The position numbers and the translations under genes are program-made. Under the pieces are notes generated by a model. It was not told where the DNA came from. It did no database searches and saw nothing but the letters and a program-made list of their open reading frames with translations. Of a DNA stretch of 62,187 nt, positions 1 to 62,187 are shown piece by piece. Each line of letters starts with the position of its first letter. Positions within the stretch are counted from its first letter, which is position 1. Location: positions 1 to 62,187 of the forward strand of contig JADBLN010000091.1 of NCBI GenBank assembly GCA_014894455.1, written 5' to 3'. Source of the stretch: Acidobacteriota bacterium (GTDB taxonomy: Bacteria > Acidobacteriota > Aminicenantia > Aminicenantales > Saccharicenantaceae).

Positions 1-501
1 GCCGAAGGCGAAGGCGGCGCGCTTCGCCTGGAATGGGCGCAGACCCGTCGACGGGGAGATCCTCTGCCGGAGGATGAGGTCGGGTTCGTCGAGGGCGAGA
101 GCCTCGACGTCGACGCCGCCCATTGGCGAGACGAGAAGGACGAGCCGCTCTTCCTCGCGGCTGACGGTGAGTCCGAGATAGAACTCCCGCTCGATCTTGA
201 GGGCTTCCTCAACGAGGACCCGGTGCACGACCCGGCCCTCGGGTCCCGTCTGGGCGGTGACGAGAGGGCGGCCGAGGAGCCGGGCCGCGGCGGCTTCCGC
301 TTCGGCCGGGGTCCCTGCTTTGAGGACGCCCCCCGCCTTGGCCCGGCCGCCGGCGTGGATTTGGGCCTTGATAAGGATCGGGCCACCGAGCCGTTCGGCC
401 GCGGCGCGCGCCTCGGCGGGTGTCCTCACGGCCTCGCCGCGGGGGACGGGAATCCCGAACCCCGCGAGGAGGCTTTTTGCCTGGAACTCGTGGATCCTCA
501 T
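1..501 (-). CDS. sucC: succinyl-CoA synthetase beta subunit, N-terminal part (cut by window edge)
   Basis: ADP-forming succinate-CoA ligase beta subunit, which makes ATP or GTP from succinyl-CoA in the TCA cycle. The 167 visible codons begin MRIHEFQAKSLLAGFGIPVP, the family's typical start, followed by the ATP-grasp segment with GGPILIKAQIHAGGRAKAGG and later LVSPMGG. The frame stays open to base 1, so the C-terminal CoA-ligase part and probably sucD lie outside the window. It is the last visible gene of the leftward icd-mdh-sucC group, separated from mdh by about 100 bases that hold a terminator-like hairpin. Confidence 0.93.
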   Translation of the reverse strand, partial: MRIHEFQAKSLLAGFGIPVPRGEAVRTPAEARAAAERLGGPILIKAQIHAGGRAKAGGVLKAGTPAEAEAAAARLLGRPLVTAQTGPEGRVVHRVLVEEALKIEREFYLGLTVSREEERLVLLVSPMGGVDVEALALDEPDLILRQRISPSTGLRPFQAKRAAFAFG

Positions 502-540
502 GCGGGAATTACGATAGCTTTTTTTCAGGGATTCGTAAAG

Positions 541-577
541 GCAAAAAAAGCCGGAGGCGGCTTCGCCGCCCCCGGCC
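541..577 (-). terminator. rho-independent terminator after mdh
   Basis: On the minus strand a GC-rich hairpin (arms at 550-561 and 565-576, one A/C mismatch, TTC loop) is followed directly by seven T (complement of 543-549). It lies between the mdh stop and the sucC start, so it would end or attenuate transcription before sucC. Confidence 0.7.
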
Positions 578-601
578 GGAAATCCTTCAGTGGGCGAGAG
601 C

Positions 602-1534
602 TTACAGCTTCGTCTCTTCGACGGTCTTCTGGACGACGCCGACCGTTTTCTGGAGCATGGCCTTCTCTTCGTCGGTGAGCTTGATCTCGAAGATCTTCTC
701 CATGCCCTTGGCGCCGACGAGGCAGGGTACGCCGATGAACAGGCCATTGACGCCGTATTCCCCTTCGCAGAGGGCGGCGCAGGGGAGGACGCGGCGCTTG
801 TCCTTGAGATAGGACTCGGCGATGATGATGGCGCTCCAAGCCGGGCTGAAGAACGCCGACCCTTTGCCGAAGAGCTTGACGATCTCGGTCCCGGCTTCGC
901 GGGTCCGGGTGGCCAGCTTGTCGATCTGTTCCTTGGTGGCGATCTCCGTGAGGGGCACGCCGCCGACCGTGGTCAGGCGGGGGAGGGGGACCATGTCGGG
1001 TCCGTGGCCGCCGAGGACCGTCCCGGCGACATCGGACACGGATACGCCCAGCTCCATGGCGACGAAGGCGCGCCAGCGGGCCGTGTCGAGCGTCCCGGCC
1101 ATTCCGATGACCTGGTGCTTGGGGAAGCCGGTGAGCTTCCAGAACGCGTAGACCATGGCGTCGAGGGGGTTGGTGACGATGATGCAGAGGGCCTTGGGGG
1201 CGTTCTGCTTAACGCCTTCGGCCACCTGCTTGATGATGCCCAGGTTGACGGCCATCAGATCCTCGCGGGTCATGCCGGCCTGGCGGGGTTTCCCCGCCGT
1301 GATGATGACGACGTCGGCGCCGGCGATGTCCTTGTAATCCGATGTGCCGGTGATCGTGGCGTCGTAATTGCCGTGGGGGGCCATCTCCATGAGGTCGAGG
1401 GCCTTGCCCTTGGCCGGGTTCTCGAGTTCGGGGATGTCGAGGATGACGATGTCTCCGAGCTCTTTTTGGGCCGCGAGCATGGCCAGGATCTGGCCGATCT
1501 GCCCGCCGCCGATGAGGGCGATTTTCTTGCGCAT
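602..1534 (-). CDS. mdh: malate dehydrogenase
   Basis: NAD-dependent oxidation of malate to oxaloacetate, cytoplasmic. The 310-residue protein has the LDH/MDH-type Rossmann start (KIALIGGGQIGQILA), the substrate-loop arginines in GKPRQAGMTREDL, the NPLDAMVY segment and the catalytic histidine in LGGHGPDMVPL. The arginine in the loop favours malate over lactate. The length fits the 305-320 residue LDH-like MDH group. An AAGGAG ribosome site precedes the ATG. It follows icd by 30 bases, so the two are probably co-transcribed, and a terminator follows the stop. Confidence 0.95.
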   Translation of the reverse strand: MRKKIALIGGGQIGQILAMLAAQKELGDIVILDIPELENPAKGKALDLMEMAPHGNYDATITGTSDYKDIAGADVVIITAGKPRQAGMTREDLMAVNLGIIKQVAEGVKQNAPKALCIIVTNPLDAMVYAFWKLTGFPKHQVIGMAGTLDTARWRAFVAMELGVSVSDVAGTVLGGHGPDMVPLPRLTTVGGVPLTEIATKEQIDKLATRTREAGTEIVKLFGKGSAFFSPAWSAIIIAESYLKDKRRVLPCAALCEGEYGVNGLFIGVPCLVGAKGMEKIFEIKLTDEEKAMLQKTVGVVQKTVEETKL

Positions 1535-1564
1535 ATCGAACTCCTTTTTCTGAATAAGCCCGGG

Positions 1565-2764
1565 TCAGCCCTTGACGTAGCCTTCCCAGGTCTGCTCGAG
1601 CTTGGGGTTCTTGACCCAGTCCATGACGTAGTCGGTGAACGCGGCGCCCGTGACGCCCGTCGCCCGGCCGGTGATGAGCATCTTCTTCTCGTACTGGCCG
1701 GTGATGTCGAGGGCCATCTCCAGGTTCTTGCCCTTGTCGGCGTAGCCGATGTGGTTGAGGAGCATGGCCGCGGCCCGGATCATGCTGCAGGGGTCGGCGT
1801 ACTGGGCGCGGCCCTCGGTGACCATGCGCGGGGCCGAGCCGTGGATGGCTTCGAACATGGCGTACTGCTTGCCGATGTTGGCGCTGCCGGCCGTGCCGAC
1901 GCCGCCCTGGAACTCGGCGGCCTCGTCGGTCAGGATGTCTCCGTAAAGGTTGGGCAGGACCAAGACCTGGAAGTCGCGGCGGCGCTTCTCGTCGACGAGC
2001 TTGGCCGTCATGATGTCGATGTACCAGTCGTCGGCCTCGATGCCGGGGTACTCTTTGGCGATGCGGTAGAAGTTCTCGAGGAAGCGGCCGTCGGTCGTCT
2101 TGACGACATTGGCCTTGGTGACGCAGGTGACCCGCTTACGGCCGTTCTTCTTGGCGTTCTCGAAGGCCAGGCGGCAGATGCGGTCGGAGCCGGGGCCGGT
2201 GATGAGCTTGAAGTCGATGGAGATGTCGGCGTCGACGTCGATGCCGTTGGAGCCGAGGGCGTAGAGGTCCTCGGTGTTCTCGCGGAAGAAAATCCAGTCG
2301 ATGCCCTGCTTCGGGATGCGGACCGGCCGGACGTTGGCGAAAAGATCGAGCTCCTTGCGCACGGCCACGTTGCAGCTTTCGATGTTCGGCCAGGGATCGC
2401 CCTTGCGCGGCGTCGTCGTGGGGCCCTTGAGGGTGATGGGGTACTTCCTGATCTCGGCCAGGACGTCGGCCGGGATGGCGCAGCCGTGGGCGGCGCGGTT
2501 CTCGATGGTCAGGCCTTCGATGTCGGTGATGACGACCTTGCCGGCCTTGACTTCGTCCTGGAGCAGGAACTCGAGGACGCGCTTCGACTGGGCGGCGATA
2601 GTGACGCCGATGCCGTCGCCGGCCAGGATGCCGATCTTGAGCGGCGAAATCTTGGAGTAATCGATCCAGTCGGGAGAGGCCTTGACCTTCTCCATCCGTT
2701 TCATCTGCGCTTCGAGGAGCTTGCCGAAATGTTCCTTGGCTCTGTCGATGGCGGCGATGTCCAT
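1565..2764 (-). CDS. icd: isocitrate dehydrogenase (isocitrate/isopropylmalate dehydrogenase family)
   Basis: Oxidative decarboxylation of isocitrate to 2-oxoglutarate. The 399-residue protein carries IGILAGDGIGVTI, the substrate-binding NIESCNVAVRKEL (matching the phosphorylatable-serine region of bacterial IDH), FFRENTEDLYALG, and the metal-binding LPNLYGDILTDEAAEFQGG. AIHGSAPRM is the cofactor-loop region. Its place beside mdh, sucC and acnB supports isocitrate rather than isopropylmalate as substrate. Cofactor choice (NAD or NADP) cannot be settled from what is visible. The ATG follows a GGAGGG site and a strong divergent promoter. Confidence 0.9.
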   Translation of the reverse strand: MDIAAIDRAKEHFGKLLEAQMKRMEKVKASPDWIDYSKISPLKIGILAGDGIGVTIAAQSKRVLEFLLQDEVKAGKVVITDIEGLTIENRAAHGCAIPADVLAEIRKYPITLKGPTTTPRKGDPWPNIESCNVAVRKELDLFANVRPVRIPKQGIDWIFFRENTEDLYALGSNGIDVDADISIDFKLITGPGSDRICRLAFENAKKNGRKRVTCVTKANVVKTTDGRFLENFYRIAKEYPGIEADDWYIDIMTAKLVDEKRRRDFQVLVLPNLYGDILTDEAAEFQGGVGTAGSANIGKQYAMFEAIHGSAPRMVTEGRAQYADPCSMIRAAAMLLNHIGYADKGKNLEMALDITGQYEKKMLITGRATGVTGAAFTDYVMDWVKNPKLEQTWEGYVKG

Positions 2765-2818
2765 GCTGTGAATCCCTCCGTTATGAGTTGAAAATTAAAA
2801 CAAAAAAACAGGAACCGT

Positions 2819-2847
2819 ATTCTAGCGTTTTCTCCGGCAAAAAGCAA
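2819..2847 (-). promoter_or_regulatory. icd-mdh promoter
   Basis: Reading leftward: TTGCTT (complement of 2842-2847), 17-base spacer, TAGAAT (complement of 2819-2824). It faces away from the acnB promoter 30 bases to the right, so the two TCA transcripts share one control region. Confidence 0.6.
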
Positions 2848-2879
2848 CGGAAATAAGGACGCCTGGACCCGCTCCGATT

Positions 2880-2909
2880 TTGACAAAACCAACGCAAAAC
2901 CTATACATT
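2880..2909 (+). promoter_or_regulatory. acnB promoter
   Basis: TTGACA at 2880-2885, then TATACA at 2902-2907 (16-base spacer) or TACATT at 2904-2909 (18-base spacer). The acnB ATG with a GAGGAGAG ribosome site follows about 35 bases later. Confidence 0.6.
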
Positions 2910-2943
2910 AGGATGCGCCAAATCGCATGCGAGGAGAGATGCC

Positions 2944-5487
2944 ATGTTGGATTCCTATTTCGAGCAGGAAAAAGAACGCGCAAAGATCGGCCTGCCGCCT
3001 CTGCCCCTGACGCCGGCGGAAGTCGAAGAAGTCTGCCGGAACCTCGAGAAGCCCGACCGGGGTCAGGCCGCCATTCTCCGCGGCCTCCTCGAGAACCGGG
3101 TCTCGCCGGGAGTCGACCCCTCGGCCAAGGTCAAGGCCGAATGGCTGGCCGCTGTGGCCAAGGGAAAGGTCAAGTCGCCGGCCGTATCGCGCGACGACGC
3201 CGTCCGGGCGCTGGGGACGATGCTCGGCGGCTACAACGTCGAGCCCCTGGTCGAGGCGCTCTCCGACAATGACATCGCCCCGGCCGCCGCCGAATCCCTG
3301 AAGAGAATCGTCCTCGTCTACGGCCGTCTCGAGACGATCGTCAAGCTCGCCGGGACGAACCCCTGGGCCAAGGCCGTTCTGGAATCCTGGGCGAAAGGGG
3401 AGTGGTTCCTGTCCCGTCCGGAATTCCCGGATAAGCTCATCCTCAAGGTCTTCAAGGTCGACAGCGAGATCAACACGGACGATTTCTCCCCGGCCGGCCA
3501 CGCGCCGACCCGGCCCGATATCCCCCTTCACGCCCAGTCGATGGGCCAGACCCGCTTCCCCGGCGGGAACGACGTCATCAAGAAGTTCCGCGGAGAGGGC
3601 CACCGGGTGGCCTTCGTCGGCGACGTCGTCGGCACGGGGTCGAGCCGCAAGTCGGCCTGCAACTCGCTCATGTGGCACATCGGCGAGGACATCCCCTTCG
3701 TCCCCAACAAGAGGCGCGCCGGCGTCGTCATCGGAGGCCTGATCGCCCCCATCTTCTTCAACACGACCGAGGACTCCGGAGGTCTGCCGCTCATGGCCGA
3801 CGTGACCAGGATGAAGACGGGAGACTTCATAACCCTCGACTTCAAGGCCGGCGTCATCCTCGGCGTGGGCGGCGAAGAGATCTCGAAGCTCGAGACGAAA
3901 CCCCCCACCCTCAAGGACGAGTTCCGGGCCGGCGGCCGCCTGACGCTCATCATCGGCCGCCAGCTCACGGCCAAGGCCCGCAAGGCGCTCGGCTTGGGCG
4001 ATGCGGAGTTCTTCACCGCCGTCGAGAATCCCAAGCCCAAGCCGAAGCAAGGCTACACGCTGGCCCAGAAGATCGTCGGCCGGGCCTGCGGCGTCGAGGG
4101 CGTGCTTCCCGGCACCGCCTGCGAGCCGCACATGACCACGGTCGGCTCCCAGGACACGACCGGGCCCATGACCGCCGACGAGCTCAAGGAGCTGGCCTGC
4201 CTCGAATTCCAGGCCGACCTCTTCATGCAGTCGTTCTGCCACACGGCCGCCTATCCGAAGCCGACCGACGCCAAGATGCACAAGACGCTCCCTCCGTTCA
4301 TGGTCGCCCGCAAGGGCGTCTCCCTCAAGCCCGGCGACGGGGTCATCCATTCCTGGCTGAACCGGCTCGTCCTGCCCGACACCGTGGGCACGGGCGGCGA
4401 CTCCCACACGCGTTTCCCCATCGGCATCAGCTTCCCGGCCGGCTCGGGCCTCGTCGCCTTCGCCGGGGCGCTCGGCTTCATGCCTCTCGACATGCCGGAA
4501 TCCATCCTCGTCAGGTTCAAGGGGCAATTCAACCCGGGGATCACCCTGCGCGACGCCGTCAACGCCATCCCGTACTTCGCCGTCAAGAAAGGGCTCCTGA
4601 CGGTCGAAAAGAAGAACAAGAAGAACGTCTTCAACGGCTGCCTCCTGGAAATGGAGGGACTCGAGGACCTGGCCGTGGATCAGGCCTACGAGCTGACCGA
4701 CGCCTCGGCGGAGCGGTCGGCCGCGGCCGCCGTGATCTCCCTCGGGGAGGCGCGCGTCGCCGAATACCTCAAGAGCGACATCGCCCTCATGGAGAAGATG
4801 ATCGAGGAGGGCTACGAGAGCGCCGACACGCTCCGCAAGAGGATCGCCGCCTGCCGCGAATGGCTGAAGAACCCCGTGCTCCTCAAGAGGGACGGGCACG
4901 CCGAATATAAGGCCGTCCTCGAGATCGACCTGGCGGACATCACAGAGCCCCTGGTCGCCTGCCCCAATGACCCCGACGATGTCAGGCCGCTCTCGGCCAT
5001 CGCCGGCGACCCGGTCCAGGAGGTCTTCATCGGTTCGTGCATGACCAACATCGGGCAGTTCCGTGCCGCCGGCCGTATCCTCGACAAGGCCGGCATTCCC
5101 CCGGCCAGGGTCTGGATCACCCCGCCGACCAAGATGGACGCCGCCCAGCTCATGAGGGAAGGGTATTACGCCATCTTCGCCGCTCTCGGCGGCCGGACCG
5201 AGATGCCCGGCTGTTCGCTGTGCATGGGCAATCAGGCCCGGGTCGGCGCCGGGACGACCGTCTTCGCCACCTCGACCCGGAATTTCGACCATAGGCTGGG
5301 CGATAATACCCGCGTTTATCTGGGATCGGCGGAGCTTGCGGCCCTGACCGCCCTTAAGGGGAAGATCCCCACGGTCGATGAATACATGGCCGTCATGAGA
5401 GAAAAAGTCCTGCCCAAGGCCGAAGAGATCTACCGCACCCTCGAATTCCACAAGATGGGCGACTTCAGCCTGGGGTATGTCCGATGA
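2944..5487 (+). CDS. acnB: aconitate hydratase B
   Basis: Interconverts citrate and isocitrate using a [4Fe-4S] cluster. At 847 residues it has the AcnB length and order: a HEAT-like N-terminal domain (about 1-150), then the swivel domain placed before the catalytic domains, unlike AcnA. Visible motifs are ACEPHMTTVGSQDTTGPM, GTGGDSHTRFPIGISFPAGS, and cluster cysteines in GSCMTNIGQF and GCSLCMGNQ. The start is the ATG after GAGGAGAG. Its stop overlaps the start of the downstream SDR gene (ATGA), so the two are translationally coupled. Confidence 0.96.
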   Translation: MLDSYFEQEKERAKIGLPPLPLTPAEVEEVCRNLEKPDRGQAAILRGLLENRVSPGVDPSAKVKAEWLAAVAKGKVKSPAVSRDDAVRALGTMLGGYNVEPLVEALSDNDIAPAAAESLKRIVLVYGRLETIVKLAGTNPWAKAVLESWAKGEWFLSRPEFPDKLILKVFKVDSEINTDDFSPAGHAPTRPDIPLHAQSMGQTRFPGGNDVIKKFRGEGHRVAFVGDVVGTGSSRKSACNSLMWHIGEDIPFVPNKRRAGVVIGGLIAPIFFNTTEDSGGLPLMADVTRMKTGDFITLDFKAGVILGVGGEEISKLETKPPTLKDEFRAGGRLTLIIGRQLTAKARKALGLGDAEFFTAVENPKPKPKQGYTLAQKIVGRACGVEGVLPGTACEPHMTTVGSQDTTGPMTADELKELACLEFQADLFMQSFCHTAAYPKPTDAKMHKTLPPFMVARKGVSLKPGDGVIHSWLNRLVLPDTVGTGGDSHTRFPIGISFPAGSGLVAFAGALGFMPLDMPESILVRFKGQFNPGITLRDAVNAIPYFAVKKGLLTVEKKNKKNVFNGCLLEMEGLEDLAVDQAYELTDASAERSAAAAVISLGEARVAEYLKSDIALMEKMIEEGYESADTLRKRIAACREWLKNPVLLKRDGHAEYKAVLEIDLADITEPLVACPNDPDDVRPLSAIAGDPVQEVFIGSCMTNIGQFRAAGRILDKAGIPPARVWITPPTKMDAAQLMREGYYAIFAALGGRTEMPGCSLCMGNQARVGAGTTVFATSTRNFDHRLGDNTRVYLGSAELAALTALKGKIPTVDEYMAVMREKVLPKAEEIYRTLEFHKMGDFSLGYVR

Positions 5488-6245
5488 TCCGGCTCGACGG
5501 CCGCAAGGTTCTGGTGACAGGCGGATCGCGGGGGATCGGACGGGCGACGGCGCTTCTCTTCGCCCAAGCGGGCGCCGACGTCGCTTTGAGCTATGTCAGC
5601 AATCAAAAGGCGGCCGAGGAAGTATTAAAAAGCGTGGAAAAGCTCGGCCGCCGATGTCTCGTCTACAAGGCGGAAATGTCGTCGCGATCCGACATCGACC
5701 GGATGGTCGGGGACATCCTGGCCAAATGGGGGGAGCTCGACACCCTGGTCAACAACGCCGGGGTCTGGACCTACCTCGAGATGGGCCGGATGGACGACGC
5801 CGTCTACCGGGAAACGATCGGCATCAACGTGGACGGGGTTTTCTATGCGACGAACGCCGTCGTCCCGGCCATGAAGGAGCACGGGCGGGGCTGGATCATC
5901 AACGTCACCTCCACGGCCGGCGTCAGGGGAGAGGCGCTCCATTCCCACTACGCGGCGAGCAAGGGGGCCCTCCATGCCTTGACCAAGTCCTTAGCCGTGG
6001 AACTCGCCCCGTTCGGCATCCGGGTCAACGCCGTGGCCCCGGGCTGGGTGGATACGGACATGAGCGCGCCCTCCTTCAGCGAGCCCGGCTTCAAAGAAAA
6101 GGTCCGTCAGACCATCCCCCTGAGGCGGATCCCCCCGGCGGAAGACATCGCCGGCCCGATCCTGTTCTTGGCCTCGGACCTGGCCCGGCACGTCACCGGG
6201 GAGATCCTCGACGTCAACGGCGGGTCGGTCCTCTGCGGCGGGTAA
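5484..6245 (+). CDS. short-chain dehydrogenase/reductase (FabG-like)
   Basis: A 253-residue classical SDR. The NAD(P)-binding TGGSRGIGRA, the LVNNAG motif, and the catalytic Ser-Tyr-Lys set (serine in NVTSTAG, then YAASKGA) are all present, plus the C-terminal GEILDVNGG. It resembles 3-oxoacyl-ACP reductase, but many SDRs with other substrates look the same and no other fatty-acid genes are nearby. The four-base overlap with acnB means it is expressed with aconitase, an unusual pairing, so I leave the substrate open. Confidence 0.88.
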   Translation: MIRLDGRKVLVTGGSRGIGRATALLFAQAGADVALSYVSNQKAAEEVLKSVEKLGRRCLVYKAEMSSRSDIDRMVGDILAKWGELDTLVNNAGVWTYLEMGRMDDAVYRETIGINVDGVFYATNAVVPAMKEHGRGWIINVTSTAGVRGEALHSHYAASKGALHALTKSLAVELAPFGIRVNAVAPGWVDTDMSAPSFSEPGFKEKVRQTIPLRRIPPAEDIAGPILFLASDLARHVTGEILDVNGGSVLCGG

Positions 6246-6297
6246 CCGCTTGCCCTGACAGGGGATATCTTCCCTGCCGGCATTTGGGTAAAAAGGC

Positions 6298-6327
6298 TTG
6301 ACACTTTTTGAGCTTATGTGGTAAAAA
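6298..6327 (+). promoter_or_regulatory. possible promoter of the M23 peptidase gene
   Basis: TTGACA at 6298-6303 and TAAAAA at 6322-6327, 18-base spacer. The ATG at 6339 lies only 11 bases beyond the -10 and has no Shine-Dalgarno, so the transcript could be almost leaderless. Confidence 0.4.
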
Positions 6328-6338
6328 AGACTAAGACA

Positions 6339-7253
6339 ATGGCCAAAAAGCACCTGTCTGTCATCATCGTTCCGCACACGAAGACCAGCACCAAAACCCT
6401 ATGTTTTTCCCAGCGGGCCCTGAAAATGCTGGCCGTGGGCGGAGCGGTCCTCGGCTTGGCCCTCGCGGCCGTGCTCGTCGATTACGTCCGCATGAACATC
6501 ATCCGCGGGAAATACAAGGCCCTCAAGGCGGAGACGGCCGAACAGAAGACGACGATCGCCAACTACGAGAAGTCCATCGGTGAGCTCCAGGCGACGATCT
6601 CTCACTTCGAAAGCTACACCAAGAAGCTCAACGTCATGGCCGGGCTGAAGTCGCCCGACGTCCTGACCGCCCCGGCCGGGATCGGCGGCGGCGACCCGGG
6701 GAAGGGCGAAGAACCCGAGGCCGAACAGGCGCCCGCCCCGAGCGGCCCCCAGGCGCTATCCCAGGGGGCGATCCAGAACCTGAGCCAGAAGGCCCGGAGC
6801 ATCGAGAACAACCTCAACAGCCTGCTCAATTTCTTCGAGAGCGACAGCCTCCGCCTGGCTTCGACGCCGTCCATCGTGCCGGCCGTGGGCTGGTTGGCTT
6901 CGGTTTACGGCCACAGGAACGATCCCTTCACCGGGGAGTGGACGATGCACTTCGGGATCGACATCTCGACCAACGTCGGCAACCCCGTCGTGGCCACGGC
7001 CGACGGCATCGTCATCAAGGTCCAGACGGACAAGTATCTGGGGAAGAACGTCACCATCAGCCACGGCAACGGCTTCACGACCGTCTACGGCCACATGAGC
7101 AATTTCGCCGTCCGGGCGGGTCAGAAAGTGAAGAGGCGGGACATTATCGGCTACATCGGCCAGACAGGCAAGGCCGCCGGTCCCCACGTCCATTACGAAG
7201 TCTGGCGGGACAGCAAGCGCGTCGATCCCAGGTCCTATCTCCTCGAAGAATAG
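6339..7253 (+). CDS. M23 family metallopeptidase with N-terminal membrane anchor
   Basis: Peptidoglycan endopeptidase of the LytM/M23 type, or an activator of one. From the ATG at 6339: a short cytoplasmic tail with a basic stretch, one membrane segment (about residues 28-45, LAVGGAVLGLALAAVLVDYV), a coiled-coil region (about 52-100), an acidic/proline linker, and a C-terminal M23 domain. The metal-site pattern is seen in HFGIDISTN and PHVHYEVW. A GTG at 6318 would add seven residues. The layout matches periplasmic cell-shape endopeptidases. It is a single gene, convergent with fmt. Confidence 0.88.
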   Translation: MAKKHLSVIIVPHTKTSTKTLCFSQRALKMLAVGGAVLGLALAAVLVDYVRMNIIRGKYKALKAETAEQKTTIANYEKSIGELQATISHFESYTKKLNVMAGLKSPDVLTAPAGIGGGDPGKGEEPEAEQAPAPSGPQALSQGAIQNLSQKARSIENNLNSLLNFFESDSLRLASTPSIVPAVGWLASVYGHRNDPFTGEWTMHFGIDISTNVGNPVVATADGIVIKVQTDKYLGKNVTISHGNGFTTVYGHMSNFAVRAGQKVKRRDIIGYIGQTGKAAGPHVHYEVWRDSKRVDPRSYLLEE

Positions 7254-7274
7254 CCGGGCCGCCGGTCTGTCGTA

Positions 7275-8207
7275 TCACCCCAAGGAATCGCCGTGGTCGA
7301 TCTTCGTCCCTAGAGAAAACACATAGGCCGTCATCGGACTCTTGCCTTCCGGTTGGAGTTCCTCCACAAGGAAAGCTGTGCCGCCGCCGCAGGAAACGGT
7401 GAGGCCGTCTTTCCCGACGGTGAGGACCGTTCCCGGCGCCTGCCCGGCGCTCGCCGTTTCGAGGTCCCTGCCGCGCGAAATGCCGATTCTCCGCCATTTG
7501 AAAAAAGTGTACGCGCCGGGCCGGTCGGCCAGGGCCCGGACCTTCCTGTCCACGGCCGGGGCCGCGTCCTCCCAGCGAATCCGGCCGTCCTCTTTCTTGA
7601 TCTTGGGGGCCAGGGAGGCCAGGCCGCGGTCCTGGATGGCGCGACCGACGCTGTCGATGTGTTCGATCGTCTCGAGGAGGAGGGACGCGCCCAGTCCGGC
7701 CAGCCGTTCTTCGAGTTCCCGGGCCGTTTCGCGCGGACCGACGGGAAGACGCTTCACGGCCAGGATGTCGCCCTCGTCCATCCTGTCGTCGAGCTCGATG
7801 ATGGTCACGCCTGATTCCGCGTCACCGTTGAGGATGGCCCATTGGACGGGAGCCGCGCCGCGGTATTTCGGGAGAAGGGAGAAGTGGACGTTAAGTGAGC
7901 GGTGCCGGGGGAGGGCATGGATGGCATTGGGGATGATCTGCCCATAGGCGACGACGACGTTGATGTCGGGGGCGGCCGCCCGGACCCGCTCGAGGGCCGA
8001 TTCGTCCGTCCGGATCTTCGCCGGCTCGATCACGGGGATTCCCCGTGCGAGAGCGAAGGCCTTGACGGCCGAAGGCTGGAGCTTTCGGCCGCGGCCCGCG
8101 GGCTTGTCGGGTTGGGTGACGACGAGCTCGACGGAGTGTCCCGCGTCGATGAGTCCCCGGAGGGAGGGGAGGGCCGCCGCCGGGCTCCCGAAGAAGACGG
8201 TCTTCAT
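7275..8207 (-). CDS. fmt: methionyl-tRNA formyltransferase
   Basis: Formylates initiator Met-tRNA. The 310-residue protein starts MKTVFFGSPAAALPSLRGLI, has the formyl-folate-binding region NVHFSLLPKYRGAAPVQWAI and the downstream GVTIIELDDRMDEGDIL, followed by the C-terminal OB-fold domain. A longer open frame extends upstream through def, but the ATG at 8207 overlaps the def stop by four bases and matches family starts. The def-fmt pairing is the standard arrangement. Confidence 0.95.
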   Translation of the reverse strand: MKTVFFGSPAAALPSLRGLIDAGHSVELVVTQPDKPAGRGRKLQPSAVKAFALARGIPVIEPAKIRTDESALERVRAAAPDINVVVAYGQIIPNAIHALPRHRSLNVHFSLLPKYRGAAPVQWAILNGDAESGVTIIELDDRMDEGDILAVKRLPVGPRETARELEERLAGLGASLLLETIEHIDSVGRAIQDRGLASLAPKIKKEDGRIRWEDAAPAVDRKVRALADRPGAYTFFKWRRIGISRGRDLETASAGQAPGTVLTVGKDGLTVSCGGGTAFLVEELQPEGKSPMTAYVFSLGTKIDHGDSLG

Positions 8208-8719
8208 GCTTTTTTGCCGGCCGCTGCGGTTTTTTTCAGTTTTTTCCGGATGAGCTTCCGCTTCAAGGGAGAGAGCTTCTCGACGAAGAGGATCCCGTCG
8301 AGATGATCGATCTCGTGGCAGAGGACACGGGCAAGCAGATCTTCGGCGTCGACCTCGACCGTCTGGCCCTCGAGGTCGAGGCCGCTGACAGTCACCCGGT
8401 AGGGCCGGGCCACTTTTTCGCGGATGTCCGGGACCGATAAGCAGCCTTCCTCGCAAATGACTTCGCCCTCTTTCGCGAGGACCTTCGGATTGACCAGGAC
8501 GATCAGGTCGTCCTTGTTCTCGCCGACCGAGAGGTCGATGACGATGAGCCGCTTGCTGACGCCGACCTGAGGCGCGGCCAAGCCGATGCCCGGCGCGGCG
8601 TGGACGGTTTCGACCATGTCCCGGGCAAGGCGGACGATGTCCGCGTCGATACGCCCGACGGGCTCCGCCTTCTTGACGAGCATAGGATGCCCGATAATAA
8701 GAATTTCGCGCAGAGCCAT
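8204..8719 (-). CDS. def: peptide deformylase
   Basis: Removes the N-terminal formyl group from new proteins. All three motifs are present in 171 residues: GIGLAAPQVG, EEGCLSVP (metal cysteine) and HEIDHLDG (metal histidines and catalytic glutamate). The C-terminus is lysine-rich (KRKLIRKKLKKTAAAGKKA). It overlaps fmt by four bases, giving a def-fmt operon. Confidence 0.96.
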   Translation of the reverse strand: MALREILIIGHPMLVKKAEPVGRIDADIVRLARDMVETVHAAPGIGLAAPQVGVSKRLIVIDLSVGENKDDLIVLVNPKVLAKEGEVICEEGCLSVPDIREKVARPYRVTVSGLDLEGQTVEVDAEDLLARVLCHEIDHLDGILFVEKLSPLKRKLIRKKLKKTAAAGKKA

Positions 8720-8742
8720 GGTTTCCTTTCCGCCTTCATTTT

Positions 8743-10788
8743 CTAGATGACAGCCGAGGGCGGCGCCGGTTCGTCGGCGGCGCCGGCGTTCTTGAGCGGC
8801 ACCTTGATGAGATAAAGTCCGATGAGGACGAGGACGGCGAGGCCGCCGATGTAGAGGTCGACCACGCCGAAGTACTTGCCGCTCTTGAAGAGCGCCGGGA
8901 TGTCGAAATGGATGATGTTCTGGAGGAAGAAGAACTTCCAGGCGGCCCGGAGCAGGCCGGTCAGCGCCTCTCCGGCGATAAGCCCGGCCGCGAGCAGGAT
9001 GCCGACGTTGGTCGCCCGGGCGGTCTGGGCGGCGTTGAATTTCCTCTTGGCCATGGACTTGTCGACGAGGCCCTTCATCATGCCGCCGACAAAAATGGCG
9101 AAGGTCGTCTCGAGCGGCAGGTACATCCCGACGGCGACGAGCATCGGCGACCTGACCTGGACGAGGATCAGGGCGAAGCCCATGAGCATGCCGACGATGA
9201 CGAGCGGCCAGGCCATTTCGCCCCCGATGATGCCCTGGGACAGGGCGGCCATGAGGCCGGCCTGGGGCGCGGGCAGTTCCTTGCTTCCGAAGGTGAAAGC
9301 GCCGTGGAGGAGCATCAGCGGGAAGTACATCACCAGGGAGGCGACGAGGATTCCGAGGATATTGCCGGCCTGCATCTTCCAGGGCGTGCCGCCGAGGATG
9401 TGGCCGACCTTGAGGTCCTGGAGCATCTCGCCGGCCACGGCCGAGGAGACGCAGACGACGGCGGCGACGCCGAGGACGGCCGCGACGCCGCTCGTCCCGG
9501 TGGCCCCGACGACGACCATGAGCAGAGCCGCGATGATCAGCGTCGATAGGGTCAGGCCGGAGATGGGGTTGTTGGACGAGCCGATCGTCCCGACGAGGTT
9601 GCCCGAGACCGCGGCGAAGAAGAAGCCGGCGATGGCCATGACGATAGCGGCCACGACGGCCGAGCCGAGGGACTTGGAGAACGTGTTGTAGACGAAGATC
9701 ATCAGGACGAAGGTCAGGCCCATGAGGATGAGGACGAGCTTCATGTTCAGGTCCTTTTCGAGCCTCGAGACGACTTCGCCCTGTCCGGCCGCCTTCTTCA
9801 CGTCGCCGATCGACCTCTTGAAGCCGGCGGCCAAGTTCTTCCGCATCCGGTAAAGGGTGTAGCCGGCGCCGACGAGCATGCCGCCGACGGCGATCGGCCG
9901 GATGATGAACTTCCAGACGTTGGTGACCATGTCGACCCAGTTGACGTCGGCCGCGGCGACGCCGGGTCCGTAGAACGTGCCGATGAGCTGCGGTCCGAGA
10001 AAGAACATCAACAAGGGGGCGAACAGTCCCCAGGCCAGGACGCCGCCGGCGAAGTTGAGGGCGGCCAGGCGCGGCCCGATGATGTAGCCGACGCCGATGT
10101 AGGCCGGGAAGATGCCCGGGCCGGAGACGGCCACGGTGCCGCCCGCGCCGATCTTGGCCGCGTCTTTCGCCGCGCCCAGCCGGACGAAGCTCGTCCCGAG
10201 CTTGCCGACGCGGATGATGAAGTCCTTGCTGGCGGCGAAGACCTGGATGACGCCGAGGGAGTAAAGAAGCGCGCCCAGTCCCATGGCCTGGAAGAGGAAC
10301 TTCGAGCCCTGGCTGCCCTTCTGCCCGGCCTTGTGGATCTCGGCCGCGGCGACCGATTCGGGGAAGACGAGGTCGGGGTCGGTGACCATGACCCGGCGGA
10401 GGAACGTGACGAACATGATGCCCAGGAGGCCGCCGACGAACATCAGGGCTACCGACTTGATGTAGGCATCGAACGTGTTGAAATTCGTCCAGGCGCCGGA
10501 GATGATGAAGGCGGGGATGGTGAAGATGGCCCCGGCGGCGATCGACTCTCCGATCGAGCCGACCGTCCGGGCGATGTTCTCCTCGAGGATCGAGCCCTTC
10601 ATGATCCGCAGGACGGCCATGCCGATGACGGCGGCCGGATAGGTGGCTGCGATCGTCATGCCGGCCCTCAGGCCGAGGTAGGCGTTGGCCGCGCCGAGGA
10701 CGACCGTCATGACGAGGCCGATGAGGATGGCCCGGAGGGTGAACTCCCTCTGGTCCGTTTTTTCAGGGACGTAAGGTTGATGACTCAT
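8743..10788 (-). CDS. OPT family oligopeptide transporter
   Basis: An integral membrane protein of 681 residues with about 14-16 hydrophobic segments, starting MSHQPYVPEKTDQREFTLRA. The first segments contain GAANAYLGLRAGMTIAATYP, characteristic of the prokaryotic OPT group, and later SSNNPISGLTLSTLI. Members take up peptides or metal chelates by proton coupling; the substrate cannot be read from sequence. It has its own promoter and is divergent from mreB, so it is not part of the def-fmt unit in any obvious way. Confidence 0.92.
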   Translation of the reverse strand: MSHQPYVPEKTDQREFTLRAILIGLVMTVVLGAANAYLGLRAGMTIAATYPAAVIGMAVLRIMKGSILEENIARTVGSIGESIAAGAIFTIPAFIISGAWTNFNTFDAYIKSVALMFVGGLLGIMFVTFLRRVMVTDPDLVFPESVAAAEIHKAGQKGSQGSKFLFQAMGLGALLYSLGVIQVFAASKDFIIRVGKLGTSFVRLGAAKDAAKIGAGGTVAVSGPGIFPAYIGVGYIIGPRLAALNFAGGVLAWGLFAPLLMFFLGPQLIGTFYGPGVAAADVNWVDMVTNVWKFIIRPIAVGGMLVGAGYTLYRMRKNLAAGFKRSIGDVKKAAGQGEVVSRLEKDLNMKLVLILMGLTFVLMIFVYNTFSKSLGSAVVAAIVMAIAGFFFAAVSGNLVGTIGSSNNPISGLTLSTLIIAALLMVVVGATGTSGVAAVLGVAAVVCVSSAVAGEMLQDLKVGHILGGTPWKMQAGNILGILVASLVMYFPLMLLHGAFTFGSKELPAPQAGLMAALSQGIIGGEMAWPLVIVGMLMGFALILVQVRSPMLVAVGMYLPLETTFAIFVGGMMKGLVDKSMAKRKFNAAQTARATNVGILLAAGLIAGEALTGLLRAAWKFFFLQNIIHFDIPALFKSGKYFGVVDLYIGGLAVLVLIGLYLIKVPLKNAGAADEPAPPSAVI

Positions 10789-10815
10789 CGCGAGCTCCTT
10801 TCCGAAGTTTCCTTA

Positions 10816-10845
10816 TGTATATTTGAAGTCAGGAATCAAAGTCAA
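10816..10845 (-). promoter_or_regulatory. OPT transporter promoter
   Basis: Reading leftward: TTGACT (complement of 10840-10845), 18-base spacer, TATACA (complement of 10816-10821), about 28 bases before the ATG, which has an AAAGGAG site. Confidence 0.55.
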
Positions 10846-10888
10846 GCCTGGCCTGAGGCCCGTCCGCGGCGGCCGGAGGTCCCTCGAT

Positions 10889-10917
10889 TTGCTTCGGACG
10901 GCGAAATATGTTAAAAA
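10889..10917 (+). promoter_or_regulatory. mreB operon promoter
   Basis: TTGCTT at 10889-10894, 17-base spacer, TAAAAA at 10912-10917; a GAGAGAGG ribosome site and ATG follow at 10943. Confidence 0.4.
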
Positions 10918-10942
10918 GGACATCGCTGGAGAGAGAGGCAAA

Positions 10943-11974
<1,032 letters not shown>

Positions 11975-12004
11975 GGTTAGGGCCGCGGCGGCTCGAGAGG
12001 TTCC

Positions 12005-12844
12005 ATGCCCCTCTGGGAAAAGCGACGAAGCGTCCTCATCCTGGCCGGACTCGCGGCCTTCAATATCCTCCTCATCTCCATCCAGATCCCGCGGGGGGCC
12101 GAGAAGTCACTTTTCGAGAGGTCGATCTTCTTCCTTTACTCCCCGGTCCAGAGGGCCGTCACCGGGGCCGTCCACGGCCTCGGGTCCCTGTGGACGAACT
12201 ACTTCGACCTGCGCGGCGTCCGGGGCGAAAACCAGCAACTCAAGAAGGAAATCTTCTTCCGCAACCAGGACGTCCGTTTCCTCGAGGACCGGCTCCGGTT
12301 CTTCCAGTCCGAGGCCCAAGTCCGGAAGAGCCTGACCGCCTTTCAAGGGAAGATCGTTCCCGCGCGGGTCATCGGGGTCGACAGCGCCAACCCCTACCAA
12401 ACGATCGTCCTCGACAAGGGGAGCCTCGACGGGGTTGGCAAGGACATGGCCGTGTGCGACCGTTTCGGCAACCTCGTCGGGCGGACGATCGAGCCGGTGA
12501 GCTTGAAGGAGACGATGGTCCAGCTCATCACCGACAAGGACAGCAGCGTCAGCGTCGTCTCCGCGGTCGACTGGCTGACGGGTTCCGTGACCGGCAAGTC
12601 GGGCGCCTTCTGCGAGCTTCGCTACGTCCTGGCCAGCGTGAGCGGCGGGCAGCCGGGCGAGGAGCTCCTGACGACCGGCTACGACAAGATCTACCCGGCC
12701 GGCCTGCGCGTGGGCAGCATCCGGAGCCTCGAGAAGGACGAGTCCTCGCCGATCTTCCGCAGGATCGCCGTCGAGCCGTATTTCCAATTCCGCACGATCG
12801 ACGTCGTCGCCGTCATCACCAAGGCGCCCGGAGGCGGCGGATGA
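12005..12844 (+). CDS. mreC: rod shape-determining protein MreC
   Basis: Periplasmic scaffold that links MreB to PBP2. 279 residues: a membrane segment near residues 12-28 (SVLILAGLAAFNILLISI), a coiled-coil (about 65-100) and the paired beta-barrel domain with VIGVDSANPYQTIVLDKGS and VCDRFGNLVGRT. Its stop overlaps the mreD start. Confidence 0.94.
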   Translation: MPLWEKRRSVLILAGLAAFNILLISIQIPRGAEKSLFERSIFFLYSPVQRAVTGAVHGLGSLWTNYFDLRGVRGENQQLKKEIFFRNQDVRFLEDRLRFFQSEAQVRKSLTAFQGKIVPARVIGVDSANPYQTIVLDKGSLDGVGKDMAVCDRFGNLVGRTIEPVSLKETMVQLITDKDSSVSVVSAVDWLTGSVTGKSGAFCELRYVLASVSGGQPGEELLTTGYDKIYPAGLRVGSIRSLEKDESSPIFRRIAVEPYFQFRTIDVVAVITKAPGGGG

Positions 12845-13344
12845 GGGAAACCGCCATGAAGGATGTCCTCCGGGCCTTCCTGGCGACGCTACTCGCCGTC
12901 CTCGTCTATTCGCTGGCCGGCGGCGCCGGGCCGACGCTCCTCGTCGTCCTCAACGCCTTTTCCGTGGTCGTCCTCTATTTCTCGGTCCGCAGGGGGGAGG
13001 TCTTCGGGGCCTTCCTGGGGACGGTGTGCGGCCTGGTCCAGGACTCCTTCTCCCTGGGCGTCTTCGGCGTCGGGGGCCTGACCAAGACCCTGCTCGGCTT
13101 CTGGGCGGGCTTCGTCTCCCGGAGGATCGATGTCGCGCCGTTCTTCCGCAACGGCCTGTTCATGCTGGTCATGTCGGTTCTGGAGATGATCCTCTGGGTC
13201 CTCGTCACGGCGGTCGTCCGCCGGGAATCCCTGAACTTCCACGGCGGGCTGATCCTGCTCCAGCCCCTGGTCACGGCCGTCCTGGGGAGCTCCCTCTTCG
13301 CCGTCGAGCGGCGCGCCCGGGCCCGCGGCTCTCGAGGCGCCTGA
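12841..13344 (+). CDS. mreD: rod shape-determining protein MreD
   Basis: Small membrane partner of MreC. 167 residues with about five hydrophobic segments, including FGAFLGTVCGLVQDSFSLG, the conserved glycine-rich region of MreD. The ATG at 12841 overlaps mreC by four bases; a second in-frame ATG at 12856 is an alternative start. The C-terminal tail is arginine-rich, and the stop overlaps the mrdA start (TGATG). Confidence 0.9.
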   Translation: MRETAMKDVLRAFLATLLAVLVYSLAGGAGPTLLVVLNAFSVVVLYFSVRRGEVFGAFLGTVCGLVQDSFSLGVFGVGGLTKTLLGFWAGFVSRRIDVAPFFRNGLFMLVMSVLEMILWVLVTAVVRRESLNFHGGLILLQPLVTAVLGSSLFAVERRARARGSRGA

Positions 13345-15173
13345 TGCCCGAAGAGAACATATACGAAGACCTGTCGCTCGTGTGCCGCCGGGCGAACACG
13401 GTTTTTTGGGTCATCTCCGCCCTGATCTTCCTGGCCCTGTCCTACTACTGGAAGATCCAGATCGTGGATCACAAGAAGTTCTCCGGCCTGGCCGAGGCCA
13501 ACCGGACCCGGCAGCGGGCGCTGGCCGCGCCGCGGGGGCTCATCCGTGACAGGAAAGGCGAGATCCTGGCCGACAACGGGGCCTCCTTCAAGGTTTCCCT
13601 CATCCGCGAGAACATCAAGGATATGGAAGCGTCCTTGGCCGCGGTCGGCCGCCTCCTCGAGATCGACGTGGAGACCCTCCGCAGCCGCGTCGAGCAGTAC
13701 AAGGACCTTCAGCAGTTCGAGCCGATCGTCATCGAGGACGGACTGAGTTCCGTCGACGTCGCCCCTATCGAGAGCCGCCGGCTCGAGTTCCCGGAGCTCG
13801 TGGTGGACGTGGAACCCCAGAGGTTCTACCCCAAAGGAGCCCTGGCCGCGCACGTCCTCGGTTATCTCCAGGAACGGACCCCCGAGGAGATCCGGGCCGA
13901 GCCGGACCGGGCCGCGCGGGCGGGGGAGATGGTCGGCAAGACCGGGGTCGAAAGGGAGTACGACAACATCCTGAAGGGCGAGGATGGGAAGATCATCGAA
14001 GTCGTCGACAGCCTTGGCCGGGTCCGTGCCGAAAAGGCGCGTCAGAACCCCGTCCAGGGCGGCGACGTCGTCCTGACGCTCGACTACCGGCTCCAGGCCA
14101 TGGCCGAGGAAGCCCTCGAGGGCCGCGAGGGCGTGGTCGTCGCCCTCGACCCCCGGTCGGGCGAGATCCTGGCCCTGGCCAGCTTCCCCACCTTCGACCC
14201 GAACAGGTTCATCACCCGGTTCACTCCGACCGAATGGCTCCAGCTCACGAACGACCCGCTGTCGCCCCTGGAGAACAGGGCCATCCGCGGCTTGTACGCA
14301 CCGGGCTCGATCTTCAAGCTGGTCATGAGCCTCGGCGGGCTCGGCTTCGGCTACGTGACGCCCGACACGAGCGTCTACTGCAGCGGTTCGACCAAGATCT
14401 ACGGCGCCGTCCGCCACTGCTGGTTCGCGCCGGGGCACGGTTCGATGAACCTGACCGACGCCATCAAGAATTCGTGCAACATCTACTTCTACACGCTCGG
14501 CCGGCGGATGGGCATCGACATGATCGCCATGGCCGCCGGGCGGCTGGGCCTCGGGAAAAAAACCGGCGTGGACCTGGCCGGCGAGAAAGAGGGGCTCGTA
14601 CCGAGCTCGGAATGGAAGACGAGGACCCTGAAGACGCCCTGGTATCCCGGGGAGACGATCTCGGTCGCCATCGGCCAGGGCCAGCTCCAGGTGACCCCGC
14701 TCCAGATCGCGGCCCTCACCGCGCTCGTCGCCAACCGGGGGTCGCGGGCCCGGCCCCATCTCTTCAAGAGCGCCCCGGCCGGAGTGAAGGCCGGTCCCGC
14801 CGACGACGACGGCGCGGGCGCCGCCGCGGCCGCGGAGCCGCCTTTCAAACCGTCGGCCTTCGAAAGCGTCATCGCGGGCATGTGGAGATCCGTCAACGAC
14901 GGCGGCACGGGCAAGGGCGCTTTCGTCGAGGGCATGGACGTCTGCGGCAAGACGGGCTCGACCCAGCTCGTCAGCCGCGAGAGCGCCGAACGGCTGTCCC
15001 GGGCCGGCCGGGAGATCAAGGCGCATTCCTGGTTCTCGGGGTTCGCCCCGCGCGACAACCCCCGGATCGTGGTGACCGTCCTGGTCGAATACGGCGGGGG
15101 AGGGGGGGCGACGGCGGCCCCGGTGGCCCGTCGGATCTTCGAATTGTTCAACAAGGAGATCCAAGGGAAATGA
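13344..15173 (+). CDS. mrdA: penicillin-binding protein 2 (elongasome transpeptidase)
   Basis: Class B PBP that cross-links lateral wall peptidoglycan with RodA. 609 residues from the ATG at 13344: one membrane segment (about 27-43), a dimerization domain starting RGLIRDRKGEILADN, then the transpeptidase domain with the nucleophile motif APGSIFKLV (SxxK), the SCN motif in KNSCNIYFYTLG, and CGKTGSTQLV (KTG). All catalytic motifs are intact. Confidence 0.95.
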   Translation: MPEENIYEDLSLVCRRANTVFWVISALIFLALSYYWKIQIVDHKKFSGLAEANRTRQRALAAPRGLIRDRKGEILADNGASFKVSLIRENIKDMEASLAAVGRLLEIDVETLRSRVEQYKDLQQFEPIVIEDGLSSVDVAPIESRRLEFPELVVDVEPQRFYPKGALAAHVLGYLQERTPEEIRAEPDRAARAGEMVGKTGVEREYDNILKGEDGKIIEVVDSLGRVRAEKARQNPVQGGDVVLTLDYRLQAMAEEALEGREGVVVALDPRSGEILALASFPTFDPNRFITRFTPTEWLQLTNDPLSPLENRAIRGLYAPGSIFKLVMSLGGLGFGYVTPDTSVYCSGSTKIYGAVRHCWFAPGHGSMNLTDAIKNSCNIYFYTLGRRMGIDMIAMAAGRLGLGKKTGVDLAGEKEGLVPSSEWKTRTLKTPWYPGETISVAIGQGQLQVTPLQIAALTALVANRGSRARPHLFKSAPAGVKAGPADDDGAGAAAAAEPPFKPSAFESVIAGMWRSVNDGGTGKGAFVEGMDVCGKTGSTQLVSRESAERLSRAGREIKAHSWFSGFAPRDNPRIVVTVLVEYGGGGGATAAPVARRIFELFNKEIQGK

Positions 15174-16264
15174 TGATCGACCGGCGGCTCATCCAGGAGG
15201 TGGACTGGGTCCTGCTGGGGCTCGTCCTCCTGCATTCCCTCATCGGGGTTTTCTTCATCTACAGCTCCTCCCATTTCCTCGCCGGGGACTACTACGTCAG
15301 GCAGCTCGTCTGGATCGGCGCCTCGCTCATCGCCCTCGTCCTCGTCCTGGTCATCGATTATAAGTTCTTCGTCTCGCTCTCGCTCTACTTCTACGGCCTG
15401 ACGGTGGCCCTTCTCGCCGCGACCCTCGTCTTCGCCAGGTTTATCGCCGGGACGAAGAGCTGGATCACCCTCGGACTGATGCAGTTCCAGCCCTCGGAGA
15501 TGGCCAAGATCGTCATGATCCTCGTCTTCGCCCGGCTCTTCGCCGAATACAAGAGCGCCTACCTGACGACCCAGCACACGCTCTTCGCCCTGCTGCTCTC
15601 CGGGGCGCCCCTCATCCTCATCATCCTCCAGCCGGACCTCGGGACGGCCATGACCTTCCTGGCCATTATCGGCGGGGCGTTCATCCTGGCCGGTCTGCGG
15701 AGGAAGGCGATCTTTTTCTTCCTCCTCGCGGCCCTCGTCCTCGGCATCGGCGCGTGGAGCGTCGGACTCAAGGACTACCAGAAAAAACGCCTGACGACCC
15801 TCGTCAACCCCTTCCACGACCCGAGGGGGTCGGGCTACCAGGTCATCCAGTCCAAGATCGCCATCGGCGCGGGCGGCCTCTCCGGGAAGGGTTTTATGAA
15901 GGGCTCGCAGAGCCAGCTCCGCTTCCTCCCCGCCCGGCACACGGATTTCATATTCTCCGTCATCGGAGAGGAGGCCGGCTTTCTGGGCGTCCTCGCGGTC
16001 ATCGTCCTCTATTTCTTCATGCTCGCCCGGATGTTCCTGTCCGTCGCCAAGGCGCGCGACCGGGCCGGCGTCTACATCATCTTCACGGCCTCCCTGCTCA
16101 TCGCCTTCCAGTTCCTCGTCAACATCCTGATGATCATCGGCCTCTTCCCGGTCGTGGGCATCACCCTGCCGTTCATCAGCTACGGCGGGTCGTCCCTCCT
16201 CACGAGCTACATCGCCTGCGGCCTCGTCCTGAACGTGAAGATGAGACGCTTCGCCAATGTCTGA
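15170..16264 (+). CDS. rodA: rod shape-determining protein RodA (SEDS glycosyltransferase)
   Basis: Polymerizes lipid II into glycan strands for cell elongation together with PBP2. 364 residues, about ten membrane segments. SEDS signatures include QFQPSEMAKI, LQPDLGTAM, HTDFIFSVIGEEAGFLG and LPFISYGGSSLL. The start overlaps the mrdA stop; a second ATG three bases on is equally possible. The stop is overlapped by the next gene. Confidence 0.95.
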   Translation: MMIDRRLIQEVDWVLLGLVLLHSLIGVFFIYSSSHFLAGDYYVRQLVWIGASLIALVLVLVIDYKFFVSLSLYFYGLTVALLAATLVFARFIAGTKSWITLGLMQFQPSEMAKIVMILVFARLFAEYKSAYLTTQHTLFALLLSGAPLILIILQPDLGTAMTFLAIIGGAFILAGLRRKAIFFFLLAALVLGIGAWSVGLKDYQKKRLTTLVNPFHDPRGSGYQVIQSKIAIGAGGLSGKGFMKGSQSQLRFLPARHTDFIFSVIGEEAGFLGVLAVIVLYFFMLARMFLSVAKARDRAGVYIIFTASLLIAFQFLVNILMIIGLFPVVGITLPFISYGGSSLLTSYIACGLVLNVKMRRFANV

Positions 16265-18794
16265 AAGAGACACGCTCGCCCTCATCCTGCCCCGCGTCGA
16301 AAAGCCGGGCCGGTACGTCGGCGGCGAATGGAACGAGATCCGAAAGAACCCCGCCCGCGTCCGGACCAAGGTGGCCCTGGCCTTCCCCGACGTCTACGAG
16401 ATCGGCATGTCCTATCTCGGGCAGAAGATCCTCTACGCCCTGCTCAACAAGGACAGGGACATTCTGGCCGAGCGGGTGTTCGCCCCCTGGCCGGACTTCG
16501 AGCGGGAGCTGCGGTCGGCCGGCATCCCTCTGACCTCCCTCGAAAACGGCATTCCGCTCCGCGAGTTCGACATCGTCGGGTTTTCCCTTCTCTACGAGCT
16601 CAACTATTCCAACGTCCTGACCATCCTCGACCTCGGCGGGATCCCCCTGAGGTCGGCGGAAAGGGCCGAGGCGGACCCCCTGGTCATCGCCGGCGGGCCG
16701 GCGGCCTTCAACCCCGAACCGGTGGCGGACATCTTCGACCTCGTCTTCCTCGGGGACGGCGAGGAGGGCTTTCCGGAGATCGTCCGGACCGCGGCGGACA
16801 TGCGGCGGCGGAGGGTGCCGCGCCGGACGATGCTCCGCGAACTGGCCCGCATCGACGGCGTCTACGTTCCCTCCCTTTACCGCCCCGAGGCCGTCGCGGG
16901 TTCGCCCCTCGTCGTCCCCCGGCCGGACGGCGACGCTCCCGCCGTCGTCAGGAAGCGGCTGCTCCGGGATTTCGCCAGGTCTTTTTTCCCGGAGAAGATC
17001 GTCGTCCCCAGCCTGCGGGTGGTCTTTGACCGCGTGGCCATCGAGGCCGCCCGCGGCTGTCCCCAGAACTGCCGTTTCTGCCAGGCCTCGAGCCTCTACT
17101 TCCCGCACCGGCCCAGGGATCCGGCTTTCATCTGCAAGACGGCCCTCCGCAGCCTCCGCCAGACCGGCTACGAGGACGCCTCTCTCTCGGCGCTTTCGAT
17201 CGGCGATCATCCCCAGCTCGAGGAGACGGTCCGCTGTCTCATGGACGAGTTCTCGCGGGAAAAGATCTCCCTGTCCCTCTCCTCGCTCCGGCCGGGGAAA
17301 CTGTCCCGCGACCTCGTGCAGAACATCCTCAAGGTTCGCAAGACCGGCTTCACCCTGGTCCCGGAGGCGGGCACCGAGCGCCTGCGCGCCGTGATCAACA
17401 AGAAGCTCGACGGCCGGGAGATCCGGGATGCCCTGACCTTCGCCTTCGAGGGCGGCTGGAAGCTGGTCAAACTCTACTTCATGGTCGGGTTGCCCACGGA
17501 GACGGAGGAGGACCTCGCCGGGATCGTCGACCTCGTCCGGGAGAGCCTCGAGCTCGGGCGGGCGATCCTCGGGTCATACCCCAGGATCCACGTCAGCCTG
17601 TCCTCCTTCATCCCCAAGCCGCACACGCCTTTCCAATGGGTGGGCATGGACGACGAAGCGGTCCTCGTCGAGAAACAGGCCTATGTCCGCTCGGAGCTCC
17701 GCAGGCACAAGAGCGTCGAATTCAAGGCCCACTCCATCGGGACTTCCGTCCTCGAGGCCGTCTTCTCGCGGGGCGACAGGAGGCTCGGCCGTGTCCTTGT
17801 CGAAGCCTGGAAGAGGGGCGCCCGGTTCGACGGTTGGGACGACAAGCTCGATACAGCGGCCTGGAAGGACGCCTTCGCGGTCGAAGGCGTCGATTTCCGG
17901 GACTACCTCAACCCTCTTCCCCGCGAGGCGGCGCTCCCCTGGGACCACCTCGACTCCGGCCTCCGGAAAAGCCACCTGGCCCGGGAGCTCGACCTGGCCC
18001 TGCGCGGGGAGCCGTCGCCGTCGTGTCTCGAAAGGGCCTGCGGGGAGTGCGGGGGGTGCGACACCCGGGCCTGGAAGAAGCCGCCCCGCCCCGTGAAGAT
18101 CGGCCCTCTTCCCGGGCCGGCCGCCCCGGCGGGAGAACCCGGGGACGAAACCCTGCGCTATAGGGCCGTCTACTCCAAGCGGGGAAAAGCCCGATACCTT
18201 TCCCACATCGACCTCATCCACGTCGTCCAAAGGAGCTTCCGCCGGGCGGGGATCGAGGTCCGGAAAACCGAAGGGTTCCATCCGAAAATGAACCTGTCCT
18301 ACGGCCCGGCGCTTCCCCTGGGCATGGAGGCCCTGCGGGAGGTCCTCGAGTTCCGCTCGGCCCGCCGGCTCGAAGAGGCGGAGTTCCTCGCGCGGGTCAA
18401 CAAGAGCCTTCCTCCGGGGATCAGGTTCTCGGGCCTCGACCGGGTCGATGCCGGGTCGCCGTCGCTCTATAACGCGATGGAAAGGCTCGTCTACTCGCTC
18501 GATTGGAAGAGCGAGGCCGTTGGTCCCGCTTGGAGCGCCAAGACCCTCAAGCTCGCACTCGGCCGCTTCAAGGACTCGGTGGCCGGGGCGGCGGCGGTGG
18601 GGTTCCGGGTTTCCGGCCGCCGCCTTTTCCTCGAGCTTCCTCCGACGCCGGCCCGGGGGTTTCGCGCCCAGGACGTCGTCCAGGCCGTCTTCGGCATCGA
18701 GGATCCCGTGTTCCTCATCCGGAGGGACGACATCGTCTTTAAACCCGCCGGACGTGAAATTGACAGAACCCCCTGCAATCGCGGCGCGGCTTAA
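16257..18794 (+). CDS. B12-binding/radical SAM protein with DUF2344 domain (TIGR03960-like)
   Basis: An 845-residue fusion. Residues about 1-250 hold a B12-binding-like region (VALAFPDVYEIGMSYLG, FSLLYELNYSNVLTIL). A radical SAM domain follows with the cluster motif ARGCPQNCRFCQAS (about 260-275). The last 230 residues match the DUF2344 type (RYRAVYSKRGKARYLSHIDL, GFHPKMNLSYGPALPLG). The family is widespread beside rod-shape and RNase G genes, but its reaction is not established. It overlaps rodA by eight bases. A cysteine-rich linker (CGECGGCDTRAW) joins the domains. No rng follows here. Confidence 0.9.
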   Translation: MSERDTLALILPRVEKPGRYVGGEWNEIRKNPARVRTKVALAFPDVYEIGMSYLGQKILYALLNKDRDILAERVFAPWPDFERELRSAGIPLTSLENGIPLREFDIVGFSLLYELNYSNVLTILDLGGIPLRSAERAEADPLVIAGGPAAFNPEPVADIFDLVFLGDGEEGFPEIVRTAADMRRRRVPRRTMLRELARIDGVYVPSLYRPEAVAGSPLVVPRPDGDAPAVVRKRLLRDFARSFFPEKIVVPSLRVVFDRVAIEAARGCPQNCRFCQASSLYFPHRPRDPAFICKTALRSLRQTGYEDASLSALSIGDHPQLEETVRCLMDEFSREKISLSLSSLRPGKLSRDLVQNILKVRKTGFTLVPEAGTERLRAVINKKLDGREIRDALTFAFEGGWKLVKLYFMVGLPTETEEDLAGIVDLVRESLELGRAILGSYPRIHVSLSSFIPKPHTPFQWVGMDDEAVLVEKQAYVRSELRRHKSVEFKAHSIGTSVLEAVFSRGDRRLGRVLVEAWKRGARFDGWDDKLDTAAWKDAFAVEGVDFRDYLNPLPREAALPWDHLDSGLRKSHLARELDLALRGEPSPSCLERACGECGGCDTRAWKKPPRPVKIGPLPGPAAPAGEPGDETLRYRAVYSKRGKARYLSHIDLIHVVQRSFRRAGIEVRKTEGFHPKMNLSYGPALPLGMEALREVLEFRSARRLEEAEFLARVNKSLPPGIRFSGLDRVDAGSPSLYNAMERLVYSLDWKSEAVGPAWSAKTLKLALGRFKDSVAGAAAVGFRVSGRRLFLELPPTPARGFRAQDVVQAVFGIEDPVFLIRRDDIVFKPAGREIDRTPCNRGAA

Positions 18795-18860
18795 CATGCT
18801 CTTTTGAATTCTCTGTCCCGAAATTCTAACCCGTTCTTGCCGCGATTACTGCCGGCCCTC

Positions 18861-18914
18861 TACTAAGCCGGGCAGAATATAGTTGACTTCAAATTCCCTT
18901 ATTGCCCGGCTAGT
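18861..18914. repeat. hairpin 1
   Basis: Arms AGCCGGGCA (18866-18874) and TGCCCGGCT (18903-18911), perfectly complementary over nine bases, 28-base AT-rich loop. Outer ACT/AGT bases extend the stem with one bulged A. Confidence 0.7.
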
Positions 18915-18964
18915 ACTCGGGGAGCAGAAAGGATTACGGAATCTATTTGCTGCTCCCCGTAGTA
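18914..18964. repeat. hairpin 2
   Basis: Arms CGGGGAGCAG (18918-18927) and CTGCTCCCCG (18950-18959), ten perfect pairs, 22-base loop; TACT (18914-18917) and AGTA (18961-18964) extend it past one bulged T. Confidence 0.7.
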
Positions 18965-18966
18965 AA

Positions 18967-18995
18967 TTGACAGGGCCGGCGGAATCCGGTACACT
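18967..18995 (+). promoter_or_regulatory. acyl-CoA dehydrogenase promoter
   Basis: TTGACA at 18967-18972, 17-base spacer, TACACT at 18990-18995. The leader of about 50 bases ends in a GGGAGGAGG ribosome site. Confidence 0.7.
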
Positions 18996-19051
18996 TGCCG
19001 TAATTTATCCAAGAGAATCTATAGAATCGCTCAAGATAGGGAGGAGGAACC

Positions 19052-20206
19052 GTGATTGATTTCGAACTGACCGAAGACCAGCTTGCTCTTCAAGAGATGG
19101 CCCGCGAGTTCGCCGCGAAAGAAATGCGTCCCAAGGCGGCCGCTTACGACCAGGGTCATGCTTTCCCGGAGGACGTTATGCGTAAGGCCTTCGAGGTCGG
19201 GTTCCTGACCTGCGCGGTCCCGGTGGAATACGGCGGCGGCGGGCTCAAAGACCTCGAGACGGTCATCGTCAGCGAGGAGCTCGCCTGGGGCTGCGCCGGG
19301 ATGTATACGACCATGATGGCCAACTCCCTGGCCTTCACGCCCATCCTCCTCTTCGGCACGGAAGAGCAGAAAAAGCGGTTCTTCGCGCCCTTCATCAAGC
19401 AGATGAATTTCGCCTCGTACTGCCTGACCGAGCGGGAGGCCGGGTCGGACACGTCGGCCATCAAGACGACGGCCCGCAAGGACGGTGCACACTACGTCAT
19501 CAACGGCTCCAAGTGCTTCATCACCAACGGCGGCGTCTCCAGCCTCTACATCGTTTTCGCCAACTCGGCCCCGGAAAAGGGGCCGCGCGGGCTGAGCGTC
19601 TTTGCCGTCCCCCGGGAAACCCCCGGCGTCTCCGTCGGCAAGGTCGAGGACAAGTTCGGGCACAGGGCTTCGAACACGACCGAGCTTTTTTTCGAGGACG
19701 TCCGGGTCCCGGCCGGCAACCTGATAGGGCGTGAGGGCCACGGGTTCATCGTGGCCATGAGGACGTTCGACAAGACCCGCGCGGCCGTCGGGGCGGCGGG
19801 CGTCGGGATCGCCCGGGCGGCCCTCGAATACGCCATCGAATATTCGAAGACCCGGGTCCAGTTCGGCAAGCCCATCGCCGCCTTCCAGGCGACGGCCTTC
19901 AAGATCGCCCAGATGGCCATGGAGGTCGAGGCGGCGCGCCTCGTCGTCTGGCGGGCCGCCTGGCTCATGGACAGGGGCAAGCCCAGCGGCAAGGAGTCGG
20001 CCATGGCCAAGTGCCTGGGCTCGGACGTGGGCATGAAGAACGCCATGGAAGCCCTTCAGATCTACGGCGGATACGGATACATGAAGGATTATCCCGTCGA
20101 AAAACTCGTCCGGGATGCGAAATTGCTCCAGATCTACGAGGGGACGAACGAAATCCAGAGGCTGGTGATTTCGCGGGACGTGATCGGCCCGATCAGGGGC
20201 CGTTAA
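19052..20206 (+). CDS. acyl-CoA dehydrogenase
   Basis: FAD enzyme that introduces the alpha-beta double bond in acyl-CoA and passes electrons to ETF. 384 residues, MIDFELTEDQLALQEMAREF start, FAD/substrate motifs YCLTEREAGSDTSAI and FITNGG, the helical KTRVQFGKPIAAFQA, QIYGGYGYMKDYPVEKL, and catalytic glutamate in YEGTNEIQRL. Closest in style to short/medium-chain or branched-chain acyl-CoA dehydrogenases; chain length cannot be judged. It is a single gene; etfAB are not in this window. Confidence 0.95.
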   Translation: MIDFELTEDQLALQEMAREFAAKEMRPKAAAYDQGHAFPEDVMRKAFEVGFLTCAVPVEYGGGGLKDLETVIVSEELAWGCAGMYTTMMANSLAFTPILLFGTEEQKKRFFAPFIKQMNFASYCLTEREAGSDTSAIKTTARKDGAHYVINGSKCFITNGGVSSLYIVFANSAPEKGPRGLSVFAVPRETPGVSVGKVEDKFGHRASNTTELFFEDVRVPAGNLIGREGHGFIVAMRTFDKTRAAVGAAGVGIARAALEYAIEYSKTRVQFGKPIAAFQATAFKIAQMAMEVEAARLVVWRAAWLMDRGKPSGKESAMAKCLGSDVGMKNAMEALQIYGGYGYMKDYPVEKLVRDAKLLQIYEGTNEIQRLVISRDVIGPIRGR

Positions 20207-20210
20207 AAAC

Positions 20211-20600
20211 TCAGTTTTCGATGTACTCTGGGATCAGGGCTAGAGTCTCGATCCCGGCGCCGCGCGCGATGTCGATGATTTCCATGACTTTAGCGAAGGG
20301 GAGCTTGGCCAGGGCGCGGATGAAGATCGTCTTGTCCTGGCGCGCGCTGTAGAGGCGCCGGAGCTCTTCAAGAAGGCCCCGCAGTTCGTAACTGATGCCG
20401 TTGATCTCCACGGTGTCATTCGTTTTCAGCGTCAGAACGATGAGGCCCGTGGGCTGTCCGGCATTGGTAGAGTCGGACTGCGTCTCGGGGAGCTTGACAT
20501 CTATGCCTTTTTGGACGAGGGGCGTGATGACCATGAAGATGATGAGAAGAACCAGCAGGACGTCGCACAAAGGAACGACGTTAGGCTCGGCTTTTGACAT
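20211..20600 (-). CDS. ExbD/TolR family biopolymer transport protein
   Basis: Inner-membrane stator component that converts proton-motive force into work on the outer membrane. 129 residues: one N-terminal membrane helix with the key aspartate in PLCDVLLVLLIIFMVITP, then a periplasmic domain ending in a typical FAKVMEIIDIARGAGIETLA. The cytoplasmic N-terminus is very short (about ten residues). No exbB/tolQ partner or tonB is next to it; it has its own promoter, so its stator partner must be encoded elsewhere. Confidence 0.88.
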   Translation of the reverse strand: MSKAEPNVVPLCDVLLVLLIIFMVITPLVQKGIDVKLPETQSDSTNAGQPTGLIVLTLKTNDTVEINGISYELRGLLEELRRLYSARQDKTIFIRALAKLPFAKVMEIIDIARGAGIETLALIPEYIEN

Positions 20601-20632
20601 GATAGCCTCCTTGATACAACTCTAAGAGAGCC

Positions 20633-20661
20633 ATTTTAGGACATCTCCTCCGGCTTGTCAA
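20633..20661 (-). promoter_or_regulatory. exbD promoter
   Basis: Reading leftward: TTGACA (complement of 20656-20661), 17-base spacer, TAAAAT (complement of 20633-20638); an AAGGAGG ribosome site precedes the ATG. Confidence 0.65.
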
Positions 20662-20680
20662 CGAAATTTAAGGGAGCGGC

Positions 20681-21076
20681 CTATTTCAGGGTGTCGATGG
20701 CCTTGCGGTTGTTGCTCGTGTGGAAGACGACGAGCGTCTTGCCTTCTCCCGCGGATGAGCCGTAGGAGTATTGGATGTCGATGACCGCGTTGCCCAAGAG
20801 CGCCCCGATCTCGGCGCCGGCGCCGATCCGGTCGGTGAAAAGGACCGTGACGACCTTCTTCGACTTGACCTTGTAGCCCAGGGTCCGCAGGGCCGTTTCG
20901 GCCTTCTTGGCGTCCGAGGTGACGAGGTGGAAGTGGCCCTGGTCGGTCTCCGAGTAGACGTAGAGAGCCTTGACGTTGACGCCGGCGTTGGCCAGGGTCC
21001 CCAGGACGCGCCCGAAGATGCCGGGCTCGTCGGGCGCGGTGACGGTGAGTTCGGTATCTTCATTTACGGATGTCAC
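20681..21076 (-). CDS. ACT-domain protein (tandem ACT)
   Basis: A 131-residue protein from a GTG start. Two ACT-like repeats: ELTVTAPDEPGIFGRVLGTL (about 9-28) with ALYVYSETDQGHFHLVTSD, and KVVTVLFTDRIGAGAEIGAL (about 78-97). ACT domains bind small ligands, usually amino acids. No enzyme domain is attached, so it is probably a stand-alone regulator or sensor; the ligand is unknown. It has its own promoter. Confidence 0.8.
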   Translation of the reverse strand: MTSVNEDTELTVTAPDEPGIFGRVLGTLANAGVNVKALYVYSETDQGHFHLVTSDAKKAETALRTLGYKVKSKKVVTVLFTDRIGAGAEIGALLGNAVIDIQYSYGSSAGEGKTLVVFHTSNNRKAIDTLK

Positions 21077-21100
21077 GGGTGTTCTCCTTTACGAAAAAGA

Positions 21101-21130
21101 ATTATAACAGATTTCGGCGGGGCGCGACAA
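21101..21130 (-). promoter_or_regulatory. ACT-protein promoter
   Basis: Reading leftward: TTGTCG (complement of 21125-21130), 18-base spacer, TATAAT (complement of 21101-21106), with AAAGGAG just before the GTG start. Confidence 0.6.
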
Positions 21131-21137
21131 GTCCGCT

Positions 21138-21165
21138 TTGTCTTTTGGGCCGGGTCCTTTATAAT
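21138..21165 (+). promoter_or_regulatory. upstream promoter (P1) toward the PKD outer-membrane protein
   Basis: TTGTCT at 21138-21143, 16-base spacer, TATAAT at 21160-21165. Transcription would begin just before the palindromic element at 21174-21231. Confidence 0.5.
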
Positions 21166-21173
21166 AAAATGCG

Positions 21174-21231
21174 GGGGTAAACCCCTGGACTCCCCGGCAT
21201 GAATGCCGGGGCAGGGCTTCAGACCGGGGAG
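21174..21231 (+). repeat. palindromic element with alternative pairings
   Basis: GGGG-TAAA-CCCC hairpin (21174-21185), then CCCCGGCAT/ATGCCGGGG (21192-21200 with 21203-21211). The left arm CTCCCCGG (21190-21197) can instead pair with CCGGGGAG (21224-21231). It resembles the end hairpins of IS200/IS605-type elements, but no transposase is present. Confidence 0.5.
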
Positions 21232-21250
21232 GCTAATGGGTTGATTTTGC

Positions 21251-21279
21251 TTGACAAATAGGCCCAAGTTTATTATAAA
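21251..21279 (+). promoter_or_regulatory. proximal promoter (P2) of the PKD outer-membrane protein
   Basis: TTGACA at 21251-21256, 17-base spacer, TATAAA at 21274-21279, then an AGGAGG ribosome site at 21313-21318. Confidence 0.75.
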
Positions 21280-21324
21280 TTCCCATAGAACTTGTTTTTT
21301 CTACCTAACCACAGGAGGATTTTA

Positions 21325-22797
21325 ATGAAATTGCGCAAATCTGTCGTACTTTTCGTCGTAATGGCACTCGTTGTGCTCACGGCGATGTCTTTTGCCCAGA
21401 CGACAAAGCTCAAAAGAATCGGACTTTACACCTTCGTCGAGATCAAGGGTCAGGTCCCGACCGCGGAGGTCATGAAGGGCCTCTTCGATCGCTATGCCGC
21501 CGACATCAAGACGGGTTTCGACATGGCGGGGAACGGCGAGCTCTATGCGCCGTTCATGGACCAGATCAATACGGCCGAATGGGTCGATACGACCATCCCC
21601 GTCGGCGAAACGGTCCAGTGGATGCTCTTCAGGTCCCATAATGTGATCAAGGTCGCCCGGAACGTCGAGTGGGCGGGCAAGGACGCCCTCCCGATCTTCC
21701 TCGTCAAGGTCATGAAGGACTGGAAGATCTACGACTTCATCATCCCCAAGAACTGCGGTAATATCGCCCTCGGCAAGAACATCGTGGACGCCATTCCGCC
21801 GGCCGTCTGCAGCCTGGTCGTCCTCCCGGCACGGGCCAACGTCAACGATCCGATCACCGTCGACATGAGCGGGACGCAGTACGCCAAGACGATGAGCGTC
21901 GAGATCTTCGACGCCCAGGGCCAGAAGCTGGCCACCCAGGAGCTGACGCCCCAATCGCCCAAGTGGCAGACGAAGTTCGACAAGCCGGGCGAATACTCCT
22001 TCAAGGGCACGGCTGTCAACATGGAAGGGATCGCGGCGGCCAACCCCTGTGCCGGGAAGGTCTCCATCAACTTCCCGCCTATCTGCAAGCTCTGGACATC
22101 GTGCCTGCCGTGCGAGGATTATGTCGGCCGGCCCATCACCTTCGACGCTTCCGGGTCGAGCGACCCCGACGGCCAGATCGTCAAGGTCGTCTTCGAGCTC
22201 CTCGACGCCCAGGGCAATGTCATCGACACCTGCGTCACGACGCGGAAGCCCTGGATCTGGGAAAAGGTCTTCACCAAGGCCGGGACCTACACGATCAACG
22301 TCACGGTCTTCGACAACGACGGCGCCCAGTCGCCGGCCTCCGACCCCTGCCGCCTGACCTTCGAGGTGACCCAGAAGAAGCTCTTCTGGACAATCGCCGC
22401 CGGCCCCGGCATCTACGGCGGGAGCACGGGCAGCTACGTTTTCCTGCGCGCCGGCCTGTTCGGCTGGATCACCCCGGACAAGTGGAGCTTCACGCTGAGC
22501 GGCGGCGGAGCCATTCCGATCAGTGGCTCGCCGTGGCGCTTGGTCTTAACTGCCGACGCCCTGATCAACGGCCACTTCCAAAAGTTCTTCCTGGGCACCG
22601 GCGTCGGCCTCAGCACGGCCACCCGGCCGATTGATGCAAACCACAAGGCCGGTCTCGACCTCGTCGGCCAGGCCGGATTCGAGGTCTACGACAATTGGAC
22701 GAGCAAGGGCCAGCTATTCGTTGAGTTCCGCGCGCCCTGCTTCCGGTCCTTCGATAACAACTACAAGGCGGGATTCGGCTTCCGGTTCCTGTTCTAA
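21325..22797 (+). CDS. secreted PKD-domain/beta-barrel outer-membrane protein
   Basis: A 490-residue protein with a signal peptide (MKLRKSVVLFVVMALVVLTA, cleavage near SFA-QT). The middle holds two Ig/PKD-like repeats: about 165-250, and about 265-355 with ITFDASGSSDPDGQIVKV and GTYTINVTVFDNDGAQSP. The last 130 residues alternate hydrophobic and polar residues as barrel strands do, ending in phenylalanine (FGFRFLF), an outer-membrane insertion signal. Several cysteines in the middle (CKLWTSCLPCEDY) suggest disulfides. The binding target is unknown. Strong promoter, ribosome site and terminator suggest high expression. Confidence 0.78.
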   Translation: MKLRKSVVLFVVMALVVLTAMSFAQTTKLKRIGLYTFVEIKGQVPTAEVMKGLFDRYAADIKTGFDMAGNGELYAPFMDQINTAEWVDTTIPVGETVQWMLFRSHNVIKVARNVEWAGKDALPIFLVKVMKDWKIYDFIIPKNCGNIALGKNIVDAIPPAVCSLVVLPARANVNDPITVDMSGTQYAKTMSVEIFDAQGQKLATQELTPQSPKWQTKFDKPGEYSFKGTAVNMEGIAAANPCAGKVSINFPPICKLWTSCLPCEDYVGRPITFDASGSSDPDGQIVKVVFELLDAQGNVIDTCVTTRKPWIWEKVFTKAGTYTINVTVFDNDGAQSPASDPCRLTFEVTQKKLFWTIAAGPGIYGGSTGSYVFLRAGLFGWITPDKWSFTLSGGGAIPISGSPWRLVLTADALINGHFQKFFLGTGVGLSTATRPIDANHKAGLDLVGQAGFEVYDNWTSKGQLFVEFRAPCFRSFDNNYKAGFGFRFLF

Positions 22798-22820
22798 GTC
22801 GAACCGTCAACGAACGTCCG

Positions 22821-22858
22821 AAAGGGCCAGAGAGAGAACTCTCTGGCCCTTTTTTTTC
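22821..22858 (+). terminator. rho-independent terminator
   Basis: GGGCCAGAGAG/CTCTCTGGCCC hairpin followed by eight T, 25 bases after the PKD protein stop. Confidence 0.92.
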
Positions 22859-22897
22859 GCAGTTTTTAACGGGGGAGAAGGCTTCGCGCCCTGCCGG

Positions 22898-23188
22898 TCA
22901 GTCGCTGAGCTTACCGAGCTTGGCCAGCTCGTCGTTGTAGTACTTCCGGTAGAGGATCTCGTACTCCCGGCTGCCTTCCTCGATGGCCTTTTTCTGGGAG
23001 TGGATTTTGTCGATGGCCTTCTTGTCGAGGGACTCGTAGAGCTTCATTTCCTCTTCGATGGACTTGACGATGACCAGGCGGATCTCGTTCGGGTCGTCCA
23101 GGAAATCGACCTGGTCGACCTTCTCGAGAACGTTGAGGACCTGGCGGGACAGGTAGTTGATCTTTTCCCGCGACAGTCTGTTGCTCAC
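22898..23188 (-). CDS. DUF507 family protein (copy 2)
   Basis: A 96-residue charged helical protein matching the DUF507 pattern: MSNRLSREKINYLSRQVLNV, a central KSIEEEMKLYE and the C-terminal GSREYEILYRKYYNDELAKL. The family has no known function. The start overlaps the stop of the upstream paralog by four bases, so the two are coupled and may form a heteromer. Confidence 0.82.
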   Translation of the reverse strand: MSNRLSREKINYLSRQVLNVLEKVDQVDFLDDPNEIRLVIVKSIEEEMKLYESLDKKAIDKIHSQKKAIEEGSREYEILYRKYYNDELAKLGKLSD

Positions 23189-23463
23189 AGGACGATCCCC
23201 TTTTCCCGGGCCAGCTTGGTCTTGATCAGCTTGAACATCTGCTGGTATTCGATGTTATCCTTGCGGATCTTATCGATGTGCTTGCTGAGCAGTTCGCGGA
23301 CCTCCTGGTCGAGATGGTCCTCTTTCTGGAACTCCTCGATGAGCAGGTTGGTCACCTCTTCGAGCAGACGGGCCTTGTCCTCGAAGATGATCTTGCCTTC
23401 CTTGGCCAGGTTGCGCAGGATCACCGACCCGAGATGCTCGATCTGGTTCTTGTTCAGGCGCAT
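23185..23463 (-). CDS. DUF507 family protein (copy 1)
   Basis: A 92-residue paralog of the next gene, starting MRLNKNQIEHLGSVILRNLA with the same helical, highly charged makeup (LLEEVTNLLIEEFQKEDHL). The ATG at 23463 is chosen over one at 23481 because the latter lies upstream of the apparent -10 box and the MRL start matches the family. Unlike copy 2 it lacks the clear GSREYEILYRKYY signature. Function unknown. Confidence 0.75.
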   Translation of the reverse strand: MRLNKNQIEHLGSVILRNLAKEGKIIFEDKARLLEEVTNLLIEEFQKEDHLDQEVRELLSKHIDKIRKDNIEYQQMFKLIKTKLAREKGIVL

Positions 23464-23472
23464 AATCACAAT

Positions 23473-23501
23473 ACAATACATTACCCCCGCCCAAAATTCA
23501 A
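23473..23501 (-). promoter_or_regulatory. DUF507 pair promoter
   Basis: Reading leftward: TTGAAT (complement of 23496-23501), 17-base spacer, TATTGT (complement of 23473-23478). Only nine bases separate the -10 from the ATG and there is no Shine-Dalgarno, implying a leaderless transcript. Confidence 0.5.
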
Positions 23502-23550
23502 GATGAATCGCCGTTTTTCGGCATTTTCGAGGCGGCCCGGCGAGCCGTGA

Positions 23551-24468
23551 TCAGGAAATGACGAGGAAGGGGTGGAGATTTTCACCGTCAGCGGAAGGCC
23601 GAGCCAAGGCGAGGAGCTTGCCCGACTCACCGAAAAGCCGCAGGACGGGTGCTTCTCGGGGGAAAGGAGGAGCGCCCGGGGGAGGAGGGCCGAGATGGAC
23701 CGGCCCGAGGGCGGCGCCGTTGCGGATGCGCATTTCCGCCTCCGGGAGGACGGCCACGGCGGGCACCCCGGCGAGGAGCTGCTCGAGAGGCAGGATGAGC
23801 GCCGCGGCCTCGCCCCGCCCGGCCGCCGCTTCGAGCCTGTCGAGGGGCACCGCGTCGCCCAGGGCGTAGGGGCCGACGGACGTCCGCCGGAGGGCGTCGA
23901 GATGGGCGCCGCAGCCCAGGCGTCGACCGAGGTCGTGGGCGAGCGACCGGACGTAAGTCCCGGCCGAACATTTCGTCTCGAAGAAGGCGAGAGGCGGCCG
24001 GTAATCGCGAAGCTTGAACCACTCGACCGTCACGCAAGACGGTTTCAGGATGAATTCCTTGTTGGCCCGGGCCAGTTTGTAGGCCGGCTTTCCGCCGAGC
24101 TTTTTGGCCGAATAGGCCGGGGGCGTCTGGAGGATCCTCCCCTCGAAATTCTTCATGGCTCCGGCCAGGTCTTCGAAGCCGGGGAAGTCGCGCGATTCCT
24201 CCGTGGACGGACGCCCGGAAGCGTCATAGGTATCCGTCGCGAAGCCGAGCCGGATCGCGCCTTCGTAGACCTTGTCTTCTTTGGAGAGGTAGGGGAAAAA
24301 CCGCGTCGCTTGGCCGACGGCGACGATGAGGACGCCCGTGGCGTCCGGGTCGAGCGTCCCGCCGTGGCCGACCCGCCGCGTCCCCAGGAGCTGGCGGACC
24401 CTGGCCACGACGTCGTGCGAGGTGAGTCCGGCGGGCTTGTCGATGACGAGCAGACCGTCGATGGGCAT
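23551..24468 (-). CDS. truB: tRNA pseudouridine synthase B
   Basis: Makes pseudouridine-55 in tRNA T-loops. 305 residues from the ATG at 24468 (MPIDGLLVIDKPAGLTSHDV). The catalytic aspartate lies in GHGGTLDPDATGVL; YSAKKLGGKPAYKLAR and CSAGTYVRSLAHDLG are further family motifs, and a PUA-like C-terminal part follows. The frame is open 35 codons further upstream into nrnA, but the chosen start matches the family. Last gene of the nusA-infB-DUF503-rbfA-nrnA-truB run. Confidence 0.95.
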   Translation of the reverse strand: MPIDGLLVIDKPAGLTSHDVVARVRQLLGTRRVGHGGTLDPDATGVLIVAVGQATRFFPYLSKEDKVYEGAIRLGFATDTYDASGRPSTEESRDFPGFEDLAGAMKNFEGRILQTPPAYSAKKLGGKPAYKLARANKEFILKPSCVTVEWFKLRDYRPPLAFFETKCSAGTYVRSLAHDLGRRLGCGAHLDALRRTSVGPYALGDAVPLDRLEAAAGRGEAAALILPLEQLLAGVPAVAVLPEAEMRIRNGAALGPVHLGPPPPGAPPFPREAPVLRLFGESGKLLALARPSADGENLHPFLVIS

Positions 24469-24487
24469 TCCGGGTTGTCCGGGTCCT

Positions 24488-25480
24488 TCAGTCCGACGGG
24501 CCGGAAGGGCCCTGTGATGCCCCGTCGAGGAGAGTCTCGACGATCGCCGGGACCTCCCGGATGAGACGCTCATAAGGGCCGTAGACGGTGAAACCGGAGG
24601 CGTGGATGTGCCCGCCGCCGCCGAAATGCTCGGCCACCCGGGCCGCGTTGGCGCTGCCCTTCGACCTCAGGCTGACCCGGAAGGTCTCAGGGCCCATCTC
24701 CTTGAAGAACATGACCATTTCGACGCCCTTGATGGTGCGGGCCAGGGTCGTCATGTCCTCGGTGTCGATCTCCTTGAGGTGGAGGGATTCGGTGTCGCGC
24801 CGGAACATGCTGATGACGGCGATATTGCCCCTGCCGTTCATGGTCAGGGTGGAGAGGACGAGGCCGAGGAGCTGGATCTTCTCCGGTCGGTTGTTGTTGT
24901 AGAGCCTTTCCGTGACGCGGATGGGACTTGCTCCGAGACGGGTGAGTTCGGTCGCGGCCGCGAGGGCGCGGGGCGTCGTGTTGGAGAACTGGAACGAGCC
25001 GGTGTCGGAGACGATGGCGCAGTAGAGGTGCTCCGCGATTGCGGGTGTCAAGGTGATGCCGAGGAAACGGCTCAGGTCGAAGACCATCTCCCCGACGGCC
25101 GGGGCCTCGGGATCGATCCAGTTGATGTCGGCGTAGGGCGTGTTCGAATAGTGGTGGTCGATGTTGATCTTGTAGGCCCCGGCCAGGCCTTCCTGCCCGG
25201 AGCGGGAGACGTCGGCGCACTCGAGGAGGATGACCGTATCGAAGTCCGCCGCTTGGATCTGGCCGATGCGGATCCCAGCGAGCTCGGGGAAGCCGGAGAA
25301 GGGCAGGGGCGTCGGGTCATGGTTGACGATGGCGACATCCTTGCCCAGGAGGCCGCCCATCAGGCTAAGGGCCATGGCCGTCGAGAGGGAGTCGCCGTCC
25401 GGCCGGAGGTGGGAGGTTACGGCGATCGTCCGCGACGCCTTGATCCTGGCCGCGATCTGTTCCCTGGGTTCAGTGGCCAT
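24488..25480 (-). CDS. nrnA: DHH/DHHA1 phosphoesterase, NrnA-like oligoribonuclease/pAp phosphatase
   Basis: Degrades very short RNAs and 3'-phosphoadenosine 5'-phosphate. 330 residues with the metal motifs TSHLRPDGDSL, an aspartate in LLECADVS and IDHHYSN, and the DHHA1 motif FGGGGHIHASGF near the C-terminus. The position between rbfA and truB is common for nrnA. It overlaps rbfA by 11 bases. Confidence 0.92.
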   Translation of the reverse strand: MATEPREQIAARIKASRTIAVTSHLRPDGDSLSTAMALSLMGGLLGKDVAIVNHDPTPLPFSGFPELAGIRIGQIQAADFDTVILLECADVSRSGQEGLAGAYKINIDHHYSNTPYADINWIDPEAPAVGEMVFDLSRFLGITLTPAIAEHLYCAIVSDTGSFQFSNTTPRALAAATELTRLGASPIRVTERLYNNNRPEKIQLLGLVLSTLTMNGRGNIAVISMFRRDTESLHLKEIDTEDMTTLARTIKGVEMVMFFKEMGPETFRVSLRSKGSANAARVAEHFGGGGHIHASGFTVYGPYERLIREVPAIVETLLDGASQGPSGPSD

Positions 25481-25823
25481 GCTTCTTTGTCTCTTCGATC
25501 ATCCTGTCGATCCTCTCCAGGTGCTCGGGGCCCGGATCCAAGGCGAAAAATAGTTTGGGATTATACTTCAACTTGACCCGGGAGGCAAGCGTCCGCCGGA
25601 TGTGCCCCTTGCCCTTCTCGATGCGGGCGAGGAGGTCCCCAGGGTCGGCCGTCCCGAAAACGCTGAGGTAGACCCTGGCCGAGTGGAGGTCCGGGGTCAT
25701 CTCTACCCGGGTCACGGTCAGGAGCCCCGAAGCGGGATCCTGGAATTCGCTGATGAGGAGGCGGCTGAGCTCCGCCTGGACGAGCTCGGCCACGCGACGC
25801 GGCCGGATGCCTTTTTCAAACAT
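25470..25823 (-). CDS. rbfA: 30S ribosome-binding factor A
   Basis: Assembly factor for the 30S subunit, acting on 16S rRNA 5' end processing. 117 residues from the ATG at 25823: RPRRVAELVQAELSRLLISE start, then LTVTRVEMTPDLHSARVYLS and RVKLKYNPKLFFALDPG. The open frame extends upstream but the start overlaps the DUF503 stop by eight bases, as is usual here. Confidence 0.93.
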   Translation of the reverse strand: MFEKGIRPRRVAELVQAELSRLLISEFQDPASGLLTVTRVEMTPDLHSARVYLSVFGTADPGDLLARIEKGKGHIRRTLASRVKLKYNPKLFFALDPGPEHLERIDRMIEETKKHGH

Positions 25824-26097
25824 AGCGGATCTCCTGGCCGGCGACCTCCGCCTCCTGGAGGTTCCGGGCGTCGGCCAGGACGCGGCCGAGAACCTCCTCG
25901 ACGATCGTCTGCTGGCTGTTGAGGCTGACGATCCCGAGCAAGGCCCGCTGCCACTTGTCCTGGTAGTCGACCTCGGCCAGGGCGACGTTGTAACGCTTGC
26001 GGATCCTGTCCTTGAAGCCGTGGAGGATGCGCCGCTTGTCCTTGAGGGAATGGGCGTATGGAAAAAAAAGTTCAAGCGTCAGGACGCCGACGACCAT
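25816..26097 (-). CDS. DUF503 (YlxP-like) protein
   Basis: A 93-residue ferredoxin-fold-like protein: MVVGVLTLELFFPYAHSLKD, KRKYNVALAEVDY-like segment and ALLGIVSLNSQQTIVEEVL. The family sits between infB and rbfA in many bacteria and is linked to ribosome function, mechanism not established. Confidence 0.88.
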   Translation of the reverse strand: MVVGVLTLELFFPYAHSLKDKRRILHGFKDRIRKRYNVALAEVDYQDKWQRALLGIVSLNSQQTIVEEVLGRVLADARNLQEAEVAGQEIRYV

Positions 26098-26115
26098 CGG
26101 AACCCTCCCGCGCCG

Positions 26116-28236
26116 TTAGACGGCCTTGACTTTTTCCCGGATGAACGCCTCGATCGTGTCGCCCGACTGGAAATCGTTGAAGCCGCCGACGCCGATGCCG
26201 CACTCGTAGTCCTTCTTGACCTCGGTGACGTTCTCCTTGAGGTGCTTGAGAGAGGAGATCCGTCCCTGGTGGATGACCTCGCGGCCGCGGAGGACGCGGG
26301 CCTCGGCGTTGCGCGTGATCCGTCCGTCCTGGACGTAGCAGCCGGCGATCGTCCCGATCTTGGGGATCTGGAAGACCTTCCGCACCTCGGCCCGGCCTTG
26401 GAAGGTCTCCTTGATGATTGGGTCGAGCAGGCCGATAACGGCCTTTTTGATGTCGTCCGTGATCTGGTAGATGATCTTGTACGTCCGGATCTCGACGCCT
26501 TCCTTCTTGGCCAGGTCGAGGATCTTGGGGTTCGGTTTGACGTTGTAGCCGATGACGATGGCCTTGGAAGCCGAAGCCAGGAGGACGTCGGTCTCGGTGA
26601 TGTTGCCGGTGGCGGCGTGGACGACCTTGATCTTGACCTTGTCCGTGCTGAGGGGCAAGACGACTTCCGACAGGACCTCGATCGAGCCTTGGACGTCGGC
26701 TTTGAGGACGAGGGCCAGCTCCTTGGCCTGACCGCCTTCGATCTTCTTGAACAGCTCGTCGAGGGTGACGCCGCTGTCGCGGGGGGATTCCTTCCCCTTG
26801 ACCCGGGATCTCCTGAACGCGACGACATGTTTGGCCGCCGTGGGATCGTCCATGACCTGGAAGAAATCGCCGGCGACGGGGACTTCCGAAAAGCCCATGA
26901 TCTCGATGGGCATGGACGGCCCGGCGCTTTTGAGGACCTTGCCGTGCTCGTCGAACATGGCCCGGACCTTGCCCATGGACAGGCCCGAGACGAAAGCTTG
27001 ACCCTGTTGCAGGGTGCCTTGCTGGACGATGACCGTGGCGATGGGCCCTTTCTGGCTGTCGAGGCGGGCCTCGAGGACGACGCCCTGGGCGGGGACCTTG
27101 GGGTTAGCCTTGATCTCGAGGATGTCGCTGAGGAGGAGGATCATCTCGAGCAAGTCGCCGACGTTCTTCTTCTCCCGGGCCGAGACCTCGACGCTGATCG
27201 TCTTGCCGCCCCAGTCCTCGACGAGGAGGTTCTCTTTCGCGAGCTGCTGCTTGACGCGCTCGACATTGGCTTCGGACTTGTCGATCTTGTTGATGGCCAC
27301 GATGATCGGCACGTTGGCCGCCTTGGCGTGGTCGATGGCCTCTTTCGTCTGGGGCATAACCCCGTCGTCGGCGGCGACGACCAGGACGACGATGTCCGTG
27401 GCCTTGGCGCCGCGGGCCCGGAGCTGGGTGAAGGCCTCGTGACCCGGCGTGTCGATGAAGGTGATGGTGCGGTTCCTGGCGGCGACGCGGTAGGCGCCGA
27501 TGTGCTGGGTGATGCCGCCGGACTCCTTGTCGACGAGGTTCGAGGAGCGGATGGCGTCGAGGAGGGTCGTCTTGCCGTGGTCGACGTGGCCCATGATGGT
27601 GACGATGGGCGACCTCGGCACGAGCTCGGCCGTCCGGCCCTCGGCCTTCCGGCGCATGGCCTGGTCGAGAGTGATGAATTCCGCGTCGAAGTTCGTGACC
27701 TTGGTGATGACCGCGGCGAGCTCGGTGTCGACGAACTCGTCGAGGTCGGCCCTGAAGCCTTTGGCGGCGAGCTTGTCCAAAAGGTCCTTGGGTCTGACCT
27801 TCATCGCCTCGGCGGCTTCCTTGAGCAGCCAGCCCTCCCGGAGCTCGACCTTGTGCCGCGGCTTGGGCGGTGCGGGGGGCGGCATCGGCGGCTTGGGCGG
27901 CGCCGGCGGGGGAGGAGTCGGTCTGACGGGGACCGCGGGCGTCGGCGCCGCGGCCGGAGGGACCGTCGGCCTGAGGGGCGCTGGCTTCGGAGGGACCGGG
28001 GCGGGCGCCGACGGCTTGTGAGGCGTCGGCCGCGGGGGTTCCGGTTTCGGAGGCAGCACCGCCGGTTTAGGAGCCGGCGGTGCCGGCTTTGGGGGTGCGG
28101 GCTTAGGTGGAACAGGAGCGGGGGCCACCGGCTTGTGCGCCGCCGGCTTGTGGACGGCGGGCGCAGGCGCAGCCGGCTTGGCCGGGGCCTCTTTGGGTAC
28201 TTTCTTCACGGCGGGTTTCTTGGTTGGTTCACTCAT
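26116..28236 (-). CDS. infB: translation initiation factor IF-2
   Basis: GTPase that places fMet-tRNA on the 30S subunit. 706 residues: a low-complexity Pro/Ala/Lys N-terminal region (about 1-135), an IF2 N-terminal helix region, then the G domain with GHVDHGKTTLLDAI, DTPGHEAF and NKIDK, then domains II, III and IV (RNAEARVLRGREVIHQGRIS). The N-terminal region lacks the usual folded IF2N repeats at the very start and is replaced by PKP/APP repeats. It overlaps nusA by eight bases. Confidence 0.96.
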   Translation of the reverse strand: MSEPTKKPAVKKVPKEAPAKPAAPAPAVHKPAAHKPVAPAPVPPKPAPPKPAPPAPKPAVLPPKPEPPRPTPHKPSAPAPVPPKPAPLRPTVPPAAAPTPAVPVRPTPPPPAPPKPPMPPPAPPKPRHKVELREGWLLKEAAEAMKVRPKDLLDKLAAKGFRADLDEFVDTELAAVITKVTNFDAEFITLDQAMRRKAEGRTAELVPRSPIVTIMGHVDHGKTTLLDAIRSSNLVDKESGGITQHIGAYRVAARNRTITFIDTPGHEAFTQLRARGAKATDIVVLVVAADDGVMPQTKEAIDHAKAANVPIIVAINKIDKSEANVERVKQQLAKENLLVEDWGGKTISVEVSAREKKNVGDLLEMILLLSDILEIKANPKVPAQGVVLEARLDSQKGPIATVIVQQGTLQQGQAFVSGLSMGKVRAMFDEHGKVLKSAGPSMPIEIMGFSEVPVAGDFFQVMDDPTAAKHVVAFRRSRVKGKESPRDSGVTLDELFKKIEGGQAKELALVLKADVQGSIEVLSEVVLPLSTDKVKIKVVHAATGNITETDVLLASASKAIVIGYNVKPNPKILDLAKKEGVEIRTYKIIYQITDDIKKAVIGLLDPIIKETFQGRAEVRKVFQIPKIGTIAGCYVQDGRITRNAEARVLRGREVIHQGRISSLKHLKENVTEVKKDYECGIGVGGFNDFQSGDTIEAFIREKVKAV

Positions 28237-29269
28237 TCGCGTCTTCTTGCTTGATTGAAATTTTCCAGCCGACGAGCCGGGAGGCCAGCTTGACGTTGAT
28301 CCCCTTCTTGCCGATGGCCAGCGATAGCTGATCCTGGGGGACGATGGCCAGCATGACCTTCTCAGTCTGGCTCACGACCTGGAGACGATCGACCTTGGCC
28401 GGGCTGAGGGCGGCCTTGGCGTAGCTGACGAGGTCGGGCGACCACTCGATGATGTCGACCTTTTCGCCCTGGAGCTCCTTGGAGATGGCCAGGATCCTGT
28501 TCCCTTTGACGCCGATGCAGGCGCCGATGGGGTCGATGTCGCGTTCGAGACTGGCCACGGCGACCTTGGCCCTTTCTCCGGGCTGACGGACGACGTCCTT
28601 GATCTCGATCGCCCCGTTGGCGATCTCCGGGATCTCGGTCTCGAGGAGCCGGGCCAGGAACCGCGGGCTCGCCCGCGAGACGATGATCTGGGGCCCCTGG
28701 TAGCCCTTGAGGACCTGGACGATGACGGCCTTGACCAGGTCTCCCCGTTGGTACTCCTCGTTGGGGAGCGTCTCGCTCAGAGGGAACGAAACCTCGATCC
28801 TGTTGACCTCGAGGACGATGACGTTGGCTTCGACCCTGCGGACGACCCCGGTGACGATCTCGCCGATCCTCGGTGCGAAATCGCCGTAGATCTTCTCCTG
28901 CTCGGCATCTCGGACCTTCTGAAAGATGACCTGTTTCGCGGCCTGGGCGGCAATACGGCCCAGGGTGTCGGACGGCAGGTCGACCTCGACCGTTTCGCCC
29001 TCCTTCGCGTCGGGGCGGATGGCCCGGGCCTCGTCGAGCGAGATCTCCTCGGCGGTGTTCTTGGGGCTCTCCGTCACGCGCATGACGGCGAAAACGCGGA
29101 GCTCCCCCTTCTCGGGCTTGAACAGGACCCGGACATTCTCCTTCTGGGAGAAGAACTTAGAGGAAGCGACCCGAAGGGATTCTTCGATCGCCTGGATGAT
29201 GATGCGCGGCTCGACCGATCGCTCTTTGCTGAGCTGCATGATCGTATTCCAGACGTTGACTTTCATCAA
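28229..29269 (-). CDS. nusA: transcription termination/antitermination factor NusA
   Basis: RNA polymerase-binding factor. 346 residues: N-terminal domain (IIQAIEESLRVASSKFF), S1 domain (about 130-200, IVTGVVRRVEANVIVLEVNR), and two KH domains (GACIGVKGNRILAISKEL and IGKKGINVKLASRLVGW). It ends right after KH2, with no C-terminal acidic repeats, as in many non-proteobacterial NusA. ATG at 29269 and 29266 are both possible. No rimP gene precedes it; miaB does. Confidence 0.95.
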   Translation of the reverse strand: MMKVNVWNTIMQLSKERSVEPRIIIQAIEESLRVASSKFFSQKENVRVLFKPEKGELRVFAVMRVTESPKNTAEEISLDEARAIRPDAKEGETVEVDLPSDTLGRIAAQAAKQVIFQKVRDAEQEKIYGDFAPRIGEIVTGVVRRVEANVIVLEVNRIEVSFPLSETLPNEEYQRGDLVKAVIVQVLKGYQGPQIIVSRASPRFLARLLETEIPEIANGAIEIKDVVRQPGERAKVAVASLERDIDPIGACIGVKGNRILAISKELQGEKVDIIEWSPDLVSYAKAALSPAKVDRLQVVSQTEKVMLAIVPQDQLSLAIGKKGINVKLASRLVGWKISIKQEDANE

Positions 29270-29310
29270 TTGTTCTCGATTCCCGACGGAGCAAGTCCAT
29301 GGGATGAGTG

Positions 29311-29339
29311 ATTATATCGGAAATCCTCCCAAAGTGCAA
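29311..29339 (-). promoter_or_regulatory. nusA-infB operon promoter
   Basis: Reading leftward: TTGCAC (complement of 29334-29339), 17-base spacer, TATAAT (complement of 29311-29316), about 40 bases before nusA. Confidence 0.7.
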
Positions 29340-29348
29340 CGCGTCAGC

Positions 29349-30668
29349 TCAGGCGATTTCCCCATGGAGGCTGTAGGGGCCGGCGCCTTTGACGCGGACG
29401 GTGACGAACTGCCCGGTCGGGTCCGAGGCGGCGTCGAAATTGGCGACCTGGTTGCCTTCCGTCCGGCCGGCGTAGCGGCCGCCGCCCTTGACGCTCGGCC
29501 CGGTGCAGAGCACTCGGACGTCCCGGCCGACGAACGACTCGTTGAGCTCGATCTGGATCGTCCTCTGGAGCTGCTGGAGGGCGATGAGGCGCCGCCTCTT
29601 GACCTCGAGGGGGACGTCGTCGGGGATGCGGGCTGCTTCGGTCAGGGGCCGGGGCGAGTAGCGGAAGGAGAAGATGTTGGCGAAACGGACTTCGCGGAGA
29701 AGGCCGCAGGTCGCCTCGAAATCCTCCTCCGTCTCGCCCGGGAAACCGACGATGACGTCCGTGCTGAGAAGGATGCCCGGCAGGCCCGCCTTGATGCGGC
29801 CGGCCAGGGCGAGATAGTCCTCCCGGTTGTATCCCCGGTTCATCCGCTCGAGGACGCGGGAAGAGCCGGATTGGAGGGGAAGGTGCAGGCTCCGGCAGAC
29901 CTTGGGGTTCCGGGCCATGGCCTCGATGATCCCGTCGCCGAAGTTTTTAGGATGGGAGGTGATGAAACGGACCCATGCGGCCCCGGGCACGGCGCAGACC
30001 AGGTCGAGGAGCCCGGCGAACCCGAGCCCCGACTCCGGGTCCTTGTAGGAATTGACGTTCTGTCCCAGCAGCTGGATCTCCAGGGCGCCCTCGCCGGCCG
30101 CGCGGCGGACCTCCTCGAGGATGTTCGGGAGGGGCCGGAACTTCTCCCGACCGCGGCTGAAGGGGACGATGCAGTAGGCGCAGAAATTGTCGCAGCCTTC
30201 CATCACCGGGACGAAAGCGCTCCACCCGTTCTCCCGGACCGTCGCCTCCGGCCCGACCTCCCTCCAGTCCCGGCCCCAATCCGTCAGGACGGCGGGGGCT
30301 TCGGCCGCGTTCCTGACCATCGCGGGGAGGTCGAGGTAGTTGTCGGGCCCGACGACGAAGTCCACGAACGGCCTCTTCTTGAGAAGCTCGGCCTTCCGGA
30401 CCTGGGCGACACAGCCGGCGACGCCGAGAAGAAAATGCCTCTTCCTTTTCAGGCCGGACAGCCGCCCGAGATAGGAGTAGAGTTTCTCCTCCGATTTTTC
30501 CCGGACGGCGCAGGTGTTGACAACGACGATGTCGGCGTCTTCCGGCCCGTCCGCCCTTCCGGCCCCGGCCCCGGCGAGGACGCCGGCGATGTGCTCGGAA
30601 TCGTTCTCGTTCATCTGGCAGCCGAACGTCCGGACGAAAAACTTCAGACCGCTCAGGCTGTCGTTCAT
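29349..30668 (-). CDS. miaB: tRNA-2-methylthio-N6-dimethylallyladenosine synthase
   Basis: Radical SAM methylthiotransferase acting on tRNA A37. 439 residues: an N-terminal UPF0004 domain with cysteines in RTFGCQMNENDSE, VVNTCAVRE and GVAGCVAQ, the radical SAM motif GCDNFCAYCIVPFSRG, and a C-terminal TRAM domain (about 375-439). The frame is open another 95 codons upstream, but MNDSLSGLKFFVRTFGCQMN is the natural start. A TATAAT lies seven bases upstream and there is no Shine-Dalgarno. Confidence 0.94.
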   Translation of the reverse strand: MNDSLSGLKFFVRTFGCQMNENDSEHIAGVLAGAGAGRADGPEDADIVVVNTCAVREKSEEKLYSYLGRLSGLKRKRHFLLGVAGCVAQVRKAELLKKRPFVDFVVGPDNYLDLPAMVRNAAEAPAVLTDWGRDWREVGPEATVRENGWSAFVPVMEGCDNFCAYCIVPFSRGREKFRPLPNILEEVRRAAGEGALEIQLLGQNVNSYKDPESGLGFAGLLDLVCAVPGAAWVRFITSHPKNFGDGIIEAMARNPKVCRSLHLPLQSGSSRVLERMNRGYNREDYLALAGRIKAGLPGILLSTDVIVGFPGETEEDFEATCGLLREVRFANIFSFRYSPRPLTEAARIPDDVPLEVKRRRLIALQQLQRTIQIELNESFVGRDVRVLCTGPSVKGGGRYAGRTEGNQVANFDAASDPTGQFVTVRVKGAGPYSLHGEIA

Positions 30669-30675
30669 GGGGGGT

Positions 30676-30681
30676 ATTATA
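30676..30681 (-). promoter_or_regulatory. miaB -10 box (leaderless start)
   Basis: TATAAT on the minus strand ends seven bases before the miaB ATG; the intervening bases are ACCCCCC. No good -35 is seen at the right distance. Confidence 0.4.
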
Positions 30682-31111
30682 AGATCTCTTCGAGGAGCGC
30701 GACAGCGTCCCGGACGTAATCCTCGCAACGCGTTTTGTGGAGGTTCAGTTCCTCCGCTTTCTTCTGTCCCTCGGGCGTCCCGATATCGCAGCCGAGGAGG
30801 TCCTTGCAGCGGACATGGCCGTGCCGGGCCGTGAACCGGCTGATGAATTCCTGGACGAGGGCGTAGGTCCGGTCCCGCGCGGCGGCGTCCTCGGCCCGGG
30901 TCCGGCCGTGCTTGAGCCCGATCGCCAGAAAAGCGCCGGTGATGGCGCCGCACCAGTCCGCCCTCCGGGCGATGCCGCCGCCGAAAGGCTGGGAGACGCG
31001 AAGCGCCGTGTCCCTGTCGAGGCCGAAGTCCCCCGCGAAAGCGGCGGCGACCGCCTGAGAACAGCTGAAGCCCTGGCGGAAAAGGGAGAGAGCGTCGTCG
31101 GTTCGGGTCAT
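30677..31111 (-). CDS. C_GCAxxG_C_C family protein
   Basis: A 144-residue cysteine-motif protein: FRQGFSCSQAVAAAFA (Cys near residue 16), RRADWCGAITGAFLAIGL (the GCAxxG-like site) and later cysteines in VRCKDLLGCDIG and HKTRCEDYV. The family is thought to bind metal or a cofactor; its function is unknown. It sits in a tight leftward run between recN and miaB. Confidence 0.85.
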   Translation of the reverse strand: MTRTDDALSLFRQGFSCSQAVAAAFAGDFGLDRDTALRVSQPFGGGIARRADWCGAITGAFLAIGLKHGRTRAEDAAARDRTYALVQEFISRFTARHGHVRCKDLLGCDIGTPEGQKKAEELNLHKTRCEDYVRDAVALLEEIL

Positions 31112-31115
31112 GGTG

Positions 31116-32798
31116 TCATCCTTTAGCGCAATTGGCGTCGAGCATCTCCCGGGCGGCTTCCCGGGAGGCCGCCGTCAGCCGGCTGCCCACGGCAAGACGG
31201 GCGATCTCCTCGACCCGCTCCTCGCGGCCGAGCTTGCGGGCGCTCGTGAAGGTCCGGTCCTTTTCGACCTTCTTTTCGACGTGGAAGTGGTGGGCGGCGG
31301 AAGAGGCGATCTGGGGCAGGTGGGTGATGCAAATCACCTGGTGACGGGCGGCCAGGTGGCGGAGCTTCTGGGCGATGAACTCGGCCGTCTTTCCCCCGAT
31401 CCCCGAGTCGATCTCGTCGAAGACGAGCGTCTTGAGGATCTCTTTGTCCTTGCCCACGGACTTGAGCGCCAGCATCATCCTCGACAGCTCGCCGCCCGAG
31501 GCGATCCGCCTCAGGGGCCGGAGCTCCTCGCCCGGGTTGGGCGAGAGCAGGAACTCGGCGTCCTGGGCGCCCTGGTCGCGGATCGTCGCGCCGTCGTCGA
31601 GCGAGGGGGGGACGTCGGTCAGCTGGACCTCGAACCGGGCCTTCTTCATGCCGAGGAAGGAGATCTCCTTTTCGATGAGGCGTCCGAGCTTTTCCGCCGC
31701 CTTGGTTCGCTCGGCGCCGAGGCGGGAAGCGAAGCCGGAGTATTCGCCGAATTTCGACCGGATGGAGGATTCGAGCTCCTGGAGCCTCTCGCGGCCGGCC
31801 TCTAGCGAGGACCGCTCGCGCCGGAGGGCCTCGCCGTGCCCGACGACCGCTTCGATCGTCCCCCCGTACTTACGCTTGAGCTTCTCGATGACGCTCAGCC
31901 GTTCTTCGATCGTCTCCGGGTTCTCCGGGATCTCGGCCCTGCGGTCTTTGAACCGGACGAGTGCGTCCGAGGCGTCCTGGAGCAGGATGGAGGCCTCTTG
32001 GAGACCCTGATGGAATTCGCCGAAAGCGGCGTCGTAGACGGAAAGCTCACCAAGGACGGACCGGAGCCGGGCGAGCCGGGGGATGAGGGAATCCTCGCTC
32101 AGATAGGCTAGGGCGAGGGCCTTGTCCACCAGGCCGGCGATCTTTTCGGCGTTCTTCAGGATCTCCCGTTCCCGGAGAAGCTCTTCGTCCTCGCCGGGCC
32201 GGAGCCGGGCGGCCTCGATCTCCTTCACCTGGTAGGCGATGAAATCAAGCCTTTGCACGCGCTCCTTCTCCTTCGCCTCGATGTCGCGCTTCTCCTGGAC
32301 GAGACGCCTGAGGTCCTGGGCCGACCGGGCCGTGTCCCGAAGGAGGCCGGGGTCGTCGATGACGTCGTCGATGTAGCCGAGGTGGTTCTCGAGATGGAGG
32401 AGGAAGACATGGTCGTTCTGGCCGTAGATGTCGATGAGGCGGCTACTGAGCTCCCTCAGCCGGCGGACGGGCACGAGGACGCCGTTGACGAAGGCCTTGC
32501 CCGTCCCCTGGTCGGTGATCGAGCGTTGGATGAGGAGTTCGCCGTCCTCGGGCTCCGGGAGTCCGGCCAGGTCGACAGGCTGCCGGGAAACGTCGAAGAT
32601 GGCCTCGATGAACGCTTCTTTCCGGCCCGTGCGGACGAGGTCGGGCGAGCCCTTGTCGCCCAGGATGAGCCGGATGGCGTCGATGATGATGGATTTTCCG
32701 GCGCCTGTCTCCCCGGTCAGGATGGAGAAGCCTTTGTCGAGGTGGACCTCGAGGTCCTCGATCGTGGCCAGATTTCTGACCCTCAGGAATTTGATCAT
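31116..32798 (-). CDS. recN: DNA repair protein RecN
   Basis: SMC-like ATPase for double-strand break repair. 560 residues: N-terminal Walker A GETGAGKSIIIDAI, long coiled-coil arms (about 150-360), signature region SGGELSRMMLALK, and Walker B LVFDEIDSGIGG. All nucleotide-binding motifs are intact. It starts 13 bases after the S8 protease stop. Confidence 0.95.
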   Translation of the reverse strand: MIKFLRVRNLATIEDLEVHLDKGFSILTGETGAGKSIIIDAIRLILGDKGSPDLVRTGRKEAFIEAIFDVSRQPVDLAGLPEPEDGELLIQRSITDQGTGKAFVNGVLVPVRRLRELSSRLIDIYGQNDHVFLLHLENHLGYIDDVIDDPGLLRDTARSAQDLRRLVQEKRDIEAKEKERVQRLDFIAYQVKEIEAARLRPGEDEELLREREILKNAEKIAGLVDKALALAYLSEDSLIPRLARLRSVLGELSVYDAAFGEFHQGLQEASILLQDASDALVRFKDRRAEIPENPETIEERLSVIEKLKRKYGGTIEAVVGHGEALRRERSSLEAGRERLQELESSIRSKFGEYSGFASRLGAERTKAAEKLGRLIEKEISFLGMKKARFEVQLTDVPPSLDDGATIRDQGAQDAEFLLSPNPGEELRPLRRIASGGELSRMMLALKSVGKDKEILKTLVFDEIDSGIGGKTAEFIAQKLRHLAARHQVICITHLPQIASSAAHHFHVEKKVEKDRTFTSARKLGREERVEEIARLAVGSRLTAASREAAREMLDANCAKG

Positions 32799-32811
32799 GT
32801 CTTCCGGGAGG

Positions 32812-34179
32812 CTACTTGAGGATGTAGGGGACGAGGGCCCTTTCCATGTTGATCCGGCCGTAGCCGATGTGGTCGTCGCGGCCGCGATCGACCGACGCGT
32901 TGACGTCGTCGGCCGAGTAGCGGATGATCTTCATGACCTCGGCGGGCTCGAGCTCGGGCTTGAGGCTCTTGATCAGGGCGGCCATCCCGGAGACGTGGGG
33001 CGCGGCTTGAGAGGTCCCCGAAGCGAAAAGATAGGGGAGATAGGCTTCTCCGACGTACCACTGGGGCGCCGGGCCGAGGATGTAGACGCCCGGCGCGGCG
33101 ACGTCCACCTGCGGGCCGAAGTTCGAGAAGTCGGCGACTTCGTCGTTGTAGTCCGTGGCGGCCACGGCGAGGACGTAGCTGTCGTAGGCGGCGGGATAGA
33201 GGACGAGGCCCCCGTAGTCGTTTCCGGCCGCGGCGACAACGACGACCCCCCTGTCGTAGGCGTACTTGCAGGCGTCCTCGAGGAAGGGGTCGTCGTAATC
33301 CCCGCCCATGCTGAGGTTGATGACGTCGGCACCCTGGTCGGTCGCCCAGATTATGCCGTCGATGACCCAGCTGTAAAAGCCCGTGCCGTCGGCCTCTGTG
33401 ACCTTGACCGGGAGGATCTTGCAGTTCCAGGCGACGCCGGCGATGCCTGCCGCGTTATTGGTGTCCGCGGCGGCGATCCCGGCGACATGCGTGCCGTGCC
33501 AGTGGTCGTCGGTCGCGTCGTCGTCGTCGTTGGCGAAGTCGCGGCCAGGGGAGACGACCTTGGCGACGAGGTCGGGGTGCGTCATATCGACGCCGGTGTC
33601 GACGACGGCAATGACGACTTCGGGATCGCCCTTGACCGCGTCCCAGGCCGTCGTGGCCTTGATGTCGGCGCCGTCGGTCGTCTGGGGCTGGAACGTGTCG
33701 CTGATGTCGAGGATTGTCCCCCGGTTGCGGAGGTTGTATTGATACCGCATGAAGTACGTGTCGTTGGGGGTATCGGCCAGGCGGGTCCGGTAATCGGGCC
33801 GGGCTTGCTCGACGTCGCCGTTGCGGCGGAGCATGGCCAGGGTTTCCGCGACGGAGACGCCAGGCGCGGTCTGCACGCTGTAGACGCCGATCCGTGGGAT
33901 CTTCCTGACCGATGAGAACCCGTAGGATCGGAGCAGTCCCTCCGCGTAGGCATCGGCCACGTCGAGCTTGAAGCGGACGAGGACGCGGTCAGCGGCGTAG
34001 CGGGGGCCGCGCCGGAGAGCCGGCCTCTCGACGCGCAGCGTGCGCGAGGGCCGCTGGAAAAGGCGGCCGCCACGCTTGTTCTGTATCATCCAGCCTCCGT
34101 CGGTCGTGCCCAGTCCGAGGACCAGGAGGACGAGCAACGCCGGGAGGACCTTGAGAAACCTTCCAGCCGGGAGCTTCAT
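32812..34179 (-). CDS. secreted subtilisin-like (S8) serine protease
   Basis: A 455-residue exported protease. It has a signal peptide (LKVLPALLVLLVLGLGT), an inhibitor-like propeptide (about 60-130, DRVLVRFKLDVADAYAEGLL), then the catalytic triad: Asp in VIAVVDTGVDMTHPD, His in HWHGTHVAGIAA, Ser in ASGTSQAAPHVSGMAAL, with the oxyanion Asn in AAAGNDYGG. No C-terminal sorting domain is seen. It may be cell-envelope-associated or secreted for peptide scavenging, fitting the peptide transporters nearby. Confidence 0.92.
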   Translation of the reverse strand: MKLPAGRFLKVLPALLVLLVLGLGTTDGGWMIQNKRGGRLFQRPSRTLRVERPALRRGPRYAADRVLVRFKLDVADAYAEGLLRSYGFSSVRKIPRIGVYSVQTAPGVSVAETLAMLRRNGDVEQARPDYRTRLADTPNDTYFMRYQYNLRNRGTILDISDTFQPQTTDGADIKATTAWDAVKGDPEVVIAVVDTGVDMTHPDLVAKVVSPGRDFANDDDDATDDHWHGTHVAGIAAADTNNAAGIAGVAWNCKILPVKVTEADGTGFYSWVIDGIIWATDQGADVINLSMGGDYDDPFLEDACKYAYDRGVVVVAAAGNDYGGLVLYPAAYDSYVLAVAATDYNDEVADFSNFGPQVDVAAPGVYILGPAPQWYVGEAYLPYLFASGTSQAAPHVSGMAALIKSLKPELEPAEVMKIIRYSADDVNASVDRGRDDHIGYGRINMERALVPYILK

Positions 34180-34194
34180 GTTCCTCTCCTTGCT

Positions 34195-34986
34195 CTAAAA
34201 CAGGTACAAGAGGCCGACGGAAGCCAGGGCGTCCACGCCTCCGGCGTAGGGGATGAAGCCCGCCTTGGCTTTGATCGTCAGACGATCGGACACCCGGGCG
34301 TCCCCGCCGAGCGCAACGCTGACCGAGAAATCCCCTTTGATCCGCTTCGTCTCGCGGCCCTGGAGGTCTTCCAGGGTTTCGTCCATCCGAAAATCGGCCC
34401 GGAGCCAGCGGGCGCTCACTTCGAGGTAGGGGACGAATGCGCCGAATAACAAGCAGGCGACCCGGGGACCGGCGGAAGCCTCCATCCAGCTCGACCGGCC
34501 CTTGGCCTCTCCTTCGACGGAGAAACCCTCGAGCGGCCATGTCTTGGACATTCCGAAAGAAGAGACGAACCGTCCGGCGGCTTTTATCTCAAAGTCACCG
34601 GATTTAAGAAGAGGGGCCTCGAGTTCGGCCCCCAGAATCAGGCCTTTGATGGGCGAAGCGTCGTATGCGAGGGAGATAGGGAGCGTCCCGAAGGCGAGCC
34701 CCTCGAAGTCGGTGAGGGACAGGCCGGCAGAGAGGCTCAAGGTCAGACCCTGGCCGAACCCGAGGTCCGTGCGGGCCGAGACCAGGCTGGCTTGGAGCCG
34801 GGAGGATCCCGTGTCGCCGTCCCAGACGACCGTCCTCGAAAAATAGTCATAGCTCAATCCGGCCATGAGCGTTTTGACCTTCGATTCCGCCGCCGGCGCG
34901 TGCGCCGCGGCCAGCACCAGCGCGATTCCCAGGGGGATCAGGCGCCCAACCCTCCCGCTTCGCTTTCTCATGAGGAAACCTCGCAC
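34195..34986 (-). CDS. outer-membrane beta-barrel protein, unknown function
   Basis: A 263-residue protein with a signal peptide (PLGIALVLAAAHAPAAES) followed by alternating amphipathic strands to the C-terminus, ending VGLLYLF with a terminal phenylalanine. This is the pattern of a small barrel of roughly 10-12 strands. An in-frame ATG at 34971 is an alternative start. It lies between a BamD-like gene and an S8 protease; I do not recognise the family. Confidence 0.7.
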   Translation of the reverse strand: MRGFLMRKRSGRVGRLIPLGIALVLAAAHAPAAESKVKTLMAGLSYDYFSRTVVWDGDTGSSRLQASLVSARTDLGFGQGLTLSLSAGLSLTDFEGLAFGTLPISLAYDASPIKGLILGAELEAPLLKSGDFEIKAAGRFVSSFGMSKTWPLEGFSVEGEAKGRSSWMEASAGPRVACLLFGAFVPYLEVSARWLRADFRMDETLEDLQGRETKRIKGDFSVSVALGGDARVSDRLTIKAKAGFIPYAGGVDALASVGLLYLF

Positions 34987-35000
34987 ACCCTCCCGCGGGG

Positions 35001-35834
35001 TCAGCTTTTCTTGTCTTTTTTGTCCTTGTTGTCCTTCGCGGCGGCCTTCAGCTTCTCGGTCTCGGCCAGACGCTGCGTGGCCGGTTTGGCCAGGGGCCGG
35101 CTGGGGTAATCCGTGATCACCTTGGTGAAGAACGGGACGGCCTGGTCGTACTGTCTCATCATGAAATGGCAGTCGCCGAGGTAGTAATAGATCTCGTCCA
35201 AGCGGGAATAGTCGGGGTAGCTGGTCATGATCTCGGACAGCCGGCTGATGGAGGCTCGGTAAGCCCGCCTCTTGTTGTATCCGATGGCGATCTCGGCGCT
35301 GTGGGCCGCCAGCCGCTCCTCGCAGTCCTTGATCTTCTCCTGGGCCTCCTTGGCCTGGTCGCTCGCGGGGAAGTCGGTGATGACTTTCTTGAATTCCGCG
35401 AGGGCCTGCGTAGTCTTGGACTGGTCGCGCCCCGGCTTCAGGATCTTCTTGTAAAAGGTCATGGCTATCTGGTACTGGCTGTAAGCGGCCGACGGGGAGT
35501 AGGGATAGGTGCGGATGAACTCCCGGTACTCGGCCGCGGCCAGGATCATGTTGCTCTCGTCGCCCTTGCGGAAGTAGGCGTCGGCGATGAGAATTTTGGC
35601 CCGCTGGGCGTAAAAGCTCTTGGGGAACGAGTCCATGATCTGGCGGAGATAGAGGATGGCCTTTTCCGTGTCCTTTTTCATCTCCGCCTCGCCCATCCTG
35701 TAGAGGGCTTCGTCGGAGGAGGCGAGGTCCGGCGTGATCTCGACCGTCTTCTTATGGCATCCCGCCGCCAGTCCTAGCATGATCAGCAGGGGGAGCAAAG
35801 CGGCGAGAGTATTCATCTTGGCGTGTTTCTTCAT
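35001..35834 (-). CDS. bamD: BamD-like outer-membrane assembly lipoprotein
   Basis: TPR lipoprotein of the barrel assembly machine. 277 residues: lipobox LAAGC (cysteine about residue 26), then TPR-like repeats (YLRQIMDSFPKSFYAQRAK, AAEYREFIRTYPYSPSAAYS, ALAEFKKVITDFPASDQAKE, AVPFFTKVITDYPSRPLAKP). The C-terminus is a lysine/aspartate tail. The repeat spacing and length match BamD/YfiO. It overlaps rpe by four bases; the next gene encodes a barrel protein. Confidence 0.85.
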   Translation of the reverse strand: MKKHAKMNTLAALLPLLIMLGLAAGCHKKTVEITPDLASSDEALYRMGEAEMKKDTEKAILYLRQIMDSFPKSFYAQRAKILIADAYFRKGDESNMILAAAEYREFIRTYPYSPSAAYSQYQIAMTFYKKILKPGRDQSKTTQALAEFKKVITDFPASDQAKEAQEKIKDCEERLAAHSAEIAIGYNKRRAYRASISRLSEIMTSYPDYSRLDEIYYYLGDCHFMMRQYDQAVPFFTKVITDYPSRPLAKPATQRLAETEKLKAAAKDNKDKKDKKS

Positions 35835-36493
35835 GGCGTATTCCTTGCGATCTCTTTCATGGCCCGGATGACCCCGGCGGGGTCGGGGGCCTCGAAAATG
35901 GCCGACCCGGCGACGACGATCTCCATACCCGCGCGGATGATGTCCTCGACATTATCGAGCTTGATCCCGCCGTCGACTTCGATGGGGATCTCGCGGTTTT
36001 CGGCGCGGATCCAGTCCCTCAGCTTCCTGACCTTCTCCCGGCAGGCGGGGATGAAGGACTGTCCTCCCCAGCCGGGGTTGACCGACATCACCAGGATGAA
36101 GTCGAGCTCTCCCAGGACTTCTTTCAAGGTCTCGATCGGTGTCGCCGGGTTGAGGGCCGCTCCGGCTTTTCGCCCGAGGCCGCGGATCATGGTCAGGTCC
36201 TTATGGAGATGCGCCGTGGCCTCGACGTGGAGGGAGATCCAGTCGGCCCCGGCCTCGTGGAACAGGGGGACGAAGGCGCGGGGATTCTCGACCATGAGAT
36301 GGACGTCGATCGGCAGGCGCGTCTCGCGGCGGATGGCGGCGACGAGCTGGGGCCCGAGCGTCAGGTTGGGCACGAAGTGCCCGTCCATGATGTCGACGTG
36401 GATAAGGTCGGCCCCGGCCTCTTCGGCGAGCTTGACCGCCTCGCCGAGCTTGGCGAAATCCGCGGACAGGATCGACGGGGCGATGCGGACCAT
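35831..36493 (-). CDS. rpe: ribulose-phosphate 3-epimerase
   Basis: Interconverts ribulose-5-P and xylulose-5-P. 220 residues: APSILSADFAKLGEAV, HVDIMDGHFVPNLTLGP, DVHLMVENP, VMSVNPGWGGQSFIP, and EVDGGI. All metal and catalytic residues are visible. Its start overlaps the stop of the PASTA gene by one base (TGATG). Confidence 0.96.
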   Translation of the reverse strand: MVRIAPSILSADFAKLGEAVKLAEEAGADLIHVDIMDGHFVPNLTLGPQLVAAIRRETRLPIDVHLMVENPRAFVPLFHEAGADWISLHVEATAHLHKDLTMIRGLGRKAGAALNPATPIETLKEVLGELDFILVMSVNPGWGGQSFIPACREKVRKLRDWIRAENREIPIEVDGGIKLDNVEDIIRAGMEIVVAGSAIFEAPDPAGVIRAMKEIARNTP

Positions 36494-37209
36494 CAGCGAC
36501 TGACCTCGAGCGAGATGCGGTTCCTCTTCTGGACGCGGAAGCCGTAAGTCGGGTCTTGCTTGACGACGAGGCCGGCCGAAGCCTCCGGGTAATAGACGTA
36601 GCGGATGTCGGCGACCTTGAAACCCAGGGCGTTGAGCCGGCCGATGACGCCGTCTGCCTTGAGGCCGATGAGGTCGGGCATGATGTAGCGGTCGTCGACG
36701 TCGCCCTGGCTGAGGAGCAGACCGACAGGAAGGTTGCGCTCGACGACGGCGCCGGGCGCCGGCTTCTGGTCGAGAACCCGGCCGGCGGGAAGGCGCGGCG
36801 TGTGGATCTGGGTCAGCTTGCCCTTGAGAAGGCCAGCCGCCTGGAGCATGGTCAGCGCTTCGTCCAGGCTCTTGCCCGCGAGGTCGGGGACGGTGACCTT
36901 CTCGCTTCCGGAGCTCGTCACCACGCGGACGACCTTGGTTACGCGGATCTTCGACCCGGCCGCCGGGTCCTGCCGGACGATGAGTCCCCTCTCCCAGCGG
37001 TCGCTCAACTCCGTGCCGCTCTGAGCGACGGAGAGGTCCTTCTTGGTCAGCTCCGCCCGCGCCTGGCCGACGGTCTCGCCGGTGAGGTCGGGGACGGTGA
37101 CGACCTCGCTCCTAAGGAGGACCTGGGAAAAGATGACCGCGCTCAGGAAAAACAGGATGAGGAAGAGGAGCGAAGAAAGAGCCAAATTATAGAGTAATTT
37201 CTTCGCCAT
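36493..37209 (-). CDS. membrane-anchored PASTA-domain protein
   Basis: A 238-residue protein with an N-terminal membrane helix (LALSSLLFLILFFLSAVIFS) and three PASTA repeats (about 37-100, 105-168, 170-236), each with a VPDLxGxxxxxA-type start. PASTA domains bind muropeptides or PBPs. Here there is no kinase or transpeptidase domain; the protein is essentially an anchor plus sensors. First gene of the leftward run rpe-bamD. Confidence 0.88.
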   Translation of the reverse strand: MAKKLLYNLALSSLLFLILFFLSAVIFSQVLLRSEVVTVPDLTGETVGQARAELTKKDLSVAQSGTELSDRWERGLIVRQDPAAGSKIRVTKVVRVVTSSGSEKVTVPDLAGKSLDEALTMLQAAGLLKGKLTQIHTPRLPAGRVLDQKPAPGAVVERNLPVGLLLSQGDVDDRYIMPDLIGLKADGVIGRLNALGFKVADIRYVYYPEASAGLVVKQDPTYGFRVQKRNRISLEVSR

Positions 37210-37242
37210 GCTCGCCGTTCACGATCAGGATTTCGATATTTA

Positions 37243-37271
37243 TTATTACCATAGATTAAGAACTTAGTAAA
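37243..37271 (-). promoter_or_regulatory. PASTA gene promoter
   Basis: Reading leftward: TTTACT (complement of 37266-37271), 17-base spacer, TAATAA (complement of 37243-37248). Confidence 0.4.
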
Positions 37272-37343
37272 CCGGCGACCCGTTGCCCGGGTAGCGTCTA
37301 GACCGGTCCTGCGACATCGGCCTTGTTCACACGAAAGAAAAAA

Positions 37344-37373
37344 CTGCCTTTTCCCACGCCTTTTAAATATAAT
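37344..37373 (+). promoter_or_regulatory. threonine aldolase promoter
   Basis: A perfect TATAAT at 37368-37373 with a weak -35 (CTGCCT at 37344-37349, 18-base spacer); a CCGGAGG ribosome site follows. Confidence 0.45.
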
Positions 37374-37397
37374 TGAAGCTCCGGAGGATAGAAAAAA

Positions 37398-38432
37398 ATG
37401 ATCACTTATTCGGACTTCAGAAGCGATACCGTTACTCGGCCAACTGAGAAGATGAGGAAGGCCATGGCCGAGGCCGTTGTTGGCGACGACGTCCTCGGGG
37501 ACGACCCGACCGTTCAGAAGCTCGAGGCGCTGGCCGCGGAGACCATGGGAAAAGAGGCGGCGCTTTTCTGCCCGTCCGGGACGATGGCCAACTCGATCGC
37601 CGTCAAGATGTGGACGAACATCCTCGAGGAGGTCATCGTCGAGGAGCGCTCCCACATCTACAACATGGAATCGACCCACATGACCTTCATCTCCGGCGTG
37701 ACGCCGCGGCCGATCAGGTCGGAGAGGGGGGCGATGGATCCAAAGGACGTCATCGCGAATATCCGCAAGCCGAACGTCCATACGCCGCGGACCTCGCTCA
37801 TCTGCCTGGAGAACACCCACAACAACTGGGGCGGGTCGGTCGTGCCGCTCGACAACTTCAAAGCCATCAGGAAGATAGCCGATGAGCACGGCTTGAAGGT
37901 CCACCTCGACGGGGCCCGCATCTTCAACGCCAGCCAGGCCTCGGGCGTCCCCGTCAAAGAGTACGCGAGCCATGTGGACTCGCTGATGTTCTGCCTGTCG
38001 AAGGGACTTTCGGCTCCGGCCGGGTCGATGCTCGTGGCGAACCGGGAGAGGATCGAATTCGGCCGGCGGTTGAGGAAGGCCCTTGGCGGCGGCATGCGCC
38101 AGGTCGGCGTCCTGGCGGCGCCGGGCATCATCGCCCTGACCGAGATGGTCGACCGGCTCAAGGACGACCACGTCCGGGCGAAAAGGCTGGCCCGGGAGAT
38201 AAGCGGGTTGCCGGGCATCAAGATCGACCCCGCGACCGTCGAGACCGACATCGTCATCTTCGGCTTCGAGCATCCGACGATCACCGTTTCCGCGATGCTC
38301 GAGAAGATGAAGGAGAAGGGCATCCTGGCCCTGGCCGTCCTCGGCGGCATCCGCATGGTCACCCACAAGGACGTCGGCGACGAGGACGTCGACCGGGCCA
38401 TTAGGGCGCTTACGGGAATTCTTGCCGGCTGA
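37398..38432 (+). CDS. ltaE: low-specificity L-threonine aldolase
   Basis: PLP enzyme that cleaves threonine to glycine and acetaldehyde. 344 residues: FRSDTVTRPTEKMRKAMAEA, VGDDVLGDDPTVQKLE, and the PLP lysine in CLSKGLSAPAGSML; DGARIFNAS is also present. Length and motifs fit the family. A single gene with its own promoter. Confidence 0.94.
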   Translation: MITYSDFRSDTVTRPTEKMRKAMAEAVVGDDVLGDDPTVQKLEALAAETMGKEAALFCPSGTMANSIAVKMWTNILEEVIVEERSHIYNMESTHMTFISGVTPRPIRSERGAMDPKDVIANIRKPNVHTPRTSLICLENTHNNWGGSVVPLDNFKAIRKIADEHGLKVHLDGARIFNASQASGVPVKEYASHVDSLMFCLSKGLSAPAGSMLVANRERIEFGRRLRKALGGGMRQVGVLAAPGIIALTEMVDRLKDDHVRAKRLAREISGLPGIKIDPATVETDIVIFGFEHPTITVSAMLEKMKEKGILALAVLGGIRMVTHKDVGDEDVDRAIRALTGILAG

Positions 38433-38451
38433 GCGCCAGCGGAGAAAAAGA

Positions 38452-38525
38452 GGGACTGTCCCCGGGAGGGGGACTGCCCTGCGGGAGCGAGCCCGCAGGA
38501 CTGCCCGAAGCGGGACTGCCTCTCT
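38452..38525. repeat. dispersed palindromic repeat (REP-like), copy A
   Basis: The segment 38452-38479 matches the reverse complement of 47210-47236 except for two extra G and one T-to-C change. It is followed by a CTGCGGG/CCCGCAG hairpin and two more GGACTGCC units. Confidence 0.65.
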
Positions 38526-38529
38526 TTGT

Positions 38530-38535
38530 TATAAT
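38530..38535 (+). promoter_or_regulatory. -10 box of the radical SAM gene (leaderless start)
   Basis: TATAAT ends six bases before the ATG at 38542; there is no Shine-Dalgarno and no clear -35, the region being repeat copy A. Confidence 0.45.
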
Positions 38536-38541
38536 TGAAGC

Positions 38542-39303
38542 ATGTCGAGTCCTGTCGTCCGCGAGATCGAAGCCAAGTCCATCCTCAATCCCTCGAAGAT
38601 CCACGATTACTGCGTCAATCCGTATACCGGATGCGAAGTCGGCTGCGTCTATTGCTACGCGGCGTTGTTCATGCGGAGATATAGCGGCCACATCGAGCCG
38701 TGGGGCGAGTTCGTCGACGTCAAGGTCAACGCGCCCGCCCTTCTCGCCAAGCAGATCGTCAAGGCCAAGAAGGGGACGATCTGGTTCGCCTCGGTCTGCG
38801 ACCCCTACCAACCGCTCGAAGAACGCTACGCGCTGACGCGGCGCTCGCTCGAAGTCCTGGTCGGGCGAGACTTCCCCGTCGAGATCCAGACGAAGTCGGC
38901 CCGGGTCCGCCGCGACCTCGACGTCATCCGTAAGATCCCTGACGTCGAAGTCGGATTCACCATCGCCACCGACGACGAGACGATCGCCGGGATGTTCGAG
39001 CCGAATGCATCTTCGGTTGGGGAGAGGGTCGAGGTCCTGAGGGAATTCAAGGCCGCGGGGGTGCCGACGTTCGCCTTCGCCGGTCCGCTCCTGCCGGGGA
39101 ATCCTGAACGTTTAGCCGCGCTCCTCGCCGGCGCCGCCGACCGCGTCCTCATCGACCGGATGAATTATGTGCCCGCAGTGAAGGCCTTCTACGCTCGCCA
39201 CGGACTCCTGGATGCCCTGACGGATTCCTTCTTCCGGACACAATCGGCGCGTCTGGCCAAGGCCCTCCGAGGCCGAGGTATCCGCGTCGAAACCGTGTTT
39301 TAG
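38542..39303 (+). CDS. radical SAM protein, SPL-like/Rv2578c-like
   Basis: A 253-residue radical SAM enzyme. The cluster motif is CEVGCVYCYA (about residues 34-43), preceded by NPYTG, followed by WFASVCDPYQPLEERYALTR, which resembles the spore photoproduct lyase-like group. The usual SPL repair-specific cysteine context is not obvious, so I do not assign a substrate. It is a single gene. Confidence 0.85.
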   Translation: MSSPVVREIEAKSILNPSKIHDYCVNPYTGCEVGCVYCYAALFMRRYSGHIEPWGEFVDVKVNAPALLAKQIVKAKKGTIWFASVCDPYQPLEERYALTRRSLEVLVGRDFPVEIQTKSARVRRDLDVIRKIPDVEVGFTIATDDETIAGMFEPNASSVGERVEVLREFKAAGVPTFAFAGPLLPGNPERLAALLAGAADRVLIDRMNYVPAVKAFYARHGLLDALTDSFFRTQSARLAKALRGRGIRVETVF

Positions 39304-39318
39304 AAGACCGTCTTCCGA

Positions 39319-40257
39319 CTAAGCGTTACGACCCGAATGCGGCTTGGCGGCTGCCGCCAGCGATTCGATTTCAGTTTCGAGCTTTCCGCGGAGCTTCAGA
39401 TATTCATTTGGCATGCGATTGCGCAGGTAGAGCATGGCCAAGGGGTTCAGGCGGAGGGCGGCAGGTTTGCTAACCAGTTGGCAGCCTCTGACAAAGTAGT
39501 AATCGTCTACGCCGGTTCGGCCCCGGTACTTATACATGCCAACGAACATCTGCTTTGCGTCTGGACACTTCGCAGCACCTTCCCGCAGGAGGTGTAACAA
39601 AAAACCGGGGACGTAAAAGCGCAGGGCTTCGTTCGTGCAGAACATCATCGAATAAATCACTGTATCCTCAACCAGCTTGGAAACGCTTACGGCATGCAGA
39701 TCGCTGTTCCTGAAGGCCCCGAGAATCAAATTATTTGGAAATTGATAGAGCAGCTCCGCCCAACGTGCAAAAGCTTTCTTATCCCGGCGCTCGGATTTGT
39801 ATCCGTAGTTTGTTCGATCATAAAAAGACAAATATACCGGGTGGGCTTTCTCCTTGAATTCACTTACATCCTCCAAGGGACGGACGGTAAACTCCTTGGC
39901 AGCGGAAATGACCTGCTTTCGCTTGTGCCGTTCCAGGGTATCTAAAGTGTAACTCCTAGGGTCCTGGAAAATTAGCATATTTAGCCGGGAATTCTCTTTT
40001 TCTTGCGGGAGAACGGCAAATTGGTACCCGCCGAGCAACCCAGCGATCGGAGGCCTGACGGATCCAGCCGGGAACTCACGAAAAGGCAGGAGCGGTCGAT
40101 AGAAGAAAGGACGCAGTTGTTTCCAATAGATTTCATTGACTTGGACGACCTTCTCGCCTTGGGACCGTTCAAAGCCAGCATACTCTTCGATGGCCATTTT
40201 CTGCCAAGTGATCTTCATCATGGGATTACGACTGAATGGTGTTGGGTCCAGATCCAA
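39319..40257 (-). CDS. GNAT-fold acyltransferase-like protein (FemAB-like), tentative
   Basis: A 312-residue protein I recognise only by fold pattern. The middle (LERHKRKQVISAAKEFTVRP, then FKEKAHPVYLSFYDRTNYGY) matches the positively charged helix and acceptor region of FemAB/GNAT-type aminoacyl or acyl transferases, followed by ALRFYVPGFLLHLLREGA. No signal peptide or membrane segment is clear. Start could be 40257 or the MM at 40221/40218. Codons such as TTT, AAT and ATA are commoner than in the flanking genes. Divergent from a FemAB-like gene; likely a pair. Confidence 0.55.
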   Translation of the reverse strand: MDLDPTPFSRNPMMKITWQKMAIEEYAGFERSQGEKVVQVNEIYWKQLRPFFYRPLLPFREFPAGSVRPPIAGLLGGYQFAVLPQEKENSRLNMLIFQDPRSYTLDTLERHKRKQVISAAKEFTVRPLEDVSEFKEKAHPVYLSFYDRTNYGYKSERRDKKAFARWAELLYQFPNNLILGAFRNSDLHAVSVSKLVEDTVIYSMMFCTNEALRFYVPGFLLHLLREGAAKCPDAKQMFVGMYKYRGRTGVDDYYFVRGCQLVSKPAALRLNPLAMLYLRNRMPNEYLKLRGKLETEIESLAAAAKPHSGRNA

Positions 40258-40305
40258 AGTCGTCTCTACTGCATTCTAAATCGACTATAGCGTTGGTCGA
40301 AGGTT

Positions 40306-40334
40306 AGTGTAAAGGGACGAATAAGCCGTGTCAA
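40306..40334 (-). promoter_or_regulatory. promoter of the leftward GNAT-like gene
   Basis: Reading leftward: TTGACA (complement of 40329-40334), 17-base spacer, TACACT (complement of 40306-40311), the same hexamers as the acyl-CoA dehydrogenase promoter. Confidence 0.65.
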
Positions 40335-40355
40335 GGCAACGTGGTTTAATATTCC

Positions 40356-40385
40356 TTGACTGCGGGGCGTGGCGGGCGATAACAT
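40356..40385 (+). promoter_or_regulatory. possible promoter of the rightward FemAB-like gene
   Basis: TTGACT at 40356-40361, 18-base spacer, TAACAT at 40380-40385. A GGAGGC/GCCTCC hairpin lies between it and the gene. Confidence 0.4.
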
Positions 40386-40441
40386 CATTTTGTGATTGGA
40401 GGCATGGGTTTTGAGCCTCCGAGGCGTGGCATGCTTGCCGT

Positions 40442-41590
40442 ATGGGAAAGGAAATTCCCAGTCCAAAAATGAAATATCGTTTGATCGAATCAAGCGACAC
40501 TGAAGAGGGCTTGCTGTCCATCTGGCATTCTTCCGCGAAAAGTGACGCTTCCTGGGATGATTTTCTCATGAAGACCCCTCTGGGACAGTACCAGCAATCC
40601 AGCATGTGGGCCCACGTGAAGGAAGTGGATGGATGGGAATGCCTGCGCGTCGTGGCGACCAGGAATGATCAGATTATCGGCGGCTTCCAAATCCTTTGGC
40701 GCGGAACATTCCTTGGACGGATCGGTTATGTGAGCAAAGGACCAATCGCGGACCCTGAAACACCGGGCCTGATTGAACGCCTTGCGGTCATGATGCGCAA
40801 TCAGGCCGAAAAATACAAAATCCTCGCCTTGATCGTCCAGCCGCCTGATGAAAGCCTGATTACGGCGGCGATTCTCGGCCGCCATAATTTTATCCAGAGT
40901 AATCCCATGAACGTTATAGAATCAACCTATCTTATTGATGTGAATAGGGATATTGGATTGCAGGAAGAGAATTTTAGCAAAAAAACAAGGTGGAGAATTA
41001 GAAAAGCCCAGAAAAACGGGGTGTTGATACGGGAAGGAGATATTTCTGATATTCCGGTCTTTTTCAATCTTATGTTGGCAACATGCAAGAGGCAGGGTGC
41101 GGCGCCCAATCCGTCCAGCGTCGATGCGCTGAGAACTTTATGGAAAACGTTTCTGCAACAAGGATGTGTGCGGCTGACCCTTGCTCTCTGCAATGATAAT
41201 ATCATCGCGGCGAAACTGTACCTACTTTTTGGCAATCGAGTAACGTCGTTGAAAAGAGGCTGGAGTGGTCACCAGGGTAATCTTTTTCCGAACGAACTGT
41301 TAACATACGAGGGAATACAATGGTCTCGCCATCACGAGGATTACAATCAGTTCGATTTTGCCGGCATAAATCGAGGTATCGCCGAAGCGCTATTAGCCGG
41401 ACGGGCCTTGTCGGCGAAACAAAAGATATCCCGGGATATCTTTCACCTTCAATTCGGAGGTGTTCCTAAACTGCTGCCGCCGGCCCGGATCTGGATCGCG
41501 AACTCGTTTGTCCGTTTTGTTTACAACCACGTCGTGGTTCGCCTGAGGTTGCTGAAGCTGATAGAATCTGTAATTTCATCGCGCGTGTAA
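40442..41590 (+). CDS. FemAB-like/GNAT aminoacyl or acyl transferase
   Basis: A 382-residue protein with two GNAT-like halves. The first contains TPLGQYQQSSMWAHVKE and IIGGFQILWR, close to the lipid II:glycine glycyltransferase (FemX/FemAB) start (QxxxWxxxK). The second includes a basic helix (KKTRWRIRKAQKNGVLIREG) and LALCNDNIIAAKLYLLFGNR, then HHEDYNQFDFAGIN near the usual FDxxG site. Substrate not known: peptidoglycan bridges or an exported polymer are options. Start ambiguous (40442 or 40469, neither with a good ribosome site). Codon use is AT-richer than the neighbours and it is followed by transposase debris. Confidence 0.7.
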   Translation: MGKEIPSPKMKYRLIESSDTEEGLLSIWHSSAKSDASWDDFLMKTPLGQYQQSSMWAHVKEVDGWECLRVVATRNDQIIGGFQILWRGTFLGRIGYVSKGPIADPETPGLIERLAVMMRNQAEKYKILALIVQPPDESLITAAILGRHNFIQSNPMNVIESTYLIDVNRDIGLQEENFSKKTRWRIRKAQKNGVLIREGDISDIPVFFNLMLATCKRQGAAPNPSSVDALRTLWKTFLQQGCVRLTLALCNDNIIAAKLYLLFGNRVTSLKRGWSGHQGNLFPNELLTYEGIQWSRHHEDYNQFDFAGINRGIAEALLAGRALSAKQKISRDIFHLQFGGVPKLLPPARIWIANSFVRFVYNHVVVRLRLLKLIESVISSRV

Positions 41591-41769
41591 TCTCGCAAAT
41601 CCCCGACAAGGGCCAGGTCATGGTCCGGTATTATGGGCATTATGCCAATGCCCACCGGGGGAAGGTCAAGAAGGCGAGTTTGAGTCCGTCGGCGCTCCGG
41701 ATGGCCGAGGCACAAGTTCCGAGCCTTAAGGGCGCGGCATGCGTGCGGCGCGAAAAAGAAAATTCCTAG
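41575..41769 (+). pseudogene. IS91-like transposase C-terminal remnant
   Basis: A frame different from the upstream gene reads FIARVISQIPDKGQVMVRYY then GHYANAHRGKVKKASLS to a TAG at 41767. The DKGQVMVRYYGxYxNxxRGK signature is typical of IS91-family (Y2-type) transposases and marks the region before their C-terminal end. The rest of the transposase is absent, and the fragment overlaps the end of the FemAB-like gene and of the Fe-S reductase on the other strand. Confidence 0.7.
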
Positions 41770-43778
41770 AGGTATTCCGCTACGATCTGGGCGATGTCCT
41801 TGACCTTGATGTCCTCGCGGCCCTTGTCCTTGAGGCCGTCACGGAGCATGGTCAGGCAGAAGGGGCAGGCGGCCGCGGCCAGGCCGGCACCCGAGGCGAT
41901 CACTTCGTCCGTCCGCAGGTGGTTGATCCGGGTGCCGAGCGATTCCTCGGTCCACATCAGCCCGCCGCCCGCGCCGCAGCAGAAGCTGTCGTCGCCGTGG
42001 CGCTTGAGCTCTTTGGGCTTGCCGCCGAGGGCTGAACACAGGACGGCCCGCGGCTCCTTCGTCAGGCCGTTGTGACGCCCGAGGTAGCAGGGGTCGTGGA
42101 AGGTGTAATTCGCCGGCGCCGGGGCTTTCAGGGCGATTTTATCCGCGCCGATAAGGTCGTGGATGAGTTCCGAGTGGGAGACGACTTCGATCGCCAGGAG
42201 CTTCGCCTTGTCTTCCGCCGTTAGGCCCGGGACGAGATCCAGCAGCTTCGGGTACTCGTGCTTGAGCGTGTTATAGCCGTGAGGGCAGATGGTAACGATT
42301 TTCTTGATGCCGTAGGTCTTGAAGAGGGCGATATTCTCCTGAGCCAAACTCTGGAAAAGATATTCGTTGCCGAGCCGCCGCGCCGAATCGCCGCAGCATT
42401 TTTCTTCGATCCCCAGCGTCCCGAACTTGATCCCGGCCGCGCGGAGGATCTTGACGAGAGAGCCGGCGATCGTCTTTCCGGCGTCGTCGTAAGCGCCCAT
42501 GCAGCCGACCCAGAAGAGGTAGTCGGCGTCGGGGACATCCTTGATATGCCTGACTTCGAGCGTCTCGCCCCATTCGGCCCGCTTGGAAAAGCCAATGCCC
42601 CAGGGGTTGGAGTTCGTCTCCATGTTCCTGAAGAAGGCGTTGAGTTCCTGGGGGAACTTGCTCTGCATCAGGACCCGGCTCCGCCGCGCCCCGACGATCT
42701 TGCGGATGTGCTCGATCTCGACCGGGCACTCCTTCTGGCAAGCGCCGCAGGTCGTGCAGGTCCAGATCTCGCCCTCTGTGAAGGTCCCGGGGACGAGCTC
42801 GGGGAGGTCGTCGCGCTTCTTGGCCGTCAAGGCTTTGTCGCCGGCGAGCAGAGCCTTCTCCATGTTGAACATGATCATCTTGGGCGAAAGCGGCTTGCCG
42901 CTGGCGAAGGCCGGGCAGGCGTCCTGACAGCGGCCGCACTCCATGCAGGCGAAGGCGTCAAGGTTGTCCTTCCAGGTGAAGTCCGTGAGCTTCTCGACGC
43001 CGAAGACCTCGGACTTCTCGAGGTCGACCGCCGCCAGCTCGCCGCTCGGGGTCGAGCGCCGGAAGAAGACGTTGAAAGGCCCGGCGAACATGTGGAGGTA
43101 CTTGGAGTGGGGGACATAAGCGATGAAGCCGTAGACGGCGACGACGTGGGCCCACCAGGCGATCCTGAAGTGCGTGGCGATGGCCTCGGCGCCGAGCCCG
43201 GATTTCCCGATCGCGCCGGCGATCCATGATCCGAGGAACGACAGCCGGGCCGTCTCGGGATGATGGGCGATGGAGAAGCCTTCGAAATAGAGGAATGTCG
43301 CCGTGGCCAAGGCGATGAGGAGATAGATGATCGCCGAATCGCCCGGCGTCGTGGCGTAGGCCTTGGGCCGGACGACGAACCTGCGGAAGGCGAGGAAAAT
43401 GACGCCGGCCATGACCGTGAAGGCGGCGACGTCGATGACGAGGGAGAAGAAGAGGCCGAAGTTGGATTTGCCGAAAAGATAGAATCCGTCGATGAAGCCT
43501 TCGAGCGTGTGGCTGACCGTCATCGTATCGAAGGACAGGGCGCCGTAGAATATGCCGACGTGCATCAGTCCGGTGAAGAAGCGCTCGCCGCGGAGCGTGC
43601 AGCGCTGGCAGAGGACCTTGACTAGGGCGTGGCGGAACCTTTTCCAGAAGTCGTTGAACCGGTCTTCGGCCGCGCCCGCCCCGATTATGCGGAGGCGGCG
43701 GACGATGGGCACCCAGAAGGCCCCCGCCGTGGCCAGGATGAGAAGAACGAATATAGCTTTTTCCCAGGTCGTCAGCAT
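41766..43778 (-). CDS. membrane HdrD-like Fe-S reductase (ETF:quinone-type oxidoreductase)
   Basis: A 670-residue membrane-bound electron carrier. About residues 1-235 hold several membrane helices of the NarI/cytochrome b type; two [4Fe-4S] motifs follow, CMECGRCQDACP (about 277) and CTTCGACQKECP (about 340); then two CCG domains with CCGDSARRLG and CCGAGGGLMW, as in heterodisulfide reductase HdrD. This layout matches the membrane Fe-S proteins that pass electrons from ETF or similar carriers to menaquinone. An acyl-CoA dehydrogenase is encoded 22 kb away, but no etfAB here. Confidence 0.87.
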   Translation of the reverse strand: MLTTWEKAIFVLLILATAGAFWVPIVRRLRIIGAGAAEDRFNDFWKRFRHALVKVLCQRCTLRGERFFTGLMHVGIFYGALSFDTMTVSHTLEGFIDGFYLFGKSNFGLFFSLVIDVAAFTVMAGVIFLAFRRFVVRPKAYATTPGDSAIIYLLIALATATFLYFEGFSIAHHPETARLSFLGSWIAGAIGKSGLGAEAIATHFRIAWWAHVVAVYGFIAYVPHSKYLHMFAGPFNVFFRRSTPSGELAAVDLEKSEVFGVEKLTDFTWKDNLDAFACMECGRCQDACPAFASGKPLSPKMIMFNMEKALLAGDKALTAKKRDDLPELVPGTFTEGEIWTCTTCGACQKECPVEIEHIRKIVGARRSRVLMQSKFPQELNAFFRNMETNSNPWGIGFSKRAEWGETLEVRHIKDVPDADYLFWVGCMGAYDDAGKTIAGSLVKILRAAGIKFGTLGIEEKCCGDSARRLGNEYLFQSLAQENIALFKTYGIKKIVTICPHGYNTLKHEYPKLLDLVPGLTAEDKAKLLAIEVVSHSELIHDLIGADKIALKAPAPANYTFHDPCYLGRHNGLTKEPRAVLCSALGGKPKELKRHGDDSFCCGAGGGLMWTEESLGTRINHLRTDEVIASGAGLAAAACPFCLTMLRDGLKDKGREDIKVKDIAQIVAEYL

Positions 43779-43808
43779 GCCGGGTCTCCTTTTCTCTGAG
43801 CCGCCTCT

Positions 43809-43837
43809 TTTTTACAGATTTGCGCCGCACCTGTCAA
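43809..43837 (-). promoter_or_regulatory. Fe-S reductase promoter
   Basis: Reading leftward: TTGACA (complement of 43832-43837), 17-base spacer, TAAAAA (complement of 43809-43814), with AAAGGAG before the ATG. Confidence 0.6.
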
Positions 43838-43875
43838 GGTAAGCGGGCTACGTGCCCTTGGAACAATCTAGACGC

Positions 43876-43934
43876 GAAGAACGGGGACACGGAAGAACGG
43901 GGACACGTACCGAAGGTACATGTCCCCGTTCTTC
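43876..43934. repeat. tandem 16-base repeat plus long palindrome (REP-like)
   Basis: A 16-base unit occurs twice exactly (43876-43891, 43892-43907). The second copy forms the left arm of a palindrome, 43892-43911 with 43915-43934, 20-base arms with one mismatch and a GAA loop. Five T follow, so it could also act as a rightward terminator. Confidence 0.85.
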
Positions 43935-43937
43935 TTT

Positions 43938-43966
43938 TTGACACATCGGGCGGGCTGTGTTATTTA
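43938..43966 (+). promoter_or_regulatory. cstA promoter
   Basis: TTGACA at 43938-43943, 17-base spacer, TATTTA at 43961-43966, immediately downstream of the palindrome. Confidence 0.55.
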
Positions 43967-44009
43967 GACTTGTCCGGCGCGGGGCCGCCGCCCCGCTGAG
44001 GAGCGGATC

Positions 44010-45764
44010 ATGAACGTTCTCCTGGCACTGCTCGCGGCCGTAGTTGTTTTCGTCCTGGCCGGCCGCTTCTATTCCCGCTACATCGCCCGGAGCCTGGGCG
44101 AAGACCCAAACCATCCGACGCCGGCCGTCGCCCGCAACGACGGACGCGATTTCGTGCCCACCAAGCCTTATATCGTTTTCGCCCATCATTTCTCGGCCAT
44201 CGCCGGCGCCGGGCCCATCCTCGGCCCGACCATGGCCATTCTCTACGGCTTCGTCCCGGCCTGGCTCTGGGTCGTCCTGGGCGGGGTGTTCATCGGCGCC
44301 GTACACGACTACACGACGCTCTTCATCAGCATGCGCGAGGGCGGCAAGTCCATGGCCGAAGTCGCCCGCAAAACCCTGGGAAGCGCCGGTTTCAACTTGT
44401 TCATTGCCTTCACGCTGGTCATGATCGTGCTGGTGACGTCCGCCTTCCTGAGCGCGACCGCGATCTCGCTGACCTCGCTCTGGCCCCTGGCCAAGATCGG
44501 GGTCAAGGAAGGGGAGACCTTCCTCAAAACGGTCGTCCGGGACGGCGTCGTCATGGGCCGCATCGGCGGCATCGCCTCGACCTCGGTCATCTTCATCACG
44601 CTCTTGTCGCCCCTGCTCGGGTTCCTCCTCTACAAGAAGAGACTGAAGACCGCCTACGCCTACGTCCTGGCCGCCGCGATCTGCGTGGCATCGGTCTTTC
44701 TGGGGATCGCCTTCCCGGTGACGTTGGCCCCGACGATTTGGATGATCGTCATCTCGGGCTACGTCCTCGTCGCCGCGGGTGTTCCCGTCTGGCTCATCCT
44801 CCAGCCGCGCGACTTCATCAACGTCCAGATCCTCTACGGCGGCATCAGCCTGATGGTCGTGTCACTCTTCAGCTGCGGCTTCCAGGGCCTGCGGGTGACC
44901 ATGCCCCGGTTCAACTTGGCCGAGGGAGCGGCGAACCTGGGCTTCATCTGGCCTATGATGTTCATCACCATCGCCTGCGGGGCCATCTCGGGCTTCCACT
45001 CGCTCGTCGCCGGCGGCACGACGGGAAAACAGCTGGCCAAAGAAACCGACGCCCGCCGCGTCGGCTACAACGCCATGCTCCTCGAATCGCTTCTCTCGGT
45101 CTGCGTCCTCCTGGCCCTCGGCACGGTCATGGCCTTCTCCGACTACAAGGCCATCGTCTGGCCGACCGACCCGGCCGTGAAATCCAACCCCATCTTGGGC
45201 TTCTCCCTGGCCGCGGGCCGGTTGTTCCACCAGGGCCTGGGCATCCCCGTCGCCCTGGGCACGGTCTTCGGTATCCTGCTCGTCGAGGGCTTCGTCATCA
45301 CGACGCTCGACGCGGCCGTCCGGCTCAACCGCTACCTCTTCGAGGAGCTGTGGTCCATCGTCTTCAAGAAAGCGCCGCGCTTGCTGTGGCATTACTGGTT
45401 CAATTCGGGCCTGTCAGTTCTCTTGATGTGGACCCTGGCCTATTCGAGCGCCTTCAACGCCCTGTGGCCCATCTTCGGCACGGCCAACCAGCTGCTGGCG
45501 GCGATGGCCCTGCTGACCGTGTCGGCCTGGCTTCTCCTGCGCAAGCGGCGAAATTGGTTCACGCTCGTCCCCGCGGTATTCATGGTCCTGACGACTCTCG
45601 TCTCGCTCGGCATTCTCCTCGCTGGTTATATCAAGAAGGGGAATTACATCCTCATAGCCGCGGACGTCGTCCTCTTCGCCCTGGCCGCGGGCGTCGTCGC
45701 TCTATTCTTGAAAACGTTCCTGAAACCGACCGGCCGGGCGGGAGAGGCCCCCGCGGCGACCTGA
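44010..45764 (+). CDS. cstA: carbon starvation protein A (peptide/pyruvate transporter)
   Basis: A 584-residue transporter with many membrane segments. CstA signatures include RNDGRDFVPTKPYIVFAHHF, FSAIAGAGPILGPTMAILYG and VLGGVFIGAVHDYTTLF. Members take up peptides or pyruvate. It is followed at 11 bases by lpd, probably co-transcribed, which would couple uptake to 2-oxoacid oxidation. Confidence 0.94.
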   Translation: MNVLLALLAAVVVFVLAGRFYSRYIARSLGEDPNHPTPAVARNDGRDFVPTKPYIVFAHHFSAIAGAGPILGPTMAILYGFVPAWLWVVLGGVFIGAVHDYTTLFISMREGGKSMAEVARKTLGSAGFNLFIAFTLVMIVLVTSAFLSATAISLTSLWPLAKIGVKEGETFLKTVVRDGVVMGRIGGIASTSVIFITLLSPLLGFLLYKKRLKTAYAYVLAAAICVASVFLGIAFPVTLAPTIWMIVISGYVLVAAGVPVWLILQPRDFINVQILYGGISLMVVSLFSCGFQGLRVTMPRFNLAEGAANLGFIWPMMFITIACGAISGFHSLVAGGTTGKQLAKETDARRVGYNAMLLESLLSVCVLLALGTVMAFSDYKAIVWPTDPAVKSNPILGFSLAAGRLFHQGLGIPVALGTVFGILLVEGFVITTLDAAVRLNRYLFEELWSIVFKKAPRLLWHYWFNSGLSVLLMWTLAYSSAFNALWPIFGTANQLLAAMALLTVSAWLLLRKRRNWFTLVPAVFMVLTTLVSLGILLAGYIKKGNYILIAADVVLFALAAGVVALFLKTFLKPTGRAGEAPAAT

Positions 45765-45775
45765 AAGGACATCCC

Positions 45776-47179
45776 ATGGCCGAGAAAAGAGACATCGTCA
45801 TCATCGGCGGCGGCCCCGGCGGTTATCTCGCCGCCATGCGCGCCGCCCAGCTCAAGAAGAGCGTCACGCTCATCGACCGGGACCGTGTTGGCGGAACCTG
45901 CATCAACTACGGCTGCATCCCGACGAAGTACCTCCTCCACCAGACGAGGATCCTCAAGGAGGTCGCCGGAACGAAAACGCTCGAAGGCCCGGTCGGCGAA
46001 ATCCGCTTGAACTGGAAAAAAGCCCAGGAAGGGCGGCAGGGCGTCGTCGACAAGCTCGTCAACGGCATCGTCTTCCTCCTCGAGAAGGGCAGGGTCGAGA
46101 TCGTCAAGGCACCGGCCCGGCTGAGGGCTGATAAGTCCGTCGTCGTCCGGACGCCGGAAGGGGAGAGGGTCTTCGAGGCGGATAAGGTCATCGTGGCCAC
46201 GGGCAGCCATGCGGCCAGCCTGCCTTTCCTCAAGGCGGACGGCCGGACCGTCATCACCAGCACGGAAGCGCTCGAGCTTCCCGAGGTGCCCAAGAGCCTT
46301 CTCGTCATCGGCGCGGGGGCCATCGGGCTCGAGATGGGCTCGATCTACAGGCGTCTGGGGTCGGACGTCACGGTGCTCGAGATCATGCCCCAGATCCTGC
46401 CCGGGGCCGACCGGGAATCGGTGACGAGGCTCGAGCGGGTTTTTAAAAAACAGGGCCTGAAGATCTTCACGGAGATGAGAATCGACGAAGCCGTCGTCGA
46501 AGAGGGCTCGGTGACATTGAAGGGCCTTTGCCTCAAGAACAACGTCTCGTTCGAATACCGGGCCGAGAAAGTCCTCCTCTCCGCCGGGCGAAAGCCTAAT
46601 ACGGCCGACCTCTTTGACGGCGAGCCTTTTCTGGAGATGGATCGCGGCTTCATCAAGGTCGGGCCTTCACTCGAGACGAACGTCGTCGGCGTCTACGCCA
46701 TCGGCGACGTTATCGGCGGCAAGCTCCTGGCCCACAAGGCTTACCACGACGCCCTCGTCGCCGCCGATAACGCCGCAGGGCTGCCCTCCCGAACCGTCGA
46801 TTACAGGGCCCTGCCCATGGCCGTCTTCACAGAACCCGAGTTCGCCTCGGTCGGGCTGACCCAGGAGGAAGCCGTCGCCAAGGGCATCAAGGTCCAGGTC
46901 GGCGTCTTTCCGCTCCATGCGAGCGGCCGGGCCCTGACCATGGACGCCGCGGACGGCTTGATCAAGGTCATGGCCGACGAGTCCGACTGCGTCATAGGGG
47001 CCCACATCGTCGCCCCGGGCGCGTCGGACATGATCCCCGTCCTGACCATGGCCGTGGCCAAGGGGATGACGCTCAAAGAGCTGGACAGCATCATCTACAT
47101 CCACCCGACTCTGTCCGAAGCCATCGGCGAGGCGGCCCTCAAGGCCAAGAACAAGGCCCTGCATATTCTGAACTCTTAA
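45776..47179 (+). CDS. lpd: dihydrolipoyl dehydrogenase
   Basis: E3 of 2-oxoacid dehydrogenase or glycine cleavage complexes; FAD disulfide oxidoreductase. 467 residues from the ATG at 45776: GGGPGGYLAAMRAAQ, the redox pair in GGTCINYGCIPTK, an NAD motif VIGAGAIGLEMGS, and the C-terminal catalytic HPTLSEAIGEAAL. No E1 or E2 gene is next to it. The stop codon lies inside the first unit of a 27-base tandem repeat. Confidence 0.93.
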   Translation: MAEKRDIVIIGGGPGGYLAAMRAAQLKKSVTLIDRDRVGGTCINYGCIPTKYLLHQTRILKEVAGTKTLEGPVGEIRLNWKKAQEGRQGVVDKLVNGIVFLLEKGRVEIVKAPARLRADKSVVVRTPEGERVFEADKVIVATGSHAASLPFLKADGRTVITSTEALELPEVPKSLLVIGAGAIGLEMGSIYRRLGSDVTVLEIMPQILPGADRESVTRLERVFKKQGLKIFTEMRIDEAVVEEGSVTLKGLCLKNNVSFEYRAEKVLLSAGRKPNTADLFDGEPFLEMDRGFIKVGPSLETNVVGVYAIGDVIGGKLLAHKAYHDALVAADNAAGLPSRTVDYRALPMAVFTEPEFASVGLTQEEAVAKGIKVQVGVFPLHASGRALTMDAADGLIKVMADESDCVIGAHIVAPGASDMIPVLTMAVAKGMTLKELDSIIYIHPTLSEAIGEAALKAKNKALHILNS

Positions 47180-47236
47180 AAGGGACAGTCCCCTCCGGGG
47201 ACTTAAAAGGGACAGTCCCCTCCGGGGACAGTCCCT
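47175..47236. repeat. 27-base tandem repeat, dispersed palindromic repeat copy B
   Basis: Two exact 27-base units (47175-47201, 47202-47228), each with the palindrome GGGACAGTCCC and CCCCTCCGGGG. The block 47210-47236 is the reverse complement of copy A at 38452-38479 with three differences. Confidence 0.85.
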
Positions 47237-47245
47237 GAACCGCCG

Positions 47246-47274
47246 TTGAAAAATCCACGGCGATTCTATACAAT
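47246..47274 (+). promoter_or_regulatory. nuo operon promoter
   Basis: TTGAAA at 47246-47251, 17-base spacer, TACAAT at 47269-47274, about 20 bases before nuoA. Confidence 0.65.
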
Positions 47275-47295
47275 CGTCGCGGCCTTCGAGACATC

Positions 47296-47640
47296 ATGCT
47301 GGAACTGACGCTTTCCTTCTTCGTCTTCGGCCTTCTCGCCGCCGTCATGATCGTCATCAATTATCTCCTCGGCCCGCGGAAGCCCAACCCGGCCCGCGAG
47401 AAGCCCTTCGAGTGCGGCAGCCCGCCGCTCCAAACGGGAATAGGCCCCGTCAACATCCCCTTCTTCCTCGTGGCCCTCCTCTTCCTCCTCCTCGACGTCG
47501 AGATCGCATTTTTCTACCCGCTGGCCCTCGCTTTCCGCGACCGGGGTTTGGGCGGCCTGGCCGCTCTGGGGACGTTCATCCTCGTCCTGGCCCTGGGCTT
47601 CGTTTACGCCTGGAAGAAAGGGATCTTCCGCTGGTCATGA
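47296..47640 (+). CDS. nuoA: NADH-quinone oxidoreductase subunit A
   Basis: Small membrane subunit of complex I. 114 residues with three membrane helices; NuoA signatures KPFECGSPPL (with the conserved cysteine) and FLLLDVEIAFFYPLAL. Overlaps nuoB by four bases. First gene of the cluster. Confidence 0.95.
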   Translation: MLELTLSFFVFGLLAAVMIVINYLLGPRKPNPAREKPFECGSPPLQTGIGPVNIPFFLVALLFLLLDVEIAFFYPLALAFRDRGLGGLAALGTFILVLALGFVYAWKKGIFRWS

Positions 47641-48113
47641 GCGGCCTCGATTTCCTCACGACCCGCCTGGAGATGGCCCTCGGCTGGGGCCGGAAATACT
47701 CACTTTTTCACTATCCGTTCATCACCGCCTGTTGCGGCATGGAGTACATGTCGGCGGCCTGCGCCCACTTCGACATCGACAGGTTCGGAGCGGGCCTGAC
47801 CCGTTTTTCGCCCCGGCAGGCCGACCTCCTCCTCGTCGTCGGCACGGTCACCCACAAACTCGCCCCCGTTCTCAAGACGGTCTACGACCAGATGCTCGAG
47901 CCCAAGTGGGTCATCGCCTTCGGGGCCTGCGCCGTGAGCGGCGGCATCTACCAGAACTACGCCGTCGTCCAAGGCATCGATCGGATCATCCCCGTCGACG
48001 TCTACATCCCCGGCTGTCCGCCCCGTCCGGAGACGGTCCTCGACGGCCTCATGAAACTCCAGGACAAGATCCAGCACCAGAAACAGGATTGGCGATGGGC
48101 CGGGAAACCCTGA
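47637..48113 (+). CDS. nuoB: NADH-quinone oxidoreductase subunit B
   Basis: Holds the terminal N2 [4Fe-4S] cluster that reduces quinone. 158 residues from the ATG at 47637; cluster cysteines in TACCGMEYMSA, AFGACAVSGG and IPGCPPRPE. Overlaps nuoC by 19 bases. Confidence 0.96.
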   Translation: MSGLDFLTTRLEMALGWGRKYSLFHYPFITACCGMEYMSAACAHFDIDRFGAGLTRFSPRQADLLLVVGTVTHKLAPVLKTVYDQMLEPKWVIAFGACAVSGGIYQNYAVVQGIDRIIPVDVYIPGCPPRPETVLDGLMKLQDKIQHQKQDWRWAGKP

Positions 48114-48580
48114 TCGACGAGATCCGGACCAAGCTCGGCGATGCGGTCGAGAGCGTCTCGGAATCGTACGGCGACGACGTCCTCGCCGTCCGACCCGGTT
48201 TCCTCCGTTCCCTCATGGTCGCCCTCCGGGCCGCTCCCTTCGATTACGCCGTCCTCCTCGACCTGACCTGCGTCGACTTCACGGCCGGGGAGGGGCGGTT
48301 CGAGCTTGTCTATCATCTGTATTCCCTGTCCCGGAACGTCCGCCTGCGGCTCAAGACGTCTCTTCCCGCCGCCGACCCCGTGGCCGATTCGATCACCGGA
48401 CTGTGGAAGAACGCCGACTGGCTCGAGCGCGAGGTCTTCGACATGTTCGGCGTCCGCTTCACGGGCCACCCCGACCTGAGGCGGCTCCTGACCTACGAAG
48501 GCTTCGAGGGGCATCCCCTGCGCAAGTCCTATCCCTGGCGGCTGGCCCAGCCGCGCATCCCGATGAAGGACAAGGTCTAG
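48095..48580 (+). CDS. nuoC: NADH-quinone oxidoreductase subunit C
   Basis: Peripheral-arm subunit. 161 residues from the ATG at 48095, with FELVYHLYSLSRNVRLRLK and the NuoC signature WLEREVFDMFGVRFTGHPDL, then RRLLTYEGFEGHPLRKSYP. Separate from nuoD, not fused. Confidence 0.94.
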   Translation: MGRETLIDEIRTKLGDAVESVSESYGDDVLAVRPGFLRSLMVALRAAPFDYAVLLDLTCVDFTAGEGRFELVYHLYSLSRNVRLRLKTSLPAADPVADSITGLWKNADWLEREVFDMFGVRFTGHPDLRRLLTYEGFEGHPLRKSYPWRLAQPRIPMKDKV

Positions 48581-48581
48581 G

Positions 48582-49934
48582 ATGGAGACGAGGATCCAGC
48601 GGGAGGCCCGGCCGGAGAGCATGCTCATCAACATGGGACCGTCCCATCCGGCCATGCACGGGACGATCCGCATCATGCTCGAGCTCGACGCCGAGAGGAT
48701 CCTCAACGCCGAGGTCGAGGTCGGCTACCTCCACCGCGGTTTCGAGAAGACCTGCGAGAACAAAACCTATTTCAACCTCCTGCCGTACACCGACCGGCTC
48801 AACTACGTCTCGCCCCTGATCAACAACCTGGGTTACGCCATGACCATGGAGAAAATGCTGGGGGTCGGCGTCCCCGAGCGGGCCCAGCTCATCCGCGTCC
48901 TAATGAGCGAGCTCTCCCGCATCTCCGACCACCTGACCTGCCTCGCGGCCATGGCCATGGAGTGCGGCGCCTTCACCGTCTTCCTCTATATGATGAAGGC
49001 CAGGGAATTCCTCTGGGACGTCATCGAGTTCACGACGGGCGCCCGGATGACGACCTCCTATATAAGAATAGGCGGCGTCCGCGCCGACCTCCACCCGGAT
49101 TGGCGGGGTTCGCTGGCCACGGCCGTCCGCGAAACACGGCGGGTCCTCAAGGACGTCTCGGGCCTGCTCGACAAGAACAGCATTTTCCAGGGCCGGACCC
49201 GCGGCGTCGGCGTCATCTCGAAAGAGGACGCCTTGTCCTACGGCTGGACCGGGCCGTGCCTGAGATCGACGGGCATCCCCTACGATGTCCGCAAGGCCAG
49301 CCCGTATCTCATCTACGACAAACTCGACTTCGAGGTCCCGGTCGGCGAGTTCGGGGACAACTTCGACCGCTACCGGGTCCGGATGCGGGAGATGGAGCAG
49401 AGCCTGAGGCTCCTCGAACAGGTCGCCGCCCTCATTCCCGGCGCGGCGCCCATCACCGGAGAGCCGGCGATCGAACCGGCCGAAGCCATCCGCGTCTCGC
49501 GGCGGCAGAAGACCGCCGCCCGTATCCGCCTCTCGCCCAACCTCGAGGGGTCCGAAAAGGCGCGTTACGCGGACCTCATGACCTCGGACCGGCCCGCCGC
49601 GCTTGGCAGCACCGCGTGCGGTGTCGTCGTCCCTCCGAAAGAGGACACCTATACCACCATGGAAGGCCTCATCAGCCACTTCCTCTTCTTCATGAACGGC
49701 CACGGCATCCGGCCGCCCAAGGGGGATGTTTACTTTTCCGTCGAAGGCGGCAACGGCGAGGTCGGCTTTTACGTCGTCTCCGACGGCACGGACCGTCCCT
49801 ACCGTCTGCATCTGAGGGCGCCCTGCTTCCACGTCGTCTCCGCCCTGGAGCAGCTGATCAAGGGTCGGCTCCTGGCCGATGTCATCCCGACCTTCGGGTC
49901 CATGAACATCATCGCGGGGGAGCTCGACCGATGA
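48582..49934 (+). CDS. nuoD: NADH-quinone oxidoreductase subunit D
   Basis: Quinone-site 49 kDa subunit. 450 residues, with GPSHPAMHGTIRIMLELD, VEVGYLHRGFEKTCENKTY, and the C-terminal DVIPTFGSMNIIAGELDR. The insert around residues 295-360 (PITGEPAIEPAEAIRVSRRQ) is somewhat unusual compared with standard NuoD of about 400 residues. Confidence 0.95.
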   Translation: METRIQREARPESMLINMGPSHPAMHGTIRIMLELDAERILNAEVEVGYLHRGFEKTCENKTYFNLLPYTDRLNYVSPLINNLGYAMTMEKMLGVGVPERAQLIRVLMSELSRISDHLTCLAAMAMECGAFTVFLYMMKAREFLWDVIEFTTGARMTTSYIRIGGVRADLHPDWRGSLATAVRETRRVLKDVSGLLDKNSIFQGRTRGVGVISKEDALSYGWTGPCLRSTGIPYDVRKASPYLIYDKLDFEVPVGEFGDNFDRYRVRMREMEQSLRLLEQVAALIPGAAPITGEPAIEPAEAIRVSRRQKTAARIRLSPNLEGSEKARYADLMTSDRPAALGSTACGVVVPPKEDTYTTMEGLISHFLFFMNGHGIRPPKGDVYFSVEGGNGEVGFYVVSDGTDRPYRLHLRAPCFHVVSALEQLIKGRLLADVIPTFGSMNIIAGELDR

Positions 49935-50413
49935 GTTATGCCCCTTCCGCGGCGACCCTGAAGAAGATCGAAGGAATGATCGCGCCGTATCCCGAAAAGT
50001 CGGCGGCCCTGCTCCCGGTTCTGCGCGCCATTCAGGAAGAATCGGGCTGCGTTTTACCCGAGGCCGAAGCCTGGGTCGCCGCGAAACTCGGGATCCGGCC
50101 GATCCGGGTCCGCGAAGTCCTCTCCTTTTACACCATGTTCCGCCGCAAGCCCGCGGGGAAAACGACGATCCAGGTCTGCCGGAACCTGAGCTGTACCCTG
50201 GCCGGCGCCGAGGACATCATCGGGTTTCTGAGAGAAAAGCTCCACATCGGTCCGGACGGGACGACTCCCGACGGCCGGATCACATTGGAAACGGTCGAGT
50301 GTCTAGGAAACTGCGACCATGCCCCATGCCTGCAGATCGACGGCGTCGATCACGGGCCGGTGACACGCGACGGCGCGGCCGCCCTTCTCGAGGAGCTCCG
50401 AGCGCATGAGTGA
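49931..50413 (+). CDS. nuoE: NADH-quinone oxidoreductase subunit E
   Basis: [2Fe-2S] subunit of the NADH module. 160 residues from the ATG at 49931: VREVLSFYTMFRRKPAGK, then cluster cysteines in QVCRNLSCTLAG and ECLGNCDHAPCLQI. Overlaps nuoD and nuoF. Confidence 0.95.
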   Translation: MSYAPSAATLKKIEGMIAPYPEKSAALLPVLRAIQEESGCVLPEAEAWVAAKLGIRPIRVREVLSFYTMFRRKPAGKTTIQVCRNLSCTLAGAEDIIGFLREKLHIGPDGTTPDGRITLETVECLGNCDHAPCLQIDGVDHGPVTRDGAAALLEELRAHE

Positions 50414-51653
50414 AGACGACGTCCGCCTCATTCCCGCCGACGATTCCTCCTGGCGGTTCGAGGCCTATCTTCGCCGCGGCGGCTACGAAGCGGCCCGCAA
50501 GGCCGTGACCTCCATGGCCCCGCAGGACGTCATCGCCGAGGTCCGCCGGGCCGGCCTGCGAGGCAGGGGAGGGGCGGGCTTTCCCGCCGGCCTCAAGTGG
50601 TCGTTCGTCCCCCAATGCGGAACGGCGCCGAAATATCTCTGCGTCAACGCCGACGAGGGCGAGCCGGGCACGTTCAAGGATCGGGCCATCCTCGTCCGCA
50701 ACCCCCACCAGCTCCTCGAAGGCATGATCATCGCCGCCTTCGGCGTCGGGATCCGCAAGGCGTTCATCTATGTCCGCGGCGAATACGCCCGCATCGCCCG
50801 CCGGCTGGAGGAGGCTCTGGCCGAGGCCCGCGAAAGAGGCTTCCTCGGCCGCGGCATCTTCGGTTCGGACTTCGACCTCGAAGTTATCGTCCACGTCGGG
50901 GCGGGGGCCTATATCTGCGGCGAAGAGACGGCGCTCCTCGAATCGGTCGAAGGCCGGCGAGGCCAGCCCCGCTTCAAGCCGCCCTTTCCGGCCGTGGTCG
51001 GATTGTTCCGCTCGCCGACGGTCATCAACAACGTCGAGACGCTGGCCAACATCCCCTCGATCATCGGCTGCGGTGCGGACTGGTTCACGGCCCGGGGACT
51101 CCCCAAGGACGGCGGCACGCGGCTCTTCGGCGTCAGCGGCGCCGTCCGGCGTCCGGGGCTCTACGAGCTTCCCATGGGCACGCCGCTCAGGACGATCGTC
51201 GAGACCCACGCCGGCGGGCCGCCCGAAGGAGTGGCCATCAAGGCCGTCGTTCCCGGCGGGCTCTCGGCTCCCGTTCTCAGGCCGGATGAGCTCGACGTGC
51301 CCATGGACTTCGATTCGCTGGCCAAAGCGGGGTCCATGCTCGGCACGGCGGGCATTGTCGTCATCGGCGACCGGACGCCCATCATCGAGGTCCTCAAGGT
51401 CACGGCGCGCTTCTATGCCCACGAATCCTGCGGCCAGTGCACGCCGTGCCGCATCGGGACGTCCTGGATCCATAAGACGGTGACTCGGATAGGCGAGGGC
51501 CAAGGCCGGCTCTCCGACCTCGACCTCATCCTGCGGCTTGCCGAAGGCATGAAGGGGCGGACCCTTTGCCCGATGGGCGACGCGGCGGCCCTGCCCATCC
51601 ATGCCCTCGTCTCGAAATTCCGGGACGAGCTAGAACAGGCGGTGTCGCGGTGA
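50406..51653 (+). CDS. nuoF: NADH-quinone oxidoreductase subunit F
   Basis: NADH- and FMN-binding subunit. 415 residues: GLRGRGGAGFPAGLKW (NADH/FMN loop), NADEGEPGTFKDR, YICGEETALLESVEGRRGQ, and the [4Fe-4S] ligands in ESCGQCTPCRIGT plus a downstream cysteine (GRTLCPMGDAA). Complete. Confidence 0.96.
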   Translation: MSEDDVRLIPADDSSWRFEAYLRRGGYEAARKAVTSMAPQDVIAEVRRAGLRGRGGAGFPAGLKWSFVPQCGTAPKYLCVNADEGEPGTFKDRAILVRNPHQLLEGMIIAAFGVGIRKAFIYVRGEYARIARRLEEALAEARERGFLGRGIFGSDFDLEVIVHVGAGAYICGEETALLESVEGRRGQPRFKPPFPAVVGLFRSPTVINNVETLANIPSIIGCGADWFTARGLPKDGGTRLFGVSGAVRRPGLYELPMGTPLRTIVETHAGGPPEGVAIKAVVPGGLSAPVLRPDELDVPMDFDSLAKAGSMLGTAGIVVIGDRTPIIEVLKVTARFYAHESCGQCTPCRIGTSWIHKTVTRIGEGQGRLSDLDLILRLAEGMKGRTLCPMGDAAALPIHALVSKFRDELEQAVSR

Positions 51654-53155
51654 GCGGGGCGAAGATGGTCGGCCTCAAGATCGACGGTCGGCCCGTCCAG
51701 GCGCCCGAGGGGACCAACGTCCTCAAGGCCGCGGAGCAGGCGGGCGTCTCCATACCGCATTTCTGCTACCACCCGGCCTTCGAAGCCGAGGGCAACTGCC
51801 GGATGTGCCTCGTCGAAGTAGAGGGACTGCCGAAACTCGAGCTGGCTTGTTCGACCGTCGTCCGGGAGGGGATGACCGTGTGGACATCCACCCCGCGCGT
51901 CCTCCAGGCCCGCAAGGACGTCCTAGAATTCCTGCTGGCCGAACACCCTCTCGATTGCCCCATCTGCGACAAGGCCGGCGAGTGCAAGCTCCAGGAATAC
52001 TACGACCGGCACGGGCTCTTTGCGGGGCGGTTCGTCGAAGCCAAGGAGAAGAGGGACAAGAAGGCCGCGATCGGCAAGGGGCTCCTCCTCGACCGCGAAC
52101 GGTGCATCCTCTGCACCCGCTGTGTCCGCTTCCTGCGCAAGGTCACGGGGACGGGCGAGCTGGGCGTTTTCGAGCGGGGCGTGCGGACTGAAATCGGGAT
52201 CTACGACGGTGTCCCGGTCGACAACAACTACTCGGGCAATCTCGTCGACATCTGCCCCGTCGGGGCCATCACGGATGCCGATTTCCGGTTCAAGACGAGG
52301 GCCTGGTTCCTTAAAAAGGGACCGACCGTCTGCCCCGGCTGCAGCCGCGGCTGCGCCATCGTCGTCGAATCCGTCTCCGGTTATCCTCTGGGAGAAGGCC
52401 AGAGGAGGATTTTCAGGATCAAGGCGGGGGAGAACCCCGCCGTTAACGGCCACTGGATATGCGACTTCGGCCGTTCCGGCCGCCGCGACATCGACGAGAG
52501 AAGGCACGTGCGGGTCATGAAGAACGCCAATCCGGAGGAAGAGCTTTCCTGGCAGAAGGCGCTCGCGGATGTCACGGCACGGATCCGGGCCGTCCCCGGG
52601 CCCGAGCGCGCCGCCAAGATCGCCGTCGTCCTGAACAGCCGCCTGACCTGCGAAGAGCTGGTTTTAGCGAAGAGGGTATTCGCGGAGAGCTTGGGTCTCG
52701 GGAAAATCTTTTTCGCCGACCCGAAGCCGGGAGTTGCGGACGGGTTCCTGCTCACGGAAGAGCGCGTGCCCAACGCCCGCGGCGTCCTCCAGGCCGGCTT
52801 TTCGCCGCGCCTCCCGGACCTCGCTATGCTCGCGGCGTCGGTCGAGGTCCTCCTCGTCTTCGGCTTGCATCTCCTCGATCACTTCTCCGAAGAAGCGGTT
52901 TTCCGGGCCCTGGCGGGAATTCCCTGGAAATTCCTCTTCTCCTCCCACGCCGGCCCGCTCGACCGGTTGGCCGACTTCGTCTTTCCCGTCGCCCTTCCGG
53001 CCGAGAAATCGGGGACCTATATAAATGTCGACGGTCTCCGCCAGACCTTCGGCCGGGCCGTTGAGCCGCCGCCCGGCGTCGTTTCCGAACGCGAGATACT
53101 CGGCTGCCTGGCAAACGGTCTCGGCCTGAACATGGGAGAGCCCGATGCTTGCTGA
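51650..53155 (+). CDS. nuoG: NADH-quinone oxidoreductase subunit G
   Basis: Electron-wire subunit. About 501 residues from the GTG at 51650 (overlapping nuoF) or 496 from the ATG at 51665. [2Fe-2S] site FCYHPAFEAEGNCRMCLVEV, His/Cys cluster HPLDCPICDKAGECKLQ, further clusters CILCTRCVRF and DICPVGAI, then the N-terminal part of the molybdopterin-like domain (CPGCSRGCAIVVESVSG). It is much shorter than the roughly 900-residue E. coli protein, the molybdopterin-like domain being reduced. Confidence 0.93.
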   Translation: MSGAKMVGLKIDGRPVQAPEGTNVLKAAEQAGVSIPHFCYHPAFEAEGNCRMCLVEVEGLPKLELACSTVVREGMTVWTSTPRVLQARKDVLEFLLAEHPLDCPICDKAGECKLQEYYDRHGLFAGRFVEAKEKRDKKAAIGKGLLLDRERCILCTRCVRFLRKVTGTGELGVFERGVRTEIGIYDGVPVDNNYSGNLVDICPVGAITDADFRFKTRAWFLKKGPTVCPGCSRGCAIVVESVSGYPLGEGQRRIFRIKAGENPAVNGHWICDFGRSGRRDIDERRHVRVMKNANPEEELSWQKALADVTARIRAVPGPERAAKIAVVLNSRLTCEELVLAKRVFAESLGLGKIFFADPKPGVADGFLLTEERVPNARGVLQAGFSPRLPDLAMLAASVEVLLVFGLHLLDHFSEEAVFRALAGIPWKFLFSSHAGPLDRLADFVFPVALPAEKSGTYINVDGLRQTFGRAVEPPPGVVSEREILGCLANGLGLNMGEPDAC

Positions 53156-54224
53156 GGTCCTCATCGTCCTGGTCAAGGTCGTCCTCACCCTGACCTGGAC
53201 GCTCCTCCTGGCCCTTTTCTTGACCTGGGTCGAGAGGAAGGAGAGCGCGGTCCTGCAAGACAGGATCGGGGCCAACCGGGCTTCCGTCTTCGGACTGCGG
53301 GCCTTCGGTCTCTTCCAGCCATTCGCCGACGCCATCAAAATGCTCTTCAAGGAGGACTTCACTCCGTCCTTCTCGCAGCGCCTCCTCCATTGGCTGGCCC
53401 CGGCCATGTCCTTCTTTTTCGTGGCCGTGACCATGGTCGCCGTCCCCTTTGGGGACGCCGTGCGCCTCTTCGGCCGGAGGATCCCCCTCCAGGTCGTCGA
53501 CCTCAACGCGGCGCTCCTCTTCGTGCTGGCCATGCTCAGCCTCGGTACCTACGGCATCCTCATCGGCGGCTGGGCCTCGGGGAACAGGTTCGCCCTGATC
53601 GGCAGCCTCCGCGGCGCGGCCCAGCTCATTTCCTACGAGGTCGCCCTGGGGCTCTCCCTGGTCGGTTTGATCATGGTTTTTCCGTCGCTCCGGCTGTCGA
53701 AGATCGTCGAGTTCCAGGGCGGGACGCTCTTCGGGTTCCTGCCTAAATGGGGGATCTTCCTCCAGCCCCTGGGCTTCGCCGTCTTCTTCCTGGCCGGCCT
53801 GGCCGAGACGAAGAGGGCGCCGTTCGACATGCCGGAGGGCGAATCGGAGATCATCGGCTTTTACACCGAGTACGGCGGGCTCAAGTTCGGCTTATTTATG
53901 TTCACCGACTTCCTCGAGGTCATCCTTCTTTCGGCCCTGGCCACGACCCTGTTCTTCGGAGGATGGCAGATCCCCTGGCTGGGCGCCGGAGGGTTCGTCT
54001 TCCCGTGGGGCGGGACGCTCAAGGTCGCGCCCTGGGCGGTGACCGTTTTCCAGGTCCTCAGTTTCAACCTCAAGGTCTTCTTCTTTTGCTGGCTCCAGAT
54101 CCTCTTCCGCTGGACGTATCCGCGCTTCCGCTACGACCAGGTCATGGACTTCGGCTGGAAGGTCCTCGTCCCCCTGGGTGTCGTCAACATCCTGGCCACC
54201 GGGCTTATCCTGGCGGCGCGTTAG
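53145..54224 (+). CDS. nuoH: NADH-quinone oxidoreductase subunit H
   Basis: Membrane subunit at the quinone channel. 359 residues, about eight membrane helices, [32 protein letters not shown], and the acidic loop [20 protein letters not shown]. Overlaps nuoG by 11 bases. Confidence 0.96.
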
Positions 54225-54231
54225 GGAAACA

Positions 54232-54699
54232 ATGTTTAAAGGCTGGCTCGTCCTGAAGGAACTTCTGAGAGGGGCGGCGATCACCGCCCGCCACTTCTTC
54301 GTCAATATGACCTTCCACACGCTGAAGCTCTTCGGCGTCCGGACGAAGAGAAGGGGAGCGGTGACCATCCAGTATCCCGAGGAGCGCAAGGAGCTTTCGC
54401 CCCGCCACCGCAGCCTCCACCGGGTCCTTTCCCGCGAGGACGGCAAGCCCCGCTGTGTCGCCTGCATGCTCTGCGTCACCGTCTGTCCCTCGGAGTGCCT
54501 CTCGGTCGAAGCCGCGGAGGACGACGACCCCGAGGTCCAGAAATACGCGGCCCGGTTCGTCGTCGACCTCAACCGCTGCTGTTTCTGCGGCTTCTGCGTC
54601 GAGGCCTGCCCGGTCGACGCCATCCGCATGGACACGGGCGAGATCCGCCTCGCCGCCGAAGCCCGGGCCGGGCTCGAGCTCCCCCTGGAGAAACGATGA
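54232..54699 (+). CDS. nuoI: NADH-quinone oxidoreductase subunit I
   Basis: Carries clusters N6a and N6b. 155 residues from the ATG at 54232, two CxxCxxCxxxCP motifs: [12 protein letters not shown] and [12 protein letters not shown]. Last complex I gene in the cluster; nuoJ to nuoN do not follow. Confidence 0.96.
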
Positions 54700-55571
54700 T
54701 CCCTCCGTACGACCGCGTTGCCATCGGCGACATCGAAGTCATCCGGCTCCTCGATGGAACGTTCCGCGTCGACGGAGGCGCCATGTTCGGCGTCGTCCCC
54801 AAGACGCTCTGGGCCAAGCGGGCCGTCCCCGACCGGGAGAACAGGATCACTCTGGCCCTCAACTGTTTCCTCATCCGGACGCCGGAAACGACACTCCTCC
54901 TCGACACCGGGGTCGGCCCCGACGTCGACAGGCGCTATGTGGACTTTTATTCTTTCGAGCGGGATCCGGGGCTCTTCGGAGTGCTCGCGGAGCTCCGCCT
55001 CGGACCCGAGGACATCGACATCGTCGTCAACAGCCACCTCCATTTCGACCATTGCGGAGGGAACACTCTGCGGACGGCCGAGGGCCGATGGGTTCCGGCC
55101 TTTCCGAAGGCGCGCTACGTCGTCCAGCGCGGCGAGTGGGAGCAGGCCCTCCAGCCCGTCGAACGGGATAAGCCCAGCTATCTCCCGGCCCGGTTGAAGC
55201 CGCTGGGCAGCCCCGGGATCCTATCCCTCATCGAGGGCGATGTCCAGGTGGCGCCGGGCATCGAGGCCGTCCTCGTCCCCGGACACACGGCTTTCCACCA
55301 GGGCGTCAAGGTCGTCTCGGGCGGCAGGACCTTTTTCTATTTCGGGGACACGGTCCCGACCGCGGCCCACATCGACCTTCCGTACATCATGAGCTACGAC
55401 CTCTTCCCCGTGGATACTTTCGACAACAAGAAAGCGCTCCTGGCGCGGGCCGCGGAAGAAGGCTGGGTCGTGGCCTTCAGCCACGACCTCAGCCATCCGT
55501 TCGGCACTCTCCAACGCTCCGGGAAGCGCCTGGATTTCGTCCCCGCGGACGGGAAAACGATTGACTTTTAA
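54696..55571 (+). CDS. metallo-beta-lactamase-fold hydrolase
   Basis: A 291-residue MBL-fold protein from the ATG at 54696, overlapping nuoI by four bases. The zinc motif is [12 protein letters not shown] (HxHxDH), with further likely ligands in [21 protein letters not shown] and the final [10 protein letters not shown]. The architecture resembles lactonase-like/AttM-type MBL proteins. Substrate unknown. Being translationally coupled to nuoI, it belongs to the complex I transcript, an unusual partner. Confidence 0.85.
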
Positions 55572-55589
55572 GCTTCGCGTCTTTATGAT
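55561..55589 (+). promoter_or_regulatory. malic enzyme promoter
   Basis: TTGACT at 55561-55566 (inside the last codons of the MBL gene), 17-base spacer, TATGAT at 55584-55589; a GAGGAGG ribosome site precedes the ATG. Confidence 0.55.
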
Positions 55590-55619
55590 GTGTTTTCCAA
55601 ATTTTGAGGAGGTTCGTCA

Positions 55620-56969
55620 ATGAAGAAAGTCACTGTCGAAGAGCTGTTGGCCAAAGCCCATCAGCCTTCCCTGGACGCCCCGAGGCTCCACAAGTTCTAC
55701 AAGGGCAAGATGGGCACCGCCCTGAAGTGCCGTGTTCGAGACTTCAACGATTTCGCGATTTGGTACACCCCTGGGGTCGCGGCGGTCTGCAAGGAGATCG
55801 CCGCCGACAAGGAAAAGGTCTACGAGTACACGAACAAATGGAACAGCGTAGCCGTCATCAGCGACGGGACGCGTGTGCTTGGTCTGGGAGACATCGGGCC
55901 CGAGGCCGGCCTGCCGGTCATGGAAGGCAAAGGGATCCTCTACAAGTACCTCGGCGGGGTCGATGCCTTCCCGCTCTGCTTGGACGAGAAGGACCCCGAC
56001 AAACTCATCGACATCTGCCGGGCCCTCCAGCCTTCCTTCGGCGGCTTCAACCTCGAGGACATCTCTCAGCCGAAGTGCTTCAAGATCCTCGACACCCTGC
56101 GGGAGATCTGCGAGATTCCCGTCTGGCACGATGACCAGCAGGGCACGGCCTGCGTCACGGTGGCCGGTCTGATCAACGCCCTCAAGATCGTCAAGAAGGA
56201 CATCGCCGAGGTCAAGTGCACGGTCGTCGGCTCCGGCGCCTCGGGCATCAACATCGCCAAAATGATTATGGCCGCGGGCGCCGACCCGAAAAACATGCTC
56301 TCGGTCGACTCCAAGGGCATCCTGTCCCGCGACCGGGCCGACAAGGAAACCCTCCAGACGAAGTTTAAAGAGAAATGGGACCTCTGCCTGCGGACGAACC
56401 CGCTCGGCAAACAGGGCACCATGGCCGACGCCATCAAAGGCGCCGACGTCCTCATCTGCTGTTCGACGCCCGGCCCCGGTACCGTCAAGGCCGAGTGGAT
56501 CAAGACCATGGCCCACGATGCCATCGTCTTCGCCGAGGCCAACCCCGTGCCCGAGATCTGGCCATGGGAGGCGAAAGAGGCCGGCGCCCGCATCGTCGCT
56601 ACGGGCCGGTCCGACTTCCCCAACCAGGTCAACAACTCCCTCGGCTTCCCCGGTATCTTCCGCGGCGCGCTCGACGTCCGAGCCAAGACCATCACCGACG
56701 AGATGTGCATCGCGGCCGCCCGCGAGCTGGCCAAGGTCGCCGAGGACAAGGGCATCCACGAGGAATACATCATTCCCAACATGGACGAATGGGAGGTCTT
56801 CCCGCGCGAAGCCGTGGCCGTCGGCAGCATGGCCATCCAGCAGGGCGTTGCCCGCTTCAACTACCCGGCCGACGTCCGCTTCAAGATGGCGGAGCAGGCC
56901 ATCCGGGCAGCCCGCGACGAGGTCCAGCGGAAGATGTCGGAAGGCATCATCGTCGACCCGGACAAGTGA
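55620..56969 (+). CDS. NAD(P)-dependent malic enzyme
   Basis: Decarboxylates malate to pyruvate. 449 residues: malic domain with [33 protein letters not shown] (metal and malate site), [19 protein letters not shown], then the NAD(P)-binding domain ([15 protein letters not shown]) and [15 protein letters not shown]. It lacks the phosphotransacetylase-like C-terminal domain of MaeB, giving the short form. Cofactor preference cannot be told. It has its own promoter and a strong terminator. Confidence 0.94.
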
Positions 56970-57003
56970 GGCCGGGTCCCGAGAGATAAGGGAATTCGTC
57001 AGG

Positions 57004-57040
57004 ATAAAGAGGGGAACGCGAGTTCCCCTCTTTATTTTTG
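57004..57040 (+). terminator. rho-independent terminator after malic enzyme
   Basis: Perfect 14-base stem (57004-57017 with 57022-57035), GCGA loop, then TTTTTG. Confidence 0.9.
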
Positions 57041-57048
57041 TCCGCGGG

Positions 57049-57078
57049 TTGACAAGAGGTTCGCGGTTATGGTATAAA
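57049..57078 (+). promoter_or_regulatory. promoter of the lipoprotein/YkuD operon
   Basis: TTGACA at 57049-57054, 18-base spacer, TATAAA at 57073-57078. A leader of about 175 bases follows before the first gene. Confidence 0.65.
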
Positions 57079-57259
57079 TCCTAATAAGTCAGGCATATTT
57101 CTTACCTGGCCGGATGAAGAGTGTGACATATCCATGGACGAGAAGAGCGAAAGCTCGTTTTTAGACTTTCCCCATCCCCCCCTAGACGACTCAATACAAC
57201 CCCCAAATAAGGCGCCTATATCACGGAATTCATAAAAAATACCACAAGGAGGTAACAAG
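57079..57259 (+). other. long 5' leader of the lipoprotein operon
   Basis: About 175 untranslated bases. It contains a small GNRA-type hairpin (GAGC-GAAA-GCTC, 57145-57156) followed by TTTTT at 57158-57162, and a 33-codon open frame (57134-57235) without a ribosome site. The real gene start has AAGGAGG. I cannot assign a known leader family. Confidence 0.4.
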
Positions 57260-57853
57260 ATGAAAAACATCGTGAAAGGCTTAACTCTGGCGCTCGTCGT
57301 CGTGTTCGTATTCACGAGCTGCGCCAAGGCACCCGCCCAGCTGATGGATTCGGCCAAGGCCGCCATCCAGGGTGTGGTCGACGCCAAGGGCGGCGTCTAC
57401 GCGAAGGACGAGCTGAACAAGCTCAACGGCGACCTCCAGGCCGCCATGGACGAGGTCACGGCCCAGTCCAAGAAATTCTTCAAGAAATTCGGCCCGGCCA
57501 AGGAAATGCTGACCAAGCTCATCGCCGACGCCGACGCCGTCAAGGCCCTGATCCCCGGGCGGATCGCGGAAGCCAAGAGCGCCGCCGAAATAGCGGTGAA
57601 CGAAGCCAAGGCGACCTGGGAAGAGGCCAAGGCCCTTCTCGAGAAGGCCCCCAAGGGCAAGGGCACCAAGGCCGACATCGAGGCCATGAAGGCCGACCTC
57701 GCCGGTCTCGAGACCGCGATGGCCGACGTCCAGTCCGCCATGGCCGCCGAGGACTACTTCGGCGCCAAGGACAAGGCCATGGTCATTAAGGACAAGGCCG
57801 CCGCGATCGTCGAACAGATCAACGCCGCCATCGCCAAGGTCAAAGGCAGGTGA
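57260..57853 (+). CDS. helical lipoprotein, unknown function
   Basis: A 197-residue lipoprotein (lipobox VFTSC, cysteine about residue 21). The mature part is almost wholly helical and rich in Ala, Lys, Glu and Asp with heptad-like spacing (AIQGVVDAKGGVYAKDELNK, AEAKSAAEIAVNEAKATWEE). The C-terminus is AAIAKVKGR, with lysines near the end. It recalls long helical envelope lipoproteins, but I do not recognise a family. It overlaps the next gene, a YkuD lipoprotein, by four bases (GTGA). A strong ribosome site suggests high expression. Confidence 0.75.
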   Translation: MKNIVKGLTLALVVVFVFTSCAKAPAQLMDSAKAAIQGVVDAKGGVYAKDELNKLNGDLQAAMDEVTAQSKKFFKKFGPAKEMLTKLIADADAVKALIPGRIAEAKSAAEIAVNEAKATWEEAKALLEKAPKGKGTKADIEAMKADLAGLETAMADVQSAMAAEDYFGAKDKAMVIKDKAAAIVEQINAAIAKVKGR

Positions 57854-58938
57854 TCTTTCGCAAGACAGCCGTCTTCGTCCTGGCTGTTTTGCTTTTCGGT
57901 TGCCGAACCGCGCCGGTCCCTTCGGAGGTTCTTGAAGCCGATCTTCAGGAAAAGGACCTCTGGAGGGCCGGTGCTTCTCTTTTCGCCGGCCAGGACCACG
58001 CGGCTTATCTCCAATCCCTGAAGTCCGCCCGGCGAATTCTCGATGCGGAGAACCTCAAACTGGGCTGGTTCCGGGATTACGGCCGGGTCCGGCGGGATTT
58101 CGAGGCCGCATTGAGCGTGGGTAAAGCCCTGAAGTCAAAGGTCCGGTCCCTCGTCGCCATGAAGACCTCGTCCATTGCGGAGACGGCGGCCGCGGTCCGC
58201 AGAAGGCTCCGGACGCTCGACGGCCTGACCCTGTCCCTGGTCGAACGGGGCGAGGCCAGGAAGCAGTTGGCCCAGGCTTCGATCCTGCTCTCGGAGGCCG
58301 ATGGCCTGACGAAGCAGGCCAAATTCGATGAGGCCGCCGCGAAGCTCGATTCCGCCTCCTCTCTGGCCGCGGAGGCAGAACAGAGTGTCGTTTCGTATAT
58401 CGCCCGTTACCTCGACCCGGCCCAGGTCCGTGCCTGGAAGAACGCGGCGGACGAGACCATCGCCGACTCCAGGAAACGGGGCGTGACGGCCCTCATCGTC
58501 AGCAAGCTCGAACGGCGCCTCTCCGTTTACAAGAACGGGGAGATCGTCAGGACTTACGATGTCGGCCTCGGCTTCAACGGCCTGGCCGACAAGCGCCATG
58601 CCGGGGACAACGCGACGCCCGAGGGCCGCTACACGATCGTCCGGAAAATCCCCGCCAGCCAGTACTACAAGGCCCTGCTCATCAACTACCCCAACGATGA
58701 AGACAGGAAGTGGTTCGCCCGGGAAAAGGCGAAGGGCAACATCCCCCGGTGGGTGGGCATCGGCGGCGACGTCGAAATCCACGGCGGGGGCGAGGATACC
58801 CTGACCCGCGGATGTGTTTCGCTCGACAACGACAAGATGGACGAGCTCTATGCCCTGGTTTCGATCGGAACACCGATCACGATCATCGGAACCATGGAAC
58901 TCGAAAACTACGTCATCAAAGCCATCAGGGACAATTGA
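57850..58938 (+). CDS. YkuD-domain L,D-transpeptidase-like lipoprotein
   Basis: 362 residues from a GTG that overlaps the previous stop. Lipobox LLFGC (cysteine about residue 18), a helical N-terminal region (about 40-200), then a C-terminal YkuD domain: VSKLERRLSVYKNGEIVRTY, GDNATPEGRYTIVRK, and the catalytic EIHGGGEDTLTRGCVSLDN with the nucleophile cysteine. The usual S/T-H-G-C is R-G-C here, seen in some YkuD groups. It would act on peptidoglycan from the periplasmic face of the membrane to which it is anchored. Confidence 0.86.
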   Translation: MIFRKTAVFVLAVLLFGCRTAPVPSEVLEADLQEKDLWRAGASLFAGQDHAAYLQSLKSARRILDAENLKLGWFRDYGRVRRDFEAALSVGKALKSKVRSLVAMKTSSIAETAAAVRRRLRTLDGLTLSLVERGEARKQLAQASILLSEADGLTKQAKFDEAAAKLDSASSLAAEAEQSVVSYIARYLDPAQVRAWKNAADETIADSRKRGVTALIVSKLERRLSVYKNGEIVRTYDVGLGFNGLADKRHAGDNATPEGRYTIVRKIPASQYYKALLINYPNDEDRKWFAREKAKGNIPRWVGIGGDVEIHGGGEDTLTRGCVSLDNDKMDELYALVSIGTPITIIGTMELENYVIKAIRDN

Positions 58939-58939
58939 G

Positions 58940-59590
58940 ATGTTTGTGAAGCGCATCCTCATCGCGGCGGCGGCCCTGGCCTACCTGGGTTTCCTGGCCG
59001 TCCTCGGGGCGGCCTATCTCATCGGCCTGAAGCAAGCTTCGGCCTGGCCGCCGGCCGGGGTCGGGCGGGCTATCGGCGACAAGGACCTGCCCAAGGTCGA
59101 GAAAAACGTCCAGCAGCTCGAGAAGAGGATGATCGGGCTGCTGCCGAAGGGTCTGTACATCGTCATCGACACGGCCGAGAACAGGCTTTATGTCAAGAAC
59201 GGCAAGGATGTCGTCCGCACGGCTGTCGTCTCCTGCGGCAGCGGAGTCGTCCTCGAAGAGTCCGGGGGCAAGCAGAGAAAATGGGTCTTCGACACGCCGC
59301 GCGGCGAGTTCATCGTCAAATCGAAGATCACCAATCCCTACTGGGTCAAGCCGGACTGGGCCTTCATCGAGGAAGGGGAATCCATCCCGAAGGGTTTGGA
59401 GGACAGGATCGAAGCGGGGACGCTCGGGGATTACGCCCTGGGTTTCGGGCAGGGCTACTTCATCCACGGCACGCTCTACACGCGCTTGCTCGGAAGGAAC
59501 GTCACCCACGGCTGCGTCCGCGTTGGGGACGAGGACCTCAAGGCCATCTTCAAGGCCGTGCCGATGGGCGCGAAGATCTATATCTATTAA
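58940..59590 (+). CDS. YkuD-domain L,D-transpeptidase
   Basis: 216 residues, one N-terminal membrane or signal helix (AAAALAYLGFLAVLGAAYLI), then a YkuD domain starting YIVIDTAENRLYVKNGKDVV, with DTPRGEFIVKSK and the canonical catalytic FIHGTLYTRLLGRNVTHGCV. All active-site residues (His, His, Cys) are intact. Second YkuD gene of the operon, one base after the first stop. Confidence 0.9.
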   Translation: MFVKRILIAAAALAYLGFLAVLGAAYLIGLKQASAWPPAGVGRAIGDKDLPKVEKNVQQLEKRMIGLLPKGLYIVIDTAENRLYVKNGKDVVRTAVVSCGSGVVLEESGGKQRKWVFDTPRGEFIVKSKITNPYWVKPDWAFIEEGESIPKGLEDRIEAGTLGDYALGFGQGYFIHGTLYTRLLGRNVTHGCVRVGDEDLKAIFKAVPMGAKIYIY

Positions 59591-59594
59591 GCTC

Positions 59595-60284
59595 ATGACA
59601 AAAACAAGGATGCTCGCGGCCCTCCTGATGGCCGGCCTCGTCTGCGCTGGACCGGCGGGGGGGGCGGACAAGACCGACCTGGCCAAGAAGCAGAATTCCC
59701 TCAACGCCGAATATTCTCTGGCCAAGGACTCGACCTTTTATTTCGTCCTGGACATCCTCGGCCGGAAGCTCGAATTGAGGGTACGGGGGATGGTCCTCCG
59801 GACATGGCCGTTCCAGTCCATGCGCTTTTGGGGCCGGCCGGAATTGTCGGGAAACGTCGAACTCGTCCGGAAGTCGACCCTGAAAGCCCCGGAAAGAATC
59901 GTCATCAAGCCCGGGGGAGAAGCCGAAAAAATCGAAGCGGCCCCGATGGCCGCGGCCAAGCCGACCGGGACGAGCGCCGCCCCGAGCAACGCCGCAGAAT
60001 TCGACCTGGAAGCCCTGGAGCTCAAGGACATGCCCAAAAAGTTCAGCCTCGATTTCGATAACGGTCTCCATATTCTGATCAAGGCGAAAACGAGGGCCTC
60101 AGGAGGATTCCTAGGGTCGATGCGGGAAGGCTGGCGCTGGCATATCGGTTTGCCGTTACGGAATCTTTTCGGCCCGCAAACGGGAAAAGGTCTATCGGAG
60201 CTCGAGTTGACCTTCGATAACGACAAGGACGCCCAGGCCATCTACTGGCATTTCTTCGAAGGAATCAAGGGTATCATCCTTTAA
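59595..60284 (+). CDS. exported protein, possible non-catalytic YkuD relative
   Basis: 229 residues with a signal peptide (MLAALLMAGLVCAGPAGGAD). The segment FYFVLDILGRKLELRVRGMV and the next RTWPF match, position by position, the opening strands of the YkuD protein just upstream (YIVIDTAENRLYVKNGKDVV, RTAVV), but no HxxH or HGC catalytic motif follows. The C-terminal part (KFSLDFDNGLHILIKAKTRA, REGWRWHIGLPLRNLF) is not recognised. It lies five bases after the second YkuD gene and ends the operon. The relationship is my inference from pattern. Confidence 0.6.
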   Translation: MTKTRMLAALLMAGLVCAGPAGGADKTDLAKKQNSLNAEYSLAKDSTFYFVLDILGRKLELRVRGMVLRTWPFQSMRFWGRPELSGNVELVRKSTLKAPERIVIKPGGEAEKIEAAPMAAAKPTGTSAAPSNAAEFDLEALELKDMPKKFSLDFDNGLHILIKAKTRASGGFLGSMREGWRWHIGLPLRNLFGPQTGKGLSELELTFDNDKDAQAIYWHFFEGIKGIIL

Positions 60285-60305
60285 AACCTAAGTCTTCTTC
60301 CTGAC

Positions 60306-60334
60306 TTGACAAACATATACTAAGATTATATAAT
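60306..60334 (+). promoter_or_regulatory. dnaK promoter
   Basis: A consensus TTGACA at 60306-60311, 17-base spacer, TATAAT at 60329-60334. No CIRCE-type inverted repeat is seen next to it. Confidence 0.88.
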
Positions 60335-60370
60335 ACCGTTTCGCTAAATCGATAATTCAGGAGGACTGTT

Positions 60371-62187
<1,817 letters not shown>

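Follow-up and report, generated by a model that had tools for sequence, protein, structure and literature searches.

A conserved acidobacterial operon groups a helical lipoprotein with two YkuD proteins of different predicted class and a YkuD-fold relative without catalytic residues

Introduction

Do four adjacent genes encoding a helical lipoprotein, two YkuD proteins and a secreted protein form a system that fixes the lipoprotein to the cell wall in Acidobacteriota and, if so, through which residue and by which enzyme? The locus lies in a window of 62,187 nt (the whole stretch of DNA analysed) from a Candidatus Aminicenantes (Acidobacteriota) MAG. In E. coli, LdtA/B/C attach the lipoprotein Lpp and DpaA (YafK) detaches it, the genes of this cycle not being in one operon. 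The covalent membrane-wall tethers described in the literature consulted here are all from Proteobacteria. DpaA-like proteins have been reported in Acidobacteria, with no substrate named (PMC8263019).

Organisation of the operon

The four genes, here g1 to g4, span positions 57260-60284 downstream of a conserved promoter (Table 1). The GTG start of g2 overlaps the g1 stop by 4 bp, and the gaps between g2 and g3 and between g3 and g4 are of 1 bp and 4 bp, respectively. All four ORFs of the initial annotation, i.e., a lipoprotein, a YkuD lipoprotein, a second YkuD protein and a secreted protein, were confirmed. An intrinsic-terminator-like hairpin (57011-57027) lies directly upstream of the promoter. 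The TTGACA-18-TATAAA arrangement scores under the threshold of the promoter scanner, yet its TTGACA...TGnTATAA pattern is kept in 11/11 aligned members of the genus amid diverged flanking DNA, and the single promoter annotated ahead of the gene set is therefore probably real. The conserved leader element had no match in an Rfam search.

Table 1. Features of the g1-g4 locus (window coordinates).
Feature	Position	Strand	Description
Intrinsic-terminator-like hairpin	57009..57040	+	3' of malic enzyme gene; stem GGGGAAC/GTTCCC, then T-rich tail
Promoter	57049..57078	+	TTGACA, 18 nt, TATAAA, TG extension; kept in 11 aligned genus members
Leader element	57214..57247	+	GCCTATNTCAcg..TCATA, upstream of Shine-Dalgarno; alignment of 11 relatives and motif scan
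g1	57260..57853	+	ATG ORF; Ala/Lys-rich helical lipoprotein, DUF4398-related, paralogue of g2 N-domain by profile match
g1 APKGKGT loop	57647..57667	+	Lys134 (codon 57659-57661), invariant in 70/70 orthologues
g2	57850..58938	+	GTG ORF; lipoprotein, g1-like helical domain (residues ~24-204) and YkuD domain; predicted DpaA/Csd6-class hydrolase
g2 YkuD catalytic domain	58492..58884	+	Cys322 codon 58813-58815; Pfam match; H311 and C322 invariant
g3	58940..59590	+	Predicted L,D-transpeptidase; membrane anchor at N-terminus, short coil, YkuD domain
g3 YkuD catalytic domain	59156..59584	+	Cys192 codon 59513-59515; Pfam match; catalytic residues invariant
g4	59595..60284	+	Secreted paralogue of g3 by profile and model; YkuD fold, catalytically dead

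The gene set is inherited as a unit across the phylum

Profile searches within the phylum, covering 396 Acidobacteriota genomes, identified g1 orthologues in 78 of them (E≤1e-20). As many as 77 genomes carry g1 and g3 together, one has g1 alone and three have g3 alone; the two genes share contig and strand in 56 of the 59 pairs checked, and their co-occurrence and contiguity span 20 families. The arrangement malic enzyme-g1-g2-g3-g4-dnaK is kept in 32 loci of the taxonomic order, g4 is directly 3' of g3 in all 33 loci read, and the order g1-g2-g3-g4 is found phylum-wide, the genes staying together across much of the phylum. This phylum-wide order and the g1/g3 co-occurrence are new. The annotated association of the lipoprotein with a YkuD enzyme could thus be traced to g3 in particular, and the proposal of a lineage-specific, self-contained system held for the self-contained unit and failed for the narrow lineage, a system restricted to Aminicenantes being ruled out by the distribution. 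In four genomes of one genus (family f30) g2 has been lost while g1 and g3 are kept, so g1 is not only a partner of g2; g4 is present in the one f30 locus that was read completely.

The two YkuD enzymes belong to different predicted classes

The g3 protein matched the Pfam YkuD model PF03734 with 83.5 bits (cut-off 23.4). Its residues H176, G177, T178, H190, G191, C192 and R194 are invariant. Its motif is HGTLYTRLLGRNVTHGCVR, and the residue two positions after the catalytic Cys (C+2) is Arg in all 71 orthologues resolved. This Arg, with the catalytic His and (S/T)HGC, is a transpeptidase mark (PMC8263019), and g3 is predicted to be a membrane-anchored L,D-transpeptidase.

The g2 protein (lipobox LFGC) matched PF03734 with 70.8 bits against the same cut-off of 23.4. 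Since it retains the catalytic His and Cys (HGGGEDTLTRGC), g3, correctly annotated as having a full active site, is not the only YkuD protein to bear one. The C+2 residue of g2 is A in 43, S in 20 and G in 11 of 74 sequences and never Arg; this split of the transpeptidase mark between g3 and g2, read from the alignments, is a new observation, and the expectation that both enzymes are L,D-transpeptidases fits the marks of g3 and not those of g2. Moreover, g2 K248, invariant in 39 sequences of the order, aligns with DpaA Lys83 / Csd6 Lys107, and the K-x3-GD-x2-TPEG motif containing this equivalent occurs in 72/74 g2 sequences phylum-wide. In DpaA and Csd6 the lysine binds meso-DAP, and DpaA, the hydrolase that detaches Lpp, needs it; its role and the C+2 Arg rule are described in PMC8263019 and PMC10653827. 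We therefore predict g2 to be a YkuD hydrolase of the DpaA/Csd6 class and not a transpeptidase. The assignment is to the class and not to the same orthologue, as g2 scored 37.7 bits against the DpaA equivalog NF040599 of NCBIfam (curated cut-off 365). In the aligned reading, the DpaA-specific Lys130/Tyr131 are absent from g2, DpaA GKYLMIHG aligning with GG(L/D)(I/V)EIHG, and the Csd6-specific Trp158 is not kept.

The nearest solved structures of g2 are 8ikr, 7o21, 6xj6 and 4xzz, and among its nearest solved relatives are several L,D-carboxypeptidases, namely Pgp2, Csd6 and Bd1075 (PMC10653827). Like g2, these YkuD hydrolases lack Arg at C+2; g2 differs from them in its lipobox, its g1-like helical domain and its position next to a transpeptidase. 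Because the DpaA-type cleft also occurs in L,D-carboxypeptidases, g2 may simply trim stem peptides.

A weak Tlde1_dom match in g2 (E 0.0015) could be taken to indicate a cassette for defence, a toxin or a T6SS effector. It reaches 19.4 bits, under the cut-off of 30.1, over the same region that gives 70.8 bits with YkuD, and the Tlde1 effector reading was ruled out. With vertical conservation, synteny with malic enzyme and dnaK within the order, and no sign of such a cassette in the scanned loci, this origin of the gene set appears extremely improbable.

g4 is a degenerate relative of g3 with a YkuD fold and no conserved active site

The initial annotation called g4 simply a secreted protein. 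Secretion stands, and by model and profile the protein is a degenerate YkuD fold. A Foldseek search with its AF2 model (pLDDT 74.6) gave a best E of 4.7e-4 at prob 1.00 but with a TM of only about 0.3; among the 50 matches listed, all were YkuD-fold enzymes, nearly all of them L,D-transpeptidases. The g4 profile matched that of g3 (E 8.5e-6; controls at least 0.03) and gave no significant match with the g2 YkuD domain. The Foldseek and profile matches rule out an unrelated secreted protein. Among 65 orthologues, there is no conserved column for a catalytic Cys or His, and no column has more than 5 Cys. These comparisons newly identify g4 as a YkuD-fold relative of g3 devoid of catalytic Cys or His.

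g1 is related to the N-terminal domain of g2 and has an invariant internal lysine

The annotation of g1 as an Ala/Lys-rich helical lipoprotein ending AAIAKVKGR was borne out by its lipobox (FTSC), its composition (43 A and 26 K in the 176 residues of the mature part) and its C-terminal sequence, and 72/75 orthologues are lipoproteins. The AF2 model (mean pLDDT 89.7) has helices at 26-41, 49-70, 78-129, 137-162 and 166-196. A Foldseek search with this model gave no significant match, and a sequence search against the PDB gave only chance coiled coils. The best Foldseek hit, the Borrelia BB0323 N-domain (E 0.39), is a lead only. Likeness to DUF4398 (PF14346) lipoproteins was seen in 29/70 orthologues (E≤0.01), at least one of which, L131, exceeds the cut-off (40.3 vs 27.9 bits), whereas the window protein does not reach the model. 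In codon usage, with dnaK as the sole reference, g1 is nearer to dnaK (0.685) than the window genes g2 (0.543) and g4 (0.479).

The g1 profile matched the g2 N-domain full-length and in register (P 98.6, E 6e-16). With signal peptides removed, the best control among reversed and heptad-block-shuffled profiles reached 3e-4, ruling out helical composition bias as the source of the likeness. On this profile evidence g1 is a paralogue of the g2 N-terminal domain, a new finding, and the operon consists of two paralogue pairs, g1/g2 N-domain and g3/g4. The homology suggests that g1 may be a structural stalk or scaffold and not a substrate. In such an arrangement, g1 would associate non-covalently with the helical domain of g2 and hold a wall-editing complex of g2, g3 and g4 at the outer membrane, where g3 makes 3-3 crosslinks, g2 trims tetrapeptides as an L,D-carboxypeptidase and g4 regulates. 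Paralogue pairs are usual in heteromeric complexes, and the carboxypeptidases among the structural relatives of g2, as well as the variable g1 terminus described below, point the same way; on the other hand, g1 and g3 persist in the genomes that have lost g2, and the paralogous g2 domain lacks precisely the APKGKGT loop of g1 with its invariant Lys134. We regard the scaffold as a real possibility, although short of a probable one.

The initial annotation had cited, as precedent, the attachment of lysine-terminated Lpp or other outer-membrane proteins by YkuD enzymes of proteobacteria. The window protein ends in R, and of 71 C-termini, 34 finish with R, 28 with K and 9 with another residue; since R ends g1 about as often as K, an Lpp-type tether through the terminal lysine is ruled out. 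The lysine that is kept, Lys134, is internal, in an inter-helix loop. Given that K or R ends g1 in 62/71 sequences, with an average of 3.2 basic residues among the last six, the basic tail and loops could also bind peptidoglycan passively by charge, with the YkuD genes acting independently and the operon reflecting shared regulation of envelope maintenance. DUF4398-like lipoproteins do occur without YkuD neighbours elsewhere in the phylum (L150-L156), but the near-perfect association of g1 with g3 over 20 families exceeds what shared regulation usually needs, which makes this explanation unlikely.

Discussion

In our reading, the operon pairs a transpeptidase with a hydrolase, and g1 is either what the two act on or what organises them. 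As best explanation of the whole we put forward, tentatively and at somewhat below an even chance, that g3 tethers g1, g2 releases or trims, and g4 regulates. The operon would then be a phylum-wide acidobacterial envelope module, in which g3, in the inner membrane, activates the meso-DAP of peptidoglycan stem peptides and joins them to its dedicated client g1, an abundant helical lipoprotein presumably of the outer membrane, via a lysine side chain, most likely that of Lys134 or of a lysine in the basic C-terminal tail. g2 would co-localise with g1 and cut this bond or trim stems, and g4 would occupy or present the same sites as g3 and thereby regulate it. The conserved order, the co-inheritance of g1 and g3, their persistence where g2 is lost, the active-site classes of g2 and g3 and the codon usage of g1 speak for this explanation. 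The comparisons establish the gene order, the co-inheritance, the two homologies, the active-site classes and the loss of the g4 active site; the membrane location, the chemistry, the covalent bond, the opposition of g2 to g3 and the part played by g4 are inferred.

Covalent attachment of g1 is itself plausible, at the same tentative level. It is favoured by the prevalence of lipoproteins among g1 orthologues, by the Lys134 loop, by the DAP epimerase present in the genome, by the Lpp profile (PF04728), which at E≤1 finds nothing in this genome but does detect the E. coli control, and by the precedent of Coxiella LimB, a lipoprotein tethered via the internal Lys21 to meso-DAP by an L,D-transpeptidase-type bond (PMC12729407). 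LimB is likened to g1 by attachment mode and not by sequence, and PMC12729407 assigns it no LDT, whereas g1 has an adjoining, co-inherited one. The tethering explanation is weakened by the variable last residue, by the homology to the g2 N-domain, by the missing Lys130/Tyr131 in g2 and by three OmpA-domain proteins in the genome, which could tether non-covalently.

Like the E. coli Lpp cycle, the operon brings together a YkuD transpeptidase of the Arg type, a YkuD hydrolase of the DpaA class and a helical lipoprotein rich in Ala and Lys. It differs in having g4, as the E. coli cycle has no dead YkuD partner, and in its lipoprotein: Lpp, of about 58 aa, ends in lysine and is not known to be related to DpaA, whereas mature g1 has about 176 aa, ends in R or K and is a paralogue of the hydrolase N-domain. 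That the locus encodes a covalent outer-membrane tether not described before and shared across the phylum, with g1 fixed to meso-DAP via an internal invariant lysine and with ligase, releasing hydrolase bearing the g1 fold and dead ligase paralogue as regulator in one operon, is a more specific proposal, which we consider rather doubtful. Candidates for substrate, ligase, releasing enzyme and regulator lie together in this single operon, which extends across a large and little-studied phylum, and what DpaA-like enzymes may act on without Lpp becomes directly testable, with Lys134 as a named residue.

Organization and conservation of the operon

Re-examination of the window bore out the four open reading frames, their overlaps and their lipoboxes, which the initial annotation had read as a candidate outer-membrane/wall tethering operon. 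Although the promoter proposed upstream of g1 scores under a strict scanner threshold, it leaves a clear footprint across 11 aligned genus members, with TTGACA and TGnTATAA fixed and the flanking DNA varying. The leader element, whose conservation is confined to the genus and which has no match in Rfam, is possibly a regulatory RNA or binding site. dnaK has its own perfect consensus sigma-70 promoter and is therefore probably transcribed separately from the operon.

Coordinates of the operon genes and associated elements
Feature	Position	Description
Promoter	57049-57078	TTGACA-18-TATAAA; footprint in alignment of 11 genus members
Leader element	57214-57247	GCCTATNTCAcg...TCATA; ~46 nt 5′ of g1 start codon
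g1	57260-57853	Helical lipoprotein
g2	57850-58938	Lipoprotein with helical (g2N) and YkuD domains
g3	58940-59590	Membrane-anchored YkuD enzyme
g4	59595-60284	Secreted protein
dnaK promoter	60306-60334	TTGACA-17-TATAAT

Among public sequences, those most closely related to the window come from MAGs of Candidatus Aminicenantes (Acidobacteriota), with a g2 identity of 50-91%. In the window's own genome (2.95 Mb, 96% complete), a single further YkuD protein was found, the third in all, outside the operon (L003, G000:C53:1275-1811). In the order Aminicenantales, malic enzyme-g1-g2-g3-g4-dnaK is complete in 32 loci, the others being interrupted by contig or locus ends, and the presence of g1 and g4 is concordant per genome, barring contig ends and one marginal g4 match (E 9.7e-4). 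In family f6 most genomes lack all four genes, many of them having no YkuD protein at all. Across 396 genomes of the phylum (thresholds E≤1e-20 for g1 and E≤1e-50 for g3), 77 carry both g1 and g3, one only g1 and three only g3 (Fisher p 2e-77, uncorrected for kinship). Outside the order, 56 of 59 g1-g3 pairs share contig and strand, typically spaced by 1.1-1.6 kb, and no malic enzyme/dnaK flanks were seen among the loci examined there. A g4 homologue follows g3 in all 33 loci examined in detail (27 outside the class, from 20 families); 30 of these homologues were recovered at the first search iteration, using order members alone. Four genomes of one genus (family f30) have wholly lost g2, with g1 still adjoining g3 and g4 following g3 in the one locus examined in full. 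The four-gene order is kept both in the order and across the phylum; very probably the genes form one conserved module that pairs a transpeptidase-type with a hydrolase-type enzyme.

In one genome the entire operon, together with both flanking genes, is present in two diverged copies (L045, G005:C22; L006, G005:C40), reflecting either duplication or a mixed MAG (contamination given as 2%).

Two enzymes and two non-catalytic relatives

In g3, an N-terminal membrane anchor and a short coil precede a YkuD domain that carries HGTLYTRLLGRNVTHGCVR. All 71/71 resolved g3 orthologues have Arg at the second position past the Cys, a mark of transpeptidases (PMC8263019). g2 consists of a lipobox, a helical domain (~24-204) and a YkuD domain, and its Cys+2 residue is A, S or G in 74/74 sequences, never the transpeptidase Arg; in several other families a transmembrane anchor seems to take the place of the lipobox at its N-terminus. 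The motif K-x3-GD-x2-TPEG is retained in 72 of 74 g2 sequences, its Lys aligning with DpaA Lys83, which is reported as essential for Lpp cleavage. The best solved-structure matches were 8ikr (a YkuD protein of DpaA type, judged by sequence), 7o21 (Bd1075), 6xj6/6xj7 (Pgp2) and 4xzz (Csd6). Since g2 scores far under the DpaA equivalog cut-off and lacks the Lys130/Tyr131 of DpaA, we call it a predicted hydrolase of the DpaA class, not DpaA proper.

The AlphaFold2 model of g4 (mean pLDDT 74.6) has a strand-rich core, and YkuD-fold proteins made up 50/50 Foldseek matches listed (best E 4.7e-4, probability 1.00), at low TM-scores of ~0.3. Profile comparison aligned g4 with g3 over nearly the full length, including the helix preceding the domain (E 8.5e-6, against 0.03 or worse for control profiles that had been reversed or block-shuffled). 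No conserved Cys or His column was found among 65 g4 orthologues. g4 is a YkuD paralogue that is catalytically dead.

g1, remotely similar to DUF4398, was modeled as a confident helical bundle (pLDDT 89.7, pTM 0.74) with a 52-residue helix at 78-129, in agreement with the helical nature first assigned to it. The mature protein matches g2N full-length and in register (probability 98.6; E 6e-16 against 3e-4 for the best control), identifying it as a paralogue of that domain. The operon thus consists of two pairs (g2/g1 and g3/g4), in each of which an active enzyme is joined by a non-catalytic relative. More distant g1-like DUF4398-type lipoproteins in other acidobacterial families (L150-L156) have no YkuD neighbours and are likely part of a wider family of envelope stalk domains.

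g1 as a putative substrate

g1 has no conserved Lpp-type C-terminal lysine: among 71 orthologues, 34 end in R, 28 in K and 9 in another residue. This, and the lack of an Lpp profile match in the genome, count against an Lpp-like substrate. In favour of g1 as substrate is Lys134, the sole lysine invariant across all 70 aligned orthologues, lying in the APkGKG loop that joins helices 78-129 and 137-162 and is exactly the part missing from g2N. LimB, tethered via an internal lysine (PMC8263019), namely Lys21 (PMC12729407), offers a precedent. Also counted in favour are the retention of g1 with g3 after g2 loss, a codon usage nearer to dnaK (one reference gene) than that of g2 or g4, which weakly hints at g1 being the more abundant product, and a DAP epimerase encoded in the genome, which makes meso-DAP peptidoglycan likely. 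In families f79, f84 and f52 (L142, L144, L145, L146, L149), a Cys at or beside the g1 C-terminal end (KTKIRC, KTKIKC, KFKCK) and a second one (CRR or CGR) in the segment preceding the Lys134 loop suggest a disulphide joining tail and loop.

On the proposed mechanism, g3 would transfer stem peptides, with g1 as its most likely acceptor, g2 would reverse this action or trim, and g4 would regulate. Covalent tethering of g1 is plausible at somewhat less than even odds; a non-covalent scaffold, founded on the homology of g1 to g2N, comes close behind it. Known counterparts exist for all of the chemistries proposed (Lpp, LdtA-C, DpaA, Csd6/Pgp2, LimB). As initially supposed, no description of the assembly as a whole was found in the open-licence literature, an absence that is weak evidence because only such papers were covered. 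What would be new is the assembly: a single phylum-wide operon uniting an enzyme and its dead paralogue with a substrate-like lipoprotein that carries the hydrolase's own domain.
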